NCBI GenBank assembly: GCA_900320605.1 | Contig: ONSY01000110.1 | Coordinates: 1-38,971, forward strand | DNA length: 38,971 bases | Direction of reading: 5' to 3' | From: an uncultured Eubacteriales bacterium | Lineage (GTDB): Bacteria; Bacillota; Clostridia; Oscillospirales; Acutalibacteraceae | Shown: one piece after another, positions 1 to 38,971 of the stretch | Layout of the letters: each line of letters starts with the position of its first letter | Numbering within the stretch: the first letter of the stretch is position 1 | Program-made: the position numbers and the translations under genes | The notes under the pieces: model-generated | The model's input: only the letters and a program-made list of their open reading frames with translations | The model's database searches: none | What the model was told of the DNA's origin: nothing

Positions 1-1195
1 GGTGTGTTGTAATAAGAGAAAGGCTGTTTGTCTGTTCGAGACCGCAGGGAGCGGGAGAGGGAAGCATGAGCGCATACTGATCGCTAAGGCGGCATTCCTC
101 AAGGTAGAGCGCGAGCGCCGCGGGATCTAGTTTCGTCCGATCAGCATGCTTGGTTATAACCGGAAGCGCTGTTTCTGATTTGTATCTCCCGAGAAGTGAA
201 AGCCCCGCTTCGCTTGCAGCAAGCGGTTTCATATAGAGCGGAAGTGCGGGATTCTCCCGAATGGAAAGAAAAGCAGCTAGAGTAAGACGTCGGATCCGTG
301 CGTGGGAATAACGCTTCGATTTTGCGCCGTCGTAGAGATCTTCAAGGGAAAGAGCGTTTCTAGACGACTTTGTGATGGCGTTTTCGATTCCTTCGCTCAG
401 ATCGGAAAGGTCACGAAAGGCTCTGGTATCTTCTGCGCGCAGTCTTGAGAGTACAGCGCGTTCACAGAATTTCAGAGAGGCGGGAGCTTTCTTTGCCTCA
501 ATTTCGGTGCGGAAGATGTCCCTTGCGGCCTGCGGGAACGCGTCTTCAGGGAATTCTCCGCGCAGCAATCCATCCCGAAGCGGTTTTGCGGCAAAACCGG
601 AAATGCTTTCACTGTCATGTGCGGAATTTTGCCGTGGAAACGTGAAAATCTCCGGAGAATAGGAGAGAGATCTTGCCGCTTTCAGATACTCAATGGCGAG
701 GATATGATTCGGCTCTCTCAGAATACTGGCCGCACGTTTCCCAAGGGCTTCTCGTGCGGTTTCTTCACGCGCTTTTGAAAAGGCGATCCCTGTATGAAGT
801 TTTTCAGGCAGATGTTTTGAAAACTCATCAGAGCAGAAAAAGTCGGCGAGATTCTGCAATTCCTCTGCCGATGCAAACTCAACTCCGAAAGCGAGTATAT
901 CTGCTCCTGCTTCTTTCAGAAGAGCAACGGCACCGAGAGCAAAACGTTCCGCACCGGCTGCCGCAAACGAACTCGGCAGGTCGAGTACGAGATCCGCCCC
1001 GCAGACGACGGCAGCTTTCGCTCTTGCCCATTTTGAAAAGACAGCTGCTTCTCCACGCTGAACGAAATTACCGCTCATTACACAGACAATCTGTGAAGCG
1101 CCTTCCGCTCTGCACGCGTTGAGGAGCGCCTCATGGCCGAGATGCAGGGGATTGAATTCGCAGACAATCCCGAAAATACGGCTTTTTACTTCCAT
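1..1195 (-). CDS. tmcAL: tRNA(Met) cytidine acetate ligase TmcAL (YlbM family), 3' end cut by window edge
   Basis: The family activates acetate with ATP and acetylates the wobble cytidine (ac4C34) of elongator tRNA-Met. I translated the minus strand from the ATG at 1195; the frame stays open for 398 codons to the left edge with no stop, so only the extreme C-terminus can be missing (the family is about 400 residues). Visible landmarks are the N-terminal nucleotidyltransferase motif CEFNPLHLGH, the family signature MSGNFVQRGE, then PNHILAIEYL, and KSKRYSHARIRR near the C-terminus. AAGGAG lies 11 nt upstream of the ATG. The gene is divergent from ackA, whose product makes acetate, and the two share overlapping promoters. 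Function rests on family assignment; confidence is high. Confidence 0.9.
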   Translation of the reverse strand, partial: MEVKSRIFGIVCEFNPLHLGHEALLNACRAEGASQIVCVMSGNFVQRGEAAVFSKWARAKAAVVCGADLVLDLPSSFAAAGAERFALGAVALLKEAGADILAFGVEFASAEELQNLADFFCSDEFSKHLPEKLHTGIAFSKAREETAREALGKRAASILREPNHILAIEYLKAARSLSYSPEIFTFPRQNSAHDSESISGFAAKPLRDGLLRGEFPEDAFPQAARDIFRTEIEAKKAPASLKFCERAVLSRLRAEDTRAFRDLSDLSEGIENAITKSSRNALSLEDLYDGAKSKRYSHARIRRLTLAAFLSIRENPALPLYMKPLAASEAGLSLLGRYKSETALPVITKHADRTKLDPAALALYLEECRLSDQYALMLPSPAPCGLEQTNSLSLITTH

Positions 1196-1210
1196 TTTGC
1201 GCAAAACTCC

Positions 1211-1239
1211 TTGAATTTCCATGTCCATTGTATTATGAT
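1211..1239 (+). promoter_or_regulatory. SigA-type promoter of ackA
   Basis: TTGAAT at 1211-1216, a 17-nt spacer, and TATGAT at 1234-1239. The predicted start is near 1246, giving a leader of about 55 nt before the ackA ATG. Its -10 box abuts the -10 box of the opposing tmcAL promoter. Confidence 0.7.
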
Positions 1240-1240
1240 A

Positions 1241-1269
1241 ATAATACAGCATTTTGCGATTCTTGACAA
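1241..1269 (-). promoter_or_regulatory. SigA-type promoter of tmcAL
   Basis: Read on the minus strand: TTGTCA at 1269-1264, a 17-nt spacer, and TATTAT at 1246-1241. The predicted start is near 1234, inside the ackA -10 box. The two promoters therefore face each other and overlap; RNA polymerase could not hold both at once. Confidence 0.65.
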
Positions 1270-1301
1270 TCGGAATAACAACGTACGGAGGGCATTTTTC
1301 T

Positions 1302-2495
1302 ATGAATATTTTAATAATCAACGCAGGAAGCTCATCGCTCAAGTATCAGCTGATCGACATGGATACCAACGAGATCGCTGCGAAAGGTACCTGCGAGCGT
1401 ATTGGAATCGGCGGGTATCTGACCCATACACCGAAAAACGGAAAACCGGAATTCAAGGGTGAAATGGATTTTCCGACCCACGTTCAGGCAATGGAAGCGG
1501 TTCTTGATAAACTCACAAGCGAAGAATACGGTGTGATTTCCTCCATGAAGGAAATCGACGCTGTCGGTCATCGTGTGCTCCACGGCGGTCACAAGTTCTC
1601 AAAGAGCGTTCTTGTGGATGAAAAAGTCAAGGATGCGATCCGTGAATGTATCCCGCTCGGCCCGCTGCATAACCCGGCAAACCTGATGGGAATTGAGGCA
1701 TGCGAGAAGGCAATGCCCGGTGTTCCGCAGGTCGCGGTTTTCGATACGGCATTCCATCAGACGATGCCGGAATATGCGTACATGTACGCGATCCCGTACA
1801 AATACTATGAAGAAGATCACATCCGCCGCTATGGCTTCCACGGAACAAGCCACCGCTATGTTTCCGGTGAAGCCCTGAAACTGCTCGGCAAGGTCGAAGG
1901 CACGAAAATAATCACCTGCCATCTCGGCAACGGCTCCTCACTTGCTGCGGTCAAAGACGGCAAATGCGTCGATACCTCGATGGGCCTGACCCCTCTTGAA
2001 GGTGTCCCGATGGGTACCCGCAGCGGCAGCATGGACCCGGCGATTGTTGAATTCATCGCGAATAAGGAAGGTATAACCACATCCGAAACACTCACGATGC
2101 TCAATAAAAAATCCGGTGTCGCGGGTGTATCCGGTGTTTCCTCCGACTTCCGGGATCTGTTCGCGGCGGCAGATCAGGGCAACCACCGTGCGCAGCTTGC
2201 TCTTGATATGTTTACATACGGCGTAAAGAAATACATCGGCGCCTATATTGCGGCGATGGGCGGTGTCGACTGCATCGTCTTTACGGCAGGCATCGGCGAG
2301 AACAATCCGACAATCCGTGAAATGTGCGTTGACGGACTTGAGTGGATGGGCATTGAGATTGACCGGGATGCGAACAATACACGCGGCACGGTTGATATCA
2401 CCGGAAAGAATTCAAAGGTCAAGGTCTTTGTAATCCCGACCAACGAAGAACTGGCGATTGCGCTTGATACGAAGGAAATCGTCGAGAAACTGTAA
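1302..2495 (+). CDS. ackA: Acetate kinase
   Basis: Interconverts acetyl phosphate + ADP and acetate + ATP, the substrate-level ATP step of fermentation; cytoplasmic. 397 residues, the usual family length. It starts with the phosphate-binding signature NAGSSSLKYQL and has RVLHGGHKFS, the second signature RRYGFHGTSHRYVS, the adenosine-region motif HLGNGSSLAAV, GTRSGSMDP and TAGIGEN near the C-terminus. The start at 1302 was chosen because GGAGGG lies at 1287-1292 and the upstream in-frame ATG would add 16 residues absent from the family. No phosphotransacetylase (Pta) gene is adjacent; the pduL gene about 20 kb away could supply acetyl phosphate. A clear terminator follows. Confidence 0.97.
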   Translation: MNILIINAGSSSLKYQLIDMDTNEIAAKGTCERIGIGGYLTHTPKNGKPEFKGEMDFPTHVQAMEAVLDKLTSEEYGVISSMKEIDAVGHRVLHGGHKFSKSVLVDEKVKDAIRECIPLGPLHNPANLMGIEACEKAMPGVPQVAVFDTAFHQTMPEYAYMYAIPYKYYEEDHIRRYGFHGTSHRYVSGEALKLLGKVEGTKIITCHLGNGSSLAAVKDGKCVDTSMGLTPLEGVPMGTRSGSMDPAIVEFIANKEGITTSETLTMLNKKSGVAGVSGVSSDFRDLFAAADQGNHRAQLALDMFTYGVKKYIGAYIAAMGGVDCIVFTAGIGENNPTIREMCVDGLEWMGIEIDRDANNTRGTVDITGKNSKVKVFVIPTNEELAIALDTKEIVEKL

Positions 2496-2513
2496 TGATA
2501 CAGAATAACGCAG

Positions 2514-2549
2514 GAGCTCCTCTGTGAAGACAGAGGAGCTCTTCTTTTT
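2514..2549 (+). terminator. Rho-independent terminator of ackA
   Basis: A perfect 12-bp stem (GAGCTCCTCTGT with its complement), loop GAAG, followed by TTCTTTTT. It lies between convergent ackA and dapL; the opposite strand lacks a good T-run, so it mainly serves ackA. Confidence 0.9.
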
Positions 2550-2582
2550 ATCCGGTCTAAAGTTGTTGTTTGGGGCATATTC

Positions 2583-3773
2583 CTAGGCCTTTTCCAGCAG
2601 CCGGACAATTCTCCGCGCCGCTTCTGCCGTGTCCTCCCGGCTGGCGAAGGTGGAAAATCGGAAATATCCTTCTCCGCATGAGCCGAATCCTTCGCCGGGT
2701 GTTCCCACGACCTGGATCTCATTGAGAAGATAATCAAAGAATTCCCAGCTTCCCATTCCGTTCGGACATCTGATCCAAAGGTACGGGGCATTTCTGCCGC
2801 CGCAGTACCAGATTCCAAGATGGTCAAATGCCCGCATCAGCAGTTCCGCGTTCCCTTTGTAATAACGGATGTTTTCAAAAATCTGACGCTGCCCTTCCTC
2901 GGAAAAAACTGCAGCACCGCCTTTCTGGATGATATAGGAAACGCCGTTCGTTTTTGTGGTCCGGTTTCGTATCCACATCTCATTGAAACTCATCCCCTGC
3001 CGGGAAAGCGCTTTTGGAATTACGGTATATCCGAGTCTTGTTCCGGTAAATCCGGCTGTCTTTGAAAGCGAACAGATTTCGATTGCGCAGGTTTCAGCCC
3101 GCTCAAGCTCAAAAATGCTGTGGGGAACGGTATCGTCTTCAATAAAAGCCTCATAAGCGGCGTCGAACAGGATAATGGAACCGTTTCTGTTCGCGAAATC
3201 CACCCAGCGCTGAAGCTGCGCCCGATTGAAAACTGCACCCGTAGGATTGTTCGGAGAGCAGAGATAAATCAGGTCCGCTTCTGCACCGGGGGAGGGTTCC
3301 GGCAGGAATCCGTTTTCTTCTCCTGACGGCAGATGGATGATCTTTCTCCCGGCAATTACGTTCGCGTCCACATAGGCGGGATATGCCGGCTCTATAATCA
3401 GAGCATTGCTGCTGCGGTCGAAGAGATCAAGAATATCTCCCAATTCATCACTCGCGCCGCTTGATACGAAGATCTCTTCCTCGTCCAGATTTACGCCGCG
3501 TTTGCGGTAATGTTCGGCGATTGCTTTCCGCAGAAACGGCGCACCGCACTCAGGCATATATCCGTGAAAGCGTTCTTTTTCCGCCTGATCGTCTACTGCC
3601 TCGTGGAGCGCCCGGATCACCGCACCGCAGAGAGGCAGCGTTACGTCTCCGATTCCCATCCGGAGGAGGCGTGTCTGCGGATGCTCGCGTAAGTATGCGT
3701 TCGTTTTCTGGGCAATGTGGTAAAAGAGATAGGAATCCTCTAAGTCGGCATAATGCATGTTTGGAGTGATCAT
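2583..3773 (-). CDS. dapL: LL-diaminopimelate aminotransferase
   Basis: PLP-dependent class I/II aminotransferase that makes LL-diaminopimelate directly from tetrahydrodipicolinate and glutamate, bypassing the acylated intermediates of lysine/peptidoglycan synthesis. 396 residues, normal for DapL. Visible motifs: MGIGDVTLPL near the N-terminus, the aminotransferase SPNNPTGA, and the PLP-lysine region SLSKTAGFTGTRLGY. The start is the ATG at 3773, which overlaps the dapF stop as ATGA, the sign of coupled translation; a longer frame upstream would lie inside dapF. It is the last gene of the long minus-strand run, and DapF next to it uses its product. Specificity for LL-DAP is inferred from overall similarity and from this pairing. 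Confidence 0.93.
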   Translation of the reverse strand: MITPNMHYADLEDSYLFYHIAQKTNAYLREHPQTRLLRMGIGDVTLPLCGAVIRALHEAVDDQAEKERFHGYMPECGAPFLRKAIAEHYRKRGVNLDEEEIFVSSGASDELGDILDLFDRSSNALIIEPAYPAYVDANVIAGRKIIHLPSGEENGFLPEPSPGAEADLIYLCSPNNPTGAVFNRAQLQRWVDFANRNGSIILFDAAYEAFIEDDTVPHSIFELERAETCAIEICSLSKTAGFTGTRLGYTVIPKALSRQGMSFNEMWIRNRTTKTNGVSYIIQKGGAAVFSEEGQRQIFENIRYYKGNAELLMRAFDHLGIWYCGGRNAPYLWIRCPNGMGSWEFFDYLLNEIQVVGTPGEGFGSCGEGYFRFSTFASREDTAEAARRIVRLLEKA

Positions 3774-4561
3774 GGCGCTATTTCTCCTTCGTACACGGTT
3801 TCCGCCGGTCCGCACATTGTGACGGAGAAATCCGGCGAAACAGTAATTGTCAGCGGGCCGCCGTCAAGCAGAACCGTGATCGGTTCACTGAAGCTGCAAA
3901 GCCCTTTTCGCACTGCAGCCGCCGCGCTCGCACAGGCACCGGTTCCGCAGGCCATAGTTACTCCGCTGCCTCGTTCCCAGACGCGCATGCGGATCCGGTC
4001 TTTCTTAATGACATGAACAAATTCCGCGTTGATGCCGTCCGGAAATGCTGGATGCTTCTCGATGGATGGACCGATGGTTTCCAGCGGGACAGCGTCAGCG
4101 TCATCAACAAAATGGACAAAATGCGGATTCCCGACAGATACCATGACACCGGGAATACTCTGACCGTTCACGCGGATTTCAGGTTCCCCGATAATCTGAG
4201 CCTGTCCCATGTCCACGGTGACGTCATTCACTTTTCCGGAACGTATCTGCATCTGCAGGGTTTTGATACCGGAAAGAGTTTCTACCGTTAAGGTTGTCTG
4301 GTCGGTAAATCCCTTATCGTAGACATATTTCCCGACACAGCGGATACCGTTTCCGCACATTTTCGCTTCACTTCCGTCGGCGTTGAATATTCTCATTTTA
4401 AAATCCGCCGTTTCGGAAGGGGAGATATAAATCATCCCGTCGGAGCCGGCTCCGAAGTGGCGGTCGGAAAGTTTTCTGGATAGTTCCGCGATTCCTTCCG
4501 GAACCTCTCCGTAAACATAAAGGTAATCATTTCCCAGTCCGTGCATTTTTGTGAATCGCAT
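3770..4561 (-). CDS. dapF: Diaminopimelate epimerase
   Basis: Cofactor-independent two-cysteine epimerase converting LL- to meso-diaminopimelate, the last step before lysine and peptidoglycan cross-bridge use. 263 residues. The N-terminus is MRFTKMHGLGNDYLY; the first active cysteine is in GSEAKMCGNGIRC and the second in MACGTGACASAAAA. The start at 4561 is supported by AGGAGG about 6 nt upstream and by the conserved N-terminus; the frame runs on upstream into purF but has no family similarity there. Its stop overlaps the dapL start. Together the two genes form a DapL-DapF module at the tail of the operon. Confidence 0.96.
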   Translation of the reverse strand: MRFTKMHGLGNDYLYVYGEVPEGIAELSRKLSDRHFGAGSDGMIYISPSETADFKMRIFNADGSEAKMCGNGIRCVGKYVYDKGFTDQTTLTVETLSGIKTLQMQIRSGKVNDVTVDMGQAQIIGEPEIRVNGQSIPGVMVSVGNPHFVHFVDDADAVPLETIGPSIEKHPAFPDGINAEFVHVIKKDRIRMRVWERGSGVTMACGTGACASAAAAVRKGLCSFSEPITVLLDGGPLTITVSPDFSVTMCGPAETVYEGEIAP

Positions 4562-4583
4562 CACGTTCCTCCTGTTCCCGGTG

Positions 4584-7624
<3,041 letters not shown>

Positions 7625-9157
7625 TTATTCCCATTCCACCGTTGCCGGAGGCTTCGATGAAATATCGTACACTACTCTGGATATTCCGGGCACTTCGTTC
7701 GTGATGCGGCTGCTGGCTTTTTCGAGTACTTCATACGGAATTCTGCTCCATTGGGCTGTCATGAAATCGTCCGTGGAAACCGCGCGAAGCGCGATCATCG
7801 ATCCGTAGGTTCTCGCGTCGCCCATAACGCCGACGCTGCGGGTGTCTGTCAGAACCGCGAAATACTGATCTGGCAGGTTTTCCGGTGCAGCACGGTCAAT
7901 CTCCTCGCGGAAAATCGCGTCTGCTTCCTGCAGCAGCCTTACTTTTTCTCTTGTTATTTCTCCGATGACCCGAACCGCAAGACCGGGTCCGGGGAACGGC
8001 TGACGGTTGACGAGTTCCCTGCGAAGACCGAGCAGAATACCGATGCGGCGAACCTCATCCTTGAAAAGGTTCCGAAGCGGCTCCGCAATTTCGTCAAACG
8101 CGATCACGTTCGGAAGACCTCCGACGTTATGATGACTTTTGATAACAGCAGAATCGCCCTTTCCGCTCTCGATGACATCGGGATAAATCGTACCCTGTGC
8201 CAGAACTTCGATATGCCCGAGTTTTTTCGCTTCTTCTTCGAAAACACGGATGAATTCCTCTCCGATGATTTTCCGCTTGCTTTCCGGATCTGATATTCCT
8301 CTGAGTCTGTTCAGAAAACGTTCCTGCGCGTTGACGCGGATCAGGTTGACCCCCAATTCCTGCCGGAATGTATTCTCAACAAAGTCTCCTTCGCCTTTTC
8401 GAAGAAGTCCGTGGTCGACAAAAATACATGTCAGATTCGCTCCCACTGCCCGATGCAGCAGCAACGCGGCGACGGAGGAGTCAACTCCGCCGGAAAGCGC
8501 GAGCAATACTTTCTTTCCTCTGAGCTTTTCGGAATATTCCGTGATGATCTCGGAAACGAAGTTTTCCACCATCCAGTCGCCGGTGCAGCCGCAGATCAGA
8601 AACAGGAAGTTATTCAGAATCCTGTTCCCGAATTCAGTATGCGTCACTTCGGGATGAAACTGCACCGCGTAAAGCCGGCGCGGATTGTCCGCCATTGCGG
8701 CACAGGGGCATTTTTCCGTTCTGGCAATGACTTCGAATCCTGCGGGAACGCCGCTGATAAAATCCGTATGACTCATCCAGCAGAGGCTTTCGTCCGGTAC
8801 TCCGTCAAAGAGAGGATGCTTTTCTGCTTTCAGCACAGCTTTTCCGTACTCGCTTGAGTTCTTTGCGGAAGAGACATGACCTCCGGAAAGATAAGCCAGA
8901 AGCTGAGCTCCGTAGCAGATCCCGAGGACCGGAATCCTAAGGCGGAGAATAGCTTCCTCGCAGCGCGGCGCGTCCGGTTCATAGACACTGTTCGGTCCGC
9001 CGGTAAAAATAATCCCTTTATAGCCTGCTTCCGCAATTTTTTCCGGCGTGATGCTGTGATAGGACAGAATTTCCGCATAAACGTGCTGTTCGCGCACCCT
9101 TCGCGCAATCAGCTGATTGTACTGTCCGCCGAAATCAAGAATCAGTATTTTTTCCAT
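7625..9157 (-). CDS. guaA: GMP synthase (glutamine hydrolysing)
   Basis: Converts XMP to GMP using ATP and glutamine. 510 residues, full length. Order of domains: class I amidotransferase with the elbow GICYGAQL and [12 protein letters not shown] pyrophosphatase with the P-loop [15 protein letters not shown]-terminal dimerisation domain ending in [12 protein letters not shown]. The ATG at 9157 follows asnB by 24 nt with only a weak GA-rich ribosome site, so translation is probably helped by the upstream gene. It belongs to the glutamine-using group pyrG/purF/asnB. Confidence 0.97.
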
Positions 9158-9181
9158 TGGAACTCGTCTCTTTTCATCTTT

Positions 9182-10765
9182 TTATGTTCCGCTGTCTCCG
9201 TAGTTGGAAAGCACACGTGCAGAGGGATCGTTGACATTGCATCCTTCCCATTCCCGGTTCGGCATCCAGAAATCGCTCACCATCCGGGACTGACCCGGGT
9301 AATGCTTTTCAAAGAGTTCCCGGTAGAGCAGGGATTCTTTCGTAAACGGCCGCGCGTGTTTAAAACGGATCCGGCGGTCGTAGAATTCTTCATCGGTATA
9401 AAGAGATTCGGCATATTCCTTGAGATCGTCCACCATGGAATGACCGACCGCATCTGCAAAAGCGGCTTTTTCACGCCAGAGAATCTCATCGGGCAGGAGA
9501 TTCATACCTTCAAACGCATGGCGCAGGAGGTACTTTCCTTTTCCGTACCGGTTCATTTTCATTTCCGGAGGAAGGCTCATTACGTATTTTACGAAATCAA
9601 GATCCCCGAAGGGAACCCGAGCTTCCAGCGAGTTGACGGAAATACAGCGGTCCGCGCGCAGGACGTCATACATATGGATTTCACGGATCCTCTTTTCCGC
9701 TTCCTCCTGAAAAGCCTGCGCGTTAGGAGCGAAATCCGTGTATTTATACCCGAACAGTTCATCGGAGATCTCCCCGGTGAGAATCACGCGGACGTCCGTC
9801 TGTTCGTGAATTGCCCTGCAGACCAGATACATTCCCATGCTTGCGCGGATTGTCGTGATATCGTACGTTCCGAGCAGTTCCACGACTCTTTCCAGATTTT
9901 CGAGGACTTCTTCTTTTGTCATGATGATTTCGGTATGGTTCGAACCGATGTATTCGGCAACCTGGCGGGCGTATTTGAGATCAATCGCATCTTTTTCCAT
10001 TCCGATCGCGAACGTGCGGATCGGTTCGCGGCTCTTCTGAGAAGCTATGGCGCAGACCAGTGAGGAATCAAGTCCGCCCGAAAGAAGAAATCCGACTTTT
10101 GCGTCGGAAACGAGCCGCTTTTCCACACCCGCGATCAGTTTCTCACGGATTTTTGAACAGGCGGCGTCCAGACCATCCGGAGACACTTCCTCCACTGCCG
10201 ACATATCCGCATAGCGGATAAATTCACCGCCGCGGTAATAATGCCCCGGAGGGAAGGGGAGAATGGTATCTGTCAGCCCGACCAGGTTTTTAGCTTCGCT
10301 TGCGAAAATAATGATTCCCTTTTCATCGAATCCGTAATAGAGAGGGCGGATGCCGATCGGATCGCGCGCAGCCAGATATTCTCCGCTTCTGCCGTCAAAA
10401 AAAATCATCGCAAATTCCGCGTCCAGCCGGGAAAACATTTGCGTACCGTATTCAAAGTACATCGGGAGAATGATCTCACAGTCGCTGTCGGATGAGAAAG
10501 TGTATCCTTTTCGGCGAAGATCGTCACGCTCTTTTTCAAATCCGTACAGCTCGCCGTTGCACACGACCCAGCTGCCGTCAAGCCCGAAGGGCTGCATTCC
10601 CGACGGTGTCAGTCCCATAATTGAAAGCCGGTGGAATCCCAGAAGTCCTTTGCCCGTATCGATGATTCTGCTGTCATCCGGCCCGCGGGATTTTGTGCGG
10701 CGGAATCCTTTCCGGAATTTCTCCATGTCAGCTTCTGCTCCGCAATAGCCCATAATAGAGCACAT
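9182..10765 (-). CDS. asnB: Asparagine synthase (glutamine hydrolysing)
   Basis: Makes asparagine from aspartate, ATP and glutamine. 527 residues. I chose the ATG at 10765 because it yields MCSIMGYCG: Cys2 is the class II amidotransferase nucleophile exposed after Met removal. A Met two codons earlier would bury it. Further motifs: GPDDSRII in the amidotransferase half and LLSGGLDSSLVCAIAS, the ATP-pyrophosphatase loop, in the synthetase half. It sits between the amt-PII fusion and guaA. A 63-nt gap upstream contains a strong hairpin without a T-run. Confidence 0.93.
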   Translation of the reverse strand: MCSIMGYCGAEADMEKFRKGFRRTKSRGPDDSRIIDTGKGLLGFHRLSIMGLTPSGMQPFGLDGSWVVCNGELYGFEKERDDLRRKGYTFSSDSDCEIILPMYFEYGTQMFSRLDAEFAMIFFDGRSGEYLAARDPIGIRPLYYGFDEKGIIIFASEAKNLVGLTDTILPFPPGHYYRGGEFIRYADMSAVEEVSPDGLDAACSKIREKLIAGVEKRLVSDAKVGFLLSGGLDSSLVCAIASQKSREPIRTFAIGMEKDAIDLKYARQVAEYIGSNHTEIIMTKEEVLENLERVVELLGTYDITTIRASMGMYLVCRAIHEQTDVRVILTGEISDELFGYKYTDFAPNAQAFQEEAEKRIREIHMYDVLRADRCISVNSLEARVPFGDLDFVKYVMSLPPEMKMNRYGKGKYLLRHAFEGMNLLPDEILWREKAAFADAVGHSMVDDLKEYAESLYTDEEFYDRRIRFKHARPFTKESLLYRELFEKHYPGQSRMVSDFWMPNREWEGCNVNDPSARVLSNYGDSGT

Positions 10766-10785
10766 AACCAATCATTCCTTTGAAG

Positions 10786-10817
10786 GCGGCCTTCTCCGGA
10801 AAAACGGAAAAGGCCGC
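10786..10817 (-). other. Intercistronic hairpin between amt-PII and asnB, no T-run
   Basis: A 13-bp GC-rich stem (GCGGCCTT core) around a short T-rich loop. On the minus strand it is followed by CTTCAAAGG rather than a T-run, so it is not a normal terminator. It could protect or mark processed mRNA ends between membrane and soluble genes; that role is a guess. Confidence 0.5.
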
Positions 10818-10828
10818 AGACTATTGTA

Positions 10829-12547
10829 TTATTCAACGTCCTGCAAGGCAGCGTATCCTTCCTCGCCGGTGCGTACCTTAACTACATTTTCCACATCATA
10901 GACAAAGATTTTTCCATCACCGATATGGCCGGTGTAGAGCACTTTTTTGGCGGTTTCGATCACATCGCGTACCGGAATTGCAGAAACCACGATATCTACC
11001 TGAACCTTGGGGCGAAGGTCGGTTTCCACCGCAACGCCGCGGTAGAATTCCGTATGTCCGTTCTGCATACCGTACCCCATGACATGCGAAACCGTCATTC
11101 CGGTAATCCCGAGTTTACTCATTGCGTCCTTGAGCGCATAGAGCCTTTCTTCCTTGAAAACGATTTCGACCTTGGTGAATTTATGTCCGTCGAAGGAAGG
11201 CTCCCGCTTCACGGGAATCGCTTCGGCAACTGGAGCCGTTCCGGTAACGGCGACGATCTGGTCTCCGGTTCCGAATTCAGCATACTTGTCGACGGCGGGC
11301 ATAAAATCTGCGTAGGCGCTCGGCAGACCGTGTTCGCTTGTGTCAAGTCCGGAAAGCTCGTCAGCCGGTTCCGCTCTGAGAAAGTTTACCTTCCTGAGCA
11401 TTTTAAAGAAGCAGAACATCGTCAGGGAAGTCCAGGCGGCAACCGCTGCAAAGCCAAGCATCTGAAGACCCAGCTGTGAAAAGCTGCCGGTATAGAAAAG
11501 ACCGTTCAGCCCGGCCGGGGCATCCGGGTTCGCAAGCAGACCGACTGCGATTGTTCCCCAGATTCCGTTCGCGCAGTGGACGCCGACGGCTCCGACGGGA
11601 TCATCAATGTGCAGCTTCAGATCGAGCATTTCCACAACCAGAACGACAAGTATTCCGGCGACGATACCGACCACAGATGCGCCGACCGCGTCAAAAGCGT
11701 CACACCCGGCGGTAACAGCGACCAGTCCGGCGAGTGATGCGTTGAGACACATCGAAACATCCGGTTTTCCGTTTTTGATCCAGGTGTAGATCATGGTGGT
11801 ACAGGTTGCAACAGAAGGCGCGATGGTCGTCGTCAGAAAGATCGAGGAGAGTTCCGACGGGGAGGTGGCTGCGGCGCCGTTGAATCCGTACCAGCCGAGC
11901 CAGAGAATAAATACGCCCAGAGCCCCGAGCGGGATTGAATGGCCGGGTATTGCGTTGACCTTAGTTACTTTCCCGTTCTGATCTGTGACGTATTTCCCGA
12001 TACGCGGACCGAGAAGATACGCTCCGATCAGTGCGGCTATCCCGCCGACCATATGGATTGCGCAGGATCCCGCGTAGTCATGGAATCCGATCCAGGAGAG
12101 CCATCCGCCGCCCCAGATCCAGTGAGCTTCAATCGGATATATGATCAGACTGATGAAACCGGAGTATACACAATAGGCTGAAAATTTCGTACGTTCCGCC
12201 ATCGCTCCGGAGACGATCGTTGCGGTTGTAGCACAGAACACAAGGTTAAAGACGAAAGTGCTCGCGCCGGTAAATCCTTCAGCCGGCGAAGCGATGAACG
12301 CCTTGAATTTCGTGAACAGATCGAGATTCGGGATTCCGATCAGTCCGAAAAGCGCGTCTTCTCCCATCATCAGCGTATATCCGAGCAGAGAGAAAACGAC
12401 GGTTCCGATACAGAAATCCATCAGATTCTTCATAATGATGTTTCCGGCGTTCTTTGCCCGCGTAAAGCCGGTTTCCACCATCGCAAAGCCGGCCTGCATC
12501 CAGAATACCAGCGCAGCGCCGATCAGAAACCAAAATTCAATACTCAT
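10829..12547 (-). CDS. Ammonium transporter fused to a C-terminal PII (GlnK-like) signal domain
   Basis: 572 residues. Residues 1 to about 420 are an Amt/MEP/Rh transporter with about eleven membrane helices and the two pore histidines in SCAIHMVGG and GVHCANGIWG; the Amt C-terminal motif GLDTSEHGLPSAY follows. After a linker, residues about 457-572 form a complete PII domain with a T-loop around GYGMQNGHTEFYRG and a C-terminal GDGKIFVYDVENVVKVRTGE. PII normally sits as a separate trimer on the Amt trimer and plugs the pores through its T-loop; here both are one chain. The T-loop keeps the Tyr46 equivalent but has Val where enterobacterial PII has the uridylylated Tyr51. It starts 20 nt after the glnN stop. 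Confidence 0.93.
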   Translation of the reverse strand: MSIEFWFLIGAALVFWMQAGFAMVETGFTRAKNAGNIIMKNLMDFCIGTVVFSLLGYTLMMGEDALFGLIGIPNLDLFTKFKAFIASPAEGFTGASTFVFNLVFCATTATIVSGAMAERTKFSAYCVYSGFISLIIYPIEAHWIWGGGWLSWIGFHDYAGSCAIHMVGGIAALIGAYLLGPRIGKYVTDQNGKVTKVNAIPGHSIPLGALGVFILWLGWYGFNGAAATSPSELSSIFLTTTIAPSVATCTTMIYTWIKNGKPDVSMCLNASLAGLVAVTAGCDAFDAVGASVVGIVAGILVVLVVEMLDLKLHIDDPVGAVGVHCANGIWGTIAVGLLANPDAPAGLNGLFYTGSFSQLGLQMLGFAAVAAWTSLTMFCFFKMLRKVNFLRAEPADELSGLDTSEHGLPSAYADFMPAVDKYAEFGTGDQIVAVTGTAPVAEAIPVKREPSFDGHKFTKVEIVFKEERLYALKDAMSKLGITGMTVSHVMGYGMQNGHTEFYRGVAVETDLRPKVQVDIVVSAIPVRDVIETAKKVLYTGHIGDGKIFVYDVENVVKVRTGEEGYAALQDVE

Positions 12548-12567
12548 ATATTATTTCCTCCGGAAGT

Positions 12568-14664
12568 TTATTTCACGCTGAAAAGAATATCTCCGTAGGT
12601 CGGGAACGGCCAGTAACTCTTCGCCGTCAGCAGCTCAGCCCGGTCGCAGGGAATTCTCAGTTCGCTCATTCTGGGAAGCACAGTATCACGGATCAGCGCG
12701 GATTCCGCGATAATATCTTCCGCATCCTGCAGCCCGATTACGGCTTTTTCCAGCTCGCCGGCCTTCTCCGCAATACAGTCCGTCAGGGCGGAGAGCTTTC
12801 TTACCAGTTCGGTTTCATAGCCGCATGTTACATCCGGAGCAAAGGATCTCTTCTCAGAAGCCTGTTTTGCGAGGTCCGAAGTAAAACGGGTGATTGCCGG
12901 AGCGATTCTCTTATGAACCATATTGATCATGGTGTTCGCTTCAATCACAACACTTTTGCAGTAATTTTCAAGCATGATGTCGCGTCTGGAGCGGAGTTCG
13001 TCAATGGTGAAAACACCAAGACCTGTCAGCATCGTGACATTCTTCTTGTCAAGAAGATGCGGCATGCAGTCTGCCGTTGTCCGGTAGTTTAAAAGTCCGC
13101 GCGCTTCGGTTGCTTCTTCGATCCAGGCGTCATCGTACCCGTTGCCGTTGAAGATAATGCGCTTATGCTCTCTGATCGTTTCCTTGATCATTTCATGCAG
13201 TTCGGATTCAAAGTCACCGGCCTGTTCGAGACGATCGGCGTAGATACGCAGACTTTCGGCTACCGCGCTGTTAAGCATGATGTTCGCACAGGCGATCGAG
13301 TTCGAGGAACCAAGCATCCGGAATTCAAATTTGTTCCCGGTAAAAGCGAAGGGTGACGTGCGGTTGCGATCCGTGGTATCCCGGTTGAATTTCGGCAGGA
13401 CATCCACACCGAGCTTCATCTGCAGCTTCTGAGAGCCCTGATAGGGCGTGTCGGTTTCGATTGCTTCGAGAACAGCGTTCAGCTCGTCGCCGAGGAAAAT
13501 TGAAATAACAGCGGGCGGAGCTTCATTTGCGCCGAGCCGGTGATCATTTCCTGCCGTTGCGACTGAGATCCTGAGAAGGTCCTGATAATCGTCGACTGCT
13601 TTGATAACAGCGCAGAGGAACAGCAGGAACTGCGCGTTCTCATACGGCGTATCGCCGGGGGAAAGCAGATTCTGGCCGCTGTCCGTTGCGATGGACCAGT
13701 TGTTATGCTTGCCGCTGCCGTTGACACCGGCGAAAGGCTTTTCGTGAAGCAGACAGACCAAACCGTGTTTTGCGGCGACCTTCTGCATGATCTCCATTGT
13801 CAGCTGGTTATGATCCGTGGCGACGTTGGTTGTTGTATAAATGGGAGCAAGCTCATGCTGAGCGGGAGCAACTTCGTTGTGTTCCGTTTTCGCAAGAATC
13901 CCGAGCTTCCAGAGCTCGTTGTTCAAGTCTTCCATAAAAGCGGCGACACCTGGCTTGATTACACCGAAATAGTGATCATCCAGTTCCTGACCCTTCGGCG
14001 GTTTTGCTCCGAAGAGGGTTCTGCCGGTAAAGCGAAGATCCGGTCTTGCGTCATACATTTCCTTCGTAATAAGGAAATATTCCTGTTCAGGACCGACGGA
14101 AGAAACAACCCTTTTTGCGGTATCATTGCCGAAAAGCCGCAGAATACGGAGCGCCTGCCGGCTTAAAACTTCCATGGAGCGAAGCAGTGGTGTCTTTTTA
14201 TCGAGCGCATGACCGCCGTAGGAGCAGAACGCTGTCGGAATGCAGAGCGTCTTTCCCTTGATGAACGCGTAGGAAGTCGGATCCCAGGCTGTGTATCCTC
14301 TGGCTTCAAAAGTTGCCCGCAGGCCGCCGGACGGGAATGAAGAGGCGTCCGGTTCTCCTTTAATAAGCTCCTTGCCGGAAAATTCCATGATAACGCTTCC
14401 GTCCGGAGAGGGGGTGATGAAGCTGTCGTGCTTTTCCGCGGTGATTCCGGTCAGCGGCTGAAACCAGTGCGTAAAATGGGTTGCGCCTTTCGAAACCGCC
14501 CAGTTCTTCATTGCCTCGGCTACCGCGTTGGCCACACTGATATCCAGTTCTTTCCCTTCGTCAATCGTTTTCCGGAGAGAAGCGTAAACGTCTGCGGAAA
14601 GGGTTGCCCGCATTACGCGATCGTCAAAAACCTGGCTTCCGAAATAATCTGATACTGTACTCAT
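12568..14664 (-). CDS. glnN: Glutamine synthetase type III
   Basis: ATP-dependent ligation of ammonia to glutamate, GSIII class (large-subunit form found in anaerobes and cyanobacteria). 697 residues, about the family length and far longer than GSI. Family-typical stretches include [52 protein letters not shown] and GSGKHNNWS. The start at 14664 is supported by AAAGGAG upstream and by the conserved [14 protein letters not shown]-terminus; a further upstream in-frame ATG is rejected. First gene of the minus-strand glutamine operon, preceded by a consensus promoter and a structured leader of about 160 nt. With the short GS on the other strand this is the second glutamine synthetase in the window. 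Confidence 0.96.
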
Positions 14665-14689
14665 ACTGAATTCTCCTTTATAAATGAGT

Positions 14690-14737
14690 AAAGGCAAAGA
14701 CACCTTTTGCGAAACACAAAAGACGCCTTTGCCTTTT
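14690..14737 (-). promoter_or_regulatory. Second leader hairpin of glnN, with alternative AAAGGC hexaloop hairpin
   Basis: Two mutually exclusive folds. A short one (14737-14718) has a 7-bp stem closing the loop AAAGGC. A long one (14736-14690) is a stem of about 20 pairs, several of them G-U, with a UUU tip. The long fold is followed only by UUUACUCAUUU, a poor terminator tail; on the opposite strand it is followed by TTTTTA. The hexaloop is identical to that in the leader of the divergent operon. Confidence 0.6.
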
Positions 14738-14769
14738 TATGCAGTTTGATTCGATCCGCTCTTCTCCTG

Positions 14770-14817
14770 AAAAAGAAGAAAGAGCGTCTTCGAGTACATT
14801 CACTCAAAGACGCCCTT
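14770..14817 (-). terminator. Leader terminator (attenuator) of the glnN operon
   Basis: On the minus strand a 16-bp stem (14817-14802 with 14795-14780; two G-U pairs) closes a six-base loop and is followed by TCTTCTTTTTC. It lies about 10 nt into the transcript and more than 100 nt before glnN, as expected for attenuation. Its 5' arm shares 14806-14817 with the hexaloop hairpin just upstream, so only one of the two can form. Confidence 0.75.
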
Positions 14818-14823
14818 GCCTTT
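14806..14823 (-). promoter_or_regulatory. Predicted ANTAR-target hairpin, hexaloop AAGGGC, glnN leader
   Basis: AAAGGC / GUCUUU stem (6 bp, one G-U) around loop AAGGGC, at the very 5' end of the predicted transcript. Loop A1 and G4 match the rule for RNA targets of ANTAR antiterminators. It overlaps the terminator arm. Binding is inferred, not shown. Confidence 0.65.
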
Positions 14824-14832
14824 CTGTGCGAA

Positions 14833-14861
14833 ATTATACTCCCGGAGTTCCCGGTTGTCAA
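14833..14861 (-). promoter_or_regulatory. Consensus SigA promoter of the glnN operon
   Basis: Minus strand TTGACA (14861-14856), 17-nt spacer, TATAAT (14838-14833): a perfect match to consensus, with a predicted start near 14826. Such a strong promoter suggests that control is mostly after initiation, in the leader. Confidence 0.9.
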
Positions 14862-14911
14862 CCCCCTTTTTTCTCTTTTTGTAAACTGACGCAATCCGCG
14901 GGATTTTCCAC

Positions 14912-14940
14912 TTGACATCCTGTAACGGGTGGCGTATAAT
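14912..14940 (+). promoter_or_regulatory. Consensus SigA promoter of the glutamate synthase operon
   Basis: TTGACA (14912-14917), 17-nt spacer, TATAAT (14935-14940), again a perfect match. Its -35 lies 50 bp from the -35 of the divergent glnN promoter; the short T-rich spacer between has no obvious palindrome. Confidence 0.9.
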
Positions 14941-14947
14941 GCAGGCA

Positions 14948-14965
14948 ATGAGCAAAGGCGTTCAT
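14948..14965 (+). promoter_or_regulatory. Predicted ANTAR-target hairpin, hexaloop AAAGGC, glutamate synthase leader
   Basis: AUGAGC / GUUCAU stem (6 bp, one G-U) around loop AAAGGC, starting 8 nt after the -10 box. Same loop class, same closing C-G and same second G-U pair as the glnN leader hairpin. It shares 14955-14965 with the terminator stem, so the two folds exclude each other. Confidence 0.65.
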
Positions 14966-15009
14966 GACGGTACAGGTGCCCTGTACCGGAGTGGACGCCT
15001 TCTTTTTTT
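14955..15009 (+). terminator. Leader terminator (attenuator) of the glutamate synthase operon
   Basis: Long hairpin: outer 7 bp AAGGCGT/ACGCCTT, four weaker pairs, a tandem GA mismatch, inner 9 bp CGGTACAGG/CCTGTACCG with a TGC tip, then C and seven Ts. It ends 27 nt before the first gene, so transcription would stop unless the 5' arm is captured by the hexaloop hairpin. Confidence 0.85.
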
Positions 15010-15036
15010 ATAATCTCCTGGAAGGGAATGGGAAAA

Positions 15037-16131
15037 ATGCGCAAGGAAGGTCAGTTCCGTATACCATCCGGATGTGCGATTGCCGCGGTAATCTCCAGAA
15101 ATGGGGAACGGATGCCCGGCGACCTGATCGCGAAGTCCATGGAACCGATGCACGAACGTTCCAACGGACTCGGCGGTGGGTTCGCAGGATATGGAATTTA
15201 TCCTGAATATCGCGACTTTTATGCACTTCATCTGTTTTTCGACAGCCGTGATGTCCGAAAAGAATGTGAGACCCTATTAAAGGAATATTTTGAAATCGTA
15301 CAGTCGGAGATTATCCCGACGAGAAAAATCCCGGAGATTACGGATGAGCCGATCATCTGGAGATATTTCGTCGCCCCGCTGAATTCAATGCTTCGCAGCC
15401 TTCAGCTCGACGAAAAGGAGCTTGTAGCGCGTACGGTGATGAAAATCAATACCGAAATGAAAGGGGCCTATGTCTTTTCAAGCGGAAAAAACATGGGAAC
15501 CTTTAAGGCGGTTGGCTTTCCCGAAGACGTGGGAAGGTTCTACCAGCTCGAAAACTATGCAGGCTATTCATGGACGGCACACGGCCGATATCCGACCAAT
15601 ACCCCGGGCTGGTGGGGAGGCGCTCATCCATTTACGCTGCTGGATTTTTCTGTCGTCCATAATGGAGAAATATCTTCTTATGACGCAAACCGGCGGTTTA
15701 TTGAAATGTTCGGATACAAATGCACACTCCTGACCGATACGGAGGTCATTACCTATATCATGGATTATCTGATCCGGATCCAGGGCCTATCGATGACGGA
15801 GGCCGCGAATGTTGTCGCAGCGCCGTTCTGGAGTACGATCGAACGTGAATGGGATCGCGAGGAACGGCAGAAGCAGGCGTATCTGCGAACCGTTTTTCCC
15901 AGTCTCCTCGTAACCGGCCCGTTTTCCATTGTTTTAGGTTTCACCGGAGGTATAATGGCGCTGAACGACCGGCTGAAACTGCGTTCAATGGTGGTCGGTG
16001 AAAAAGATGAGCGAGTATACATTGCGAGCGAAGAGGCGGCGATCCGGGCGATGGAGCCGGATGTGGAAAAAATCTGGGCTCCGGCAGGCGGAGAGCCTGT
16101 CATCATCCGTGTGAAAGAAGGTGTCTGCTGA
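15037..16131 (+). CDS. Glutamate synthase, glutamine amidotransferase subunit (archaeal-type split GltB N-domain)
   Basis: Class II (Ntn) amidotransferase domain that hydrolyses glutamine and passes ammonia to the FMN subunit. 364 residues from this start. The probable nucleophile is the Cys of IPSGCAIAAV near the N-terminus, which would need propeptide processing. Also visible: RSNGLGGGFAGYGIYPEY, SWTAHGRYPTNTPG and VVHNGEISSYDANR, typical of the class. Start choice: the ATG at 15037 is about 11 nt after GGAAGGG and gives the short N-terminus expected; an in-frame ATG at 15028 is almost on top of the ribosome site. First gene of a seven-gene plus-strand run, behind an attenuator. In ordinary bacteria this domain is fused to the rest of GltB. 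Confidence 0.9.
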   Translation: MRKEGQFRIPSGCAIAAVISRNGERMPGDLIAKSMEPMHERSNGLGGGFAGYGIYPEYRDFYALHLFFDSRDVRKECETLLKEYFEIVQSEIIPTRKIPEITDEPIIWRYFVAPLNSMLRSLQLDEKELVARTVMKINTEMKGAYVFSSGKNMGTFKAVGFPEDVGRFYQLENYAGYSWTAHGRYPTNTPGWWGGAHPFTLLDFSVVHNGEISSYDANRRFIEMFGYKCTLLTDTEVITYIMDYLIRIQGLSMTEAANVVAAPFWSTIEREWDREERQKQAYLRTVFPSLLVTGPFSIVLGFTGGIMALNDRLKLRSMVVGEKDERVYIASEEAAIRAMEPDVEKIWAPAGGEPVIIRVKEGVC

Positions 16132-16132
16132 A

Positions 16133-17638
16133 ATGGGAATCGATTTCATATACCCCGAATTTGAAGTTGTCCGGAATGAAAACCGGTGCATTGCCTGCCG
16201 CGTCTGTGAACGTCAGTGCTCAAACGAAGTCCATTCCTTCAGTGCCGAGCGCGGAATCATGATGAGCGATGAGACAAAATGCGTCAACTGTCAGCGCTGT
16301 GTTTCGCTCTGCCCGACCAGGGCGCTCAAGATCGTAAAAAGCAACTGCACATTACGGGAGAATGCCAACTGGCAGAACGATACGATCCGTGAAATATATA
16401 AGCAGGCGCAGAGCGGGGGCGTTCTCCTTTCTTCCATGGGAAATCCGAAACCGTTTCCTGTTTACTGGGACAAGATCCTGATCAATGCTTCCCAGGTAAC
16501 GAATCCGTCGATTGACCCGCTGCGCGAACCGATGGAAACTCATGTTACTCTTGGAAAGAAACCGGACCGGGTGCGCCGCGACGAACAGGGAAATATCCTT
16601 CGGGAGCTTCCGCCGCAGATTTCTCTCTCCATGCCGGTTATGTTTTCCGCGATGAGTTACGGCTCGATCAGTTACAATGCCCATGCTTCCCTCGCTCGTG
16701 CTGCGACGGAGCTCGGGATCCTCTATAATACAGGCGAAGGCGGCCTGCATGAGGATTTCTACAAGTACGGCGCAAATACGATTGTTCAGGTTGCAAGCGG
16801 GCGATTCGGTGTGCATGAGGACTATCTTGAAGCCGGTGCCGCAATTGAGATAAAAATGGGTCAGGGCGCGAAACCCGGAATCGGAGGGCATCTTCCCGGT
16901 GCGAAAATCGTTGGAGATGTCTCGAAAACACGTATGATTCCCGAAGGCAGCGACGCGATTTCTCCCGCGCCGCACCATGATATTTATTCGATCGAAGATC
17001 TTCGCCAGTTGGTCTATTCGCTGAAAGAAGCGACTGAATATCAGAAACCGGTGATCGTAAAGGTTGCCGCAGTACATAATATCGCGGCGATCGCAAGCGG
17101 AATTGCCCGCAGCGGCGCGGATATTATTGCGATAGACGGATTCCGCGGCGGTACCGGTGCGGCTCCCACGAGAATTCGTGATAACGTCGGAATTCCGATT
17201 GAGCTTGCACTTGCGGCTGTGGATCAGCGGCTGAGAGACGAGGGGATACGCAACAGTGTTTCTCTGGTTGCCGGAGGGTCTATCCGAAGCGCCTCAGACG
17301 TCGTTAAAGCGATTGCACTCGGCGCGGATGCCTGTTATATCGCAACGGCTGCGCTTTTGGCACTTGGGTGTCACCTCTGCCGTACATGCCAAAGCGGAAA
17401 ATGCAACTGGGGAATAGCAACACAGCAGCCCGAACTTGTTCGGCGGCTGAATCCGGAAACCGGATGTGAACGCCTTGTAAACCTGATGACCGCCTGGCGC
17501 CGGGAGATTATGGAGCTGATGGGCGGAATGGGAATCAATTCCATTGAAGCGCTGCGCGGCAACCGAATGATGCTGCGCGGAGTCGGCCTGAATCAGAAAG
17601 AGCTGGATATCCTTGGTATCTCGCATGCGGGGGAATAA
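16133..17638 (+). CDS. gltB: Glutamate synthase, FMN/Fe-S catalytic subunit with N-terminal 2[4Fe-4S] ferredoxin domain
   Basis: Carries the alpha/beta-barrel that reduces 2-oxoglutarate plus ammonia to glutamate on FMN. 501 residues. Residues about 15-75 hold two ferredoxin motifs (CIACRVCERQC and CVNCQRCVSLCP). The barrel follows with MSYGSISYNAHASLARAA, GEGGLHEDFY, IKMGQGAKPGIGGHLPG, DGFRGGTGAAPTRI, and the Fe-S cysteines CHLCRTCQSGKC near the end. The GATase, GXGXG and reductase parts are separate genes around it. ATG 16133 was chosen over an in-frame GTG at 16121 because of AGAAGGTG upstream; it follows the preceding stop by one base. The electron source is presumably the ferredoxin and FAD proteins encoded next. 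Confidence 0.93.
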   Translation: MGIDFIYPEFEVVRNENRCIACRVCERQCSNEVHSFSAERGIMMSDETKCVNCQRCVSLCPTRALKIVKSNCTLRENANWQNDTIREIYKQAQSGGVLLSSMGNPKPFPVYWDKILINASQVTNPSIDPLREPMETHVTLGKKPDRVRRDEQGNILRELPPQISLSMPVMFSAMSYGSISYNAHASLARAATELGILYNTGEGGLHEDFYKYGANTIVQVASGRFGVHEDYLEAGAAIEIKMGQGAKPGIGGHLPGAKIVGDVSKTRMIPEGSDAISPAPHHDIYSIEDLRQLVYSLKEATEYQKPVIVKVAAVHNIAAIASGIARSGADIIAIDGFRGGTGAAPTRIRDNVGIPIELALAAVDQRLRDEGIRNSVSLVAGGSIRSASDVVKAIALGADACYIATAALLALGCHLCRTCQSGKCNWGIATQQPELVRRLNPETGCERLVNLMTAWRREIMELMGGMGINSIEALRGNRMMLRGVGLNQKELDILGISHAGE

Positions 17639-17642
17639 TTCA

Positions 17643-18083
17643 ATGAAACGGGTATATGTCAATGAACAGTGGTGCCTTGGCTGCCATCTCTGTGAATACA
17701 ACTGCGCTTTTGCGAACTCCGGGATGACGGACATGGTGCTGGCACTGAAAGGAAAACCGATCTATCCGAGAATCCATGTTGAAGAAGGCGAGAAAATCAC
17801 TTACGCGGTTTCCTGCCGTCACTGTGAGGATCCGCTGTGCGTAAAAAGCTGTATTGCCGGTGCGCTCTTCCGTCAGGACGGAGTGATCCGGATTGACCGG
17901 AAAAAATGTGTCGGATGTTTCACCTGTGTACTTGTCTGCCCATATGGAGCGCTTGCGCCGAATGAGGACGGAGTAATGCAGAAATGTGAGCTTTGTCTGG
18001 AGAACAGCAGCGGTGCGCCGGCTTGTGTTCAGGGATGTCCGAACCGGGCGATCGTTTACGAAGAACGGGAGGAATCGCAATGA
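17643..18083 (+). CDS. 4Fe-4S ferredoxin electron-transfer subunit (HycB/CooF-like), glutamate synthase cluster
   Basis: 146 residues with four cysteine groups: CLGCHLCEYNC, CRHCEDPLCVKSC, CVGCFTCVLVCP, and CELC plus CVQGCP. This is the pattern of polyferredoxin subunits such as HycB/CooF/DmsB, expected to bind up to four [4Fe-4S] clusters. The start is the ATG at 17643, 4 bases after the gltB stop and downstream of GGGGGA; longer frames would run into gltB. Its stop overlaps the next ATG (ATGA). Position between the FMN subunit and an FAD reductase argues that it relays electrons between them; this is inference. Confidence 0.9.
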   Translation: MKRVYVNEQWCLGCHLCEYNCAFANSGMTDMVLALKGKPIYPRIHVEEGEKITYAVSCRHCEDPLCVKSCIAGALFRQDGVIRIDRKKCVGCFTCVLVCPYGALAPNEDGVMQKCELCLENSSGAPACVQGCPNRAIVYEEREESQ

Positions 18084-19312
18084 GACAATATGTGATTATC
18101 GGAAACGGTGTTGCGGCTGCAGGGTGTATTGAGGGAATCCGTACAATGGATTCGAAAAGCGGGATCACGGTTGTTTCCGAAGAAAACCGCGCTGTCTACT
18201 GCCGCCCGTTGATCTCCTACTTTTTGGAAAAGAAAACAGACCCGGAACGTATGCAGTATCGCGACGTACATTATTACGAGCGTATGGGGTGCCGTGTGCT
18301 TTACGGAAAAAAAGCGGTTCAGATTCATAAAGAAAACTGTGAGGCTGAACTGGATGACGGTACGTTTCTGCCGTATGACGGACTGTGCCTTGCGGTTGGT
18401 TCCTCGCCGTTCGTACCCCGCTTTGAAGGAATTGAGAATGTAGAAAAAAAGTTCTCTTTCATGACGCTTGATGACGCGATGGCGCTTGATGCGGCAGTAA
18501 GTGATAATTCGCGTGTTCTGATTGTCGGTGCCGGCCTGATCGGCCTGAAATGTGCGGAGGGGATTGTCGGTCGGGCTGCGAGTGTTGCTGTCTGCGATCT
18601 GGCGGATCGTGTTCTTTCCAGCATTCTGGATACTGACTGTGCTGCAATGATGCAGAAACATCTGGAAGAACACGAGATGCATTTTTATCTGAATGACAGT
18701 GTCAAACGGTTTGAGAAAAACACTGCCTATATGAATAGCGGGGCAGTTGTTCCGTTTGATCTTCTCGTCCTTGCTGTCGGAGTACGTGCGAATACTTCCC
18801 TCCTCAGGGAAGCGGGAGGCGAAGTGAACCGGGGAATAATTGTGAATCGTCAGATGCGGACATCCATTTCCGGTATATTTGCAGCAGGAGACTGTACTGA
18901 AGGGTGGGACAGCTCCATCGGACAGAACCGGGTCCTTGCAATTCTGCCGAACGCTTATCTTCAGGGCTATACTGCGGGAATCAATATGGCAGGTGGTTCC
19001 GAATCTCTTGACAATGCGATTCCGATGAATTCCATCGGCTTTTTCGGTCTTCATGCCATGACGGCCGGTTCGTATGACGGAGACATGTATGAGGAGAAAA
19101 CAGAAACGTCGATAAAACGGCTGTTTTATAAAGATGATCTTCTCAAAGGCTTTATTCTGATCGGCTGTCATGAGCGCGCGGGAATATATACCTCTATGAT
19201 CCGGGAGAAGACGCCGATTTCCTCCGTTAATTTTGATTTACTCAAAAAAGCGGCAACAACGGCGGCTTTTTCTGCCCAAATACGTAGAAAAAAATTCGGA
19301 GGAGTGGTATAA
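18080..19312 (+). CDS. FAD/NAD(P)-dependent oxidoreductase of the glutamate synthase cluster
   Basis: 410 residues, pyridine nucleotide-disulphide oxidoreductase fold. FAD-binding GNGVAAAG at the N-terminus, the NAD(P)-binding VGAGLIGLK near residue 150, and the second FAD motif GIFAAGDC near 270. It resembles rubredoxin- and nitrite-reductase-type NADH oxidoreductases more than GltD, which has N-terminal Fe-S clusters; here those are on the separate ferredoxin. The ATG overlaps the previous stop. Likely role: feed electrons from NAD(P)H to the ferredoxin and on to FMN. Whether NADH or NADPH is used cannot be read here. Confidence 0.88.
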   Translation: MRQYVIIGNGVAAAGCIEGIRTMDSKSGITVVSEENRAVYCRPLISYFLEKKTDPERMQYRDVHYYERMGCRVLYGKKAVQIHKENCEAELDDGTFLPYDGLCLAVGSSPFVPRFEGIENVEKKFSFMTLDDAMALDAAVSDNSRVLIVGAGLIGLKCAEGIVGRAASVAVCDLADRVLSSILDTDCAAMMQKHLEEHEMHFYLNDSVKRFEKNTAYMNSGAVVPFDLLVLAVGVRANTSLLREAGGEVNRGIIVNRQMRTSISGIFAAGDCTEGWDSSIGQNRVLAILPNAYLQGYTAGINMAGGSESLDNAIPMNSIGFFGLHAMTAGSYDGDMYEEKTETSIKRLFYKDDLLKGFILIGCHERAGIYTSMIREKTPISSVNFDLLKKAATTAAFSAQIRRKKFGGVV

Positions 19313-19315
19313 TCT

Positions 19316-20035
19316 ATGGTAATTCATGCAAAATCTCTGGATCACCGGACACTCAATAACGCGATCCGCTCTTCAGACGGCGAGTGTCTGATCGATGGAT
19401 GCTGCGGACAGCGTTTTATCGCCGCCGGGATGAGTGAAAAAGAGATTACCGTTCACGGAATTCCCGGAAACGCTCTCGGCGCTTACCTCAACGGCGGTAC
19501 AGTCACTGTTATGGGAAATGCACAGGATGCCGTCGGCGATACGATGAATGAAGGCAGAATTGTAATACACGGAAATGTCGGCGACGCAGCCGGCTACGCG
19601 ATGCGTGGCGGAAGTATCTTCGTTAAAGGAAATGCCGGATACCGCGCCGGAATCCATATGAAAGCCTATCAGGAAAAAATCCCGCGGATGGTGATCGGCG
19701 GAAGAGCAGGCAGCTTTCTTGGGGAATACCAGGCGGGCGGTTTGATTATCGTTCTCAATCTGTTTTCACCGGATGATAAGATAGTCGGTTACTTTCCCTG
19801 TACGGGAATGCACGGCGGAAAAATGTTTCTGCGTTCAGCATGCGGGGAAATCCGTTTCCCGGAACAGGTGACGGCAAGACCAGCTGAAAAAAAAGACCTT
19901 GCGGAAATAGAAGATTCTGTGTGCGAATTCTGTCAGCTTTTCGGCTTTGATTCACAGAAAATCCTTTCCGCACCGTTTACTGTAGTCACACCGGACAGCA
20001 AAAACCCTTACAGACAGATGTATGTGGCAAATTAA
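19316..20035 (+). CDS. Glutamate synthase GXGXG-domain subunit (split GltB C-terminal domain)
   Basis: 239 residues forming the right-handed beta-helix that ends classical GltB. Repeats of the GXGXG type are plain: PGNALGAYLNGGTVTVMGN, QDAVGDTMNEGRIVIHGN, GDAAGYAMRGGSIFVKGN, GYRAGIHMKAY. In the fused enzyme this domain shapes the ammonia tunnel between the amidotransferase and FMN sites. It starts 3 nt after the oxidoreductase stop, with GGAGG upstream. Completes the split enzyme (GATase + FMN/Fe-S + GXGXG), as in archaeal-type glutamate synthases. Confidence 0.92.
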   Translation: MVIHAKSLDHRTLNNAIRSSDGECLIDGCCGQRFIAAGMSEKEITVHGIPGNALGAYLNGGTVTVMGNAQDAVGDTMNEGRIVIHGNVGDAAGYAMRGGSIFVKGNAGYRAGIHMKAYQEKIPRMVIGGRAGSFLGEYQAGGLIIVLNLFSPDDKIVGYFPCTGMHGGKMFLRSACGEIRFPEQVTARPAEKKDLAEIEDSVCEFCQLFGFDSQKILSAPFTVVTPDSKNPYRQMYVAN

Positions 20036-20053
20036 TAATATCAGGAGGCAGTT

Positions 20054-21265
20054 ATGAAGTATTCAAAGGAAGAGGTTATCGCGTATGCGAGGGAAGAGGA
20101 CGTCAAGTTTATCCGGCTTGCTTTCTGCGATGTTTTCGGAAAACAGAAAAATATTTCCATCATGCCGGAAGAACTGCCCCGGGCCTTTGAGTACGGAATC
20201 GCGATAGATGCATCCGCAATTTCCGGATTTGGAGACGAAATGCGAAGCGATCTGCTGCTGCATCCGGTTCCGGATACTCTCGTCCCGCTTCCCTGGCGTC
20301 CGGAACAGGGACGTGTCGTACAGATGTTCTCGACGATTACATATCCGAACGGCACACTGTTTGAATGTGATACGCGCAGTCTTCTGGAACAGGCTGTCGC
20401 CCGTGCGAAGGCATCAGGTTTTGAATTCACGTTTGGCGCAGAGCAGGAGTTTTATCTCTTCCTGCAGGATGAGGAAGGTAAAAAGACAGAAATCCCTGTG
20501 GATGAAGCCGGTTATATGGATATTGCTCCGGAGGACCATGGGGAAAATGTCCGAAGAGAAATCTGCCTGACGCTTGAGAAGATGGGTATCCGGCCCGAAA
20601 GTTCTCATCACGAAGAAGGCCCGGGCCAGAATGAAATTGATTTCCGCTATTCCGACGCCTTGACAGCGGCTGATAATGCGTTAACATTCCAGCGTGTAGT
20701 CAGAACTGTGGCCAACCGAAACGGCCTTGCTGCAGACTTTTCTCCGAAGCCGCTCGATAATGCTCCGGGAAACGGGTTCCATATCAACATCGCCCCGAAA
20801 CCGTTCGGAGATAATGATGTTTTTTCGGAAATGATCGCCGGAATTCTCAAACATGTCCGGGCAATGACCGCCTTTCTGAATCCGACTCCTGCCTCATATC
20901 ATCGACTCGGACATTTTAAGGCCCCGTTGTATATTTCCTGGTCTGCTGAAAACAGATCTCAGCTTGTGCGTATTCCTGCTGCAGAAGGAGAGTATCGGCG
21001 TGCGGAGCTTCGTTCCCCGGATCCATGCACCAATCCATATCTTGCATTTGCACTTTTGATTTATGCGGCTCTTGATGGGATTGAAAATCATCTGGCGCTT
21101 CCGGAAGCGACTGATCTTAATCTGTTCACGGCTGATCATGCGATCCTTTCAAAATATGACAGGCTCCCGGAAAGCTTTGAAGACGCGTGCCATGCTGCTC
21201 TTGGAAGCAATTTCATTCGTGCTCATATCCCCGAACGTATTTTATCGATTTATTGCGGAATCTAA
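20054..21265 (+). CDS. glnA: Short glutamine synthetase (GSI family), in the ANTAR regulator operon
   Basis: 403 residues against about 440-470 for usual GSI; the shortage is largely at the C-terminus. Catalytic landmarks are kept: FGAEQEFYLF, HHEEGPGQNEIDFRYSDAL (metal/ammonium side), GNGFHINIAP, NRSQLVRIPA and RRAELRSPDPCTNPYLA. The adenylylation site region reads DLNLFTADH, with Phe where adenylylated enzymes have Tyr, so that control is absent. The end is IPERILSIYCGI; neighbouring frames show no lost C-terminus, so I do not call a frameshift. AGGAGG precedes the ATG at 20054, 18 nt after the GXGXG gene. Glutamine synthetase is the best call; another gamma-glutamyl ligase remains possible. 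Confidence 0.85.
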   Translation: MKYSKEEVIAYAREEDVKFIRLAFCDVFGKQKNISIMPEELPRAFEYGIAIDASAISGFGDEMRSDLLLHPVPDTLVPLPWRPEQGRVVQMFSTITYPNGTLFECDTRSLLEQAVARAKASGFEFTFGAEQEFYLFLQDEEGKKTEIPVDEAGYMDIAPEDHGENVRREICLTLEKMGIRPESSHHEEGPGQNEIDFRYSDALTAADNALTFQRVVRTVANRNGLAADFSPKPLDNAPGNGFHINIAPKPFGDNDVFSEMIAGILKHVRAMTAFLNPTPASYHRLGHFKAPLYISWSAENRSQLVRIPAAEGEYRRAELRSPDPCTNPYLAFALLIYAALDGIENHLALPEATDLNLFTADHAILSKYDRLPESFEDACHAALGSNFIRAHIPERILSIYCGI

Positions 21266-21302
21266 CCGCTCCTTCTTTACTCCTTAAGGAAAGGAATCCT
21301 GT

Positions 21303-21887
21303 ATGAACCTGGAAGAGCGAATTTACAGCGTTCTCGTCGTTTCAGCGGCGGAAAAATTGAATACGGCTCTTTCTTCATTCCTGGCACAGCCGCGCTATGG
21401 ACCGGTAAAGATTGTTTCCGGTGTAAGCTCGGCAAAACGTGCTCTGCGTGAGAGGGATTTTGATTTTGTGATTGTCAATTCGCCTCTGCCGGATGATACC
21501 GGTCTGCGCTTTGCGATTGATACTTCATCTTCCGGGGAAGCAGTGACTCTTCTGCTGGTACGAGCGGAACTGTATGATGATATAACTGAAAAGGCCTCTG
21601 AAAACGGAGTGTTTACGTTATACAAGCCGCTTTCCCGGCCGATCTTTTCACTTGCGCTTGCATGGATGGAAAGCGCAAGAGAAAGGTTGAGAAAGATTGA
21701 GAAAAAAACTCTCTCTTTTGAGGAGAGAATGGAAGAAATCCGTCTTGTGAATCGCGCAAAATGGCTTCTGATTTCTGAACTCAAAATGGATGAGCCTCAG
21801 GCACACCGTTATATTGAGAAACAGGCTATGGATCGATGTGTCTCCAAGCGAGAGATTGCGGAAGAGATTATACGGACATATTCATAA
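21303..21887 (+). CDS. ANTAR-domain RNA-binding antiterminator with degenerate receiver (NitR-like)
   Basis: 194 residues. The N-terminal part (about 8-120) has the receiver fold pattern but lacks the phosphoacceptor: the Asp position is Asn59 in VIVNSPLPDDTG, and the first acidic pair reads Ser14-Ala15; Lys108 of LYKP is kept. A helical coiled segment (about 122-148) leads to the ANTAR domain (about 145-192): LVNRAKWLLISELKM, EPQAHRYIEKQAMD, SKREIAEEII. ANTAR domains bind tandem RNA hairpins and stop terminators from forming. Linkage to glnA resembles glnA-nitR of Clostridium saccharobutylicum. AAGGAAAGGA precedes the ATG. Targets are probably the leaders at 14.7-15.0 kb; the input signal is unknown, perhaps PII or a ligand. 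Confidence 0.92.
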   Translation: MNLEERIYSVLVVSAAEKLNTALSSFLAQPRYGPVKIVSGVSSAKRALRERDFDFVIVNSPLPDDTGLRFAIDTSSSGEAVTLLLVRAELYDDITEKASENGVFTLYKPLSRPIFSLALAWMESARERLRKIEKKTLSFEERMEEIRLVNRAKWLLISELKMDEPQAHRYIEKQAMDRCVSKREIAEEIIRTYS

Positions 21888-22022
21888 CCATAGCGTTGGG
21901 AATCCACTTGTTACGTACTCCTTAAAGGGCCTACCATTAAGAACTGTACCCTTGGTTTTCGGGAATATCCATTTTGTCTTTGCCTGAATCCGAGTTGTAT
22001 TGAATCGTGTCATGATAAAAAA

Positions 22023-22058
22023 ACAGATGGCAGAAAAACAAACTGCCACCTGTTTTTT
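22023..22058 (+). terminator. Probable terminator of the glutamate synthase-glnA-ANTAR operon
   Basis: ACAG-TGGCAG stem with CTGCCA-CTGT (one internal mismatch), A-rich loop, then TTTTTT; a run of As before it makes it usable from either side. The 317 bases between the regulator stop and pduL otherwise hold no gene I can support. Confidence 0.7.
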
Positions 22059-22143
22059 GGTATAAGTCTCTATTTAAAAATTCAGCCAAGAAAATGGAAT
22101 GGTTTCTGCAAAGAAATATTCTGGCTGACGACACAACTACAAA

Positions 22144-22177
22144 GGGAGACAACTTCCATGCGAAGCGTCTCCCTTTT
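22144..22177. terminator. Hairpin beyond pduL 3' end, possible bidirectional terminator
   Basis: GGGAGAC/GTCTCCC 7-bp stem with an inner CTTC/GAAG helix; TTTT follows on the plus strand and TTTG on the minus strand. It could end pduL transcripts weakly or back up the plus-strand terminator. Confidence 0.5.
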
Positions 22178-22204
22178 GGCGGGAATCTTTTTCCTTAGGT
22201 TGAA

Positions 22205-22771
22205 TCAGAGAATGATTTCTCCGTCAACTGTGCCGGGAAGACCGGCAGCATTTGCTTCGTCGGTGTCAATATGCATTGCCGCGGCGAATTTCGGGCTGAC
22301 GCGTACAACAACGTCACCGAAGATCAGGGCACGGTCATTGTAATCAACCTTGACGGAGACAATCTGCTTGTCCTCGACGCCTGCTTCAGCAGCCTCTTCG
22401 GGAGTGAAGTGAATATGACGTTTTGCAGCGATAACGCCCTTTTCAATTTCAATTTCGCCTTTCGGCCCGATGAGTTTGCATCCTGCGGTTCCTTCAATGT
22501 CGCCGGACTCACGGATCAGAGCAGTTACGCCGATTTTGCGTGCGTCTGTCAGAGCGATTTCAACCTGAGTCTCTTTGCGGATCGGTCCCAGAATTGACAT
22601 AACGAGAGAACCTTTCGGTCCTACCACCTCAACCTTTTCGGCACAGGCAAACTGGCCGGGCTGAGAAAGATCCTTTTTGTTGGTGAGCTGATATCCCTCG
22701 CCGAACAGAATATCAAGATGCTCCTGAGAGAGATGAAGGTGGCGAGCGGAAGTTTCAACCATAATTTTCAT
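22205..22771 (-). CDS. pduL: Phosphate acyltransferase PduL (PTAC), probable phosphotransacetylase
   Basis: 188 residues. Swaps CoA for phosphate on short acyl-CoA; in fermenters lacking Pta it makes acetyl phosphate for acetate kinase, in others propionyl phosphate in microcompartments. Zinc-binding histidines are visible in ETSARHLHLSQ and AAKRHIHFTPEEA, with the C-terminal DVVVRVSPKFAAAMHID. The N-terminus lacks an encapsulation extension, which favours a cytosolic housekeeping role. AAGGAGTG precedes the ATG. Monocistronic, with its own promoter at 22807-22835. With ackA at the left end it would complete acetyl-CoA to acetate conversion. Confidence 0.93.
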   Translation of the reverse strand: MKIMVETSARHLHLSQEHLDILFGEGYQLTNKKDLSQPGQFACAEKVEVVGPKGSLVMSILGPIRKETQVEIALTDARKIGVTALIRESGDIEGTAGCKLIGPKGEIEIEKGVIAAKRHIHFTPEEAAEAGVEDKQIVSVKVDYNDRALIFGDVVVRVSPKFAAAMHIDTDEANAAGLPGTVDGEIIL

Positions 22772-22806
22772 AATGAATTACACTCCTTGGCGTTTATTGC
22801 AAGTCT

Positions 22807-22835
22807 ATTTTACTCTCTTTTTCCGTCTATTTCAA
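22807..22835 (-). promoter_or_regulatory. SigA-type promoter of pduL
   Basis: Minus strand TTGAAA (22835-22830), 17-nt spacer, TAAAAT (22812-22807), about 35 nt upstream of the ATG. Divergent from the promoter of the uracil-DNA glycosylase gene. Confidence 0.7.
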
Positions 22836-22863
22836 GAAAAAAGATGAATTTCGGAACGGAATA

Positions 22864-22872
22864 TGATATAAT
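22864..22872 (+). promoter_or_regulatory. Extended -10 promoter of the uracil-DNA glycosylase gene
   Basis: TGATATAAT (extended -10, TGnTATAAT) at 22864-22872, with only a poor -35 (ATGAAT) 17 nt upstream. Predicted leader about 70 nt. Confidence 0.6.
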
Positions 22873-22946
22873 TTCAGTGCACCGGAAGCAAATTGTTTTA
22901 TCGCATTATGAAGCTGCCGGAAAATGAGCTTTTGGGAGGGCTGTGA

Positions 22947-23537
22947 ATGGCTGAAAACTGGGAGGAACTGAGGCAGGAATGTCTCGGATGCGAAAAGTGT
23001 GAACTATGTCAGACACGCCATAATGTCGTTTTCGGTGTAGGTCCGAAGGAAGCGAAGGTGCTTTTCATCGGGGAAGGCCCCGGTGAAAACGAAGATCTTC
23101 AGGGAGAGCCTTTCGTCGGACGGGGCGGACAGCTGCTTGACAAATATCTTGCGGCTGTGGATCTCGACCGGAAAAAGAATATCTATATCACCAACACAGT
23201 CAAGTGCCGTCCGCCGCATAACCGGGATCCGAAACCGGAGGAGCAGACCGCATGTGCCGACTGGCTTCGCCGGCAGATCGCCGTTATCCGTCCGGTGATT
23301 ATTGTCTGTTTAGGGCGGATTTCAGCAATGAGGTACATCAAGCAGGATTTTATGGTAACAAAGGAACACGGTGTGTTTTTTAAAAAAGGAAACTATCTTA
23401 TGATGGGAACATACCATCCCGCCGCACTGCTGCGCAATCCGAACAACAAGCCCGACGCTTTCGAGGACTTTCTGCGTCTGAGAGAGAAAATTGACGAGCT
23501 TCGGCTTGACATAGCGAAAGAATACCAGAACGGATAG
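22947..23537 (+). CDS. Uracil-DNA glycosylase, family 4 (Fe-S)
   Basis: Removes uracil from DNA to start base-excision repair. 196 residues. Fe-S cysteines in CLGCEKCELC at the N-terminus and further cysteines after it (for example VKCRPPHNRDP); catalytic motif A GEGPGENEDLQGEPFVG and motif B GTYHPAALLRNP. The Cys-rich N-terminus sets it apart from family 1 (Ung). GGGAGGG lies 6 nt before the ATG. It is followed by a hairpin terminator, so it is probably a single-gene unit. Confidence 0.94.
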   Translation: MAENWEELRQECLGCEKCELCQTRHNVVFGVGPKEAKVLFIGEGPGENEDLQGEPFVGRGGQLLDKYLAAVDLDRKKNIYITNTVKCRPPHNRDPKPEEQTACADWLRRQIAVIRPVIIVCLGRISAMRYIKQDFMVTKEHGVFFKKGNYLMMGTYHPAALLRNPNNKPDAFEDFLRLREKIDELRLDIAKEYQNG

Positions 23538-23554
23538 AAAAAACAATAGTAGCA

Positions 23555-23588
23555 GCGCGCCGCGTTTCGGACACGGCGCGCCGTTTTT
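23555..23588 (+). terminator. Terminator after the uracil-DNA glycosylase gene
   Basis: GCGCGCCG/CGGCGCGC 8-bp stem around a TTTCGGA-type loop, followed by CGTTTTT. It ends 14 nt before the next ATG, so the kinase gene depends on readthrough or a promoter I cannot see. Confidence 0.75.
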
Positions 23589-23601
23589 CAGGGAGCATTT
23601 T

Positions 23602-24840
23602 ATGAATCAGGTTTTACGTTCGCACGCAAATGAAATCATCCGGGAAGCGATTGCCGCGGTTCTGCCTGATGCCGCGGTTTTGCGTGCGCTGGCAGGAAAG
23701 AAATATCCGGGGCGTGTGATCCTGGTGGCTGTCGGAAAGGCTGCATGGCGGATGGCGAAAACCGCCTCCGATTTTCTGGGCGGCCGCATCGAAACCGGTA
23801 TTGTCATTACAAAGTACGGCCACGCGATCGGACCGATTGCGAACTATCTCTGTTTTGAGGCAGGACATCCTGTACCGGATGAAAATTCCCTGCGCGCGAC
23901 ACAGGCTGTTCTGAAACTGGTTTCTGACCTCAAACCGGAAGATACGGTTTTGTTTCTTCTTTCCGGCGGGGGAAGCGCCCTCTTTGAAAAGCCTATGATT
24001 CCGCTCGGGGAACTGAGAAACATTACTGATCAGCTTCTTGCAAGCGGCGCGGATATCAAAGAGATCAATACAATCCGAAAACGGCTGTCCGCCGTCAAGG
24101 CGGGCCGTTTTGCTCAGATCTGCCTCCCCGCAAGAGTCGAGGCGGTTGTCCTTTCCGATATTCTCGGGGATCCTCTTGATATGATCGCTTCCGGACCCGC
24201 ATATCCGGATTCCTCAACCGCACAGGACGCACGGAATATCGTCCGCAAATACGCTTTGAATCTTTCTTCGGAAGCGCTTCGGCTTTTAGATGTTGAAACA
24301 CCGAAGACAGTAAGCAATGTAAATACCCGGATCAGCGGAAGTGTGCGGGAACTGTGCGCCGCAGCGGAAAAGGCCTGCCGCCGCCTGGGTTACAGCACGA
24401 TGATTCTGACAGATCAACTTTCCTGTGAAGCCCGGGAGGCGGGAAATTATCTTTCATCGGTTCTGAGAACGCACCGGCATGACAGCGGATCATTCGCATA
24501 TATTGCCGGGGGTGAAACTGTTGTCAGGGTGACCGGGAACGGGAAAGGCGGCAGGAATCAGGAAATCGCTCTTTCGGCTGCGCCGGGAATTTCCGGAATG
24601 AAAAATGCGGCAGTCTTTTCCGTCGGCAGCGACGGTACGGATGGACCGACGGATGCCGCGGGAGGTTATGTGGACGGGGATACTTTTGAAACACTCAAGA
24701 CGCAGGGTGTTTCCGTCTGCGATATACTCAGAAATAACGATTCGTACAATGCCCTTCTGAAAGCCGGCGGGCTGATCTTCACCGGCCCGACCGGAACCAA
24801 TGTCAATGATCTTTCGGTTGCGCTTCTCCGGGCAGATTGA
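23602..24840 (+). CDS. Glycerate 2-kinase (MOFRL/DUF4147 family)
   Basis: 412 residues. Family members phosphorylate D-glycerate to 2-phosphoglycerate, linking serine/glycerate breakdown to glycolysis; some were named TtuD/hydroxypyruvate reductase in older annotation. N-terminal DUF4147 part with VAVGKAAWRMAK and LLSGGGSALFEKP; EINTIRKRLSAVKAGR; VLSDILGDPLDMIASGP. C-terminal MOFRL part with GGETVVRVTGNGKGGRNQE and GSDGTDGPTDAAGGYVD. It faces the serine dehydratase gene across a shared terminator; both enzymes can act in serine degradation, but no operon link exists. Confidence 0.9.
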   Translation: MNQVLRSHANEIIREAIAAVLPDAAVLRALAGKKYPGRVILVAVGKAAWRMAKTASDFLGGRIETGIVITKYGHAIGPIANYLCFEAGHPVPDENSLRATQAVLKLVSDLKPEDTVLFLLSGGGSALFEKPMIPLGELRNITDQLLASGADIKEINTIRKRLSAVKAGRFAQICLPARVEAVVLSDILGDPLDMIASGPAYPDSSTAQDARNIVRKYALNLSSEALRLLDVETPKTVSNVNTRISGSVRELCAAAEKACRRLGYSTMILTDQLSCEAREAGNYLSSVLRTHRHDSGSFAYIAGGETVVRVTGNGKGGRNQEIALSAAPGISGMKNAAVFSVGSDGTDGPTDAAGGYVDGDTFETLKTQGVSVCDILRNNDSYNALLKAGGLIFTGPTGTNVNDLSVALLRAD

Positions 24841-24854
24841 TTATACAGACAAAA

Positions 24855-24900
24855 AACCAGCCGTTCTCCCTGTTTTAAGGAGGAACGGCTGGTTCCTTTT
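24855..24900. terminator. Terminator between convergent glycerate kinase and serine dehydratase genes
   Basis: AACCAGCCGTTC with its exact complement (12 bp, plus a few pairs past a bulge); A-run before and CCTTTT after, so it could serve both directions. Confidence 0.8.
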
Positions 24901-24931
24901 GCTGAGAAACTGATAAACTGCTTTTTGCTTT

Positions 24932-26365
24932 TTACAGATAGAGCTTGGCGAGACCGCCTTCGCTTGTCTCCTTATAGACACGTGACAGGTCACGTCCGGT
25001 TTCATACATGGTTTTAACCACTAGATCAAAAGAGATTTTTCTTGTATCGCTCAGAAAATTTGCGAGATTGACCGCGTTGATCGCGCGCATCGCCGCGACC
25101 GCGTTGCGTTCGATGCAGGGAATCTGGACAAGTCCCTTGATCGGATCGCAGGTCAGACCGAGATGATGTTCGATCGCGATTTCAGCAGCGTATTCGATCT
25201 GGTTGAGAGACATCCCGTACAATTCGCCGAGCGCTGCCGCCGCCATCGCACAGGCGCTTCCGATTTCCGCCTGACATCCGCACTCCGCTCCGATAACTGA
25301 TGCGTTTGTTTTGATCAGATTTCCGACAATCCCCGCGGTAGCAAGGCTTTGGAGTATTTCGCGGTCCGAAAAGCCGCGCTTTTCCTTCGCGTAACGCAGA
25401 ACCGCCGGGAGGACGCCTGCCGCCCCGCATGTCGGTGCCGTCACGACCTTGCCGAAGGAAGCATTCTGCTCGCTGACGGCGAACGCGTAGGCGCAGACAA
25501 GACGGTTCTCGCGCGTTTCGGCACTTTCGTCGATGTGTGACTGGCTGTAAAGAAATTTCGCTTTTCTCTGTACACCGAGTCCGCCTTCAAGAACTCCTTC
25601 CTCGGAAAGTCCGCTTTCGATGGATTCTACCATAGCCTTCCAGACTTCCGAGAGATAATCCCAGAGCTGAGAGCCTTCTTTTTCCTCGGCATACTGCCAT
25701 AGGCGGATTCGTTTCTGTTCACAGTAAGATGCGATTTCAGTATAGGAATGTTCCGGATAGACACTTTCGTTCTGACTCAGTTCCTCACCCTTAATCCGGA
25801 AGCTTCCGCCGCCGGTGCTGTATGCTTCGATTTTTCCGAGCAGATTTTTCCCCGAATAAGCGCAGAAGCGCATCGTGCACGGATGAGGAAGAGAATCCTC
25901 GCCGACCCGAAGAGATATTACCGCTTTTTTCGGCGCGAACGTTTCACGGATCAGTGAATCCAGATGGTATACTTTTCCCATTTTCGCAAGCGATCCGAAC
26001 AGTTCTGCCTCAAAACGGTCCGCATCGGGATATTTGATGCGGAAATACTCCGCGGCGCGCTGGGGTGCCATGGTATGGGAACTCGAAGGACCGCTGCCGA
26101 TTCGATATAGTTCTTTTAATGAAGGCATTCCTTCAACTGCGGTATGCACCTGCGGTGAAACGTCTTCGGAAAGAAGGGCATTAAGGGGAACCGAAAATAG
26201 TGTCGCGATTCGCAGCAGTTTTTCTGTACTCGGCATGGATTCACCGTTTTCCCATTTGGAAACGGCGCGGTTGGATACGCCGACCTGTTCGCCGAACTGC
26301 GACTGTGAAAGATGATTCTGTTTACGCAGGGCTTTCAGTTTCTGCGGGAAGGTCTGATAATCCAT
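24932..26365 (-). CDS. XRE-type HTH domain fused to iron-sulfur L-serine dehydratase
   Basis: 477 residues. Residues about 8-62 are an XRE/Cro helix-turn-helix (LKALRKQNHLSQSQFGEQVG, SNRAVSKWENG). From about residue 80 a single-chain L-serine ammonia-lyase follows: LYRIGSGPSSSHTMAPQRAA, STGGGSF, then the alpha part with TAPTCGAAGVLPA, IGAECGCQAEIGSACAM and GLTCDPIKGLVQ, which carry the [4Fe-4S] cysteines. The enzyme turns serine into pyruvate and ammonia. The normal single-chain protein lacks the DNA-binding head. The HTH starts at the first Met with GGTGG upstream; no alternative Met separates the domains cleanly. A 28-bp palindrome sits over its own -35 box, suggesting autoregulation. Enzyme assignment is firm; the regulatory role is inferred. 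Confidence 0.92.
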   Translation of the reverse strand: MDYQTFPQKLKALRKQNHLSQSQFGEQVGVSNRAVSKWENGESMPSTEKLLRIATLFSVPLNALLSEDVSPQVHTAVEGMPSLKELYRIGSGPSSSHTMAPQRAAEYFRIKYPDADRFEAELFGSLAKMGKVYHLDSLIRETFAPKKAVISLRVGEDSLPHPCTMRFCAYSGKNLLGKIEAYSTGGGSFRIKGEELSQNESVYPEHSYTEIASYCEQKRIRLWQYAEEKEGSQLWDYLSEVWKAMVESIESGLSEEGVLEGGLGVQRKAKFLYSQSHIDESAETRENRLVCAYAFAVSEQNASFGKVVTAPTCGAAGVLPAVLRYAKEKRGFSDREILQSLATAGIVGNLIKTNASVIGAECGCQAEIGSACAMAAAALGELYGMSLNQIEYAAEIAIEHHLGLTCDPIKGLVQIPCIERNAVAAMRAINAVNLANFLSDTRKISFDLVVKTMYETGRDLSRVYKETSEGGLAKLYL

Positions 26366-26388
26366 ATTTCCACCGCCCTTTCATCTCT

Positions 26389-26417
26389 ATTATAACGCTG
26401 TGGGTAGATTATTTCAA
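26389..26417 (-). promoter_or_regulatory. Promoter of the HTH-serine dehydratase gene
   Basis: Minus strand TTGAAA (26417-26412), 17-nt spacer, TATAAT (26394-26389); start about 17 nt upstream of the ATG. Confidence 0.85.
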
Positions 26418-26430
26418 TGAAAAATCTACC
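26403..26430. promoter_or_regulatory. Palindromic operator overlapping the -35 of the HTH-serine dehydratase gene
   Basis: Inverted repeat with outer arms GGTAGATT and AATCTACC and inner TTTCA/TGAAA, 28 bp in all, spanning the -35 box. Size and symmetry suit a dimeric XRE-type repressor; the adjacent gene encodes one. Binding is inferred. Confidence 0.7.
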
Positions 26431-26445
26431 AAAAGTTCAATTATT

Positions 26446-26486
26446 GATAAAAAAAGAGGAGCCGTGCGGAAAAAACCGCCGACTCC
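26446..26486 (-). terminator. Terminator of the GNAT-acyltransferase-membrane protein operon
   Basis: Minus strand GGAGTCG-GCGG stem pairing with CCGC-CGGCTCC (one bulged base), loop of Ts, followed by TCTTTTTTT. Lies just beyond the stop at 26508. Confidence 0.85.
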
Positions 26487-26507
26487 TTTTGAAAATATAC
26501 TCTTGAT

Positions 26508-27212
26508 TTAAATAAAAAACTTGCGGTGAAGCGATTCGCGCAGCGCCGGGGAAGCGCCGATCACGATCAGCAGCAGCCCCACGATGCAAAGCACCGGGAT
26601 CGGGTAGAGGCTCCACCACTGCATCGGCAGAGAAAACGTGATGTGCAGCAGAAATTCGATCAGAATACACAGTCCGCCGATGGCGATCGCCATGCCGCCG
26701 AAGATAAAGAGCGCCCGGTAGGATTTCCCCCGCGTGGCGTACCGAAGCAAAATGAGTACGGTTTCGATCAGCAGGATCAGCGCGCCGCCTGCCGGGAAGG
26801 CAAAGGATAAAAACCAGTTCCCGCCGGTTTTCAGACAAATGTACAGCGCCACGGAAAGCGCGCAGGCCGCCGCGATCGGGAAGAAGATCACGATATTTCG
26901 TTTGCGAAACCAAAGCGGCAGGCAGATGGAAACGTAGCAGATCAGCAGACCGCCCGCAACAAATCCGCTCCAGGTAACGCCGCCGTTCATCTTGAGATCC
27001 GTTAAAAAGCAGATCAGAACCGGAATGATCAGAAGCATCGTGATCACGAAAAGCAATCCGCCGCGGCGCACCTTTTCGGGGGCGTCGCCGTAACGGGGAT
27101 AAGGCTTGGCTTCCGGTACTTCAGATAGCTCGGGATGATATACCTTCAATCCGCACAGCGGACAGCGTTCCGCGCCCTTTTGCAGCTCCACACCGCATTT
27201 AACACAGTACAT
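26508..27212 (-). CDS. Zinc-ribbon polytopic membrane protein (DUF6320-like)
   Basis: 234 residues from the ATG at 27212, which was chosen because the protein then begins MYCVKCGVELQKGAERCPLCG, a four-cysteine zinc ribbon; the longer open frame upstream lies inside the previous gene. After a short charged linker come about six to seven hydrophobic helices (for example LLFVITMLLIIPVLICFL and ALFIFGGMAIAIGGLCILI). It resembles the DUF6320 proteins found beside condensation-like acyltransferases, and here too it follows one by 16 nt. A membrane partner for the acyltransferase is plausible; the true function is unknown. Confidence 0.75.
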   Translation of the reverse strand: MYCVKCGVELQKGAERCPLCGLKVYHPELSEVPEAKPYPRYGDAPEKVRRGGLLFVITMLLIIPVLICFLTDLKMNGGVTWSGFVAGGLLICYVSICLPLWFRKRNIVIFFPIAAACALSVALYICLKTGGNWFLSFAFPAGGALILLIETVLILLRYATRGKSYRALFIFGGMAIAIGGLCILIEFLLHITFSLPMQWWSLYPIPVLCIVGLLLIVIGASPALRESLHRKFFI

Positions 27213-27228
27213 TACGAAATCCCTCCGA

Positions 27229-28518
27229 TCATTCTCTGTCGTTCGATTCCACCGAAACGTGGAATCCGAGCTTGACAAGATTGGTAAAAAACGTTTTTTC
27301 CAGCCGGGGCTCAACGGTATTGCGGACGATATTGATAAAGCAGCGTTCCCCATAGCTGGTAACGCCTACGTTGTAAGGCGAAGTAGACTGCGGTCCGAGC
27401 ACGAACTCTACCCGATCCACGTACGGCTTCATCTCTTCGGGCAGCGCGACCTGCCCGAGATTTGAGAGCGACATCGACGAGACGCGTTCGCCTACGGTAT
27501 CGAACACGAGCCGCATGATCGGGTTTTTGAGGAACAGCGGAATCACCTTCATAAACGGATTCTGTTCATCGTTAACGTTGGGCGTAAAGATTGCGCGCAT
27601 GTTCTTTTCTGTGATGGAAAGCTGCATCTCATGGGATACGATTCCGATCAGTTCCTCAAGGGTATATTCGCCGAGGCGCGCGTCTACGCCGATATTGGCA
27701 ACAGCAACAAAATTGCGCATGGTGCATCCGCCGAAGAGCTTGCGCAGATTCACCGGGATCTGGACCTTCACGTTTTTACGTTTTTTGAGCTTGGGAGTAT
27801 CCTCGCTCTGGATTTCCAGAATCGAGTAAAGCAGCACCGCGGTAAGATACGCGGTTACAGAAACTCCGCAGGCGCGGCTGCGCTCGTGAAGCGCCGGAGC
27901 GTTCAGAATCCCGAGCGTTGCGTGGAGAAAGCCGTCCGGCTCTCTCTGTCCGCGCAGCCGGTAGACATTGAGCGAATCGCGCGGCGCAGCCACAGGACCG
28001 GCGTTTTTCTGGAAACTATCCTCGAGCTCTTCCTCTTTGGGTGCTTCGGCGAGATCAAGGATGCCGCATTGCGCGGGTATTTCGACCTGATAGCGCAAGC
28101 GGAGATATTCCGCGGCAAGCGTTTTCGTGAAAACCATGGCGCCGGTACCGTCTGTTACGGCGTGGAAAAATTCAACCGCCATCCGGTTGCGGTAGTAGAG
28201 CACGCGGATCGCACAGCGCCGGGTATCGTTCCGGCTCATGAGAACGAGCGGCTGGTAGCTGTCTTCGCGAACCGGGGGGATCGATTCAACCTGTTCGAGA
28301 TAATACCAGAAAGTGCTGCGGCGCAGCCGCACGCAGACGGAAGGAAAACGCGGTGCGGTCCGGTCAAAGGCCTGCTGCAGCAGGGCGGGATCCACCGGAT
28401 CGAAGAAAGTAAAGGAGATACGGTACGCGTTGCTCCATTTTCTGCGCTGCGCGGCCGGGAAAATCAGCGCGGCGTTATCAAGTCTGGTCCAATAGGGATT
28501 TTTTTCAGCTTGCTTCAT
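27229..28518 (-). CDS. Condensation/alcohol acetyltransferase-like acyltransferase
   Basis: 429 residues, CoA-dependent acyltransferase (BAHD/condensation-domain) fold. The catalytic motif reads FFHAVTDGTG: the second His, Asp and Gly of HHxxxDG are kept but the first His is Phe. Also visible: KVQIPVNLRKLFGG and SLSNLGQVALPEEM, which match the DFGWG-side region in related enzymes. ATG 28518 has GGAGGAG upstream. Substrate unknown; annotators often call such proteins alcohol acetyltransferases. Neighbours are a GNAT acetyltransferase (68 nt upstream) and a zinc-ribbon membrane protein, suggesting a three-gene acylation unit. Base composition here seems richer in G+C than in the nitrogen island. 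Confidence 0.8.
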   Translation of the reverse strand: MKQAEKNPYWTRLDNAALIFPAAQRRKWSNAYRISFTFFDPVDPALLQQAFDRTAPRFPSVCVRLRRSTFWYYLEQVESIPPVREDSYQPLVLMSRNDTRRCAIRVLYYRNRMAVEFFHAVTDGTGAMVFTKTLAAEYLRLRYQVEIPAQCGILDLAEAPKEEELEDSFQKNAGPVAAPRDSLNVYRLRGQREPDGFLHATLGILNAPALHERSRACGVSVTAYLTAVLLYSILEIQSEDTPKLKKRKNVKVQIPVNLRKLFGGCTMRNFVAVANIGVDARLGEYTLEELIGIVSHEMQLSITEKNMRAIFTPNVNDEQNPFMKVIPLFLKNPIMRLVFDTVGERVSSMSLSNLGQVALPEEMKPYVDRVEFVLGPQSTSPYNVGVTSYGERCFINIVRNTVEPRLEKTFFTNLVKLGFHVSVESNDRE

Positions 28519-28586
28519 CGTTCTCCTCCTTCCATAAGAATGGATCGTTTTAAAAGTTGGGTCAAGACCGGAAGATCCGGCCTTTA

Positions 28587-29099
28587 TCAAGAAGTTTTTG
28601 AAGATTGGGTTTGTGAATCGAGCTTCAAAACTGCGATCTGCTCGTCGCCGTCCATTTCTCCGGTTTCATAAAAACCGAAGGAATGATAGAGCGCCTTTGC
28701 GCGTTCGTTTTCCGGCTCATAGGAGAGATAGCAGTATTGCGCCGGCCCGCAGGGAAAGGTGCGGATGAAATCAAGCGCCAGGCGCAGCGCCTGCCTGCCG
28801 AATCCGCGCCCCTGATAGCGCGCGTCGATCATCAGACGCCAGAGGCTGTAATTGCCCGCGGCGACGCAGGGAGGATTTTCGAAGGTTTCGTCAACGCCGT
28901 AGCCGATCATCAGAAATCCGACGGGCGTATCCTCCTCGTAAATGCCGAAGGGGAAAACCTTCCCGCCCACAGAAAGCGTCAGATATGCTTCCGCAATCGA
29001 TACGGTATTCGGTGCGACGAAGCTCTTCTGCTCATCAGATACACAGAGCTCGAGCAGCTCCCAGAGGTTGCGGTGTGTTACTTTTGAAAGATGAATCAT
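28587..29099 (-). CDS. GNAT family N-acetyltransferase (spermidine/spermine acetyltransferase-like)
   Basis: 170 residues. The acetyl-CoA pyrophosphate loop is RYQGRGFGRQAL; upstream is YSLWRLMIDARY and downstream YEPENERAKALYHSFGFYETG, the usual GNAT order. The N-terminal QKSFVAPNTVSIAEAYL is common in polyamine acetyltransferases of the BltD/PaiA type, so an amine substrate is likely but unproven. The ATG at 29099 is the first good start. First gene of the minus-strand trio ending at the 26446-26486 terminator. Confidence 0.85.
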   Translation of the reverse strand: MIHLSKVTHRNLWELLELCVSDEQKSFVAPNTVSIAEAYLTLSVGGKVFPFGIYEEDTPVGFLMIGYGVDETFENPPCVAAGNYSLWRLMIDARYQGRGFGRQALRLALDFIRTFPCGPAQYCYLSYEPENERAKALYHSFGFYETGEMDGDEQIAVLKLDSQTQSSKTS

Positions 29100-29114
29100 A
29101 ATCGGTACCTTCCA

Positions 29115-29145
29115 AAAAGAGCGCCTCTTTTGGAAGCGCTCTTTT
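29115..29145 (-). terminator. Terminator of the gltX-glnS operon
   Basis: AAAAGAGCGC/GCGCTCTTTT stem of 10 bp, directly after the glnS stop; the T-run is built into the 3' arm and continues on the minus strand. Confidence 0.75.
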
Positions 29146-29165
29146 GAGGGGTTCTGAAAAGGGGA

Positions 29166-30851
29166 TTACTGTTTCGGCTTGAAGCTGTCTTTCAGGGAGA
29201 CGGAGCGGTTGAATACGAGATGACCGGGGGCGCTGTCGCGATTGTCCGCGCAGAAATAGCCCTGCCGCATAAACTGAAGCGGCACGCCCGGCTCTACTTT
29301 GCCCAGCGAGGATTCTACCTTGCAGCCGGTGAGTATTTTGAGAGAATCGGGATTGAGATAATCCATGAAGTTTCCGGATTCCGGATCAGGTACGGTAAAG
29401 AGATTATCGTAAAGGCGGATTTCAGCGTCGAGGCTGTCGGCGGCATTGACCCAATGGATTGTGCCTTTGATCTTGCGGCCGTCGGCGGGATTTCCACCGC
29501 GCGAATCGGGATCGTATTCGGCGTAAACTTCCAGAACGTTTCCTGCTTCATCCTTTTTTGCGCCCGTGCAGCGAACGACGTAAGTCGTCTTGAGGCGAAC
29601 TTCATTGCCCGGGAAAAGGCGGAAATAACCTTTTACAGGCTCTTCCATGTAGTCGCTGCGCTCGATCCAGAGCTCGCGCGAGAACGTGATCGGGCGTGTG
29701 CCCGCGGAGGGATCGTTCGGGTTGTTTTCTGTTTCAAAAAGTTCGGTTTTCCCTTCGGGATAGTTCGTGATGATCAGTTTAACCGGATCGAGAACCGCCA
29801 TTACGCGCTGAGCCTTCTGGTTGAGGTCGTCGCGCAGGCAATGTTCGAGGAAGGAGGAATCCACGATGCTCGTCACCTTGGAAACGCCGATCTGATCGAT
29901 AAAGCTGTGGATCGCGGCAGGCGTATAGCCGCGGCGGCGCAGACCGCAGAGCGTCGGCATGCGCGGATCGTCCCATCCGGAAACGACGCCGCCTTCCACC
30001 ATGGCGCGCAGCTTGCGCTTGCTCAGAACGGTATTGTTGATTCCGAGGCGCGAGAATTCGATCTGGCGCGGCTTCGAGGGAACGGAGAGATTGTTCACAA
30101 CCCAATCGTAAAGCGGGCGATGATCTTCATATTCCAGCGAGCACAGCGAATGCGTGATCCCTTCGATGGCATCCTGGATCGGATGTGCGAAATCGTACAT
30201 CGGGAAGATGCACCATTTCGTACCCTGGCGGTGATGTTCGATATAGCGGATCCGGTACAGAACCGGATCGCGCATGTTGAAGTTGCCGCTCGCGAGGTCG
30301 ATCTTCGCCCGCAGGGTATATTTTCCCTCGGGAAATTCGCCTGCGCGCATGCGGCGGAAGAGATCAAGGTTTTCCTCAATCGGACGGTCGCGCCAGGGCG
30401 AACGGGCCGGGGTGGAGGTATCGCCGCGGTATTCGCGGAACTGCTCGGGCGTGAGCTCGCAGACGTAGGCGAGGCCCTTCTGGATCAGCTCTTCGGCGTA
30501 GGCGTAGGTCTGTTCAAAATAATCGGAGCCGTAGAAAAAGCGGTCGCCCCAATCGTAGCCGAGCCAATGAATATCCTCCTGGATCGCCGCCACGAATTCG
30601 TTATCTTCCTTTGCGGGGTTTGTATCGTCCATGCGCAGATTGCAGATTCCGCCGAACCGCTGCGCCGTTCCGAAATCGATGCACAGCGCCTTGCAGTGGC
30701 CGATATGAAGGTAACCGTTCGGTTCGGGAGGGAAGCGGGTATGTACCTGCGCCCCTTCGAAGCGGCCGCCCTCTTTGAGATCTTCAATGATAAAATCGTC
30801 GATAAAATTGGTGCCCTCCACGGGGGCTTCATTCAAACGAACTTCGTCCAT
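29166..30851 (-). CDS. glnS: Glutaminyl-tRNA synthetase
   Basis: Charges tRNA-Gln with glutamine. 561 residues. HIGH-type signature FPPEPNGYLHIGHCKA, then NLRMDDTNPAKE, and the KMSKS-like VLSKRKL; the C-terminal beta-barrel anticodon region runs to the end. PPEPNG rather than PSPTG is what separates GlnRS from GluRS. Start at ATG 30851 (AAAGGA upstream), 22 nt after gltX. Many Bacillota lack GlnRS and make Gln-tRNA by GatCAB, so its presence is notable; the class is generally thought to have spread by lateral transfer. It makes direct demand on glutamine supply. Confidence 0.96.
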   Translation of the reverse strand: MDEVRLNEAPVEGTNFIDDFIIEDLKEGGRFEGAQVHTRFPPEPNGYLHIGHCKALCIDFGTAQRFGGICNLRMDDTNPAKEDNEFVAAIQEDIHWLGYDWGDRFFYGSDYFEQTYAYAEELIQKGLAYVCELTPEQFREYRGDTSTPARSPWRDRPIEENLDLFRRMRAGEFPEGKYTLRAKIDLASGNFNMRDPVLYRIRYIEHHRQGTKWCIFPMYDFAHPIQDAIEGITHSLCSLEYEDHRPLYDWVVNNLSVPSKPRQIEFSRLGINNTVLSKRKLRAMVEGGVVSGWDDPRMPTLCGLRRRGYTPAAIHSFIDQIGVSKVTSIVDSSFLEHCLRDDLNQKAQRVMAVLDPVKLIITNYPEGKTELFETENNPNDPSAGTRPITFSRELWIERSDYMEEPVKGYFRLFPGNEVRLKTTYVVRCTGAKKDEAGNVLEVYAEYDPDSRGGNPADGRKIKGTIHWVNAADSLDAEIRLYDNLFTVPDPESGNFMDYLNPDSLKILTGCKVESSLGKVEPGVPLQFMRQGYFCADNRDSAPGHLVFNRSVSLKDSFKPKQ

Positions 30852-30873
30852 ATTCAAAATCCTTTCTCTGGGA

Positions 30874-32334
30874 TCATGCGCCGAGCTTTTCAAGGCCGAG
30901 CTTTAACCGCCGCAGGGATTCCTCGCGGCCCAGGATCGTTAAAATCTCCATTGCGCCGCCGGGCGTAACCGTCATGCCGGAAGCTGCGATGCGTACCGGC
31001 CACAGAAGCGTGCCGTTCTTGACTTCCAGCTTCTGGGCGAGCGCCATGAGCGAATCATGGATGGGGGTAAGCTGCCATTTCGGGAGCGCTTCGAGCGTAT
31101 CGATCGCGGCGCGAAGCATTTCCGGCGCGTTTTCAAGGGTCGCTTTGCTCTTTTTATTGATGAAAAGCTCGCTGGAATACTCGGGCAGCTCGCGCAAAAA
31201 GCCGACCAGATCCGGGATCTCTTTGAATTTTGTGATTCTCGGCTGCAAAATAGAGGCGAGCACCTCCCAGTCAACCGCGCCGTTTTTGAAAACCTTGCGA
31301 AGCTCGGGCATCGCGGCGGCCATAAATTCATCCGGAGCCATCGCGCGGATATATTCGCCGTTGAGCCATGTAAGCTTGTCGTAATCGAAAACAGCGGGTG
31401 ATTTGCTGATCCCTTCGATTGAAAACGCTTTTTCAAGTTCAGAAAGTGAGAATATCTCCTGGGTGCTGTCCTTCGGACACCAGCCGAGCAGAGCGATATA
31501 GTTGATGATGGCTTCAGGAAGATAGCCGTCTTCGACGAGATCGGCAAATCCGGTCGAACCGTGGCGCTTGGAAAGCTTGCTGACAGAGCCGTCTTCGTTT
31601 TTTCCCATGATCATGGGCAGGTGTACATACTGCGGAATCTCCCAGCCGAAAGCCTCATAGAGAAGGTTGTATTTCGGAGTGGAAGTCAGGTATTCGCTGC
31701 CGCGTACAACGTGGGTGATGTGCATCAGATGATCGTCAACGACGTTGGCGAAGTTATAGGTCGGAAAACCGTCGGATTTCAGGAGAACCTGATCCTCCAG
31801 TTCGGAATTTTCGATTGTAATATCGCCGTAAACCGCATCATGAAACGTGGTTGATCCTTCGATCGGCATCTTCTGGCGGATGACACACGGCTCTCCGGCG
31901 GCAAGGCGGCGTTTGACTTCCTCCTGCGGAAGATCGCGGCATTTGCGGTCATAGCCGCCGATACCGTTCTCATCGTGAAGGGAGTCCAGACGTTCTTTTG
32001 AACAGAAGCAGTAGTAGGCATGCCCGCTTTTTACCAGCTTTTCTGCATATTCCTTATATAACGGCTTGCGCTGGCTCTGAATATACGGACCGAATTCACC
32101 GCCGATATCCGGACCTTCGTCATGACGCAGTCCGACTTTTTCCAGTGTATTATAGATTACCTCGGTAGCGCCTTCGACGAACCGTTCCTGATCGGTATCC
32201 TCTATTCTTAAAATAAAGGAACCACCCTGGGATTTGGCAATCAGGTACTCATAAAGGGCCGTTCTCAGATTTCCGACGTGCATGAAGCCCGTGGGACTTG
32301 GAGCAAATCGCGTACGTACGATCTTCTTTTCCAT
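30874..32334 (-). CDS. gltX: Glutamyl-tRNA synthetase
   Basis: Charges tRNA-Glu. 486 residues. HIGH motif APSPTGFMHVGNLRTALYEY, zinc-type cysteines in YYCFCSKERL and YDRKCRDL, KMSKS as SKLSKRHGS. ATG 32334 has GGAGG upstream; an earlier in-frame ATG adds nine residues without support. First gene of a two-gene operon with glnS. With a GlnRS present it is likely the discriminating type that need not mischarge tRNA-Gln, but that cannot be read with certainty. Confidence 0.96.
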   Translation of the reverse strand: MEKKIVRTRFAPSPTGFMHVGNLRTALYEYLIAKSQGGSFILRIEDTDQERFVEGATEVIYNTLEKVGLRHDEGPDIGGEFGPYIQSQRKPLYKEYAEKLVKSGHAYYCFCSKERLDSLHDENGIGGYDRKCRDLPQEEVKRRLAAGEPCVIRQKMPIEGSTTFHDAVYGDITIENSELEDQVLLKSDGFPTYNFANVVDDHLMHITHVVRGSEYLTSTPKYNLLYEAFGWEIPQYVHLPMIMGKNEDGSVSKLSKRHGSTGFADLVEDGYLPEAIINYIALLGWCPKDSTQEIFSLSELEKAFSIEGISKSPAVFDYDKLTWLNGEYIRAMAPDEFMAAAMPELRKVFKNGAVDWEVLASILQPRITKFKEIPDLVGFLRELPEYSSELFINKKSKATLENAPEMLRAAIDTLEALPKWQLTPIHDSLMALAQKLEVKNGTLLWPVRIAASGMTVTPGGAMEILTILGREESLRRLKLGLEKLGA

Positions 32335-32369
32335 CCGTAAACCTCCGATAGAAATTAACATTATCTTTA

Positions 32370-32397
32370 ATTATATCAAATATCCTGAAATTATCAA
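32370..32397 (-). promoter_or_regulatory. Promoter of gltX-glnS
   Basis: Minus strand TTGATA (32397-32392), 16-nt spacer, TATAAT (32375-32370) preceded by TG (extended -10). No T-box features are seen in the roughly 30-nt leader. Confidence 0.75.
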
Positions 32398-32481
32398 TTC
32401 TTCCTCAACATATTTTTCATGTTATTCGTTTGGGACGAATGATATTGCAGGGAAGTATCCCTCAGGAGGGGCTTTGGACGC

Positions 32482-32508
32482 AAAAAAGCCGGATCGTAAA
32501 GATCCGGC
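32482..32508 (-). terminator. Terminator of the rpsF-ssb-rpsR operon
   Basis: GCCGGATC/GATCCGGC 8-bp stem, TTTAC loop, then TTTTTT on the minus strand, just beyond the rpsR stop. Confidence 0.9.
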
Positions 32509-32518
32509 CATTTTAAAC

Positions 32519-32764
32519 TCAGTCGCTCGTAAAGGGAAGAAGAGCAAGATGACGCGCACGCTTGATCGCAACCGTCAGCTCGCGCTGATGAGCAGCGCAC
32601 GTTCCGGTAACTCTGCGCGGCAGAATTTTGGCTCTTTCAGAAATGAAGCGGCGAAGCTTTGCTACATCTTTATAATCGATGTATTCGACTCTGTCTACAC
32701 AGAACGCGCAAACCTTTTTGCGGCCTTTTCTTGCGCCTCTGCGGTCAGGTCTGTTATCAGCCAT
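32519..32764 (-). CDS. rpsR: 30S ribosomal protein S18 (zinc-binding form)
   Basis: 81 residues. Core [20 protein letters not shown] and [15 protein letters not shown] are standard S18. It keeps a CAFC pair near the N-terminus and TCAAH later, the four-ligand C+ pattern that binds zinc. Last gene of the rpsF-ssb-rpsR operon; GGAGGC-like ribosome site before the ATG. Confidence 0.97.
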
Positions 32765-32806
32765 GGCAATTTGCCTCCTTTTAAAATATAGTGGAATGAT
32801 TAAGAC

Positions 32807-33256
32807 TTAGAACGGGAGATCGTCGTCCATCGGGATTTCTTCGAAATCCTCGCGGCTGCCGCTTTCATAAGCGGGAGCGGGTTCGTTCTGGACCGGAGCG
32901 TAGGCGTTGTAAGAGGAATTCGAACCGCCGTCATTGCGTTTTGAATCCGCGAAATTGACGTTGTCCGCAACGATTTCAAACGCTTTGCGTTTGTTTCCGT
33001 CCTTATCCTGATAGGATCTCGTCTGAATAGATCCCTGAACGACCATCATCTGACCCTTGCGGAAGTATCTCGTAATAAACTCGGCGGTGCTTCTCCAGGC
33101 AACAATATCGATAAAATCGGTCTGGCGGTCAGCGCCTGATTTCACGTAAGAGCGGTCAACCGCGAGCGTGAAGCTTGTTACAGCAACATTACTCGGCGTA
33201 TGACGAAGCTCCGGATCAGCCACAAGACGACCCATCAGTACGGCAACGTTCAACAT
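32807..33256 (-). CDS. ssb: Single-stranded DNA-binding protein
   Basis: 149 residues: OB fold from MLNVAVLMGRLVADPELR through FIDIVAWRSTAEFI and GSIQTRSYQDKDGNKR, then a flexible Asn/Pro/Glu linker and the acidic partner-binding tip MDDDLPF. In the usual place between rpsF and rpsR; the conserved tail marks it as the housekeeping SSB rather than a phage or competence copy. Confidence 0.97.
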   Translation of the reverse strand: MLNVAVLMGRLVADPELRHTPSNVAVTSFTLAVDRSYVKSGADRQTDFIDIVAWRSTAEFITRYFRKGQMMVVQGSIQTRSYQDKDGNKRKAFEIVADNVNFADSKRNDGGSNSSYNAYAPVQNEPAPAYESGSREDFEEIPMDDDLPF

Positions 33257-33314
33257 GTTCTACACTCCTTTTTCTCAGAAATTCCGCGGCGTTTTCATTT
33301 TTGAAGAATGCGCC

Positions 33315-33731
33315 TTACGCTTCGGTTGCTTCTTCGGCTGTTTCCTCAACAGCGACCGGGGCGGCTTCTTCCGCCTGCGCCTTTACTTCTTCCACTTCGG
33401 AAGCCTTGTCAGCTGCTTTCTGGGCCTTCACTTTGCGTTCATCTTTCTTGATGATCATCGAGCGAAGGATACCGTCCGTGATCTTGAAAACACGATCAAG
33501 CTCAGCGGTGAATTCAGGGCCGCTCTTGAAGTTGATCAGCGTATAATAACCTTCAGGCTGTTTGTCAATGAGATAAGCGAATTTGCGCTTGCCCCATTCG
33601 TCAACGCTTTCAACCGTTCCGTTTGCGGCGATCAGATCCGTGAATTTCTTTACGAGAGCGGCAATACCATCCTCGCCCTGATTCAGGGAAATGATGAATA
33701 CGGTTTCATAAGAATGCATGATTTCCGGCAT
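33315..33731 (-). CDS. rpsF: 30S ribosomal protein S6 with extended acidic tail
   Basis: 138 residues. MHSYETVFIISLNQGED, VDEWGKRKFAYLIDKQPEGYY and KITDGILRSMIIK are the S6 core (about 95 residues); the rest is an Ala/Glu/Val-rich, low-complexity tail, common in clostridial S6. AGGAGG lies 11 nt before ATG 33731; a second ATG four codons on (starting HSYETVF) is nearly as good. Own promoter upstream, overlapping the galU stop. Confidence 0.95.
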   Translation of the reverse strand: MPEIMHSYETVFIISLNQGEDGIAALVKKFTDLIAANGTVESVDEWGKRKFAYLIDKQPEGYYTLINFKSGPEFTAELDRVFKITDGILRSMIIKKDERKVKAQKAADKASEVEEVKAQAEEAAPVAVEETAEEATEA

Positions 33732-33805
33732 GTTTCTTTGCACCTCCTTTTGGACTTTTGGCCCCGTTTTAGACGGAGCAAGGATCAGCTGCTTGAATTG
33801 CAGCA
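33732..33805 (-). promoter_or_regulatory. rpsF leader with two hairpins, possible S6:S18 autoregulatory element
   Basis: The leader RNA of about 75 nt holds GCTGC/GCAGC and GCTCCGT/ACGGGGC hairpins before the ribosome site. Many bacteria control this operon through an S6:S18-binding leader with an exposed CCG; a CCG is present in the second stem, but I cannot place it as the known bulge. Assignment is tentative. Confidence 0.35.
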
Positions 33806-33811
33806 AAGGAT

Positions 33812-33840
33812 ATTATATCAGAAAGAATCAGGTTCGTCAA
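33812..33840 (-). promoter_or_regulatory. Promoter of rpsF-ssb-rpsR
   Basis: Minus strand TTGACG (33840-33835), 17-nt spacer, TATAAT (33817-33812) with an upstream TG. The -35 overlaps the galU stop codon, so there is no terminator between galU and rpsF. Confidence 0.85.
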
Positions 33841-34721
33841 GAAAAATCGATCGATGAGACGAGATTTTTCAGGTAGTCTCTGAATTCTTTGCCGATCTCC
33901 GGATGACGCAGCGCTGTTTCCACTGCAGCTTCCATTATTCCGAGCTTATTTCCCATGTCATAACGTTTTCCGTCGAAGTCAACGGCGATCATTCCTTCGC
34001 TTCGGCACAGGCGTGCCATGGCGTCAGTCAGCTGAATTTCCCCGCCGGCTCCGGGCTGCGTTTCCTCCAGAAGCTGGAAGATTTCCGGCGGAAGGACGCA
34101 GCGTCCGAGAATCGCGAAGTGAGAAAGGATCTCCTCTTTCCTTGGCTTTTCAATCATGTCGGAACACGTATAGATATTATCCTTAATTTTTTCTACCGCG
34201 AGAGAACAGTATTTGAGGATCTGTTCTGTGGAGACTTCTTTTACGCCGACAACGCCTTTCCCGTAGGTTTCATAGGCGTCGATCAGCTGGCGGCAGACCG
34301 GTTTTCTTTCTGACATGATGACATCATCACCGTAAAGCACAGCGACCGGATCTCCCCCCGCAAAGGTTTTCGCCTGAAGGACGGCATGGCCGAGGCCAAG
34401 TATTTCTTTCTGACGGATAAAGGAAATATTGCACAGGGAGGCAATACGCTTTACTTCTTCGAGGGCTTCCAGTTTTCCGCCTTTTTCCAGTCGGCTTTCA
34501 AGCTCAGGAGAGCGATCAAAGTGATCTACGATCAAATCCTTTCCGCGGCTTGTGATAATCAGAATATCCTCGATTCCGGAGGCTACTGCTTCCTCAACGA
34601 TATACTGGATTGCGGGCTTATCAACAATCGGCAGCAGCTCCTTGGGCATCGCTTTGGTTGCCGGAAGAACACGTGTTCCGAGTCCGGCTGCGGGAATAAT
34701 CGCTTTTTTGACTTTCTGCAT
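33837..34721 (-). CDS. galU: UTP-glucose-1-phosphate uridylyltransferase
   Basis: Makes UDP-glucose for cell-surface glycans. 294 residues, full length. Nucleotidyltransferase signature IIPAAGLGTRVLPATKAMPK at the N-terminus, VDKPAIQYIVEEAVASGIED, LYGDDVI, and PGAGGEIQLTDAMA. AGAGGAG precedes the ATG. It follows the RING/DUF2628 gene by 20 nt, so the two are probably cotranscribed. Confidence 0.96.
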   Translation of the reverse strand: MQKVKKAIIPAAGLGTRVLPATKAMPKELLPIVDKPAIQYIVEEAVASGIEDILIITSRGKDLIVDHFDRSPELESRLEKGGKLEALEEVKRIASLCNISFIRQKEILGLGHAVLQAKTFAGGDPVAVLYGDDVIMSERKPVCRQLIDAYETYGKGVVGVKEVSTEQILKYCSLAVEKIKDNIYTCSDMIEKPRKEEILSHFAILGRCVLPPEIFQLLEETQPGAGGEIQLTDAMARLCRSEGMIAVDFDGKRYDMGNKLGIMEAAVETALRHPEIGKEFRDYLKNLVSSIDFS

Positions 34722-34741
34722 TTTTTACTTCTCCTCTTTGT

Positions 34742-35758
34742 TTACAAAAAGAATTGGGGCGCGTAGTTGATAATCAGTGCGCAGACAAGCAGGCTGATTG
34801 CAATGGGAAGATTTACTCCGCCCTGATGTTGAAGTTCCTCCGTATATTCCTCAGTCCCAGGCTGATGTGCCGATCGGATTTTCCGGATTTTTTCACAGCA
34901 GGACTTAAAATACCAGTCATTTGCCTTGAGACCGCAGATTACCATCAGAACGATACGTCCGATTCCGAGCAGGCTCGGTACTGCGAAGAGTAGCAGCAAA
35001 GCCGGAGATTCCGCCATCAGGTTCTGTGTCAGCATAAAGAGATGCTCATAAGTTACACCGGCTGAAGCGTCGATTCCCATCTTTCCGAGATGATCGATGA
35101 TCATCGGATTGATGAGAAAATATGTCAGATAGGTATTGGCAATTGTGAGCAGGAGCAGGATCGCAGTCAGAATCGCTCCGAGCTTATTGATTTTACGATA
35201 GAGCAGCCAGCCGCCGGAAAAAAGGAAAGCGCAGAAATGAAAGCGCCGGCGGTTATAATACTGGCGGGTATGAAATACATTCATATAATATACGCGATTC
35301 GGTCCGATCAGTTCGGAAAGATCGCCGGCAGTGATCCCGTCGGAAACAGGTTCCTCTTTCTGATATCCGCCCATTTCGTCGACCTGCATCATTCCGGGGA
35401 AACCTCCGGTTCCAAAGCCCGAAACCGGTCTTGCATCCCGGTTTTGCTGCGGCATGGTTCCGTCGATAAAGCGATAGCCGCAGCGGCTGCAGAAGAGTGC
35501 GTTTTCCGCGTTGTTGGTGGAGCAGTTGGGGCAGATTTTCTGGGCGGGAATTCCGCTTTGCTGAGCCTGATGAGGAATATCGTCGGCAGGCGCGTTCCAG
35601 CTTTTTCCGCTTTCGTGAAGATCAGGGAAAATGCAGGTTCCTTTTTCTTCGTAGCAGTCACGATGGTAAGGCGCACCGCACTGAGGACATACAACGATAT
35701 CATCAAGCGAATTAAACCGCTTCTGACAGATCGGACATTTTATTCCTTTATAATCCAT
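34742..35758 (-). CDS. Prokaryotic RING-finger / zinc-ribbon DUF2628 membrane protein
   Basis: 338 residues. Residues 8-42 form a RING-like cross-brace pattern: CPIC, CPQCGAPYHRDCY and a later Cys. Residues about 75-97 are a second zinc ribbon (CPNC...CSRCGYRF). After a Gly/Gln-rich linker a DUF2628-type segment begins near NVFHTRQYYNRRRF, with about four membrane helices to the C-terminus. Prokaryotic RING proteins of this kind are of unknown function; ubiquitin ligase activity should not be assumed. GGAGG precedes the ATG, and it has its own promoter. Confidence 0.82.
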   Translation of the reverse strand: MDYKGIKCPICQKRFNSLDDIVVCPQCGAPYHRDCYEEKGTCIFPDLHESGKSWNAPADDIPHQAQQSGIPAQKICPNCSTNNAENALFCSRCGYRFIDGTMPQQNRDARPVSGFGTGGFPGMMQVDEMGGYQKEEPVSDGITAGDLSELIGPNRVYYMNVFHTRQYYNRRRFHFCAFLFSGGWLLYRKINKLGAILTAILLLLTIANTYLTYFLINPMIIDHLGKMGIDASAGVTYEHLFMLTQNLMAESPALLLLFAVPSLLGIGRIVLMVICGLKANDWYFKSCCEKIRKIRSAHQPGTEEYTEELQHQGGVNLPIAISLLVCALIINYAPQFFL

Positions 35759-35788
35759 GTTGAATCCTCCGATCCAAGTGTATTCTTA

Positions 35789-35817
35789 ATTGTACAATTA
35801 TTTTCTGAAAACTGCAA
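35789..35817 (-). promoter_or_regulatory. Promoter of the RING/DUF2628-galU unit
   Basis: Minus strand TTGCAG (35817-35812), 17-nt spacer, TACAAT (35794-35789); leader about 25 nt. Confidence 0.65.
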
Positions 35818-35948
35818 GAATGCGCGTGGAATTTAACAGATATTTCATGAAAAATTCGTTTTATTGTGACTTTTCTTGCCTATACTGAAGATCGCAGAAG
35901 GGAAGTATGTCCTTTTTCAGCAAAACTTTTCGGAAGGGGGATGAACAG

Positions 35949-36353
35949 ATGGGACGAATCCGTGAGGCGTTTTACCGTTTTATGTACGGACGCTACGGTA
36001 CCGATGAGCTCGGTACGCTGATTTTCTGGGTGTACTTCGCGCTCCTTGTACTGAATCTCTTTTTGAGAAGTCTAATTCTGTATTTCGTATTGCTGCTGAT
36101 CCTCTTTTTCTATCTGTTCCGCTGTTTTTCTCGAAATCACGAACAGCGACGCCGTGAAAACCGCGCGTATCTTTCCATCCGCGGAAAGATTGCCGGGTTC
36201 TTCCGGCTGCAATGGCGAAAATGGAAGGAGCGCAAGACGCACGTTTACCGCCGCTGCCCGAACTGCAAGGCGATCGCGCGCCTGCCCAAACGCAAAGGAA
36301 GACACGTTGTCTGCTGCCCGAAATGCGGCTGCGATTTCAAGGTGAAAGTCTGA
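35949..36353 (+). CDS. Small membrane protein with C-terminal zinc ribbon
   Basis: 134 residues from ATG 35949 (GAAGGGGG upstream); an in-frame ATG at 35907, also with a purine-rich site, would add 14 residues. The start MGRIREAFYRFMYGRYGTDEL fits a family of small clostridial proteins that begin near FMYGRYG. One long or two short hydrophobic helices (about 22-60) are followed by a basic stretch and a zinc ribbon, CPNC...CCPKCGCDF. No function is known to me. Divergent from the RING gene; ends in a clear terminator. Confidence 0.78.
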   Translation: MGRIREAFYRFMYGRYGTDELGTLIFWVYFALLVLNLFLRSLILYFVLLLILFFYLFRCFSRNHEQRRRENRAYLSIRGKIAGFFRLQWRKWKERKTHVYRRCPNCKAIARLPKRKGRHVVCCPKCGCDFKVKV

Positions 36354-36378
36354 TTTCCCAAATGAAACTTCAAAAAGC

Positions 36379-36410
36379 AACCCCGCCGGTAAAATGGCGG
36401 GGTTTTCTTT
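36379..36410 (+). terminator. Terminator after the small zinc-ribbon membrane protein gene
   Basis: AACCCCGCC/GGCGGGGTT 9-bp stem, loop GGTAAAAT, followed by TTCTTT; A-rich on the other side, so it may also serve the convergent lipoprotein gene. Confidence 0.85.
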
Positions 36411-36422
36411 GACCTGCAGTTG

Positions 36423-37049
36423 TTATGAAAAGGGAAAGAACTTGCTTTGAAGCGCAATTTTTCCGTTTTCACAGATGGCTTTCAGATCTTCCTTCGCAAC
36501 ATTGACCTGGAACAGGTAACCGTCCGTTTGAAAAAACAACATGTATGTTCCGGCAGCCAGGGGATCGAACGTTTCATCAACTTCGTCAGGAAACTGATTC
36601 CCCCAGACATTGTCAAGACCCTCAATCCGGGAAAGCTCCAGGTTTTCGATCACGTTCCGAAGGGCTTCTTCTCCGCTCCCTCCGGATTTAAAGTTCCAAT
36701 CAAGCACGAATTCGAATTCCGTGTCATCCTTGCCGTACCGATAGGAAATATGGCTGCTGTAGGAGGGAAGGTCGATCGTTTTGAGGTGGTGGCCTTCCGG
36801 AACGACGGCGGGAGAATAGATCGTCACGCCATGTTCCGTGCCAATGCTTTTTTGATATTCGATCAGAGCTTCTGCCTGTCCTTCCCGGTTTTCCCATAGA
36901 TAGGAAGCAAGCTCGCTCTCATTTTTGAATTCATACAGACAGTCGACCTCGGGATCGCCTTGCTCAGCAGGCGTAACTTCCTGCCCGGTACAGGAGACGA
37001 GCGAGAAAACTATCAAAACAAAAAGCAGAGCACAAAAGGCTTTTTTCAT
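36423..37049 (-). CDS. Putative lipoprotein of unknown function
   Basis: 208 residues from ATG 37049, chosen because it gives a classic lipoprotein signal: MKKAFCALLFVLIVFS then the lipobox LVSC, with Cys as the predicted lipidated residue. The mature part is acidic, with no motif I recognise; it contains HLKTIDLPSYSSHISYRYG and a C-terminal MLFFQTDGYLFQVN that looks like a beta-rich sensor or DUF4367-like fold. Expected at the outer face of the membrane. No operon partner is visible. Confidence 0.75.
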   Translation of the reverse strand: MKKAFCALLFVLIVFSLVSCTGQEVTPAEQGDPEVDCLYEFKNESELASYLWENREGQAEALIEYQKSIGTEHGVTIYSPAVVPEGHHLKTIDLPSYSSHISYRYGKDDTEFEFVLDWNFKSGGSGEEALRNVIENLELSRIEGLDNVWGNQFPDEVDETFDPLAAGTYMLFFQTDGYLFQVNVAKEDLKAICENGKIALQSKFFPFS

Positions 37050-37188
37050 GAAATCACGTCCCTTCGGATCCATCATGCACAGAACCGTGCAAATTTTCTA
37101 TATAAAGAAACGAAAAACGAATGCGTTCGGTTGCGGACGTTCAGGAAAAGACTGACTTTTTGAAAGGAAAATATTCTGGAATCTTTCC

Positions 37189-38971
37189 TCAGACGATCGG
37201 CTCGAAATCGGCGGCGCCGTGTTTGCACAGCGGGCATACGAAATCCTCGGGGAGCTCGTCGCCTTCATAGATATAGCCGCAGATCTTGCACACAAAGCCT
37301 TTCTTGCCTTCGGTCTGGGGTTTCGGCTTCACGTTTTTCTGATAGTAGGTGTAGGTCATCGTCTCCACGTTAGAGATCACGCGCGCTTCGGTTACGGAGC
37401 AGATGAACATCCCGTGGGTGTCTAAATCCACGTAGCTTTCCACCTTCAGAGACATGAAAGAATTGATATATTTCGGCAGGAACACAAGGCCGTTATCGGA
37501 ACGAAGCGGGGTGCAGTCCGCGAATTTATCAGTGTTGCGGCCACTCTTAAAGCCGAAAGCCTCGAACACCGCAAAGGGCGCTTCCACGCTCAGGCAGTTT
37601 ACGTTCATCTTGCCGGTCTGCTTGATAATGTGGTGCGAATAGTTCTGCTTGTTGATCGTAACAGCAATCCGGTTCGGGGTGTTTGTTACCTGTGAAACCG
37701 TGTTAACAATCAGACCGTTGTCTTTGTTTCCGTCGTTTGTGGTGACGACATAGAGTCCGTAACCGATGTTGAACAGTGCGGTCAGATCATTCTTGTCCGC
37801 GGTTTCATCCTGACAGGCGAGATAATCCCGGCAGAGCTCATTCGCAAGCGTTTCGATCTGTTCGGCATTTTCCGCATTCATGGCAGATTTGATTTTTACG
37901 ACCGGTTCTGCGAACGTGAGATTTTTCGAATTTTCCAGCAGAGCGCGCATCGTTTTTGCAGCCTGAGGCGCCCAACTGCCATTTTCGATCAGCGCAACCG
38001 TGCGGTTCTGGTAGCCTCGCTCAGTCAGATGCTCAATAAACGTACGCATATAAGGGAAGATATCGGCGTTGTAAGTCGTCGTGGCAAGGACGATCCGGCC
38101 GTAGCGGAATGCGTCTTCAACCGCTTCTGCCATATCCTCGCGGGCGAGATCGGTAACAACAACTTTCGGGCACCCTTTTGTGCGGAGTTTTTCTGCCAGG
38201 AGGTCAACTGCCTTTTTCGTATTGCCGTAAACGGAAGTGTAGGCGATCATGATCCCCTCGCTCTCGACACCGTAGCTCGACCAGGTATTGTAGAGAGAAA
38301 GATAGTGCCCCAGATCTTCCCTGAGGATCGGACCGTGCAGGGGGCAGATCGTTTCGATCTCGAGTGCCGCGGCTTTTTTGAGAACATTCTGAACCTGAGC
38401 GCCGTATTTGCCTACGATCCCGAAATAATAACGGCGGGCCTCACAATCCCACTCCTCCTCGACATCGAGCGCTCCGAATTTGCCGAAGCCGTCCGCCGAG
38501 AAGAGGACTTTATCCGCCGCGTCGTACGTCATCATGACCTCGGGCCAGTGGACCATCGGGGCGGCGACGAAGGAAAGCGTATGGCGGCCGAGCGAGAGCG
38601 TGGATCCTTCGGAAATCACGACCTTGCGGTCTTCAAAATCCGTTCCGAAGAAATTCTGCATCATCGTAAAGGCTTTTGCGCTTGAGACGATCTTTGCCTC
38701 GGGATAGTTGTTCATAAAATTGACGATATTTGCCGAATGATCCGGTTCCATATGCTGGACGATCAGGTAATCCGGTTTCCTCCCTCCGAGTGCCGCGGCG
38801 AGATTGTCAAGCCATTCGTGAGTGAACCTGCGGTCAACCGTGTCCATCACAGCGGTCTTTTCATCAAGAATAACATAAGAGTTATATGCCATGCCATTGG
38901 GAACGATATACTGACCTTCGAACAGATCAATCTGGTGGTCGTTGACGCCGACATAGCGGATGTCATTTGAA
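37189..38971 (-). CDS. Flavodiiron protein fused to flavin reductase and rubredoxin domains (FprA-Hrb type), 5' end cut
   Basis: At least 594 residues; the frame stays open to the right edge, where the sequence IRYVGVNDHQIDLFEG continues the family N-terminus, so only about 10-15 residues are missing and the internal ATG at 38892 is not the start. Domain order: metallo-beta-lactamase-like diiron domain (HMEPDHS, ADGFGKFG, PLHGPI), flavodoxin (YTSVYGNTKKA), FMN-binding flavin reductase (NIGYGLYVVTTN to MNVNCLS), and rubredoxin (CKICGYIYEGD, CPLCKHGAADFEPI). Flavodiiron proteins reduce O2 or NO in anaerobes. In Moorella the last two domains are a separate high-molecular-weight rubredoxin that supplies NADH electrons; here all are joined. 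Confidence 0.94.
   Translation of the reverse strand, partial: SNDIRYVGVNDHQIDLFEGQYIVPNGMAYNSYVILDEKTAVMDTVDRRFTHEWLDNLAAALGGRKPDYLIVQHMEPDHSANIVNFMNNYPEAKIVSSAKAFTMMQNFFGTDFEDRKVVISEGSTLSLGRHTLSFVAAPMVHWPEVMMTYDAADKVLFSADGFGKFGALDVEEEWDCEARRYYFGIVGKYGAQVQNVLKKAAALEIETICPLHGPILREDLGHYLSLYNTWSSYGVESEGIMIAYTSVYGNTKKAVDLLAEKLRTKGCPKVVVTDLAREDMAEAVEDAFRYGRIVLATTTYNADIFPYMRTFIEHLTERGYQNRTVALIENGSWAPQAAKTMRALLENSKNLTFAEPVVKIKSAMNAENAEQIETLANELCRDYLACQDETADKNDLTALFNIGYGLYVVTTNDGNKDNGLIVNTVSQVTNTPNRIAVTINKQNYSHHIIKQTGKMNVNCLSVEAPFAVFEAFGFKSGRNTDKFADCTPLRSDNGLVFLPKYINSFMSLKVESYVDLDTHGMFICSVTEARVISNVETMTYTYYQKNVKPKPQTEGKKGFVCKICGYIYEGDELPEDFVCPLCKHGAADFEPIV

Follow-up and report, generated by a model that had tools for sequence, protein, structure and literature searches.

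Divergent single-hexaloop leaders of a glutamine synthetase and glutamate synthase island in Clostridia as probable ANTAR-controlled attenuators

Introduction

How are two divergently transcribed nitrogen operons controlled when their transcripts begin, a few bases after the promoter, with almost the same small hairpin? This question is raised by a stretch of 38,971 nucleotides from an uncultured bacterium of the Clostridia, which was analysed at its full length and is referred to here as the window. Within it, glnN on the minus strand and a split glutamate synthase operon on the plus strand flank two diverging perfect sigma-A promoters, and the glutamate synthase operon ends in a gene for an ANTAR protein, the single ANTAR gene detected in this 2.1-Mb draft assembly (92% complete). 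An original prediction, made from the DNA letters of the window, had proposed that both leaders are attenuators targeted by this protein. In this study, we revisited that proposal by comparing the leaders, the ANTAR protein and the neighbouring genes with those of related genomes and with known ANTAR systems.

Results

Two divergent operons and their leaders

The genes concerned are the following.

12568 to 14664, minus strand: glnN, glutamine synthetase type III (GSIII), gene 1 of the minus operon (GSIII_N, 7e-81)
10829 to 12547, minus strand: ammonium transporter and PII domain in one fused protein
9182 to 10771, minus strand: asnB, asparagine synthase
7625 to 9157, minus strand: ORF that we take, from its sequence and established knowledge, to be guaA-like (glutamine-using GMP synthase), final gene of the minus run
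15028 to 20035, plus strand: split glutamate synthase, five genes
20054 to 21265, plus strand: GlnA-like protein of 403 aa, divergent GS-I lineage in which Lys replaces the flap Glu
21303 to 21887, plus strand: ANTAR protein with a receiver (Asn59, without phospho-Asp), a coiled coil and an ANTAR domain

The minus run thus reads glnN, amt-PII fusion, asnB and guaA, with intergenic gaps of about 20–57 nt, and the plus run consists of the five glutamate synthase subunits, the GlnA-like gene and, after a gap of 37 nt, the ANTAR gene. The glutamate synthase genes encode a class-II amidotransferase, an FMN synthase domain, an Fe-S protein, an NAD-oxidoreductase and a GXGXG protein, an arrangement which differs from the classical layout of a large and a small subunit.

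Between the two runs lie the features listed below; R1 is a covariance model of the unit, which is described in the next section.

14912 to 14940, plus strand: SigA promoter of the glt-glnA-like-ANTAR operon (TTGACA 14912–14917, 17-nt spacer, TATAAT 14935–14940; 12/12 match)
14833 to 14861, minus strand: SigA promoter of the glnN operon (TTGACA 14861–14856, 17-nt spacer, TATAAT 14838–14833; 12/12 match)
14948 to 14965, plus strand: putative antiterminator hexaloop hairpin ATGAGC-AAAGGC-GTTCAT, loop 14954–14959
14955 to 15009, plus strand: competing intrinsic terminator, stem 14955–15001, then a U-run
14806 to 14823, minus strand: putative antiterminator hexaloop hairpin of unit 1, AAAGGC-AAGGGC-GTCTTT, loop 14817–14812
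14769 to 14817, minus strand: competing terminator of unit 1, stem 14817–14780, then a U-rich tail
14718 to 14737, minus strand: hexaloop hairpin of unit 2 of the glnN leader, AAAAGGC-AAAGGC-GTCTTTT (R1 match 14692–14737, 40.7 bits)
14690 to 14736, minus strand: terminator-like stem of unit 2 (-28 kcal/mol, poor U-run)

The plus hairpin and the unit-1 hairpin of the minus leader are alike in having 6 bp, a closing C–G pair, a G–U second pair and a loop with A at position 1 and G at position 4 (A1/G4), and they start 7 nt (plus) and 9 nt (minus) after the -10 box. What had been said beforehand about the two perfect, oppositely directed promoters, and about the coordinates and closing pairs of these two hairpins, was correct, as was the statement that hairpin and terminator share 11–12 nt: the overlap is 11 nt in the plus leader and 12 nt in minus unit 1. 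Because the 3' half of the hairpin is the 5' half of the terminator, the two folds exclude each other. Taken alone, the hairpins are weak (-4.6 kcal/mol for plus and -3.9 kcal/mol for minus unit 1), and the terminators fold at -36.1 kcal/mol (z -5.5) and -28.5 kcal/mol (z -5.9), respectively; R1 matches the plus leader at 14947–15006 with 43.9 bits and minus unit 1 at 14776–14824 with 41.1 bits.

For the minus leader, the prediction was right about unit 1 but had overlooked unit 2, which lies further downstream. Unit 2 also has an A1/G4 hexaloop on a short stem, as is characteristic of ANTAR attenuators, and also offers a choice between hexaloop and terminator-like stem, though its U-run is weak. 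As this U-run is poor and the stem ends only about 10 nt 5' of the glnN Shine–Dalgarno sequence, the terminator-like stem of unit 2 may control translation instead of transcription.

Hexaloops of the form AANGGN, closed by C–G on a stem of at least 6 bp, occur three times in the 39-kb window, all in these leaders, against a mean of 0.2 expected across 100 Markov windows. A search of the organism's own genome with the motif GGCAARGGCGTC and one mismatch was uninformative, giving 27 matches compared with 103 for the reversed control; only two of the 27 are exact, both inside the minus leader.

Conservation of the two competing folds

In approximately 80 ANTAR islands of the same family, we listed every hexaloop that overlaps a terminator, whatever its letters. 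Among the 923 overlaps the commonest loop was AAAGGC (38), with AATGGC found 11 and AACGGC nine times, and when 40 GSIII upstream regions of ANTAR-negative genomes were examined, none of these three ranked with their most frequent loops. For a second count, terminators were ignored and C–G-closed hexaloops with a stem of at least 5 bp were collected 3–12 nt after a -10 box in the ANTAR islands, the model-match loci and the named loci; A1/G4 was found in 148 of these 201 promoter-anchored hexaloops and the next letter pair in seven. As both counts were made without preselecting letters, the letters recognized by ANTAR proteins emerge from the data by themselves.

Both alternative stems were strongly covarying among relatives, the outcome on which the earlier proposal had been made to depend. 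In an alignment of 52 units (A1), pairing is seen in 97.1% of cases for the antiterminator stem and in 94.4% for the terminator stem, and the two-sided changes number 77 and 87, respectively. None of 500 shuffles reached these values in either case, and versions of either stem slid along the alignment score far lower. Since the A1 units were chosen partly on pairing, we retested the hexaloop stem on rows found by R1, a model whose seed alignment was itself selected in part for pairing and from ANTAR islands but which includes the terminator stem only and not the hexaloop stem. In 149 such rows from 80 loci of another collection, the hexaloop stem was paired in 93.9% of cases with 154 two-sided changes. 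The leaders fall into two paralogous classes, GGC/GTC before glnN, gdhA and others and GAGC/GTTC before glt and glnA-like genes, and because much of the variation separates these classes the independent covariation events are fewer than the counts given above.

Inverted repeats at a start site might also be DNA operators of a repressor, for which this is a frequent place, or the stems might be constitutive terminators and hairpins under no regulation. We consider this scarcely credible, as the loop, which would be a mere spacer in an operator, is asymmetric and exceeds the arms in conservation, the arms co-vary in a way that keeps pairing including G–U pairs and hence points to RNA, and the right arm pairs in addition with the 3' arm of the terminator. 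The conservation pattern is that of a hairpin-or-terminator switch in RNA.

Occurrence of the unit together with ANTAR genes

R1 was trained mostly on units from ANTAR islands, but the searches themselves were genome-wide, so that the motif would be found in ANTAR-free relatives too. Among 150 genomes of the family, 57 were R1-positive and 52 of these carry an ANTAR gene, compared with 91 of the 150 overall (Fisher p 5e-10); among 295 genomes of the order, the corresponding numbers are 80 of 85 and 168 of 295 (p about 1e-18). Named relatives belong to the Clostridia of rumen and gut, among them Mediterraneibacter, Merdimmobilis and Eubacterium sp. 14-2. Conversely, 39 of the 91 ANTAR-positive family genomes have no R1 match, and these may have other ANTAR types or diverged units. 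Of 28 GSIII leader regions, most of them belonging to ANTAR-positive genomes, nearly all gave R1 matches, and among 40 GSIII regions of ANTAR-negative genomes about four weak plausible units were seen.

It had been argued that the hairpin should be missing where the ANTAR gene is missing. This is borne out by the strong association but not by every genome, as no ANTAR gene was detected in five of the 57 model-positive genomes of the family and five of the 85 of the order. The family exceptions are two genomes with weak matches (G004 and G068), two incomplete drafts (G083, 81% complete and with several R1 matches, and G147) and one with a palindromic match (G148); where a terminator is palindromic and R1 matched both of its strands, as at G148 C9 and L262, the matches were taken to be ambiguous. 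Together with G083, a more complete draft (G006) deviates from the expectation. Real-looking single-hexaloop units before GSIII were seen in drafts with no detected ANTAR gene at L184 872–918 (G072, 84% complete) and, below the R1 cut-off, at L199 1655–1699 (G006, 96% complete).

The association also bears on whether the choice of fold is made by a regulator of another kind, such as a riboswitch ligand, a different RNA-binding protein or leader-peptide translation. Glutamine riboswitches and a gltD candidate motif are known in other groups of bacteria (PMC8632094), and the GTT-type hairpin contains a frame led by ATG or GTG and reading MS[KN]GVH. Nevertheless, no Rfam family matched the window at gathering thresholds, an 18-nt hairpin is too small for an aptamer, the loop consensus is that of ANTAR targets and the units go together with ANTAR genes. 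The candidate leader peptide MSKGVH... was rejected, as its frame diverges immediately past the hairpin, to lengths from six to more than 60 codons, and should be without a ribosome-binding site, since the position of the promoter implies a transcript start only a short way upstream. Control by such a regulator therefore seems very unlikely to us, and an ANTAR protein remains by far the best candidate.

One hexaloop per terminator

ANTAR targets have been described as dual hexaloops. EutV needs two hexaloops 5–12 nt apart (Ramesh 2012, PMC3369931). In a later study the EutV dimer was found to bind one loop and the minimal motif was redefined as a single hexaloop, with P1 acting as a recruitment hairpin and both loops needed in vivo for antitermination (Walshe 2022, PMC8934654). 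It could be argued, in keeping with the requirement for both loops in EutV targets, that the leaders studied here are canonical P1/P2 targets in which a weaker second loop was overlooked, or that the tandem units before glnN represent P1 and P2; two units are present in 44 of the 71 GTC-type leaders and three in two of them, and the plus leader of the window has an ACAGGU loop. However, in 161 of the 185 units with a promoter the hairpin begins 4–10 nt past the -10 box, which leaves no room for a hexaloop upstream, and just downstream a second A1/G4 hexaloop is present in 20 of the 185, no commoner than other letter pairs. Of the GTT-type (glt/glnA) leaders, 65 of 66 contain a single unit, and where units occur in tandem, about 60–90 nt separate them and every unit has a terminator-like stem to itself, in contrast to the short linker of the eut targets. 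The ACAGGU loop at 14972–14977, which had been put forward as a weaker second hexaloop of the plus leader, was discarded, since it is not kept in relatives and is probably due to chance. We regard a dual-hexaloop reading as improbable: on the grounds of the missing space upstream, the missing enrichment downstream and the single-unit GTT-type leaders, these leaders lie outside the dual-hexaloop class, which is defined by a second A1/G4 loop at a short linker distance, although they would work like it.

The ANTAR protein and its GlnA-like neighbour

The AlphaFold model of the ANTAR protein (pLDDT 88.9) consists of a receiver, a long coiled-coil helix and an ANTAR domain, and its best full-length superposition is with RNA-bound EutV (TM 0.78). 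Residues by which EutV recognizes G4 or positions the loop are retained: by alignment, its Glu160, Lys149 and Met172 correspond to Glu164, Lys153 and Met176, each of which is present in 70 of 70 relatives, and the position of EutV Tyr164 is taken by His168, conserved in 69 of 70 and also a His in AmiR; the RNA-contacting residues Arg142 and Arg168 of EutV are not retained here. The receiver lacks the phospho-acceptor Asp and the acidic pocket of an EutV-type response regulator. The place of the phospho-Asp is taken by Asn both in the family proteins (Asn59, 62 of 70) and in the named relatives (79 of 80), and that of the acidic pocket by Ser14 (59 of 70 family proteins). Judged from these residues, activation by a histidine kinase is unlikely and, because there is no phospho-acceptor Asp, the signal probably arrives by contact with another protein, as in AmiR and NasT.

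The partner could be encoded next door, where a candidate sensor gene adjoins that of the Asp-less ANTAR protein. Among 71 island cases, 55 have a GlnA-like gene directly 5' of the ANTAR gene, and the same holds for 74 of 80 named loci. The GlnA-like product retains most active-site residues, but Lys replaces the catalytic flap Glu in 29 of the 54 linked proteins of the family, as it does in every one of the 72 named proteins that could be read at this position. A second residue, which matches Arg62 of the Bacillus subtilis enzyme, is also lost in the linked GlnA-like proteins; four of the five unlinked GlnA proteins, namely the intact ones, retain both residues. A quick tree places the lineage that has Lys and a few other replacements in a cluster of its own (33 rows, SH-aLRT 99), separate from true GlnA. 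Separately, in three ANTAR-linked GlnA-like proteins (L099 12208, L097 7049 and L107 12222) the flap region is no longer recognizable, which suggests that catalysis has been lost in these lineages. The GlnA-like protein of the window could be a sensor or an altered enzyme. Taking together the receiver without phospho-Asp and the Lys in place of the flap Glu, our working hypothesis is that GlnA-like and ANTAR form a non-kinase, AmiC/AmiR-like sensor pair and, by analogy, that the GlnA-like protein might sense glutamine or ammonium for the ANTAR protein.

Genes downstream of the units

As is usual for dual-hexaloop targets, though not strictly defining for them, nitrogen-metabolism genes lie downstream of the units. 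In the scanned loci, the gene 3' of the unit was GSIII in 24 cases and the first glutamate synthase gene in 20; ten units lie before glnA-like or glnA and two before amt, and others before gdhA, pyrG, gatC, asnA, nadE and dapF. Away from the island, where the genes beyond R1 matches were identified with NCBIfam, matches often precede pyrG, asnB, gdhA, amt, a PII gene, classical gltB, dapF and others. Because R1 knows nothing of genes, this functional coherence is independent support for the units.

Individual units at L113 16026–16080, L119 17069–17122, L126 3649–3696, L150 4900–4951, L240 1498–1548 and L268 1533–1583 precede pyrG, gatC, asnA, nadE, dapF and a PII gene and would widen the proposed regulon. 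Several weaker matches in trans (for example L252, L266, L267, L270–L274 and L276), which have unrelated or non-genuine ORFs 3' of them, were not counted as targets.

Discussion

We propose that both leaders are transcription attenuators of a single-hexaloop type under ANTAR control, a reading that we hold with considerable confidence on the strength of the sequence comparisons, and that they very probably represent a conserved hairpin-or-terminator switch held open by one ANTAR protein. The original prediction of ANTAR-targeted attenuators is strengthened by the covariation, the association with ANTAR genes and the presence of units before other nitrogen genes; it is weakened by the drafts that have the hairpin but lack a detected ANTAR gene.

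The following course of events can be envisaged. After about 25 nt have been transcribed, the sequence allows a hairpin with an A1/G4 hexaloop to form, and its position, its loop and both stems are conserved. When no active ANTAR protein is at hand, the terminator would form and transcription would end within about 70 nt. An active ANTAR protein would bind the hexaloop as it emerges from the polymerase and stabilize the hairpin, leading to readthrough into glnN-amtPII-asnB-guaA on one side and into the glt-glnA-like-ANTAR operon on the other. The ANTAR gene would be positively autoregulated, since it lies within a controlled operon. One loop might suffice, as no other structure emerges from the polymerase before the hairpin, and the length of the terminator stem would give the protein time to bind. 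Less firmly, the gene content and the precedent of NitR suggest that the protein becomes active at a shortage of nitrogen, probably of glutamine; the signal would reach it by protein contact, with the adjacent GlnA-like protein as the best candidate sensor.

Should the proposed regulon hold, both ammonium assimilation (GS, GOGAT, GDH, Amt and PII) and the use of glutamine or ammonia (AsnA/B, PyrG, NadE and GatC) would be under the control of one RNA-binding protein in many Clostridia of gut and rumen, with a repurposed glutamine synthetase as its probable sensor. More speculatively, natural single-hexaloop antiterminators, in which one loop in the first bases of the transcript is enough, may be combined with a GS-derived sensor, the GlnA-like protein with its Lys flap, that controls an Asp-less ANTAR protein by contact; glutamine or ammonium status would thereby govern a regulon that spans a large part of the ammonia and glutamine metabolism of gut Clostridia. 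As a whole we offer this system tentatively, being ourselves more inclined to doubt than to accept the full combination. The structural work on EutV left unexplained why two hexaloops are needed in vivo when one is bound at a time, and widespread natural leaders with a single hexaloop, whose hairpin is the first structure out of the polymerase, make this question directly testable.

That nitrogen genes of Clostridia are controlled by ANTAR antitermination is already known in outline (NitR; Ramesh 2012). To judge from the open-access literature, neither the single-loop architecture anchored at the start site, nor the breadth of the presumed regulon, nor the Lys-flap GS-like protein encoded beside the ANTAR gene appears to have been described. 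NitR is an ANTAR protein of Clostridium saccharobutylicum which, as summarized in PMC6316151 from Stutz 2007, antiterminates genes of the GS/GOGAT cycle and raises their expression on nitrogen limitation. The ANTAR gene of the island studied here lies in a GS/GOGAT cluster; points of difference are that glnN encodes a type-III GS, that the receiver lacks the Asp and that the GlnA-like protein is of a divergent lineage. An ANTAR gene within a cluster that includes glutamate synthase genes is also found in Clostridium thermocellum (Clo1313_2030-2036; PMC4676874). The eut, nas and ami targets and the Desulfotomaculum and Pelobacter nitrogen regulons (PMC3369931) resemble our leaders in having an A1/G4 short-stem hexaloop that shares sequence with a terminator, and the targets of Ramesh 2012 do so in combining nitrogen genes with an ANTAR protein in the genome; unlike these dual-hexaloop targets, the present leaders have one hexaloop per terminator, in the first bases of the transcript, and no P1 recruitment hairpin. 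The Glu, Lys and Met that recognize or position the loop in the EutV–RNA complex (PMC8934654) are present here too, whereas EutV itself is activated by phosphorylation and needs both loops in vivo.

With AmiC/AmiR and NasS/NasT, which are regulated by protein contact, the system would share a sensor gene adjoining the ANTAR gene, but the putative sensor here is glutamine synthetase-like. A glutamine synthetase in such a role has a counterpart in B. subtilis, where GS senses nitrogen and contacts the regulator TnrA directly (PMC6316151). There, however, an active GS acts on a DNA-binding regulator, whereas in the Clostridia studied here a GS-like protein with an altered flap would act on an RNA-binding one.
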